Virus record (IMG/VR): IMGVR_UViG_3300038701_000079
Span: 1-25,858 of that record
Direction: 5' to 3' (one strand)
Source of the DNA: a virus
DNA length: 25,858 nt
This document shows, one piece after another, positions 1 to 25,858 of this stretch (position 1 is the stretch's first letter; every line of letters begins with the position of its first letter). Below the pieces are notes generated by a model. That model saw only the letters and a program-made list of their open reading frames with translations. It was not told the origin of the DNA and searched no databases. A program made the position numbers and the translations under genes.

Positions 1-132
1 CTTGATCCGCTGAATGCTCAGGAGATCGCGCAACTGGTTGACTGCATCGACCCGAAGAACGACACCACCCTCGCCCATGCAGTCGCCCGCATCATCAAGG
101 AGCACCTCCGTGACAACAAGACAGGACGATGA
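1..132 (+). CDS. 3' end of an unrecognised gene
   Basis: Frame 1 is open from the left edge of the window to a TGA at 130-132 and gives 43 residues of a protein whose start lies outside. The fragment is acidic/basic mixed and helical in character (ends HLRDNKTGR), with no motif that I can tie to a family. It overlaps the following GTG-started gene by 23 bases, and the ribosome binding site of that gene lies inside it, which supports it being a translated gene in the same operon. Function cannot be stated from this fragment. Confidence 0.5.
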   Translation, partial: LDPLNAQEIAQLVDCIDPKNDTTLAHAVARIIKEHLRDNKTGR

Positions 133-322
133 GGACACGCTGGAGATGCTGCACCTGCACTGCACGGAGGGTAAAAGCTACTCCGAGGTCGCGCAGATTA
201 CCGGCACCGCCAAGCAAACCATCGCCAAGCGCATCCAGCGCGTGAGACACCAAGACTTCCTCCACGACCCAGCCGAGGCAGCCGCCTACTGGAACAGCCT
301 ACCGAAAGGAAACCCGACATGA
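110..322 (+). CDS. Small helix-turn-helix protein, GcrA / sigma-70 region 4-like
   Basis: The 70-residue product has one predicted helix-turn-helix at about residues 23-46 (YSEVAQITGTAKQTIAKRI). The spacing of EG-S-x(2)-[EQ][VI]A-x(3)-G-x(5)-I-x-K-x(2)-R resembles the N-terminal DNA-binding domain of GcrA-type regulators and sigma-70 region 4. I chose the GTG at 110 because AAGGAG at 97-102 sits seven bases upstream; a longer reading from ATG 14 would run through unrelated arginine/serine-rich sequence. Its stop overlaps the start of the kinase gene (ATGA), so the two are translationally coupled. It probably binds DNA as a phage regulator. A reduced terminase small subunit is the main alternative, since no other TerS is visible, but it is short for that. 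The HTH call is fairly secure; the role is inferred. Confidence 0.6.
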   Translation: MTTRQDDEDTLEMLHLHCTEGKSYSEVAQITGTAKQTIAKRIQRVRHQDFLHDPAEAAAYWNSLPKGNPT

Positions 323-933
323 CCCGACTCCCGCAAGTGATCGCCTTCACGGGCAAAGCAGGATCTGGCAAGACAACCGCCGCCAACTGGATTCTGCGCA
401 ACCACCCCAAAGCGATGAAGATGTCCTTCGCCCAGCCGCTGAAAAAGATGTTCTACGAGCTTATCCGGCAGAGCATACCGAAGGCATGGCCGCACACGCC
501 CATCGAGTATATTGACGGCGCGCTGAAGGAAGAGCCGATCCCCTTCCTGTCTAACCGCACTGGGCGCGAACTGATGCAGTCGCTGGGCACGGAATGGGGC
601 CGCAACACAGTCCAACCCGACTTCTGGGTCAACATCGCCCAAGGCAAACTGGAACGCCTGCTGGGCGACCGCCGTGTGGCCTCCGACACACCGCATATCC
701 TCGCGGTATATGACGACGTGCGGTTCCAGAACGAGGCTGACATGATCCGCTCGTATGGCGGCCTGATCGTCAATGTCCAGCGCCCGCTGACCAAGACGAC
801 CTCGGACACGACCACGAACCACGCCTCGGAGCAACAAGAGATCGAGCCGGATCTGGTCTGGCACAATGACGGCACGGAAGAGGACTTCACCGCCAAGGTA
901 GCTGAGTTGCTGCCTGTGCCACCCAAGGCTTGA
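319..933 (+). CDS. Deoxynucleoside monophosphate kinase
   Basis: This 204-residue P-loop protein carries a Walker A motif at residues 12-19 (GKAGSGKT) directly after a hydrophobic strand. It also has the ELMQSLGTEWGR and DFWVNIAQGKLE segments typical of phage dNMP kinases (T4 gene 1-like), and a DDVRFQNEAD segment matching the family's second conserved acidic/arginine region. Family members phosphorylate dNMPs to dNDPs, using ATP, to feed phage DNA synthesis, and act in the cytoplasm. The start ATG overlaps the stop of the HTH gene (ATGA). The gene is the last before an intrinsic terminator, so it closes an upstream, probably early or middle, operon. Length is normal for the family. The family call is good; substrate range cannot be read from sequence. 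Confidence 0.8.
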   Translation: MTRLPQVIAFTGKAGSGKTTAANWILRNHPKAMKMSFAQPLKKMFYELIRQSIPKAWPHTPIEYIDGALKEEPIPFLSNRTGRELMQSLGTEWGRNTVQPDFWVNIAQGKLERLLGDRRVASDTPHILAVYDDVRFQNEADMIRSYGGLIVNVQRPLTKTTSDTTTNHASEQQEIEPDLVWHNDGTEEDFTAKVAELLPVPPKA

Positions 934-958
934 CCGACAGCAACGAATCGGGCAGGCT
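930..958 (+). promoter_or_regulatory. Weak candidate promoter ahead of the terL terminator
   Basis: TTGACC (930-935) is followed after exactly 17 bases by CAGGCT (953-958). The -35 matches the sigma-70 consensus at 5 of 6 positions, but the -10 only at 2 of 6. A GANTC site (GAATC, 945-949) lies in the spacer. Transcription from here would meet the terminator at 999-1026 within about 60 bases. The weak -10 keeps confidence low. Confidence 0.25.
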
Positions 959-998
959 GCTCTCACTTCCTGTTGGATCGAGAAGTCCTCCTCTTACT

Positions 999-1026
999 GA
1001 CCGGGCCTAGCGCCCGGTCTTTTTTT
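999..1026 (+). terminator. Intrinsic terminator before terL
   Basis: A perfect 8-bp GC-rich stem (GACCGGGC at 999-1006, GCCCGGTC at 1012-1019) with a five-base loop is followed directly by seven T residues (1020-1026). This is a classic Rho-independent terminator closing the HTH/kinase operon. TerL starts only 16 bases after the T run with no promoter visible between them, so terL must be reached by read-through or antitermination. Confidence 0.9.
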
Positions 1027-1042
1027 GTGCCATGTTCCGCAC

Positions 1043-2545
1043 ATGCAGATCGACGAGAACCTGATCCAGAACGCCCCCGCGATGCTCTCCAAGCTGAGAG
1101 CCGAGGCCGCGCGGCGTTCGTTCAAGGAGTTCATTCATCAGGCGTGGCCTACCATCGAACCCGGCACACCTCTGGTATGGGGCTGGTCAATGGACGCCAT
1201 CGTGGACCACCTCGAAGCGGTCTCCAGAGGCGACATCCTGCGCTTGGTCATCAACGTGCCCCCAGGAGCCTCAAAGAGCCGCCTGACCCGCGTTCTCATG
1301 CCGACGTGGCGCTGGACCAATGACCCGTACCACAAGTTCCTGTCCGCATCGTACTCTCTGGACCTGACGATCCGAGACAACCTTGATGCGCGCCGCATCG
1401 TGACCTCGGACTGGTACGGCAACACCTTCGGGCTGCACATCGCAGAGGACGATGGCGGCAAGACCGGCTTCTCTCTGGACACGCTCGGCAGCATGAAGGC
1501 CGTGACGGTCGGCGGGCGAACCACAGGTTTCCGTGGTGACACGTTTGTGATCGACGACCCGATCAACGTGCAGGACGCCAACAGTCCCGTGGAGCGCGCC
1601 AAAGCCCTTGAGTGGTTCTCTGAGGCCGCCCAGAACCGTATCAACAACGTCAACACCTCGGCCATCATCGTTATCATGCAGCGAGTCCACGAGGAGGACG
1701 TGGCCTCTCTCGCCTTGGAGATGGGCTACGAGCACCTGACGATCCCGATGCGCTGGGACGAGCAGTTCCGCCACACCACGTCGATTGGCTGGTCAGACCC
1801 CCGCAAGGAGGACGGCGAACTCATGTTCCCTGAGCGGTTTCCGAAGGCGTGGGTGGACAACACCGAGAAGAACATGGGGCCGTATGCCTTCGCCGCGCAG
1901 TATCAGCAGACGCCCGTGCCGCGCAAAGGGGCCATGTTCCAGACCGAGCAGATCCAGCTTCTTCCCGCGTTGCCGGTTGAGCCGTTTATCACGGTCAGGG
2001 CATGGGACTTGGCAGGCACAGAAGGCGCGGGCGCGTACACCGTAGGCGTTCGGATGCGCTACGGGCGCGAAAGCCGCAAGTTCTACATCGACGACGTGAA
2101 GCGCGCGCAGCTATCGGCAGGTAAAGTGCGCGATCTCGTGCTTCAAACCGCCGAGGAAGACGGCATGGAGTGCAAGATCAGCCTGCCGAAAGACCCCGGC
2201 CAAGCAGGTGTGGCCCAGATCGAGGACTTCACCGCGCTACTGGCGGGCTTCAACGTCAAGGCCGAGGCGCAGTCAGGCAGCAAGGAGATGCGCGCCGAAC
2301 CCTTTGCAGGGCACGTCGAGAACGGGCATGTATGCTGCCTAGAGGCTGTCTGGACCAAGCACTTCATCGAAGAACTGCGGTTCTTCCCTAAATCCCGCTA
2401 TGTCGACCAAGTCGACGCCGCCTCCTCCGCCTTCAACATGCTCGCACCGCTCGCCCGAGCGAAAAAGCGCACCCTGAACCTCGTCGTGGGTGGCGAGCGG
2501 CAAGAGAACTGGGCCGGAACGGGCGGCAAGGTCGCAAATCTGTAG
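1043..2545 (+). CDS. terL: Terminase large subunit (TerL)
   Basis: This 500-residue protein is the ATP-driven packaging motor and nuclease that translocates DNA through the portal into the prohead. The ATPase half shows a Walker A variant PPGASKS (about 73-79), as in the psiM2 ORF9-like terminase family, and a Walker B FVIDDP (about 168-173). A link region has AAQYQQTP (about 284-291). The C-terminal RNase H-like nuclease has AWDLAGT (Asp about 322), KDPGQAG (Asp about 384) and DQVDAASSAF (Asp about 455 and 458) as likely metal ligands. I chose ATG 1043 because an upstream in-frame TTG at 1025 lies in the terminator's T run; no good ribosome binding site is visible for either. It is separated from the upstream operon by a terminator and from the portal by a promoter. 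Confidence 0.92.
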   Translation: MQIDENLIQNAPAMLSKLRAEAARRSFKEFIHQAWPTIEPGTPLVWGWSMDAIVDHLEAVSRGDILRLVINVPPGASKSRLTRVLMPTWRWTNDPYHKFLSASYSLDLTIRDNLDARRIVTSDWYGNTFGLHIAEDDGGKTGFSLDTLGSMKAVTVGGRTTGFRGDTFVIDDPINVQDANSPVERAKALEWFSEAAQNRINNVNTSAIIVIMQRVHEEDVASLALEMGYEHLTIPMRWDEQFRHTTSIGWSDPRKEDGELMFPERFPKAWVDNTEKNMGPYAFAAQYQQTPVPRKGAMFQTEQIQLLPALPVEPFITVRAWDLAGTEGAGAYTVGVRMRYGRESRKFYIDDVKRAQLSAGKVRDLVLQTAEEDGMECKISLPKDPGQAGVAQIEDFTALLAGFNVKAEAQSGSKEMRAEPFAGHVENGHVCCLEAVWTKHFIEELRFFPKSRYVDQVDAASSAFNMLAPLARAKKRTLNLVVGGERQENWAGTGGKVANL

Positions 2546-2594
2546 CGCCGCGCTAATCCTACACCTTGACAGCCGCCCGACTGATTCGCGCCGG

Positions 2595-2623
2595 TTGGCA
2601 AACCGCTACATCTGCCGTATAGT
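2595..2623 (+). promoter_or_regulatory. Predicted sigma-70 promoter for the head genes
   Basis: TTGGCA (2595-2600) and TATAGT (2618-2623) are separated by exactly 17 bases, in the 105-base gap between terL and the portal gene. Start of transcription is expected near 2630, and the portal ATG follows at 2651 with its own GGAG. A GANTC site (GATTC, 2583-2587) lies just upstream of the -35. It would drive portal, protease, scaffold, decoration and capsid genes as one unit ending at the terminator at 8425-8456. Confidence 0.6.
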
Positions 2624-2650
2624 CGCCCACAAATCCGCGTGGAGACGACA

Positions 2651-3994
2651 ATGAGCGACAACGAAGTCAAAAAGTTTGGCCGATACAGCGAACTCGGCGT
2701 CGCCAGCGACACAGATCCGCGCTACGGCCTCAGAAACGACGAGTTCGTCAACGACCTGCGCGGTCAGCGCGGTGTCAAGCGGCTGCGCGAAATGGCGTCC
2801 AACGACGCGATCATCGGCGCGATCCTGTCCGCGATGGACCTTATGGTCCGCTCAACCCCTGTTCGGATCGAAGGCGGCACGGAAGAAGCCCGCGACCTGA
2901 TCGAGTACAGCCTGCACAATATGCAGGGCAGCACGTTCGAGATGTTCATCAGCGACGCGCTCAGTTTCCTGCCCTACGGCTTCAGCCTGTTCGAGATCGT
3001 GGCCCGCCCGCCCTCGCAGCACCCGAAAGGCTGGGTGACGTTGAAAAAGCTGGCTCCACGCGCGCAATGGACCATCGAGCGGTTCCATTCCAATAACAAC
3101 GGCGACATCCTGGGCGTCTATCAGACCGCGACAACGCGCTCGGCCTACATCCCGACCCAAAAGTTACTCCATTTCCGCACGGCGTCTAAACAGGCCGCTC
3201 CAGAAGGCGAGTCTGTGCTACGCGCGGCCTATGCGTCGTGGTATTTCAAGCGGCGCATCCAAGAAATCGAAGCTATTGCAATCGAAAGGGAACTGAACGG
3301 TCTTCCCTTGGTCCGCGTACCGTCTGAATACTTAGATCCTGACGCGGACGCAGCGAAAAAAGCGTTCGTCAACAAGATCGGACAGATTGCCCGAGATGTA
3401 AAAAGGAACGAGCAAGGCTATGTCGTTTTGCCCTCTGACGTTTACGAACATTCGGATGGCAAGCTGACTGAAGTGCGGCTCGTCGAGTTTGAACTGATCG
3501 CCTCGCAAGGTAAACGGGACATTGACACCGACCGTGTGATCCAACGCTACGCGCAGGACATGGCCCGTTCGGCCCTCGCGGACTTCGTGCTCCTTGGCTC
3601 CAACGACCGTGGCTCCTTCGCCCTGTCCAAGTCCAAGTCCGACCTGTTCCTCAAAGCCCTTGAGGGCTACGTCAGCGCGATCACCAGCGTCTTGAACCGC
3701 CAGCTTGTGCCGAAACTGCTCGGCTGGAACGGCATGGCGACAGACGACATGCCGGAGATCAAGTTTGGCCGCATCGCGCCCATCGACCTTGATCAGCTTG
3801 GCTTCTACATCCAGTCTCTCACAGGCGCGGGTATTGATCTGACTGACGACGACACCCGCGACTTCATCCGCAACGCGGCGGGCTTCCCGCCTGCCGTCAC
3901 CGTTCCCGGCGAAAACCTGAACGGGAAGCCGGATCGGGAGCAGCAAACCACCCCCGCCATCCCTGCCACCCCAGCGCCCGAGCAGGCTGAGTAA
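2651..3994 (+). CDS. Portal protein (DUF935 / Mu gp29-like)
   Basis: The 447-residue product has the features of the DUF935 portal family. These include an N-terminal region with acidic helices, the FLPYGFSLFEIV segment, the GWVTLKKLAPRAQWT segment, a KLLHFRT strand and the long portal stem-helix region around EGESVLRAAYASWYFKR. The portal forms a dodecameric ring at one head vertex, through which TerL pumps DNA and to which connectors bind. I prefer ATG 2651 over an in-frame GTG at 2639 because GGAG (2641-2644) is correctly placed for it. The C-terminal tail is rich in Pro, Ala and Thr and likely disordered. Its stop TAA overlaps the next ATG by one base. Placement after terL and before protease and capsid genes supports the call. 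Confidence 0.88.
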   Translation: MSDNEVKKFGRYSELGVASDTDPRYGLRNDEFVNDLRGQRGVKRLREMASNDAIIGAILSAMDLMVRSTPVRIEGGTEEARDLIEYSLHNMQGSTFEMFISDALSFLPYGFSLFEIVARPPSQHPKGWVTLKKLAPRAQWTIERFHSNNNGDILGVYQTATTRSAYIPTQKLLHFRTASKQAAPEGESVLRAAYASWYFKRRIQEIEAIAIERELNGLPLVRVPSEYLDPDADAAKKAFVNKIGQIARDVKRNEQGYVVLPSDVYEHSDGKLTEVRLVEFELIASQGKRDIDTDRVIQRYAQDMARSALADFVLLGSNDRGSFALSKSKSDLFLKALEGYVSAITSVLNRQLVPKLLGWNGMATDDMPEIKFGRIAPIDLDQLGFYIQSLTGAGIDLTDDDTRDFIRNAAGFPPAVTVPGENLNGKPDREQQTTPAIPATPAPEQAE

Positions 3995-4737
3995 TGGTTC
4001 AGGGCACGCAAAGCTGGCACGAGCGCCTGTGGCGCACCAACAACCTCGCGGACATCGCGCGAGGTGAGGTGCCGGGTGCCAAGCCGTTCTCGGCATTTGG
4101 CGAGAACGTCACTTCAGGGTCTGTTACCGACCAAGTGCTGTGGGAAACCGGGATGCCGACCGCGCTGACAGTTCCGGGTTCCATCCAACTGTCTTTCGTG
4201 TCGAGCGCGGCGGACACTCGCCGTCTGAAACTGATCTATCTGGACGGCGATCTGGTCGAGCGCGCCGAGACAATCACGCTCACAGGCACCACGCCTGTCT
4301 TGACCACGGCCACGGACATCCGTTTCGTCAACAAGCTCTACAGTCTCGATGGCGCGGCGGCCACGAATGTGACGGCCACGAGTGGCGGCGTGACCTACGC
4401 ACGGCTCAACGCGGGCGGTGTGCAGTTCGACCAAGCGATGTACCGCGTCCCGGCAGGCCGCCGCCTTATGGTCAATTCGCTCTACGCAGGCGCGGCGTCT
4501 GGGTCGTCGGCATCGCGCGTCGTCATCAAGGCCGAAGTCTCGTTCTTCAACGGCGACAGCTTTGGTGAGCAGGGCATACTGCACCCGGTTGGTGGCATCG
4601 CGCTGCAAGACAATGCCGTGACCCTGCCCTTTGGCCCGTTCCCGATCCCTGCGGGCGAGATCGTGGCCCTGACCTTCACTTGTGACAAGGCCGCCGACGT
4701 GGTGGGCGGCTTCTTTGGATGGACGGAGACCGCCTGA
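3994..4737 (+). CDS. Putative virion structural protein of the head module
   Basis: The 247-residue product has no signal peptide or membrane segment. It is rich in Gly, Ala, Thr and Val with alternating strand-like stretches (LTVPGSIQLSFVSSAADTRR, AETITLTGTTPVLTT, ADIRFVNKLYSLDG), suggesting a beta-sandwich. I recognise the general style of marine-phage virion proteins in which a strand-rich domain contains a sugar-binding-like TLTGTTPV segment, but cannot name a family with confidence. It lies between portal and protease, with one-base overlaps on both sides, so it is made together with the head proteins. It may be a head fibre, a minor capsid protein or a decoration protein. No catalytic motif is visible. 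Confidence 0.5.
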   Translation: MVQGTQSWHERLWRTNNLADIARGEVPGAKPFSAFGENVTSGSVTDQVLWETGMPTALTVPGSIQLSFVSSAADTRRLKLIYLDGDLVERAETITLTGTTPVLTTATDIRFVNKLYSLDGAAATNVTATSGGVTYARLNAGGVQFDQAMYRVPAGRRLMVNSLYAGAASGSSASRVVIKAEVSFFNGDSFGEQGILHPVGGIALQDNAVTLPFGPFPIPAGEIVALTFTCDKAADVVGGFFGWTETA

Positions 4738-6233
4738 TGCCATACGACACACTTCCCAAGCGTTTGCGCGACCTTATCCCGTCCAAGGACGGCCAAGAGA
4801 TGTTCAGGAGCGTCGTGAACAGCCAACTGGCGGCCAACAAGACCGAGGCCGTGGCGATGGCGTCCGCATGGGCCGCGCTGGAACGCGCGGGCTACGATAA
4901 GGGCGACGACGGCAAATGGGTGCAGAAATCCAGCACCGAAGGGCTGCGCAACAAGCTGGAGATGTGGAACGAGAAGTACGCGGACAAGCACGGCAAGCTC
5001 ACAATGGGGATGCTGCAAGACGTGTACGACCGAGGCGTGGGCGCGTACCGCACGAACCCGAGCAGCGTCCGCCCGAACGTGACCTCGCCGGAGCAATGGG
5101 CGATGGCACGGGTGAACAGCTTTATCGAGGCGGCGCGCGGCGCGAAGAAGGTCAACCACGACCAAGACATCCACGACAAGATCAAGAAGACCATGCCGAC
5201 CTTGAGCCAAGTCCACGTTCCCGGCGCAGAATGGGACGACAAGAAGCGCAAGAAGAAGCCGAAGGTCGAGAAGGCTGAATACCAAGGTCGTACTGTCTCA
5301 CTGGACAAGCCGTTTCGGATGCCAAAGGGTTCGAGCAAAAAGTTCGGCGTCTATGTGAAAGACGGCGACCGCGTGAAGCGTGTCACGTTTGGCGATCCGA
5401 ACATGGAAATCCGCCGCGATGACGCGCAGGCCCGCGCCAACTTCCGTTCGCGCCACTCCTGCGACACGGCCACGGACAAGACAAGCGCGCGTTGGTGGTC
5501 TTGCCGAATGTGGACTGCAAAGACGCCCGTGAGTGACCTCGCCAAACGCTATCTGAACGACGACAGTTTCACCACCCGCGAGGAAGCCGCAGCGCGCAGC
5601 TACGACCTCGGGCTGGAGGGCGAAGTGCATGTCCACCAGACCGCTGACGGCCAAGCCGTCTACATGCCGGGAGAGAGCCACGAGGACTATCTCGAAGCGA
5701 TGGCGAGCGCGGCTGGACTCCTTGAACCTGAAGAGGTCGAGGAGGAAGAATACGAGGACGAATCAGGAACAGGATTGCTTGAACGCGCTATTTCCGCCAT
5801 ACTAGAGGCCGTGACCGACATGGAAAAGGCCGACATGACCGAAGACGTGACCAAGACCGCCGACATCCTGAAGGTGGACACCGAGCGCCGCATCGTGTGG
5901 GGCTGGGCGTCCGTCTGCACCATGAAAGGCGAGACCGTCACGGATTTGCAAGGCGACCGCATCGCGCCCGCGCAGATGGAAAAGATGGCCGACCGCTTCA
6001 TGCGCAGCGCCCGCGCCGCCAAGGCGATGCACTACGGCGACGACGTGGGCGAGGTCATTCACTCCTTCCCGATGACCAAAGAACTCGCAGACGCCTTCGG
6101 CATCCAGAGCGAGCGCGAAGGCTGGATCACCGGCACCTACGTCAAGAGTGACGAGGAGTGGGATAAGGTCCGCAACGGTACGTACAAAGGGCTGTCAATC
6201 GGTGGCCGCGCACGTCGCAAGGAGGCAGAGTGA
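4737..6233 (+). CDS. ChaB-like / XkdF-type prohead protease fusion
   Basis: The 498-residue protein appears to have three parts. Residues 1-65 resemble ChaB (MPYDTLPKRLRDLIP, then a helical AWAALERAGY segment and GDDGKWVQK). Residues about 66-275 resemble a domain known from cyanophage proteins, with VTFGDPNMEIRRDD and a Cys/Trp-rich SARWWSCRMW segment; the first part of it looks DUF5824-like. After an acidic linker (EPEEVEEEEYEDES), residues about 373-498 match the PBSX XkdF putative serine protease, with MHYGDDVGEVIHSFPM (His about 432, Ser about 443) and KGLSIGG near the end. The usual family ending (SLVDNPAN) is missing here and occurs at the start of the next gene. Start ATG 4737 has GGAG at 4725-4728. 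It likely cleaves scaffold and capsid proteins during head maturation. Confidence 0.75.
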   Translation: MPYDTLPKRLRDLIPSKDGQEMFRSVVNSQLAANKTEAVAMASAWAALERAGYDKGDDGKWVQKSSTEGLRNKLEMWNEKYADKHGKLTMGMLQDVYDRGVGAYRTNPSSVRPNVTSPEQWAMARVNSFIEAARGAKKVNHDQDIHDKIKKTMPTLSQVHVPGAEWDDKKRKKKPKVEKAEYQGRTVSLDKPFRMPKGSSKKFGVYVKDGDRVKRVTFGDPNMEIRRDDAQARANFRSRHSCDTATDKTSARWWSCRMWTAKTPVSDLAKRYLNDDSFTTREEAAARSYDLGLEGEVHVHQTADGQAVYMPGESHEDYLEAMASAAGLLEPEEVEEEEYEDESGTGLLERAISAILEAVTDMEKADMTEDVTKTADILKVDTERRIVWGWASVCTMKGETVTDLQGDRIAPAQMEKMADRFMRSARAAKAMHYGDDVGEVIHSFPMTKELADAFGIQSEREGWITGTYVKSDEEWDKVRNGTYKGLSIGGRARRKEAE

Positions 6234-7015
6234 TGGCTTACGACCTTGAAGATATTGACCTGTTTGAGCTGAGTTTGGTTGATAACCCCGCGAATCAGCA
6301 CGCGAGTGTTGTGCTATTTAAGCGTTCGGGGTATAACCCCGATGTCAAGTCCGAAAATTCGGACCTAACCGAGAAAGGAGATGGTTCAGTGACCGTCGAA
6401 GAACTCACGAAGAAGCTGGAAGACCTCCAGTCTCAGGTCACTGACCTGACCGAAAAAGCCAACATGGCGGAAGACGAGAAGAAAAAGGCCGAAGAGATGG
6501 CTGCCAACATGAAGAAGTCGGCTGAAGAAGCTGGTTTCGTTGTGGACGGCGACACCATCACCAAGGCCGCTGACCCCGAGTACGTCGATATCGACGGCGA
6601 GCGGGTTGAGAAGTCTCTCGTTCCGGCCCCTGTGCTCAAGGCTATCGAAAAGCAGGCCGAGGCCATCGCCAAGATGGAGAAGGCGGCTCAGGAAGTCGAA
6701 CTCGCCAAGGCGGGCGCGACTGAACTGCCGAACCTCGCAGGCACCGATCTCGCCAAAGGCCGCCTCTTGGCAGCCGTTGCAGGCGACGAAGAACTGCTGA
6801 AGGGTCTCAAAGCCGCCAACGCAGCGATGGCCTCGCAGTATGTCGAGAAGGGCACCGCCGAGGTGGATGAAGCCTCCCCGACGCACAAGCTGAACGAGCT
6901 TGCCAAGGCTCACGCATCTGCACAGAACGTCTCGTTTGAGACCGCCTATGCCGAAGTGACCAAGGCTGGCCCCGGCGCGGCTCTGCTTGCAGAACTCCGC
7001 ACAACCGCCAACTGA
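6233..7015 (+). CDS. Scaffold protein beginning with the XkdF C-terminal segment
   Basis: From ATG 6233, placed seven bases after AAGGAGG (6219-6225), this frame encodes 260 residues. The first 25 or so (DIDLFELSLVDNPANQHA) are what normally ends an XkdF-type protease, while the preceding gene stops at 6233 in another frame. From about residue 53 the product is a highly charged coiled coil (VEELTKKLEDLQSQVTDLTE) rich in Glu, Lys and Ala, as in scaffold proteins, followed by helical segments. Scaffolds direct capsid assembly and are removed by the protease. The gene sits between the protease and the decoration/capsid genes, as expected. A second start at 6389 would give scaffold alone (see that entry). 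The scaffold call rests on composition and order, not on a sequence match. Confidence 0.7.
   Translation: MAYDLEDIDLFELSLVDNPANQHASVVLFKRSGYNPDVKSENSDLTEKGDGSVTVEELTKKLEDLQSQVTDLTEKANMAEDEKKKAEEMAANMKKSAEEAGFVVDGDTITKAADPEYVDIDGERVEKSLVPAPVLKAIEKQAEAIAKMEKAAQEVELAKAGATELPNLAGTDLAKGRLLAAVAGDEELLKGLKAANAAMASQYVEKGTAEVDEASPTHKLNELAKAHASAQNVSFETAYAEVTKAGPGAALLAELRTTAN
6389..7015 (+). CDS. Nested in-frame scaffold product (alternative start)
   Basis: Inside the protease-tail/scaffold frame, AAAGGAG at 6374-6380 is followed after eight bases by an in-frame GTG (6389-6391), giving a 208-residue product beginning VTVEELTKKLEDLQS. That start falls exactly at the boundary between the protease-like segment and the coiled coil. 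Nested protease/scaffold genes are well known (lambda C/Nu3 is the model). The ribosome binding site is strong and the spacing ideal. In vivo use is inferred. Confidence 0.55.
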   Translation: MTVEELTKKLEDLQSQVTDLTEKANMAEDEKKKAEEMAANMKKSAEEAGFVVDGDTITKAADPEYVDIDGERVEKSLVPAPVLKAIEKQAEAIAKMEKAAQEVELAKAGATELPNLAGTDLAKGRLLAAVAGDEELLKGLKAANAAMASQYVEKGTAEVDEASPTHKLNELAKAHASAQNVSFETAYAEVTKAGPGAALLAELRTTAN

Positions 7016-7027
7016 GGAGAGTGACTC

Positions 7028-7384
7028 ATGGCTACTACTGAAGCAGGCATCAGCATCACGCTCCCCGCAGCCGCTGATCTTCGCACCCACCAGTACAAGT
7101 TCGTGTCCATCGACGCGAACGGCAAAGCGGCACTGACTGCCGACGATGCACATGCTGACGGCATTCTGTGCAACGACCCGAACACGGACGAAGCGGCCAT
7201 CGTGCTGATTTCCGGCGTGGGCAAGGTCAAGTGCGGCGCGGCTGTCACACGCGGCGGCGACATTTCGTCGGGCGCAAACGGGGCAGGCAAAAACGCTGAC
7301 ACCGGCGCGGCGATCCTCGGCACCGCACTCGAAACTGGCGCGGACGGTCGGATCATCTCCGTACTGTTCCACCCGCGCGGCTGA
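7028..7384 (+). CDS. Head decoration (capsid cement) protein
   Basis: The 118-residue product is small, strand-rich and Gly/Ala-rich. It contains the pattern of DUF2190-like decoration proteins: a central SGVGKVKCGAAVTRGGDIS segment (a barrel strand pair around a GV-x-KV-x-CGA motif), then ADGRIISVLFHP at the end. Such proteins bind the outside of the mature capsid and stabilise it. GAGGAG ends eight bases before ATG 7028. It lies directly before the capsid gene, where this family is usually found. The single Cys and lack of a signal or membrane segment are unremarkable. The family is judged from length, composition and position. Confidence 0.7.
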   Translation: MATTEAGISITLPAAADLRTHQYKFVSIDANGKAALTADDAHADGILCNDPNTDEAAIVLISGVGKVKCGAAVTRGGDISSGANGAGKNADTGAAILGTALETGADGRIISVLFHPRG

Positions 7385-7399
7385 TAGGAGACCACAGCA

Positions 7400-8398
7400 A
7401 TGACGCAACCCACCGCACGCGCTGTTCATACCGATCAGCCTCTCACCAATATCTCGGTCGCGTTCCTTCAGAACGCTTCCAACTTCGTCGCGCCGCGAGT
7501 GTTCCCGAACATCCGCGTCCAGAAGCAGTCGGACGTGTACTACACGTATGACCGAGGCTATTTTAACCGCAACCAAGCCAAGCTGCGCGCTCCGGCCACT
7601 GAAGCGGCCATCGCCGGTTTTGGTCTGAGCACCGACAGCTACCGCGCAGACGTGTATGCGCTCAAGGCGCAGATCGCGTGGCAGGTCGAGGCCAACGCTG
7701 ACACTCCGGTGCAGCTTGAGCGGGCCAACACTGAAATGCTGCTGCACCAGATGATGATTAAGCGCGAAGTTGACTGGGCAACCGCCAACTTCACGACCGG
7801 CGTTTGGGGCACAGACTACGCGGGCGTGGCATCTTCGCCGGGTACAGGCGAAGTTGTCCAGTGGTCCGACCAGACTTCGGGCGACCCGATTGGCGACATC
7901 CGTGATGCCAAAACCGACATCATGGAATCCACCGGCATGATGCCGAACACAATGGTTATGTCGCAGCGCGTCCTCGACGCTCTGATCGACCACCCGGATA
8001 TTGTGGACCGCATCAAGTATTCCGGCGGTGTTGGCAACGCCAACCCGGCGATGGCGTCGGAGCAGACACTGGCACAGTTGTTCGGGATCGACCGTATCCT
8101 CGTGATGCGCGCGATCCAGAACACCGCTGCGGAAGGCGACGCCAACGCGCACTCCTTCATCGGTGGCAAGAACGCGCTGCTGGCCTATGTCGCACCGACC
8201 CCAGGCCTGATGACGCCTAGTGCGGGTTACACCTTCACTTGGTCGGGCTATCAGGGTGGCGGCAACGAGTTCGGTGTCACCGTGACCCGTCGTGAAGACG
8301 ACAAGATCAAGGCGACCGAAATCGAGACCGAGATGTCCTACGATCACAAGGTTGTCGCAGCCGACTGCGCCTCGTTTTTCAGCGCAATCGTCGCATAG
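7400..8398 (+). CDS. Major capsid protein (HK97 fold expected)
   Basis: The 332-residue product has the usual layout of a phage capsid protein: an N-terminal NASNFVAPRVFPNIRVQKQS segment, a helical segment rich in acidic residues, VVMSQRVLDAL-like (here MVMSQRVLDALIDHP) and a C-terminal FTWSGYQGGGNEFGVTVTRR stretch followed by an exposed strand ending at SFFSAIVA. Capsid proteins of this type form the icosahedral shell. AGGAG (7386-7390) lies nine bases before ATG 7400. It follows scaffold and decoration genes and precedes a strong terminator, as expected for the most abundant virion protein. No evidence of a cleaved delta domain is seen; the separate scaffold gene fits that. The call is based on context plus sequence style. 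Confidence 0.82.
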   Translation: MTQPTARAVHTDQPLTNISVAFLQNASNFVAPRVFPNIRVQKQSDVYYTYDRGYFNRNQAKLRAPATEAAIAGFGLSTDSYRADVYALKAQIAWQVEANADTPVQLERANTEMLLHQMMIKREVDWATANFTTGVWGTDYAGVASSPGTGEVVQWSDQTSGDPIGDIRDAKTDIMESTGMMPNTMVMSQRVLDALIDHPDIVDRIKYSGGVGNANPAMASEQTLAQLFGIDRILVMRAIQNTAAEGDANAHSFIGGKNALLAYVAPTPGLMTPSAGYTFTWSGYQGGGNEFGVTVTRREDDKIKATEIETEMSYDHKVVAADCASFFSAIVA

Positions 8399-8424
8399 AC
8401 AACCTCCCGCTTGTGACGAACCCG

Positions 8425-8456
8425 AAACCCCCGCCTCGTGCGGGGGTTTTGCTTTT
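8425..8456 (+). terminator. Intrinsic terminator after the capsid gene
   Basis: A perfect 10-bp stem (AAACCCCCGC at 8425-8434, GCGGGGGTTT at 8440-8449) encloses a five-base loop and is followed by TGCTTTT. It lies 27 bases past the capsid stop and would end the head-gene transcript, concentrating mRNA on the capsid gene. Confidence 0.88.
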
Positions 8457-8467
8457 CTGCCGTTACA

Positions 8468-8496
8468 TTGACGCAACGCCACCGAGCGGCTATGCT
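8468..8496 (+). promoter_or_regulatory. Predicted sigma-70 promoter for the connector/tail genes
   Basis: TTGACG (8468-8473) and TATGCT (8491-8496) are exactly 17 bases apart, immediately after the capsid terminator. Initiation is expected near 8503, and the next gene starts at 8531. It gives the downstream genes their own expression after the terminator. Confidence 0.6.
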
Positions 8497-8530
8497 GCCG
8501 TTCAATGTTCCCAATGTCAGGACCGCCCCA

Positions 8531-8998
8531 ATGGCTCGACTCATCTCCCACCCCTTTGATCCGACCAAGCCGGTCTACGCGCGGCGCTTCTTCGTGGCCG
8601 CAGGCCGCCACTACGAACCCGGCACCCTTTTTGATTGGCAGCGCCTGTCCGTCGCCCAGCGCCGTGTGTTCCTGCTTTTTGAAGCGGGTAAGCTGACTCA
8701 TGACGCACCGGGTGTGGAAGCGCCCAAGGCCGAGCCGATCAAAGGACCGAAGCCCAATGTGGCGCTGGACCCCTCGCAAGAACCCGCGCCGGACGGTGAG
8801 ATGTTTGAAGCAACAGTCGGAGATACGGGCAGGGCCATGCAGCCTGTCGAGGAGCCGGGTCCGGTTGATGAACTCGACGACATGAATATGAAAGAGCTTC
8901 GTGCCGTTGCCGAAGAAGAGGGTGCCCCGTATCGCACCAGCCGCGATGCGCAACGTCAAGCAATCCGAGAACACCGTGACAGCCGCTCGGACGCTTGA
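8531..8998 (+). CDS. Hypothetical protein with HeH/SAP-like C-terminus
   Basis: The 155-residue product has an N-terminal segment rich in aromatic and basic residues (PVYARRFFVAAGRHYEPGTL), an acidic and proline-rich middle that looks disordered, and a C-terminal helical pair (MNMKELRAVAEEEGAPYRTS) similar in layout to HeH/LEM or SAP domains, which often bind nucleic acid or partner proteins. ATG 8531 follows the promoter at 8468-8496, with AGGA at 8519-8522. The reading frame is open further upstream, but those starts fall inside the promoter and terminator. Its end overlaps the methyltransferase. I do not recognise a function; a head-tail connector accessory role is possible from position. 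Confidence 0.5.
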   Translation: MARLISHPFDPTKPVYARRFFVAAGRHYEPGTLFDWQRLSVAQRRVFLLFEAGKLTHDAPGVEAPKAEPIKGPKPNVALDPSQEPAPDGEMFEATVGDTGRAMQPVEEPGPVDELDDMNMKELRAVAEEEGAPYRTSRDAQRQAIREHRDSRSDA

Positions 8999-9527
8999 AG
9001 TCCAGAAATACGAGCAAGCCTATCGCCACGACGATTACCGTCTAGGCGATAGGCGGCGCGCGCACATCATCGAACACCTGAGCCAGATTCCCAAAGGCAG
9101 CCTGCTGGATGTGTCCACTGGGCGCGGCGAGGTCTTGCAGATCGCCCGCGACCTCGGCCACTTCCCCGTGCAAGGTACAGAAGCCGTCGAGTATCTGTGT
9201 GACGGTCTGAACATTGTCCACGCCCTCGGCCACGCCCTGCCCTTTGCAGACAGCAGCTACGACACGGTGACGATGTTTGATGTGATGGAACATCTGCTGC
9301 CCGAGGACACCAAGGCAGTGTGTCAAGAACTCGCCCGCGTCGCCAAGCAGCGCGTCCTGTTGACGATCCACAACGGTTCGCACCGTTATCGTGGGCAGGA
9401 ACTGCATGTGAACCGCCGCGCGTCCTACGAGGCATGGCACATCGAACTTGAGCACCATTTCAAACGAACCGTGATCCGGCACGGCAAAGGCGACTCCATC
9501 AGCGAGATGTTTGAGGTCGCACTGTAA
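8946..9527 (+). CDS. SAM-dependent class I methyltransferase
   Basis: The 193-residue product carries motif I (LLDVSTGRGE, about residues 53-62), an acidic residue at the end of strand 2 (TEAVEYL, about 78-84), the ALPFADSSYDTVTMFDVMEHL region (about 97-117) with the catalytic-fold signature of Methyltransf_11-type enzymes, and a further strand VLLTIHNGS. It would use S-adenosylmethionine to methylate an unknown acceptor. The start is uncertain: ATG 8946, GTG 8901 and GTG 8976 are all in frame, none with a good ribosome binding site; the conserved part is unaffected. It overlaps the previous gene. An enzyme in the head/connector region suggests an accessory (moron-like) function, perhaps modifying virion or surface molecules rather than DNA, since no DNA-methylase motif is seen. 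Confidence 0.75.
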   Translation: MRNVKQSENTVTAARTLEVQKYEQAYRHDDYRLGDRRRAHIIEHLSQIPKGSLLDVSTGRGEVLQIARDLGHFPVQGTEAVEYLCDGLNIVHALGHALPFADSSYDTVTMFDVMEHLLPEDTKAVCQELARVAKQRVLLTIHNGSHRYRGQELHVNRRASYEAWHIELEHHFKRTVIRHGKGDSISEMFEVAL

Positions 9528-9572
9528 AGGCTGCCGTGGTATTGTCCGAGCAGAACAGAGGAGTTTTCTGGC

Positions 9573-9992
9573 ATGGGCGCGATTGACGAATACGGGTCAA
9601 CGGACATCGGAGCGGTGCGGTTCCTTGTCGGTGATCGGGTTTCCCCCTACCAACTCACCGACGCAGAGATCCAGTTTGCCTTGGCGCAGACGAGCAGCAA
9701 TACCTATCGCGCCGCTGCATTCTGCGCCCGCGCCTTGTCTGCCTTTTACGCCCGTCGCGTAGACACACGCTTCGAGACCATCGACAGCAAATACAGCCAG
9801 CTTCGGGACAGCTACGAGAAGCTGGCCCGCAATCTGGATTCACAGGCGGTCAAGCAAGGCGGCCTTGGCGTGCCCATCGCAGGCGGTCTGACCAAGAGCG
9901 ATGTGGATCTGGCGACACAGAACACCGACCGCCTTGACCCGTATTTCTACGACGGCATGTTTGAGAATCCCCCGGAGCAAAATGACCGCTAA
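9573..9992 (+). CDS. Head-tail connector (adaptor) protein
   Basis: The 139-residue product shows the segments of gp6-like/Ad1-type adaptors: an N-terminal VRFLVGDRVSPYQLTDAEIQFALAQ helical region (VGDRV-x-PYQL then a D-x-EIQFAL helix), NTYRAAAFCARALSAFYAR, and SKYSQLRDSYEKLAR. These proteins bind below the portal ring and begin the neck. AGAGGAG (9557-9563) is nine bases before ATG 9573. The last 11 bases overlap the following gene. Length, helix-rich nature and position before the closure, gp10-like and tail terminator genes all fit. Confidence 0.78.
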   Translation: MGAIDEYGSTDIGAVRFLVGDRVSPYQLTDAEIQFALAQTSSNTYRAAAFCARALSAFYARRVDTRFETIDSKYSQLRDSYEKLARNLDSQAVKQGGLGVPIAGGLTKSDVDLATQNTDRLDPYFYDGMFENPPEQNDR

Positions 9993-10563
9993 CGTCTGCT
10001 ACGTCATCGGAAGCGGCCCGAGCCTAGTAGGTTTCGACTTTGACGCCTTGCCAGAAGGCTACCGCATCGGGGCCAACCGATCCGGTTGGCTGGCGAAGTG
10101 CGACGCCCTTGTGACGGTAGATCGCAATTTCCATCGCAAGGAAGCCGAGCGGCTGGAGAACTTCGACGGCGAGGTGCATGTCGCCATCACGGATGTGGGG
10201 TCCATCATACCCGGCGTCACGTACTGGCACCACGCCCGCAACCTTGAAGGTCTGGCCCTCGCGCCGCAAACGCTCACCGGATCGAACTCTGGTTTCGCGG
10301 CGCTGAACCTCGCCGTGCAAAAAGGTTTCACCGACATCGCGCTGCTCGGCTTCGACTTCAAATGGGACGCGGGCCGATCTCACTTCCATGAAGGCTACAA
10401 TCAGCGGTTCAACGTGGACCGCCAGCTTGGCCGATGGGCGCAAGCCTTCAACCCCGTGCCGTTCCAGTTACAGGGGTTGGGAATCACTGTTACGAATTTC
10501 GTTGGGCCGATGGGAAGCCGTGTCAAGGCTTTTCCAACAGCCCCATTGTCGGACCTGCTCTGA
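9982..10563 (+). CDS. MptE/DUF115- or GT42-sialyltransferase-like protein
   Basis: The 193-residue product has a Rossmann-type opening (VCYVIGSGPSLVGFDFDAL, GSGPSL about 10-15), GAN (30-32) and TVD (45-47). It also has TGSNSGFAALNLAVQKGF (about 99-116) and IALLGFDFKWD (about 119-129). This order of GxGPSL, GAN, D and a late G-x-D strand is shared by the DUF115/MptE-like family and by bacterial GT42 sialyltransferases, which transfer sugars such as sialic acid onto glycans. No membrane segment is seen. It overlaps the adaptor gene by 11 bases, and a GGAG sits four bases before ATG 9982. An enzyme inside the connector block is unusual. It may act on phage or host glycans, but donor and acceptor are unknown; the family link is by motif only. 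Confidence 0.6.
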   Translation: MTANVCYVIGSGPSLVGFDFDALPEGYRIGANRSGWLAKCDALVTVDRNFHRKEAERLENFDGEVHVAITDVGSIIPGVTYWHHARNLEGLALAPQTLTGSNSGFAALNLAVQKGFTDIALLGFDFKWDAGRSHFHEGYNQRFNVDRQLGRWAQAFNPVPFQLQGLGITVTNFVGPMGSRVKAFPTAPLSDLL

Positions 10564-10580
10564 TAGCGTAGGATGCGCCC

Positions 10581-10916
10581 ATGCTGGGTGATGACGTCGC
10601 ATATCTCTTGGAGGACTTCGGGTCCGATCTGACGCTGACACGCGACGTTGGCGGCACCTATAGCCCTGCGACTGGCACCTACACGGACGGCACCGCAACC
10701 ACCTTCACCGTCCGAGGCGTGTTCATCAACTACCGCGACGACCGCGTGGACGGCAGCGTGATCCAGATGGGCGACCGCCAGCTTCTCGTCAGCGCGGATG
10801 GGTCCACGACAACGCCTGCCATCGGAGACAAGGTGGGCGGCCTGCAACTGATTGACGTGCGCGCCTTTGCGCCCAACGGCACCGCGATTGCGTGGTCCTG
10901 CCAGGCGAGGAAGTAA
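10581..10916 (+). CDS. Head closure (stopper) protein
   Basis: The 111-residue product resembles Hc1-type head closure proteins (SPP1 gp16 / lambda FII role). It begins with a short helix (AYLLEDFGSDLTLTRDVGGT), then TYSPATGTYTDGTATTFTV, a GVFINYRDDRVDGSVIQ segment and a MGDRQLLVSADG beta-turn-beta element, ending with a strand (IAWSCQARK). The protein plugs the neck after DNA packaging and joins the tail. AGGA (10570-10573) lies seven bases before ATG 10581. Place in the order adaptor, closure, gp10-like, tail terminator agrees with known siphovirus modules. Confidence 0.78.
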   Translation: MLGDDVAYLLEDFGSDLTLTRDVGGTYSPATGTYTDGTATTFTVRGVFINYRDDRVDGSVIQMGDRQLLVSADGSTTTPAIGDKVGGLQLIDVRAFAPNGTAIAWSCQARK

Positions 10917-10917
10917 G

Positions 10918-11412
10918 ATGGTCGTAAGTCAGCTTGAAGCCATCAGCAAACGGGACTCAGAGGACATCGCGGCCAAGTTCCTCGCGCGGGCTGCCGAGAT
11001 GCGACGCCGCGTGGGCGAGGCCATCGCGGATGAGATCGTTGACCTCAGCCCGGTGGATACAGGCACCTACGTCATGGCGCACGTCGCGGGTGCGGGTGAC
11101 ACGGCAGACACGGGCGAACGCACCAGCCACGGCAAGCAGCGCAATCGCAATGCCTCGCAGTTCAAAAACCTTGCACGCGGCAACCTCAAGCGCAGCGTAC
11201 TGGCCGAGGCCATTGAGGCCAGCGGTGAGATCTGGTTCCGCAACCGCGCGGCTCACGCGGCCCGCGTCGAGTTCGTTGGCTGGCCTGCACCGCTGTTTGG
11301 CAACCCGAACTCGTCTGGCCCCGGCCCTTACCACGTCTACGCCAAGACCGCCGCCAAGGTGCCAACAATCATTCGCCGCGTTGCGGCTGAGATGGGGATG
11401 CAGGCACGATGA
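10918..11412 (+). CDS. HK97 gp10-like head-tail joining / tail completion protein
   Basis: The 164-residue product begins with a basic amphipathic helix (DIAAKFLARAAEMRRRVGEA), then an LSPVDTGTYVMAH segment resembling the VDTG-x-L/Y motif of the HK97 gp10 family, and ends with a helix (KTAAKVPTIIRRVAAEM). Family members complete the tail end that joins the head. ATG 10918 follows the closure gene stop by one base and has GAGG/AGGA seven bases before it. The stop overlaps the next gene (ATGA). The frame is also open upstream inside the closure gene, but those starts are ignored because of the good ribosome binding site here. Confidence 0.72.
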   Translation: MVVSQLEAISKRDSEDIAAKFLARAAEMRRRVGEAIADEIVDLSPVDTGTYVMAHVAGAGDTADTGERTSHGKQRNRNASQFKNLARGNLKRSVLAEAIEASGEIWFRNRAAHAARVEFVGWPAPLFGNPNSSGPGPYHVYAKTAAKVPTIIRRVAAEMGMQAR

Positions 11413-11822
11413 GCACAGCAAATGCAATCCGTATTGCCCTTGAGAACCACCTGAACACGTCCACGCCGACGCTACCCGCAATCGCGTGGGGGAATGTGCC
11501 GTACACACGAGTTGAGGGCACATCCTACATCCGCGCCGAGTTCATCCCTGTCACCCGTCGCCCTGTCGCGGCAGGGCCGAACCCAGAGCAGCGCACGAAC
11601 GGGCTGTTTTACGTGACCATATTCACGCCGGAGAACAAGGGCGCGAACGCCGGGATGGTCTTGGCCGACCAGTTGCTTGCCCGCTTCAATGGCTCGGACG
11701 CCATCGTGACTGATTCGGCCATCGTCCGCATTGAATACAGCGAAGTCAAGCAGCCTTTGCACGACCCGCCATTTTACGCTATACCAGTGGAGATTGGCTG
11801 GTACAGCCACACAACACCGTAA
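11409..11822 (+). CDS. Tail terminator protein
   Basis: The 137-residue product is of the phage tail terminator type (lambda gpU role). It has an N-terminal helix (NAIRIALENHLN), a short LPAIAWGNVPYTRVEGTSYI strand-turn, an EFIPVTRRPVAAGP segment, then FYVTIFTPENKG and GMVLADQLLARF, and a final IPVEIGWYS strand. It would cap the tail tube and set where the neck attaches. Its ATG overlaps the previous stop by ATGA, so it is translationally coupled. Position immediately before the tail tube gene fits. Confidence 0.74.
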   Translation: MSTANAIRIALENHLNTSTPTLPAIAWGNVPYTRVEGTSYIRAEFIPVTRRPVAAGPNPEQRTNGLFYVTIFTPENKGANAGMVLADQLLARFNGSDAIVTDSAIVRIEYSEVKQPLHDPPFYAIPVEIGWYSHTTP

Positions 11823-11834
11823 GGAAACGCCGCC

Positions 11835-12764
11835 ATGTTCGCACAAGGTTCCCGCAGCCGTCTATCCATCGCTCCTGAGGCGTCTTTTGGCGTCCTTCCC
11901 TCCAGCCCGTCGTTTTCGACGCTGCCCTACAAGACACACTCCATGACGCTCAACAAAGAGCGGGTCCAAGGCCAAGACATCCTTGGCGACCGTATGGAAT
12001 CCGTGGACCGTCACGGCAACCGCACCGCTGCGGGCACCATCGAAGTGGACCTCCGGCGCGGCGACTATGACCTGCTTCTGGAGAGCGCGTTCTTCAACAC
12101 GTTTGACAGCAGCGACAACCTGACCGTCGGCACCGCACCGCAATACTTCGCGCTGGAAGATGCGGCGCTGGACATCACGCAGTTCCGCCAGTTTGAAGGT
12201 TGCCTCGTCAACTCCGCGACGTTCAACGTCGCGCCGAACCAGATGGTGCAGACCACGTTCGACATCGTGGGCAAGAACATGCTTCAGGCTGGCACCACGC
12301 TCGGATCGCCCGCAGCGCCAGACGGCTACGAGCCGTTTGACAGCTTCAACGGGGAATTGCTGGAGGGCGGTATCGGCTCCGGCGACAACACTTGTAGCGT
12401 GTCGCAGCTTCAGTTCAGCATCAACAACGATGTCGCACCGATCCACACGATCCTCTGCGGCGCGAACGCGGACGAAGCGGCGGCCATGCAGTACGGCAAT
12501 GCGACCATCGAAGGTACGCTGACCGCGCACTACGAGGACGCAACGCTCATCAACAAGTTCCTGAACGAGACAGAGTCCGTGCTGTCCGTCACGGTCGATG
12601 ATCCGACAGGCACCAACGGCTACACCTTCTACATGCCGCGCATCAAGTACAATGGCGGCGCGGTGCCCGTGGCGAACATGCAGTCCCGCCTGATTGAACT
12701 TCCCTTTGTCGCGCTCAAGGACTCTGTGACAGGCTACAGCCTGCGCCTGACGCGCACTTCCTGA
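11835..12764 (+). CDS. Major tail tube protein
   Basis: The 309-residue product is strand-rich, with the feature set of siphovirus tube proteins: an N-terminal region starting RLSIAPEASFGVLPSSPSF, repeated GTIEVDL/FDIVGKNM strand segments, an Ig-like second half with TIEGTLTAHYED and a VTVDDPTGTNGYTFYMP segment, ending VTGYSLRLTRTS. Stacked rings of this protein form the tube through which DNA passes. AAGGA (11821-11825) sits nine bases before ATG 11835. The product is somewhat longer than minimal tube proteins, consistent with an additional decorating domain. It is followed by G/GT and the tape measure gene, which confirms the assignment. Confidence 0.82.
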   Translation: MFAQGSRSRLSIAPEASFGVLPSSPSFSTLPYKTHSMTLNKERVQGQDILGDRMESVDRHGNRTAAGTIEVDLRRGDYDLLLESAFFNTFDSSDNLTVGTAPQYFALEDAALDITQFRQFEGCLVNSATFNVAPNQMVQTTFDIVGKNMLQAGTTLGSPAAPDGYEPFDSFNGELLEGGIGSGDNTCSVSQLQFSINNDVAPIHTILCGANADEAAAMQYGNATIEGTLTAHYEDATLINKFLNETESVLSVTVDDPTGTNGYTFYMPRIKYNGGAVPVANMQSRLIELPFVALKDSVTGYSLRLTRTS

Positions 12765-12789
12765 TCTCCCGAGCAGGGGGATACCTAGC

Positions 12790-12842
12790 GGGTGGCTGTT
12801 CGTCGGGGTGCAGCCGCCCGCACCTTAACCCTGACACCCCGA
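12790..12842 (+). other. Two overlapping inverted repeats between tube and G genes
   Basis: GGGTGGCTG (12790-12798) can pair with CAGCCGCCC (12811-12819), with one G-T pair. TCGGGGTG (12803-12810) pairs perfectly with CACCCCGA (12835-12842). The second stem's left arm lies in the first stem's loop, so the two form either alternative hairpins or a pseudoknot-like fold. There is no T run, so it is not a standard terminator. It may adjust expression of G/GT relative to the tube gene; function is unproven. Confidence 0.4.
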
Positions 12843-12860
12843 GCAATGGAGACCCGACCA

Positions 12861-13280
12861 ATGAGCCTACGCAATGTTGGCACCGTCAAAGACACCACGA
12901 CGGTCACACTTTATCACCCCGCCACCAACGAAGACCTGCTGAACGCCGACAAGTCGCCTATGACTGTCACGGTGCATGGTCCGTACAGCAATCGGTACAA
13001 GAAGGCGCTGCGCGACCAGCAGCACACGCGGATGACGGCGATTGGCCGTGGCCGCGCCAAGTCTGCTACGCTGTCGCCGGAAGAACTGGACGCTTTCAGC
13101 GAGGCGCTCCTGATTGAGTGCATCGAGGACTGGAAGATCACGCTGGAAGGCGACAAGACGCTGAAGTTCTCCGCAGAGACCGCCACTGAGGTGTTCAAGG
13201 AGTTTCCTTGGGTGCGTGAGCAGATCAGCGCGGCGATGGGAGACGTAGGCGATTTTTTGGAACCATCCAAAGCGTCCTGA
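12861..13280 (+). CDS. Tail assembly chaperone G-like
   Basis: The 139-residue product sits between the tube and tape measure genes, where lambda gpG-like chaperones lie. It contains a strand-rich N-terminus (VGTVKDTTTVTLYHPATNED), a basic middle (YKKALRDQQHTRMTAIGRGR), helices with acidic residues and a final FPWVREQISAAMGD segment. Start ATG 12861 has GGAG (12848-12851); an in-frame GTG at 12792 is rejected because it lies in hairpin sequence. Just before the stop is a T TTT TTG slippery site. The gene ends after GDFLEPSKAS. Such chaperones hold tape measure and tube subunits during tail assembly and are absent from virions. Confidence 0.8.
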   Translation: MSLRNVGTVKDTTTVTLYHPATNEDLLNADKSPMTVTVHGPYSNRYKKALRDQQHTRMTAIGRGRAKSATLSPEELDAFSEALLIECIEDWKITLEGDKTLKFSAETATEVFKEFPWVREQISAAMGDVGDFLEPSKAS

Positions 13281-13624
13281 CCGAGTACGCGGAGCATGAC
13301 TTCCGGCTTGCCAAGACAGACAAGAACGGCATCACGCTCCGCGCACATCTTGAACAGGTTGCCAAGTCCACCGGACGCACTCCGCCTGAACTGGCCGAAG
13401 CCCCTGAGTTCCCCGACCGCTTCGCGCGGTTGTGGGAATGCTTCATCGAACTGCACTCAGGTCGGTCTTACGGAATGAACGGCCCCGACTCCCTGTCGTG
13501 GTCGGACATCAAGGCGTGGAACGACCTGACACGATCAGGTTTGAAAGATTGGGAGGTTCGTGTCATAAAGTCCTTGGACCTACTGTGGCTGCGGATAATG
13601 CGCGAGGACGAAACAAATGGCTGA
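12861..13624 (+). CDS. GT fusion chaperone made by -1 frameshift
   Basis: A -1 slip at 13253-13259 (T TTT TTG) joins 133 codons of G to the overlapping frame, which continues without stop to TGA 13622-13624 and adds 121 residues (GTIQSVLTEYAEHDF onward) for about 254 residues in total. The extension ends with the conserved-looking GPDSLSWSDIKAWNDLTRSG and DWEVRVIKSLD segments typical of the T part of tail chaperones. It overlaps the tape measure start by eight bases. The fusion form recruits tube and tape measure proteins; G alone is the more abundant form in lambda. No independent good start for the T part was found before 13430. Confidence 0.8.
13238..13259 (+). promoter_or_regulatory. Programmed -1 frameshift signal for GT
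   Basis: The heptamer T TTT TTG (13253-13259) is in the correct phase (GAT TTT TTG in the G frame) and fits the X XXY YYZ rule. GGGAG (13238-13242) lies ten bases upstream, a distance known to stimulate frameshifting in dnaX-type sites by pairing with 16S rRNA. No strong downstream hairpin was recognised. Confidence 0.8.
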
Positions 13625-16541
13625 CATCGTTGGGCTGCGCTTTGTCACAGAGGGCGAAAAGACTGCGCTCGCGGCTCTGAGAGCTTACCGGTCGGGGATG
13701 CTGGACCTCGACAAAGTGCAGGATAAGTACGTCGCCGCCTTTAACCGCCGCGCTCGGGACGAGATGGCCGGAGTTCGTCGCGTTGCGATGTTGCGGCAGA
13801 AAGCGTTAGACGAACAAAGGCGCGAGACGGAACGGGCTGCACGCGCTGAACAGCAAGCTGCACAGGAAAAGAAACGCGCAGCAGAGCAGGCTGCGCGAGC
13901 CATTGAGCAAGCCGCCCAACGCGAGGCGCGGGCGCAGCGCGAGGCCGCGCAGGAGACCGCGCGCCTTGCCGCTGAAACAGAAATGCTCGCCAGAGCGTAC
14001 AACCCGCTTATGGCCGCGACGAACGTCTATGAACGAGAAGTTCAGCAGTTAAATCGGGCGCACCAGTTGGGTGTTCTGTCTGCCGACGCACTTGAGGCTA
14101 AACTAGGTGAGTTGCAGGTTGCCTACGCTCGCGTCGGTGACGGTACGATGAAGGCGCAAAACTTCGTCAACCAGTTCGGGTCTGTCACGCAACTCGCGGG
14201 CGTCAAGACCAACCGCTTTGGGATGGTCGCCCAGCAGGTTGGCTATCAGGTCGGTGACTTCTTCGTGCAGATTCAGTCTGGCACGAACGCCTTTGTCGCG
14301 TTTGGTCAGCAGGCCACCCAGCTTGCAGGTTTGCTGCCGGGGCTGGCGGGCGCGATTGTCGGTATCAGCATCTCGGTCGGGACGATGTTGTTGGCCGCGT
14401 ATGACCGAACACGCCGCGCAGCCCAAGAATTTGAAGATACGACATTTGACATCAATGAGGCAGCAAAGAGCGCCACCGAAGAACTGAAGAGCTACCGTGA
14501 GGAGCTGGCAAAACTCGCGTCGGAGTACGAAACGCTCGGTGAAATTGGCTTGGACAAACAAATCAAGGCGCTGGACGCCGAACTGAAAAACCTTGAAGGG
14601 CGACGAGCTGCGATAACGGGGGCGGCGGCTACAGGGTTCGGGGCCGCTGGCGGCATGATGAGCGGTGCTGACCTCGAAGAGATGGTTGGCGACGCGCTGC
14701 GCGCGAACACGGAAGAGATCGACGAGCAGATACGCAGTAAGCGGGAGCAGCTTCGACTGTTGGTGCTGGAGCGTGAGAGCGTTGAAGCGGTAAAAATACA
14801 GCTTGGTGAGCAAAACCAACTTCTCAGGGACGGCGCTGCTGCGGCTCTGGATCGCAACAGCTCGTTCCGGCAGTCTCGCCTGGAGCTTGAGCGTGAACTG
14901 AACCTGATTCAGATGTCTACGCAATACGGCGAAGATAGCGTTGAGGTTGCCGAGAAGCGGGCGTACTACGAAGCCGTGATGCGGGGCTACACCGAAGAAC
15001 AACGAAATGCCTACGTCGATCTTGTGCTGAGAATCCGCGAGGCTGAACAGGCGCTAGAGGACTCCAAGGACGCGACGGAAGCTGTAACTATGGCAATGGC
15101 CGCGCAGGTCACGCACCAGCAACAGATTGCCACACTACAAATGACCGTAAACGAGCGGCGCGAAGCCTACCGGAAAACTGTCGATGACGCCAACCGGAGC
15201 ATCAAAGACCAGATTGCGCTGAACATGGCTATCCTCCAGTTCGGGGAGGACTCACAGCAGGTAGAAGCAGTCCGCGCTACGCAGGCACGAGAGGCGTATC
15301 GGCAGCAGCAGCTCGCCGCAGGCATCGTCGGCAACCACCTGAAAGAGCAGATGCGCCTGTATGATATTAGCGTGCTGCTCGCAAAGGCTATTGAGGATTC
15401 GGCAGACAACGCCGAGGATTTAAGTTCCGCAGTCGCGTCTACCGATCTTTCCAGCCTCGCTTCACAGGCCGCGCTGCTCGCATCAAACATGGGCGTGGCA
15501 GCAGATGAAGCCGCACGGTACAACGCGGCCTTGAATCGTCAAGCCGGAATCCCCGATAGCACGGGTCAGCCGCGTCTTGGCTTTGGCGGTCTTGGCTCTA
15601 TGGAGGATGGCTCAGGGCTGGGCACGGGCTTTGCCCGACTAGGTTTCGGCAACTTGGATGAGCCGCGTTTGCGTACCCGCACCCCGATGGCAACCCCCTC
15701 GGGCCGAGGCGGCGGCGGCGGCGGTGGCGGCGCTACCGCAGCCCAAGACGACTACCTCAAGAACCTGCTGCTCGAAGCCGAGCAGAAGCGCAGGCTCGTC
15801 GGTCTGAGCGAAGAGGAAACCCGCCGTCAGGAGATCCTGTTCGAGTTGAAGAAGCGCGAATTGCCACTTGATGACGCTCGCATTGAGAAAATCATCCAAA
15901 CGGAAGCCGAAACGCGCAAACTCATCGAAGCAGAACAACGGCGCGAACAGCTCATGCAGACCATCGAGAACAACATCTCCAGCGCCTTCATGTCGATGGT
16001 GGATGGCTCGCAAACGGTCGAGGATGCCTTCCGCAATATGCTGCGGAACATCCTGTTGGCGGTCTATGAACAGCAGGTGGCCGAGCCAGCGGCGAGAGGT
16101 ATCAGCAATCTTCTGAGCAACATCGTGAGTGGGATAGCCGGAGGAGCGGGCACTGTCACAGCCCCTAGCGGAGCGCGTCTGCAGGCGAATGGCGGTGCTT
16201 GGAGCAATGGCGTCCAGTTCTTCGCCAATGGCGGCGTCGTCAACTCTCCGACGATGTTCGGCCATTCTAGTGGTCTCGGTGTCATGGGCGAAGCTGGTCC
16301 AGAAGCCATCATGCCGCTCAAACGCGGCTCAGATGGTAAGCTGGGCGTGGCGGCCAACGGTGGCAGCCTGACGGTCAACGTCGTCATGGACCCGAGCACT
16401 GGCGCTCTGGGTGCGTTCGTGCAAGATCAGGCGGGTCAGGTGGTCGCCAAGGCCGCCCCGCAGCTTGCACAATACGCCAGCAAGACGATGGTCGATCAAC
16501 GTCGCAGAGGCGGCACAATGAAGGCAGCATTCCGAGGTTGA
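13617..16541 (+). CDS. Tape measure protein
   Basis: This 974-residue protein is the tail length ruler. It begins with long Arg/Glu/Ala-rich coiled coils (about 50-130). A hydrophobic stretch with PGLAGAIVGISISVGTML at about residues 241-262 may be the segment that enters the host membrane. Further coiled coils follow, then a glycine run (about 697-706). The C-terminus has the lambda H-type signature FFANGGVVNSPTMFGH...GVMGEAGPEAIMPLKRG. At about 0.15 nm per residue, the expected tail length is near 145 nm (inference). ATG 13617 overlaps the GT stop and has GAGGA at 13604-13608. No lysozyme or peptidase motif was recognised within it. Confidence 0.92.
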   Translation: MADIVGLRFVTEGEKTALAALRAYRSGMLDLDKVQDKYVAAFNRRARDEMAGVRRVAMLRQKALDEQRRETERAARAEQQAAQEKKRAAEQAARAIEQAAQREARAQREAAQETARLAAETEMLARAYNPLMAATNVYEREVQQLNRAHQLGVLSADALEAKLGELQVAYARVGDGTMKAQNFVNQFGSVTQLAGVKTNRFGMVAQQVGYQVGDFFVQIQSGTNAFVAFGQQATQLAGLLPGLAGAIVGISISVGTMLLAAYDRTRRAAQEFEDTTFDINEAAKSATEELKSYREELAKLASEYETLGEIGLDKQIKALDAELKNLEGRRAAITGAAATGFGAAGGMMSGADLEEMVGDALRANTEEIDEQIRSKREQLRLLVLERESVEAVKIQLGEQNQLLRDGAAAALDRNSSFRQSRLELERELNLIQMSTQYGEDSVEVAEKRAYYEAVMRGYTEEQRNAYVDLVLRIREAEQALEDSKDATEAVTMAMAAQVTHQQQIATLQMTVNERREAYRKTVDDANRSIKDQIALNMAILQFGEDSQQVEAVRATQAREAYRQQQLAAGIVGNHLKEQMRLYDISVLLAKAIEDSADNAEDLSSAVASTDLSSLASQAALLASNMGVAADEAARYNAALNRQAGIPDSTGQPRLGFGGLGSMEDGSGLGTGFARLGFGNLDEPRLRTRTPMATPSGRGGGGGGGGATAAQDDYLKNLLLEAEQKRRLVGLSEEETRRQEILFELKKRELPLDDARIEKIIQTEAETRKLIEAEQRREQLMQTIENNISSAFMSMVDGSQTVEDAFRNMLRNILLAVYEQQVAEPAARGISNLLSNIVSGIAGGAGTVTAPSGARLQANGGAWSNGVQFFANGGVVNSPTMFGHSSGLGVMGEAGPEAIMPLKRGSDGKLGVAANGGSLTVNVVMDPSTGALGAFVQDQAGQVVAKAAPQLAQYASKTMVDQRRRGGTMKAAFRG

Positions 16542-16542
16542 T

Positions 16543-17127
16543 GTGGCAGTATCCTATCCATTGAACACTCCGACCAGCATCGGAATCGCAGAGATCACGC
16601 TCCGCGCACGAAACGCCGTGGCGATCAGCGAGTCGCCTTTCAGCTTCAACCAGCAGATCGTTCGCCATGCAGGACAGCGTTGGGAGGCGGACGTATCTCT
16701 ACCGCCTGTTCGGAAAGACCTGCTCGCGCCGTGGCTGTCCATGCTCATCGCGCTGCGCGGTCAGTTCGGCACATTCCTGCTGGGCGACCCAGACTTCACT
16801 GAACCGCAAGGCACCGCAACAAGTGCCACGGTGTCAGGCACAGCCGGTAGCGAAACGCTGACCTTTACCATGACGGGAACGCTTTTGGCAGGTGACTACA
16901 TCCAGCTTGGGTCTGGGTCCAGCGCCCGCCTATACCGTTTGCTGGAGGATCGTTCTGGTAACGGCACGGCGGAAGTCTGGCCCGCGCTCCGCGCGACCTA
17001 TTCTAGCGCGTCCGCGACATTGACCAATCCGCAGGGCGTGTTCCGCCTCGCTACACCCGCGACGGAGTGGAGCATCAACAACAACAACGCCTACGGCATC
17101 AGCTTCTCGGCAGTGGAGGTCATCTGA
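16543..17127 (+). CDS. Distal tail protein (Dit-like role)
   Basis: The 194-residue product follows the tape measure gene, as tail-tip proteins do. It contains ITLRARNAVAISESPFSFNQQ, VSLPPVRKDLLAPWLSMLIA and GQFGTFLLGDPDF, and ends with WSINNNNAYGISFSAVEVI. These segments belong to a phage tail protein family common in marine alphaproteobacterial phages, which I recall from memory. It probably forms the ring at the tube's end on which the hub sits. The start is GTG 16543, just after the tape measure stop, with GAGG (16534-16537) five bases upstream; an overlapping ATG at 16541 is in another frame. The stop overlaps the next start. Confidence 0.65.
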   Translation: MAVSYPLNTPTSIGIAEITLRARNAVAISESPFSFNQQIVRHAGQRWEADVSLPPVRKDLLAPWLSMLIALRGQFGTFLLGDPDFTEPQGTATSATVSGTAGSETLTFTMTGTLLAGDYIQLGSGSSARLYRLLEDRSGNGTAEVWPALRATYSSASATLTNPQGVFRLATPATEWSINNNNAYGISFSAVEVI

Positions 17128-17687
17128 TGAGTCGCGACATCTCAACCCCCGTCAACACCGCCGTCGCGGCCCCGACCATCCAGCCGTTCTTCGCGGTGGA
17201 CCTGCTGTTTGATAGCCCGAACGAACTGTACCTTTGGTCGGGCTACGGCACCAAGACGATCAACGGCAAAGACTATCTCGGCGCGGGCGAACTGCTGTCC
17301 GTGTCTACCGTCACAGAGACCACCGACATTTCCGCACAAGGCGCGACCATCACCATCAGCGGCGTTCCGAGTGACCTTCTGGCAAAAGCCTTTGACGAGC
17401 CGTACCAGAACCGAGGCTGCAACATCTATTTCGGCGTCGTCGGCTCCGAGGCGGACTATGTGAGCGTGTTCGCGGGCTATCTCGACACGATGAACATCAC
17501 GGAAGGTCCAGAGACCGGGACCATCGAACTGTCGGTCGAGAACAAGCTGATCGACTTGGAGCGACCGCGTGTGTTTCGCTACACCGACACGTTTCAGAAA
17601 TCGCAGTTTGCGGGCGACAAGGGGTTTGAGTTTGTCGCGTCCTTGCAGGACCAGCGTCTGCCTTGGGGTAAGGGGATCAAAGATTGA
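17127..17687 (+). CDS. Tail tip / baseplate hub-associated protein
   Basis: The 186-residue product has the segments PFFAVDLLFDSPNELYLWSG and YGTKTINGKDYLGAGELLS, then ATITISGVPSDLLAKAF, CNIYFGVV and GTIELSVENKLIDLERPRVF, all strand-rich. They recall a common phage tail family that lies between the distal tail protein and the J-like tip (lambda L or GTA gp13 position). The C-terminus (ASLQDQRLPWGKG) also fits that family. Start ATG 17127 overlaps the previous TGA, with GGAG at 17114-17117. Its stop overlaps the TTG start of the acetyltransferase. Unlike lambda L, no iron-sulfur Cys cluster is evident: only one Cys (in GCNIYF) is seen. Confidence 0.65.
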   Translation: MSRDISTPVNTAVAAPTIQPFFAVDLLFDSPNELYLWSGYGTKTINGKDYLGAGELLSVSTVTETTDISAQGATITISGVPSDLLAKAFDEPYQNRGCNIYFGVVGSEADYVSVFAGYLDTMNITEGPETGTIELSVENKLIDLERPRVFRYTDTFQKSQFAGDKGFEFVASLQDQRLPWGKGIKD

Positions 17688-18136
17688 TTTACCGCCAAGA
17701 GTTCATTGATGATGTCTACGAGGACTGCCAGCCGCTCATTGAGCAGCACTGGAAAGAGATTGCGCTGAACCAAGACAAGATCAAGCTGAACCCGAACTGG
17801 GACGCCTATAGGGCGTTGGAGGGTATTGGCGCGTTTCGGATCTTCACCGCGCGAGACGACGGCAAGCTGGTCGGCTACTTCGCCGTCTTCGTCGAACCGA
17901 ACCTGCACTACCAAGACCATCTGTTCGCCCGCAACGACGTGCTGTTCTTGCACGAGGACTACCGCAAGGGCTTCTGCGGCGTAAGACTCATTCGTTTTGC
18001 AGAGAAGTGCTTAAAGGCTGACGGGGTGTCCGTCCTTGTGATAAACACCAAACTGCACAAAGATTTCTCTTCCGTCCTCAAGTGGATGGGCTTCAAGCAT
18101 ACTGAAGCCACCCACACAAAATACATAGGTGCCTAG
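17684..18136 (+). CDS. GNAT-family acetyltransferase
   Basis: The 150-residue product has a GNAT layout: FRIFTARDDGKLVGYFAVFV (strands 2-4), DVLFLHEDYRKGFCGVRLIRFAEKCL (the acetyl-CoA pyrophosphate-binding turn in the RKGFCG region and following helix), VLVINTKLHK and a final LKWMGFKHTEATHTKYIG strand-helix. Such enzymes transfer an acetyl group from acetyl-CoA, here to an unknown acceptor. The start is TTG 17684, with AAGGGGA (17670-17676) seven bases upstream and coupling to the previous stop (TTGA). It lies in the tail module just before the J-like gene. Related phage GNATs occur beside tail genes, but their substrates are unknown. The active-site base cannot be assigned. Confidence 0.75.
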   Translation: MIYRQEFIDDVYEDCQPLIEQHWKEIALNQDKIKLNPNWDAYRALEGIGAFRIFTARDDGKLVGYFAVFVEPNLHYQDHLFARNDVLFLHEDYRKGFCGVRLIRFAEKCLKADGVSVLVINTKLHKDFSSVLKWMGFKHTEATHTKYIGA

Positions 18137-21100
18137 ATGGCTATCTCCGCAGGGTCCGCGCTCCTTTCCGCAGTAGGTACAGGCTTCACTGCCACCGGCT
18201 TTGTGACCGCAGGGAGCATGTTCATCGGCGGCACGATGCTAACGCACTTTCTTGCTTCGACCGCCATCGGCGCGGCTATCAATGCCCTGACACCAAAACC
18301 CGATACCCCCGGCGCGGCGGGATACACCGTCACGGCCCGAGGGTCCAACCTTGACCACCAGATCATCTACGGCCAGACCCGCGTGGCGGGCGCAGTCGTG
18401 GCGGACTTCTTGGGGGGCGGGGGCGGGGAGGCAGGTACACGTTTCCTGCATCGCATTCAGGTTATGGCAGGTCACGAAATTGAGTCCTATGAGGAAGTCT
18501 ACGTCAACTCCTACAAGGTGACGGAGTGGAAGGCGAACACGTCTGCGGGTGGCGTCGGTGCGGTAACTGGCATCACGGATCTTACCCCATGGTATAATGA
18601 TCCCGATGCTGTGCTCGTGCCAACAAAACTGGTTGAGGTCGCGCCCGACGGTACTGAGACCGAGGCCACAGACGTTGACTACAGCAAATGGAATGCGCTC
18701 GCCATACAGTTCTGGACGGGCGCTGATGACCAGATCGCGTCGCCGCGACTAATTTTTGAACATCCAGAAGGCAAGTGGACTTCAGATCACCGTCTGCGGG
18801 GACGTGCTTATATGTATGTCCGCCTAGGCCGCGACGCGGATGGTGACAACTTCCCGACAGGCGTGCCAGAGATCACCGCCGTTATTAAAGGTCGCAAGGT
18901 CTATGACCCGCGCGAGGTCTCGCACGATCCTGACGACAAATCGACATGGGCGTGGAGCGACAACCCCGCGCTCTGCATCCGGGATTACCTAACCCAAGAC
19001 TTCGGTCTAGGAGAGAGAAGTATCCAGGTTGATGACGATCTCGTTGAGACCGCCGCCAATGTCTGTGACCAAACCGCCGATGACGGCTCGACGCGCTACA
19101 CCTGCAACGGCGCGTTCACGACAGGCATCCAACCTTATGACCTGCTGAACAGCATTCTCACGTCAATGGGCGGCTTGCTCTGGTACGCCCAAGGCCAGTG
19201 GCGGATGAAGCCCGCCTATTGGACCGTGCCGACCGAAAGTTTCAGCGAGGACGACTTCCGGTCGGCCATCAGCGTGTCCACACGTCACAGCCGCAAGGAC
19301 AACTTCAACACGGTCGAGGGTACATTCCGAGGCCCTAAGAGCAACTACGCGCTCACCACCTTCCCTGCGGTGGACAGCGCCGCGTCCATCACGGCGGATG
19401 GTGGCACGGTCAGCAAGATTGACCTTGAGATGCCCTTCACCGACACGCCCGAGGAGGCGCGTCGGATCGCCCGTATCGTGCTGGAACGCAACCGTCAGCA
19501 GCTCACCGTCCGCGCGTCGTTCGGCCTCAAGGCGTTCCGTGTTCAGGTTGGAGATGTCATCAGTCTGAGCCTCGAACGCTTTGGTTGGGTCAACAAGACC
19601 TTTGAGGTCACGGGATGGTCTTTCGGCAACGTCGATCAGTATGACATCCAGATCGAACTGACCCTGCGCGAGATCACCGAGAGTGTCTTTGACGAGGTGG
19701 ACGATGGAGTCACGTTTGAACTGGACAATGCCAGCGTGCCGTCACCCCTAGCCGGTCTTACGGTTGAGAATCTTTCAGTCATCACCAACGGCTTTTTCTC
19801 TACTGACGGCACGTTCATTAACAACCTGTTGGTGAACTGGGACGCGCCCGTAAACTCTAACGTCGCGGAGTACGCTGTAGAGTGGCGTATCGACAACTTT
19901 GACTACGCCGCGAACGGAGGTATCGTTACTCTAGGAACGAGTCCTACGAACCGAGAAGTGTTCGTCTACCAAGCATACGAAGATGTGCTTTTCCGGCAGC
20001 CCGATCAGGACGGTTTTGACTTCTATGTCACGGGCGGCGGGTCCACGCTGACTGAACAGGAAATCCGAGCGCAGCTTGAGGCATCCGCAGAGGGCGTCGC
20101 GGCGCGTTCCTACGTCATAACCGGTGCTAAAGTGAACGGTACGGCGAATGAGTACAACATCTACCCTGTCCGAGACGATGAAATATACAGCGTGCGTGTG
20201 CGGGCGATAAACGACTTTGGGGCAGCATCTCGTTGGGCAGCGGCTACGGTGGACGCATCTAAAGATGTAACCGCACCCAACGCTCCTACGAGCCTGTCGG
20301 CAACGGGTGGCATCCAGTCTGTTTCTCTATCTTGGGTCGCGCCGACCACAAACACCGACGGCACTCCGTTCACAGATTTCCGTGAATATATCGTCTATGG
20401 CGGTACGAGCAGCAACCCGACGACAGAGATTGGCCGCACAACAGGTAGGTCTTTCACGCACGGTGGACTTCTGGACGACACGACGTACTACTACCGTGTC
20501 AAGGCAGTAGACTATTCTGGCAACGATAGCACGTATTCGGGGCAGGACAGTGCTACCACGAACGCAGAGATTGCTGATGGTGTGTCGGTTTTGGTTGTCT
20601 ATGCAGACGACGCTATCGGCACAAACCAGAGCCTGACCGCAGGGACTCGTCGCTACGTCCAGTATGTTGAATATACGGGAACCGCGCCATCTCTCCCCGT
20701 AAGCGGCACTTTTGTCCTGTTTGTGGGTGAAGACGGTGCAGACGGTGCAGACGGTGCAGACGGTGCAGACGGTGCAGACGGTGCAGACGGTGCAGACGGT
20801 GCAGACGGTGCAGACGGCATTGATCCGGTACTTGTCGTTGTTGAAAGCCCTGTTGTCGTGGTCAACGCGGACGCGGCGGGTAACGACGACTACGCAAACA
20901 CCGGCACAATCATCCGTGTCTTTGAAGGCGCAACCGAACTTGTGTACGATTCTACGCCCGTTGCGGGGCAGTGGGAGATCACCTCAACAAGCGCCACGGG
21001 GCTTACGCTTGGCGCAATTACGGACAGCGGAACCTTCGGTACTGTGGCCGATCTTGTTGACATGCTCACGTCGCAAGACACCCGAACAGCAACGTACACC

Positions 21101-22801
21101 ATTGTGGGAAAACGGCTTGACGGCACCGCTTTTACTCGCACCGCAAAGCAAACAGTCCGACGTGTCTTTGATGGCGTGAACCCCATCACCGTAATCAGCG
21201 ACAAGACAGCTTATGCTATTCCCGTCGCTTCCGACGGTACGGTAAACTATGCTGGGTCTGGTCCGGCGGTGCGGGTATTTGAGGGTGACACCGAACTGGA
21301 TTACGATTCAACTCCTTTGTCAGGGGAGTGGGAGTTTACTGGGTCGCCAACGGTCGAAAGCGGGTCAATAAGCGCCGGGGCATACAATCTGTCCACTGGG
21401 GCCATATCCAACCACAGCAATATGACCACGGACACGGCGGTCATTCGGTACGACATCGTTGGGTTGAGAGCAAACGGGTCTGCGTTCAGTGCGGCGTTCC
21501 GTCAAACGATAACGAAAGTGTTTGATGGCACTGCGGGCGACCGAGGCGCGGGCCGTTGGCACATTGACGTGGACGCCGTGAACTACCCAACAGGAACGGA
21601 TGGCAGGTTGCCGCTGAGTAGCGCAGACGCGCAAAAAGCATGGGACGATGGCACAGGTAATCAACCGACTACACAGGTTCAAGGCGATCAAGCATGGTTT
21701 TACAAAGGGACCGAAGCCAACCCCACCGCGCAGTCTGTGTGGATTTACGACGGGTCGGTTTGGAATGAGCAGAACGAGGTCATTGACGGCAATCTGCTGG
21801 TCACGGATACAATCACAACTGACAAGCTGCAAACCAACGCGGTTACTGCCGACAAGATTTCTATTGGTGATTCCACGCTTACTTCTGATGGCTCCGGTAG
21901 TCTTGTGGTTGGTACATTGGATGCCAGCAAGATTACCGCTGGGACATTTGACGCCGCGCGGATTCCGACACTTCCCCAGTCTCAGATCACGGACTTGACG
22001 GATGATCTCGCTATCGGCATTGGCCGCGCAACCACATTTTATGCCGCCACGGCCCCAACAGCCAATAGCGTTGGCGATGTCTGGTACGACACGACGAACA
22101 ACAAAGTGAAACGCTGGAGTGGCTCTGCTTGGGTGGAGTTTACTATCGAGGCTGAATCCGTTGCTGCCACTTGGGTTTATGCTGGGACTCTGACTGCGGG
22201 CCAAGTCAACGCGGTCGCCATCGACGCGGGCAGCATCACCGTTGGTTCTTTGGACGCCGATAGAATAAGCGTTGATGGTGTTACGTTAGACACGGACGGG
22301 CTGGGGAACCTTATCATCAAAGATAGTGGCGTGAGCACTGACAAACTGGCATCTAAGGCTGTAGTTGACGAGGCGTTCGGCTTTGACTACGGCAACCAAG
22401 ACATCTCCTCGCAAGGCGTGTGGACAGAGGTAGAGTCGGCAACGCTCACAAATGCAAGCCCGGATGGTTTCATCGATATTTTCTGGGCGTTTGAAGCCGA
22501 GGCCGAGGGGGCAACCCTAGACCCGTCCTACCTCAACAACTTCGTTGTTATGGATTTCCGCATCAAAGCCACCTTCCCCGGAGCCGGAACCTCAACAATT
22601 ACTTTCCCAGCCCGCTTTGTTTTTAACGGCACCCCAACTTGGATAAGTCACAAATACCCCTATGGCAGCACGACAAGAAGCATTGCCGGAGATATAACCT
22701 TCAGCATAGAAGTTAGGCTGACGGGCACGAGCGGGAGCATCACAGACCCGTTTCTGCGCATCACTAACACACAAGTTGCAATGATGCAGATTAAACGCTG
22801 A
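18137..22801 (+). CDS. Tail tip / host-specificity protein (lambda J-like)
   Basis: This 1554-residue protein is the likely central tail fibre/tip. Residues 3-51 are hydrophobic with Gly/Ala turns. Residues about 55-540 hold the hub-like region, with DHQIIYGQTRVAGAVV and YVRLGRD-type segments. A first FN3-like domain (about 545-710) is interrupted by a DUF4214-like insert (about 610-653); a second FN3 is at about 712-810. A collagen-like stretch (GED, nine GAD, GID; about 864-896) precedes two homologous Ig-like repeats (about 897-1013 and 1014-1132). The C-terminus has GNLLVTDTITTDKLQTNAV, as in J proteins that trimerise, and a terminal strand-rich domain that may contact the receptor. ATG 18137 follows the GNAT stop directly. 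The protein determines host recognition and helps open the cell envelope. Confidence 0.88.
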   Translation: MAISAGSALLSAVGTGFTATGFVTAGSMFIGGTMLTHFLASTAIGAAINALTPKPDTPGAAGYTVTARGSNLDHQIIYGQTRVAGAVVADFLGGGGGEAGTRFLHRIQVMAGHEIESYEEVYVNSYKVTEWKANTSAGGVGAVTGITDLTPWYNDPDAVLVPTKLVEVAPDGTETEATDVDYSKWNALAIQFWTGADDQIASPRLIFEHPEGKWTSDHRLRGRAYMYVRLGRDADGDNFPTGVPEITAVIKGRKVYDPREVSHDPDDKSTWAWSDNPALCIRDYLTQDFGLGERSIQVDDDLVETAANVCDQTADDGSTRYTCNGAFTTGIQPYDLLNSILTSMGGLLWYAQGQWRMKPAYWTVPTESFSEDDFRSAISVSTRHSRKDNFNTVEGTFRGPKSNYALTTFPAVDSAASITADGGTVSKIDLEMPFTDTPEEARRIARIVLERNRQQLTVRASFGLKAFRVQVGDVISLSLERFGWVNKTFEVTGWSFGNVDQYDIQIELTLREITESVFDEVDDGVTFELDNASVPSPLAGLTVENLSVITNGFFSTDGTFINNLLVNWDAPVNSNVAEYAVEWRIDNFDYAANGGIVTLGTSPTNREVFVYQAYEDVLFRQPDQDGFDFYVTGGGSTLTEQEIRAQLEASAEGVAARSYVITGAKVNGTANEYNIYPVRDDEIYSVRVRAINDFGAASRWAAATVDASKDVTAPNAPTSLSATGGIQSVSLSWVAPTTNTDGTPFTDFREYIVYGGTSSNPTTEIGRTTGRSFTHGGLLDDTTYYYRVKAVDYSGNDSTYSGQDSATTNAEIADGVSVLVVYADDAIGTNQSLTAGTRRYVQYVEYTGTAPSLPVSGTFVLFVGEDGADGADGADGADGADGADGADGADGADGIDPVLVVVESPVVVVNADAAGNDDYANTGTIIRVFEGATELVYDSTPVAGQWEITSTSATGLTLGAITDSGTFGTVADLVDMLTSQDTRTATYTIVGKRLDGTAFTRTAKQTVRRVFDGVNPITVISDKTAYAIPVASDGTVNYAGSGPAVRVFEGDTELDYDSTPLSGEWEFTGSPTVESGSISAGAYNLSTGAISNHSNMTTDTAVIRYDIVGLRANGSAFSAAFRQTITKVFDGTAGDRGAGRWHIDVDAVNYPTGTDGRLPLSSADAQKAWDDGTGNQPTTQVQGDQAWFYKGTEANPTAQSVWIYDGSVWNEQNEVIDGNLLVTDTITTDKLQTNAVTADKISIGDSTLTSDGSGSLVVGTLDASKITAGTFDAARIPTLPQSQITDLTDDLAIGIGRATTFYAATAPTANSVGDVWYDTTNNKVKRWSGSAWVEFTIEAESVAATWVYAGTLTAGQVNAVAIDAGSITVGSLDADRISVDGVTLDTDGLGNLIIKDSGVSTDKLASKAVVDEAFGFDYGNQDISSQGVWTEVESATLTNASPDGFIDIFWAFEAEAEGATLDPSYLNNFVVMDFRIKATFPGAGTSTITFPARFVFNGTPTWISHKYPYGSTTRSIAGDITFSIEVRLTGTSGSITDPFLRITNTQVAMMQIKR
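20735..20815 (+). repeat. Nine perfect 9-bp tandem repeats (GGTGCAGAC)
   Basis: Nine identical copies of GGTGCAGAC run from 20735 to 20815 within the tip gene and encode (Gly-Ala-Asp)9, flanked by Gly-Glu-Asp and Gly-Ile-Asp. The Gly-X-Y pattern is collagen-like and likely forms a trimeric stalk. The complete identity at synonymous positions indicates recent slipped-strand expansion, so copy number probably varies; changes of one unit keep the frame. Confidence 0.95.
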
Positions 22802-22961
22802 CGCCCAGAAGCGGTAACGGGAACACCGCTCGTCGCCCCTCTTTGTAGACGTGAGGACGTGACTTTGAACTCGCCCAGTGATATTAAAATGATAGCCTGC
22901 ATCTACTTGTGTGGATAAAACACCCTGCCCCTTGGGGCGCTAAACAGAAAGGACTGTCCCA
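22802..22961 (+). promoter_or_regulatory. Intergenic region with candidate promoter before the fibre genes
   Basis: This 160-base gap has a candidate promoter TTGAAC (22865-22870), 17 bases, AATGAT (22888-22893; 4 of 6 matches to each consensus). A six-base inverted repeat, AGCGGT (22810-22815) and ACCGCT (22825-22830), follows the tip gene stop, and a GACGTGA direct repeat occurs at 22848 and 22856. AAAGGA (22948-22953) is the next gene's ribosome binding site. The short GCCCC/GGGGC palindrome near 22926-22938 has a two-base loop and no T run, so it is unlikely to be a terminator. Confidence 0.35.
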
Positions 22962-23390
22962 ATGTCGAAGGGCAACACATTCGAGAACGACCTGCTGGAG
23001 TTGATCTTCAACGCCACGGCCATCGCCAACATCGCTGACAACGCGGGTACGTCGCCGCTGACGAACCTGTATGTGGCGCTGCACACATCTGACCCCGAAG
23101 AGGCTGGCAACCAGACCACGAACGAGTGCGCATATACAAGCTATGCTCGTGTTGCAGTGGCTCGGACTTCCGGCGGCTGGACCATCACGGCCAACAGCGT
23201 GTCCCCAACAGCCAACATTGACTTCCCGGCAGCGACAGGCGGCACTGAGACAGCAACGCACGTCTCCATCGGCACCGATAGCACTGGCACAGGCAAGATC
23301 CTCTACTACGGTGCAATTACGCCGAACATCAGCATCTCCACAGGCGTCACACCGCGCATCGGTACTGGCACTACGATCACTGAGGACTGA
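22962..23390 (+). CDS. Tail fibre-type virion protein
   Basis: The 142-residue product has FENDLLELIFNATAIANIA, NLYVALHTSDPEEAG, YARVAVARTSGGWTI and ILYYGAITPNISISTGVTP, a pattern that I recognise from memory as a widespread small phage tail-fibre/virion protein of dsDNA phages. It is strand-rich without signal or membrane segment. AAAGGA lies eight bases before ATG 22962. It follows the tip gene and begins the terminal fibre cluster. It probably forms part of the side fibres or tip decoration; the direct role is unknown. Confidence 0.6.
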   Translation: MSKGNTFENDLLELIFNATAIANIADNAGTSPLTNLYVALHTSDPEEAGNQTTNECAYTSYARVAVARTSGGWTITANSVSPTANIDFPAATGGTETATHVSIGTDSTGTGKILYYGAITPNISISTGVTPRIGTGTTITED

Positions 23391-23393
23391 TAA

Positions 23394-23729
23394 ATGGTCA
23401 AACTCGTCAACCGCGCCAAGATGTCCACGGCCACTACTGGTACAGGGACCATCACGCTTGGCTCCGCTGAGAGCGGCTATCAGTCATTCGCTGATGCTGG
23501 CGTGGCTGACGGGGAGACTGTGCGTTACGTCATCGAGGACGGCACGGCTTGGGAGATCGGCACAGGCACCTACACGGCGTCTGGTACAACCCTCTCACGG
23601 TCAGTGGAAGAAAGCAGCAACTCAGACGCGGCGATTAACTTGTCTGGGTCTGCTGTTGTCTACGTGACCGCAACTTCGGCTGATATAGCAAGTCGACCGT
23701 TTGCAATGACACTTCTTTTCGGAGGCTGA
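23394..23729 (+). CDS. Small virion protein of the fibre cluster
   Basis: The 111-residue product begins [20 protein letters not shown] and contains a [17 protein letters not shown] segment and then [15 protein letters not shown], a pattern also known from the linker/adaptor parts of phage tail fibre proteins. It appears to be a single beta-sandwich domain made as its own gene. GAGGA at 23382-23386 lies seven bases before ATG 23394, and the gene is three bases after the previous stop, so it is co-translated. Function beyond a structural role is not evident. Confidence 0.6.
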
Positions 23730-23730
23730 T

Positions 23731-24084
23731 ATGGCTGCTCCCAATATGCTTAACCCCACGACAATTACAGGAAAAACCGCTGTTCAGGCTGTTGGTATCA
23801 GTGCGACCGCTATTGTTACAAACTCTGCTGCAAGCGGTAAGGTTATAAAGGTAAACGCCCTCTATGTATCTAACGTAGACGGGGTTTCTGATGCTGCTAT
23901 TAGCGTAGACGTGTTTCGATCTTCGGTCGCCTACCATGTGGCAAAGACCATCACCGTCCCCGCTGACGCTACCTTGGACCTAGTTTCAAAGCCCATCTAC
24001 CTTGAAGAAGGCGACACTCTACGCCTGACGGCTTCTGCTGCGTCTGACCTAGAGGCGGTCTGCTCCTACGAGGAGATCAGCTGA
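23731..24084 (+). CDS. Conserved marine-phage virion protein
   Basis: The 117-residue product has the segments MAAPNMLNPTTITGKTA, NALYVSNVDGVSDAA, VPADATLDLVSKPIYLEEGD and LEAVCSYEEIS. I recall the same arrangement in proteins of many marine phages, where it is annotated as a structural or hypothetical protein. It looks like one beta-sandwich. GGAGG (23721-23725) is five bases before ATG 23731, one base after the previous stop. The stop overlaps the next ATG. Role: likely part of the fibre or tail-tip assembly. Confidence 0.6.
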   Translation: MAAPNMLNPTTITGKTAVQAVGISATAIVTNSAASGKVIKVNALYVSNVDGVSDAAISVDVFRSSVAYHVAKTITVPADATLDLVSKPIYLEEGDTLRLTASAASDLEAVCSYEEIS

Positions 24085-24890
24085 TGCGGCGCGGCAATGG
24101 CGGCATAATTGGGAAGGTCAACAGTCCGTCAAATGTCTATAGTGATGGTGTTTGGTCGCTGTTTGACCAACAAAATGCACAGAGCGAAAACAAATGGCCA
24201 TCAAGAATAGGCGCGCTTTTTTCTGGAGGAACGCAGGGCGTTTGGTTTTTACCATCCCCGCTCACTTGCTACACTGACACCTCCGGGACAGTACCTGCTA
24301 ATGTAGGAGATGCAGTGGCTTTCATGCGAGACTTATCCGGCAACGGTAAACACGCGACACAACCCACCACAGCTGCTCGCCCACTCTTACGTCAAGACAC
24401 TTCTGGTTCGTATTACCTAGAATTTGACGGTGTTGATGATCGACTGATTTCCTCTCAAAACGCTCCGACAGCCGCTGACATGGACTTGTTTATTGGTTTA
24501 GACGCGAGTTCAGACGGGAACGATTTTATGCTCCTGTCGGATGGCTATATTATATCTGGCGGTCGTTACATTTTCATTGCTGATGACGCCGATGTATCTG
24601 CTGGCTTTGTTCGTGTAGGTTCACCGTCTGTTTTTATGGACGGTCAGTCTATCGGTAGTACACGAAACGATGTTTTCGATGCGACCAGAGGAGGCCCCCA
24701 CGTTGCGGAAGCGCAGAGTCTAGACATGAGTGATTTCACGTCTTTTTTAAGTATCGGTAACTGGGGCGGCCCGAACTTCAGACTAAACGGAAAGATATTT
24801 GGTATTATCTTGGCTGAATCTTTGACAGCCGACGAAATAACCTATGCCAGATCGTATCTTGCTAGACTTAGTGGAGTGACCTTGCCATGA
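24084..24890 (+). CDS. Tail fibre / LamG-like receptor-binding candidate
   Basis: The 268-residue product starts RRGNGGIIGKVNSPS, a short N-terminal anchor typical of marine-phage fibre proteins, then has SDGVWSLFDQQNAQSENKWP. Residues about 55-265 look like a concanavalin/LamG-type beta-sandwich: FMRDLSGNGKHATQP, YYLEFDGVDDRLISS, FRLNGKIFGIIL and a DEITYARSYLARLSG ending. Such domains bind sugars, so this is a candidate host-binding protein. GAGGAG precedes ATG 24084, which overlaps the previous stop. Rows around 24541, 24721 and 24781 have 42, 45 and 37 per cent GC by hand count against 72 per cent around 10981, suggesting acquisition by exchange. Confidence 0.6.
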   Translation: MRRGNGGIIGKVNSPSNVYSDGVWSLFDQQNAQSENKWPSRIGALFSGGTQGVWFLPSPLTCYTDTSGTVPANVGDAVAFMRDLSGNGKHATQPTTAARPLLRQDTSGSYYLEFDGVDDRLISSQNAPTAADMDLFIGLDASSDGNDFMLLSDGYIISGGRYIFIADDADVSAGFVRVGSPSVFMDGQSIGSTRNDVFDATRGGPHVAEAQSLDMSDFTSFLSIGNWGGPNFRLNGKIFGIILAESLTADEITYARSYLARLSGVTLP

Positions 24891-25321
24891 GAATTACCGC
24901 CGCTTGCCCTGCAAATCTACTTGATGACGCAAACGCTCTTGCGATGGTTCTTGCGTTTGGCCCGTCGGATGGAGCCACATACAACGGTCTATATTGGCAA
25001 GACGATTACGGAAACCTTTACGCTGCGGCCTCATGGGAAGCTGCACCGGGCTTCATATCCCGCGCAACAACGGCTCTTGCGCGCCCATCTTGGGACATAG
25101 GAACCTTTGATGAAAGTACAGAAAGCTACGGCCCGCCTTATATCGTGAGCATGGACGCCGCACGCCGAGCGCAAGTAGCTTTGGTTTTTTGGGATGGTTC
25201 TGAACAAAGTGGTGTTCCCCCAAAAGCTCGCCCAAATTTCTTGACAGCGATACGAGGTTTGTCGGGCACGGAATCCCTCCGGCTCATGGGCCTGCGACAA
25301 ATTGAGGTAAGGGAGGTCTAG
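24887..25321 (+). CDS. Hypothetical protein of the fibre cluster
   Basis: The 144-residue product begins MRITAACPANLLDDANALA and has GLYWQDDYGNLYAAASW, FISRATTALARPSWDI and QVALVFWDGS, then ends with LRLMGLRQIEVREV. It has no signal peptide or membrane segment. It is coupled to the LamG-like gene by a four-base ATGA overlap, and GGAG lies ten bases upstream. I have a loose memory of similar proteins in Rhodobacteraceae phages but cannot assign a function; a partner or small structural protein of the fibre is possible. Confidence 0.45.
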   Translation: MRITAACPANLLDDANALAMVLAFGPSDGATYNGLYWQDDYGNLYAAASWEAAPGFISRATTALARPSWDIGTFDESTESYGPPYIVSMDAARRAQVALVFWDGSEQSGVPPKARPNFLTAIRGLSGTESLRLMGLRQIEVREV

Positions 25322-25324
25322 CAC

Positions 25325-25858
25325 ATGCTTGGTTTCTCCTCATTAGCTGCTGCGCCCCTAGCGGATGATGGGGTTAGGGCGGAAGCGGTATCCGTTGCGT
25401 CCATAGCGGGCGCAGCAACTGTATCTGCACAGGGCCAGTCTGTTGCTACGACCAGCGCGTCTATCGCAGGGGCGGCAAATGTATCCTGGCAAGGCGCGGC
25501 GATCAGCACATCTGCGGCCTCAATCGCTGGTTCTGCCGCTGTCTCTGGTCAAGGCGTAGGCGTCTCAGAGGCCAACGCGGCCCTATCCGGCAGCGCCGTA
25601 ACGTCTGCTCAGGGTGCGGTTATCGCAACGGCAGTTGCATCAATCAATGGCGTTGCGAGCGTAAGTGCTCAAGGCGAACAAACCGCGACTTCAACGGCGT
25701 CTATATCTGGGCAGGCTACTGTTTCTGCCCAAGGCCAAGAGACTGGCGCGGCCAGCGCAACGCTGGCAGGTTCTGCGACTGTTTCGGGGCAAGGCGCAAG
25801 CACCGCTGAAGCGTCTGCAAATATCTCTGGGCAGGCGGTTGTTAGCGTATCGGCGCAC
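25325..25858 (+). CDS. Repeat-rich fibre-like protein, open at the right edge
   Basis: From ATG 25325 (GGGAGG at 25311-25316, eight bases upstream) the frame stays open to the end of the window (178 codons) with no stop, so the gene continues outside. After an 18-residue leader it consists of eight imperfect 20-residue repeats, each fitting roughly A-S-I-x-G-x-A-x-V-S-x-Q-G. The composition is almost only small residues (Ala, Ser, Gly, Thr, Val, Gln), with Ile/Leu and Val at fixed places. This suggests a stacked beta-structure such as a solenoid or a trimeric fibre shaft. Position after fibre genes suggests a tail fibre or adhesin. The C-terminal part, probably with a knob, is not visible. 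Confidence 0.65.
   Translation, partial: MLGFSSLAAAPLADDGVRAEAVSVASIAGAATVSAQGQSVATTSASIAGAANVSWQGAAISTSAASIAGSAAVSGQGVGVSEANAALSGSAVTSAQGAVIATAVASINGVASVSAQGEQTATSTASISGQATVSAQGQETGAASATLAGSATVSGQGASTAEASANISGQAVVSVSAH
25379..25858 (+). repeat. Eight imperfect 60-bp (20-residue) repeats
   Basis: Residues 19-178 of the unfinished protein divide exactly into eight units of 20 codons. The Ile/Leu of the A-S-I-x-G core recurs at residues 27, 47, 67, 87, 107, 127, 147 and 167 without any insertion or deletion. DNA units differ widely at synonymous sites, so the protein pattern is selected and the duplication is old, unlike the perfect 9-bp repeat at 20735-20815. Confidence 0.85.

Follow-up and report, generated by a model that had tools for sequence, protein, structure and literature searches.

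How a procapsid protease enters the shell, and how it stays silent until assembly, is a standing question for phages and herpesviruses alike. In the lambda C/Nu3 and herpesvirus UL26/UL26.5 systems, linkage to the scaffold brings the protease into the procapsid, and the scaffold is also made from a start of its own. In them the start lies in frame and the protease remains covalently attached.

Among the known systems most like the locus described here are proteases made as one chain. In Streptomyces phages (Stanwilliamsviridae; Stigma gp27, Bmoc gp47), the same catalytic domain is followed by an ELSLVDxPAN strand and an acidic, coiled-coil-like tail that precedes the capsid gene. The Firmicutes XkdF type (Lactococcus phage 28201, Listeria prophages; phrog_3017) also belongs to the PF14550 family and has a related strand, HVSYVDKAAN, but there the strand is N-terminal and connected by a flexible linker. 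T4 gp21 (5jbl) and herpesvirus assemblin, whose catalytic domains are single chains, share the barrel fold predicted for a fused homologue (see below). No report of a split procapsid protease was found in a partial search of the literature, and priority is therefore not claimed.

We describe here such a split in a viral DNA of 25,858 nt (IMG/VR record IMGVR_UViG_3300038701_000079, positions 1 to 25,858), the whole of which is called hereafter the window. The best explanation, which we consider likely, is that the procapsid protease is made in two chains, one strand being donated by the presumed scaffold and attaching the protease to the core.

Results

A head protease gene that stops before the last strand of its presumed fold

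Head genes in the window follow the order portal, protease, second gene, small head protein and capsid (Table 1). With terminase, Mu-type portal, small head protein and capsid as neighbours, the head module is an ordinary one, in which the second gene lies at the site expected for a scaffold. Profile comparisons gave no family match naming the second protein a scaffold; it is presumed to be one from its position, its coiled-coil-like composition and the absence of another candidate. The family of the small head protein, phrog_673, carries the label head scaffolding protein; since 9NA has an annotated major virion protein at the homologous position, this product is probably a decoration protein.

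Table 1. Features of the window discussed in the text, with other genes observed in it.
Feature	Position	Strand	Remarks
Deoxynucleotide monophosphate kinase (DNMK)	319-933		
Mu-type portal	2639-3994		upstream of protease; terminase also a neighbour
Protease gene	4719-6233	+	504 aa; ChaB-like and DUF5824-like modules at N-terminus, followed by catalytic domain without last strand
Long N-terminal part of protease gene	4719-5800		ChaB-like, DUF5824 and phrog_7595 modules
Peptidase_S78_2 (XkdF, PF14550) catalytic domain	5862-6221	+	profile positions 4-125 of 126, E 2e-15, 57.3 bits versus cut-off 24
Invariant His codon, presumed catalytic His	6030-6032	+	H78 of fragment 5799-6230; invariant in 18 and 19 sequences
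Invariant Ser codon in GLSIGG, presumed nucleophile	6195-6197	+	S133 of fragment 5799-6230; invariant in 18 and 19 sequences
Shine-Dalgarno AAGGAGG of second gene	6219-6225	+	inside protease gene; 7 nt 5' of ATG 6233
TGATG stop/start overlap	6231-6235	+	TGA 6231-6233, ATG 6233-6235, one base common to both
Second gene, presumed scaffold	6233-7015	+	260 aa, made up of strand, variable linker and coiled-coil-like body; flanked by protease and decoration/capsid genes
Last protease-barrel strand LEDIDLFELSLVDNPANQHASVVLFK, on second protein	6245-6322	+	from profile, model and conservation comparisons
Glu codon of ELS, candidate third active-site residue	6266-6268	+	at least 90% conserved among split relatives
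Small head protein (phrog_673), probably decoration protein	7028-7384	+	
Major capsid protein	7400-8398	+	phrog_1005, E 6e-90
Methyltransferase	8901-9527		near head genes
GNAT-like acetyltransferase	17684-18136		between tail genes
Large tail-like protein	18137-22801		GADGADGAD repeat run near middle

The protease gene scores above the curated cut-off of PF14550, encodes the His and the Ser (GxSIGG), and is sited between portal and capsid. The whole barrel, last strand included, is not on one chain: in the window, as in 36 relatives, that strand is carried by the next gene. The protease ends with ...KGLSIGGRARRKEAE, its TGA falling 11 residues past the Ser of GLSIGG, and the second protein begins with MAYDLEDIDLFELSLVDNPANQHASVVLFKR, which contains ELSLVDNPAN. 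The second gene is in the -1 frame relative to the protease (4719 mod 3 = 0; 6233 mod 3 = 2).

A preliminary description of this DNA had proposed that the protease domain is split over two genes, and the start of the second protein indeed matches protease profiles (see below). It had also judged AAGGAGG well placed for reinitiation at ATG 6233 (spacing in Table 1). Its statement that the protease lacks the usual family ending is true by fold, not by Pfam: the PF14550 model ends before the strand and is filled up to position 125 of 126, so that by Pfam boundaries the domain looks complete, and it is incomplete by fold only.

The N-terminal modules of the protease gene differ in their make-up among relatives (L013, L014, L038, L042). 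Split catalytic chains of family phrog_1530 (for instance L021, 2980-3390, and L018, 3022-3420) are widely labelled 'DNA methyltransferase', and the one in L021 matches PF14550; the label is likely a propagated misannotation.

The split is conserved among distant relatives

A scripted check found a protease stop followed by a separate strand-bearing gene at all of 37 loci, down to about 30% identity; this count includes the window, and since some contigs are near-identical, the loci are not all independent. The script left one further record (L026) unclassified, and it stands outside the 37. The split loci come from Roseobacter, Rhizobium, Vibrio, Pseudomonas, Salmonella 9NA and E. coli Bas82. 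Seven very distant phages (NoPa, EM, Summit, LV6, TM16, CR3 and Sonali) look split likewise by eye; they were left out of the count because the strand profile was below significance in them. Searches of phages at the DNA level, and of bacterial genomes with the catalytic domain of the window, found no relative.

In relatives without an insert, the stop and start overlap or closely adjoin, and nearly all of these have a purine-rich, Shine-Dalgarno-like stretch at the end of the protease gene, 5' of the second start. In L009/L040 and in L041, the halves are separated by an endonuclease-like ORF, directly after which the second gene begins; that of L009 gave a weak match to PF05367. These ORFs (2723-3460 in L009, about 2007-2955 in L041) have zinc-finger-like Cys pairs and a YTPDFYLP...EVKGW motif.

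An upstream Shine-Dalgarno-like sequence can stimulate -1 frameshifting, as is relevant to a second reading in which a programmed shift at the overlap, as in other frameshifted phage head and tail genes, yields a minor fused product that is the active enzyme. The overlap of the two genes and the Shine-Dalgarno-like sequence 7 nt upstream would suit it. We nevertheless hold it very improbable, because the shift needed would be -1 at 23 loci and +1 at 14, with no constant frame relation and none in frame, because a gene intervenes in two, and because no canonical slippery heptamer (X XXY YYZ) is present in the last 63 nt of the protease gene, either in the window, as had been noted before, or at any other of the 37 junctions. 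A sequencing or assembly error, which the preliminary description had kept as a lesser alternative, is refuted by the 36 other loci, the two reading frames and the two intervening genes. Moreover, the same TGATG overlap recurs in L002, L003 and L004, separate contigs whose catalytic domains are 97% identical, and the split is also retained in isolated sequenced phages.

The comparison of fused and split homologues that had been suggested thus gave a single frame in none of the 37 loci, with no close relative intact. The split at every locus, the mixed frames, the lack of a heptamer and the intervening endonuclease genes together indicate that two chains are made, and for practical purposes exclude both frameshifting and error. 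The two-chain architecture of the protease is therefore well supported; separate initiation of the chains, as first proposed, is supported as well.

The second protein begins with a conserved protease segment

Compared alone with PF04586 (Peptidase_S78), the second protein matched profile positions 129-158 of 165 with an E value of 0.006, below the Pfam curated cut-off. Stronger matches came from a profile of 21 second-protein N-termini, which recognized the fused proteases of Streptomyces phages (hhalign 95.7%, E 1e-8); the strand HMM matched them C-terminal to the domain (E 6e-8, residues 139-165), and matched psiM100 right after the catalytic domain (E 0.007). The alignment places KGLSIGGRARRKEAE / DIDLFELSLVDNPAN on LQGFSIGGAIKDAETQ...FVKDYELVELSLVDSPAN of the fused protease. 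By sequence homology, then, the front end of the second protein is protease, in agreement with the earlier view that the missing strand rides on the next protein, a presumed scaffold by position and composition.

This segment could be a relic of an old fusion, or serve the scaffold only, the protease working without it. Its shortness, the filling of PF14550 to 125 of 126 positions in its absence, and the loss of E12 in the 9NA group speak for such a reading. Conservation speaks against it: in comparison with L013 and L014, identity is 79-83% in the strand, about the same as the 80-81% of the catalytic domain, and 49-51% in the adjoining linker, and the dN/dS of the strand is low. Relative to the more distant L015 and L008, conservation of the strand falls somewhat below that of the catalytic domain. 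Across 21 divergent relatives, four residues of the second protein (S14, V16, A20 and K30) do not vary. Furthermore, the segment is present in every split relative counted, and non-split relatives fuse it at either end. A relic or purely scaffolding segment is thus unlikely, and donation of the strand to the protease is preferred.

The segment is predicted to be the last long strand of the barrel

A search by sequence found no solved structure. Evidence on the fold comes from an AlphaFold2 model of the fused homologue L073 (mean pLDDT 75, pTM 0.74), whose catalytic domain is only about 25-35% identical to that of the window. In this model, strand 119-134 contains Ser121 and is followed by the last long strand, 139-155 (pLDDT about 76-85), which is formed by the segment. 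The model aligned to T4 gp21 (5jbl) with a Z of 9.4 (3.5 A, 121 aligned residues, model 19-157 to chain 12-172, these being aligned ranges and not residue pairs), and the next matches were herpesvirus proteases, with Z of 5.2-7.1. A Foldseek search of the PDB gave no significant match; gp21 and the herpesvirus proteases were ranked on top by VIA-align only. As judged from this fused homologue, the protease of the window would share the barrel fold of the T4 gp21 and herpesvirus-protease type. The question whether the segment belongs to the protease fold is answered in the affirmative for L073, where it is predicted inside. As it is the last long strand of that model, the gene break of the window's clade would fall in the hairpin between the last two strands.

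A barrel left open in this way might be closed by another strand, provided by the N-terminal extension of the catalytic chain itself or by a domain swap with a partner chain, the strand of the second protein being used elsewhere. The long and variable N-terminal modules of the catalytic chain would offer material for this. However, no second copy of the strand profile was found in the protease or in the six frames of the window, and the split catalytic chains of L017, L018, L019 and L021, 127-136 aa long, are almost without N-terminal extension. We regard closure by another strand as quite improbable, and closure by the strand of the second protein as the better reading.

One strand in three places

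The position of the strand varies within the family. It is C-terminal in the Streptomyces phage proteases and in psiM100, where the same segment is fused. In the namesake XkdF type (Lactococcus, Listeria, gut Firmicutes), it comes ahead of the catalytic domain: the protease of Lactococcus phage 28201 begins with MRKLENVKVTHVSYVDKAANKKQFFLTK, and sequences from Listeria, Faecalibacterium and other Firmicutes agree, as do the XkdF-type N-termini of L077 and L082-L136, which bear the last barrel strand. The strand profile matched XkdF-type proteases at residues 2-21 (hhalign 72.8%, E 3e-5), and the strand HMM gave 7.6-14.1 bits at their N-termini, versus 4.5 for the best of 760 shuffles. In an XkdF-type model, a strand is predicted at 2-15 (pLDDT about 89 over 1-10, 70 over 11-20), followed by a disordered linker, 18-47. 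This model aligned to 5jbl with a Z of 8.8 (next unrelated row, 3.6), ending at chain residue 151; the last strand of gp21 is thus unmatched in order, as expected if the strand is supplied from the N-terminus. HHTV-2 looks similar to the XkdF type. The statement in the preliminary description that the segment normally follows in the same chain accordingly holds for the Streptomyces phages and psiM100, and fails for the namesake XkdF type, where the strand precedes the domain.

By sequence profile and predicted structure, the XkdF type is a circular permutation relative to the Streptomyces phage proteases. One strand is hence found in three places in a single protease family: N-terminal, C-terminal, and on the presumed scaffold. 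This is indirect evidence that its covalent order is dispensable, and that it can dock alone.

A candidate third active-site residue

The Glu of ELS (E12 of the second protein) is about 23 residues from the Ser when counted across the break, and 30 in the fused form. In SPN3US gp245 aligned to T4 gp21, the residues are S153 and D178 (PMC5694885). By this comparison of spacing, the Glu is at about the same distance from the Ser as the third active-site residue of the T4 gp21 group. In the 9NA and Henu15 groups a Phe stands in its place, which makes an indispensable third catalytic residue on the scaffold doubtful; a catalytic role would not be general.

Discussion

The mechanism that we propose is the following. 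Chain 1 would hold the catalytic residues Ser and His, together with a herpesvirus-assemblin-type barrel that lacks just its last strand. Chain 2, the presumed scaffold, would be made by coupled re-initiation at the overlapping ATG, and carry the last strand at its N-terminus. That strand would pair non-covalently with the open edge of chain 1 (strand complementation), thereby tying the protease to the growing core of scaffold and completing the fold beside the active site. The two-chain complex would then digest the scaffold and capsid-protein tails. Strand complementation would take the place of the covalent fusion of protease to scaffold of the Streptomyces type, and of the N-terminally permuted fusion of the XkdF type.

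Physical complementation, scaffold identity, targeting and activation are the parts that we infer. The protease is probably complete only once docked on the scaffold that it later cuts, and docking of the strand would target it, perhaps activate it. The preliminary description had envisaged a role of this kind, in which the arrangement may tether, activate or time the enzyme. We put forward more tentatively the idea that the protease is inactive until scaffold subunits donate the strand, so that assembly itself is the switch, and that the strand has moved among N-terminus, C-terminus and partner across the family.

Relative to the lambda C/Nu3 and UL26/UL26.5 systems, the two frames of the window differ, and the link between protease and scaffold would be a single strand. 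Relative to the Streptomyces phage protease, which is one chain, the difference is a gene boundary in the hairpin between the last two strands. A further comparison is with the genes in pieces of T4-like phages, which have homing endonucleases at the break (reviewed in PMC2988022). As in those genes, there are two functional pieces in the split clade, sometimes with an endonuclease between them (L009, L041). In contrast to them, the break in the split clade is old, clade-wide and mostly without endonuclease, and another protein carries the second piece.

Annotations can be corrected in consequence: the catalytic gene often carries the name 'DNA methyltransferase' (phrog_1530), and its partner is left hypothetical. 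For the family, the three positions of the strand amount to a natural case of circular permutation and of fission, both at one structural seam. A naturally split enzyme, part of which is borne by the presumed scaffold, would also give a direct handle on how the procapsid protease enters the shell and on its cutting.
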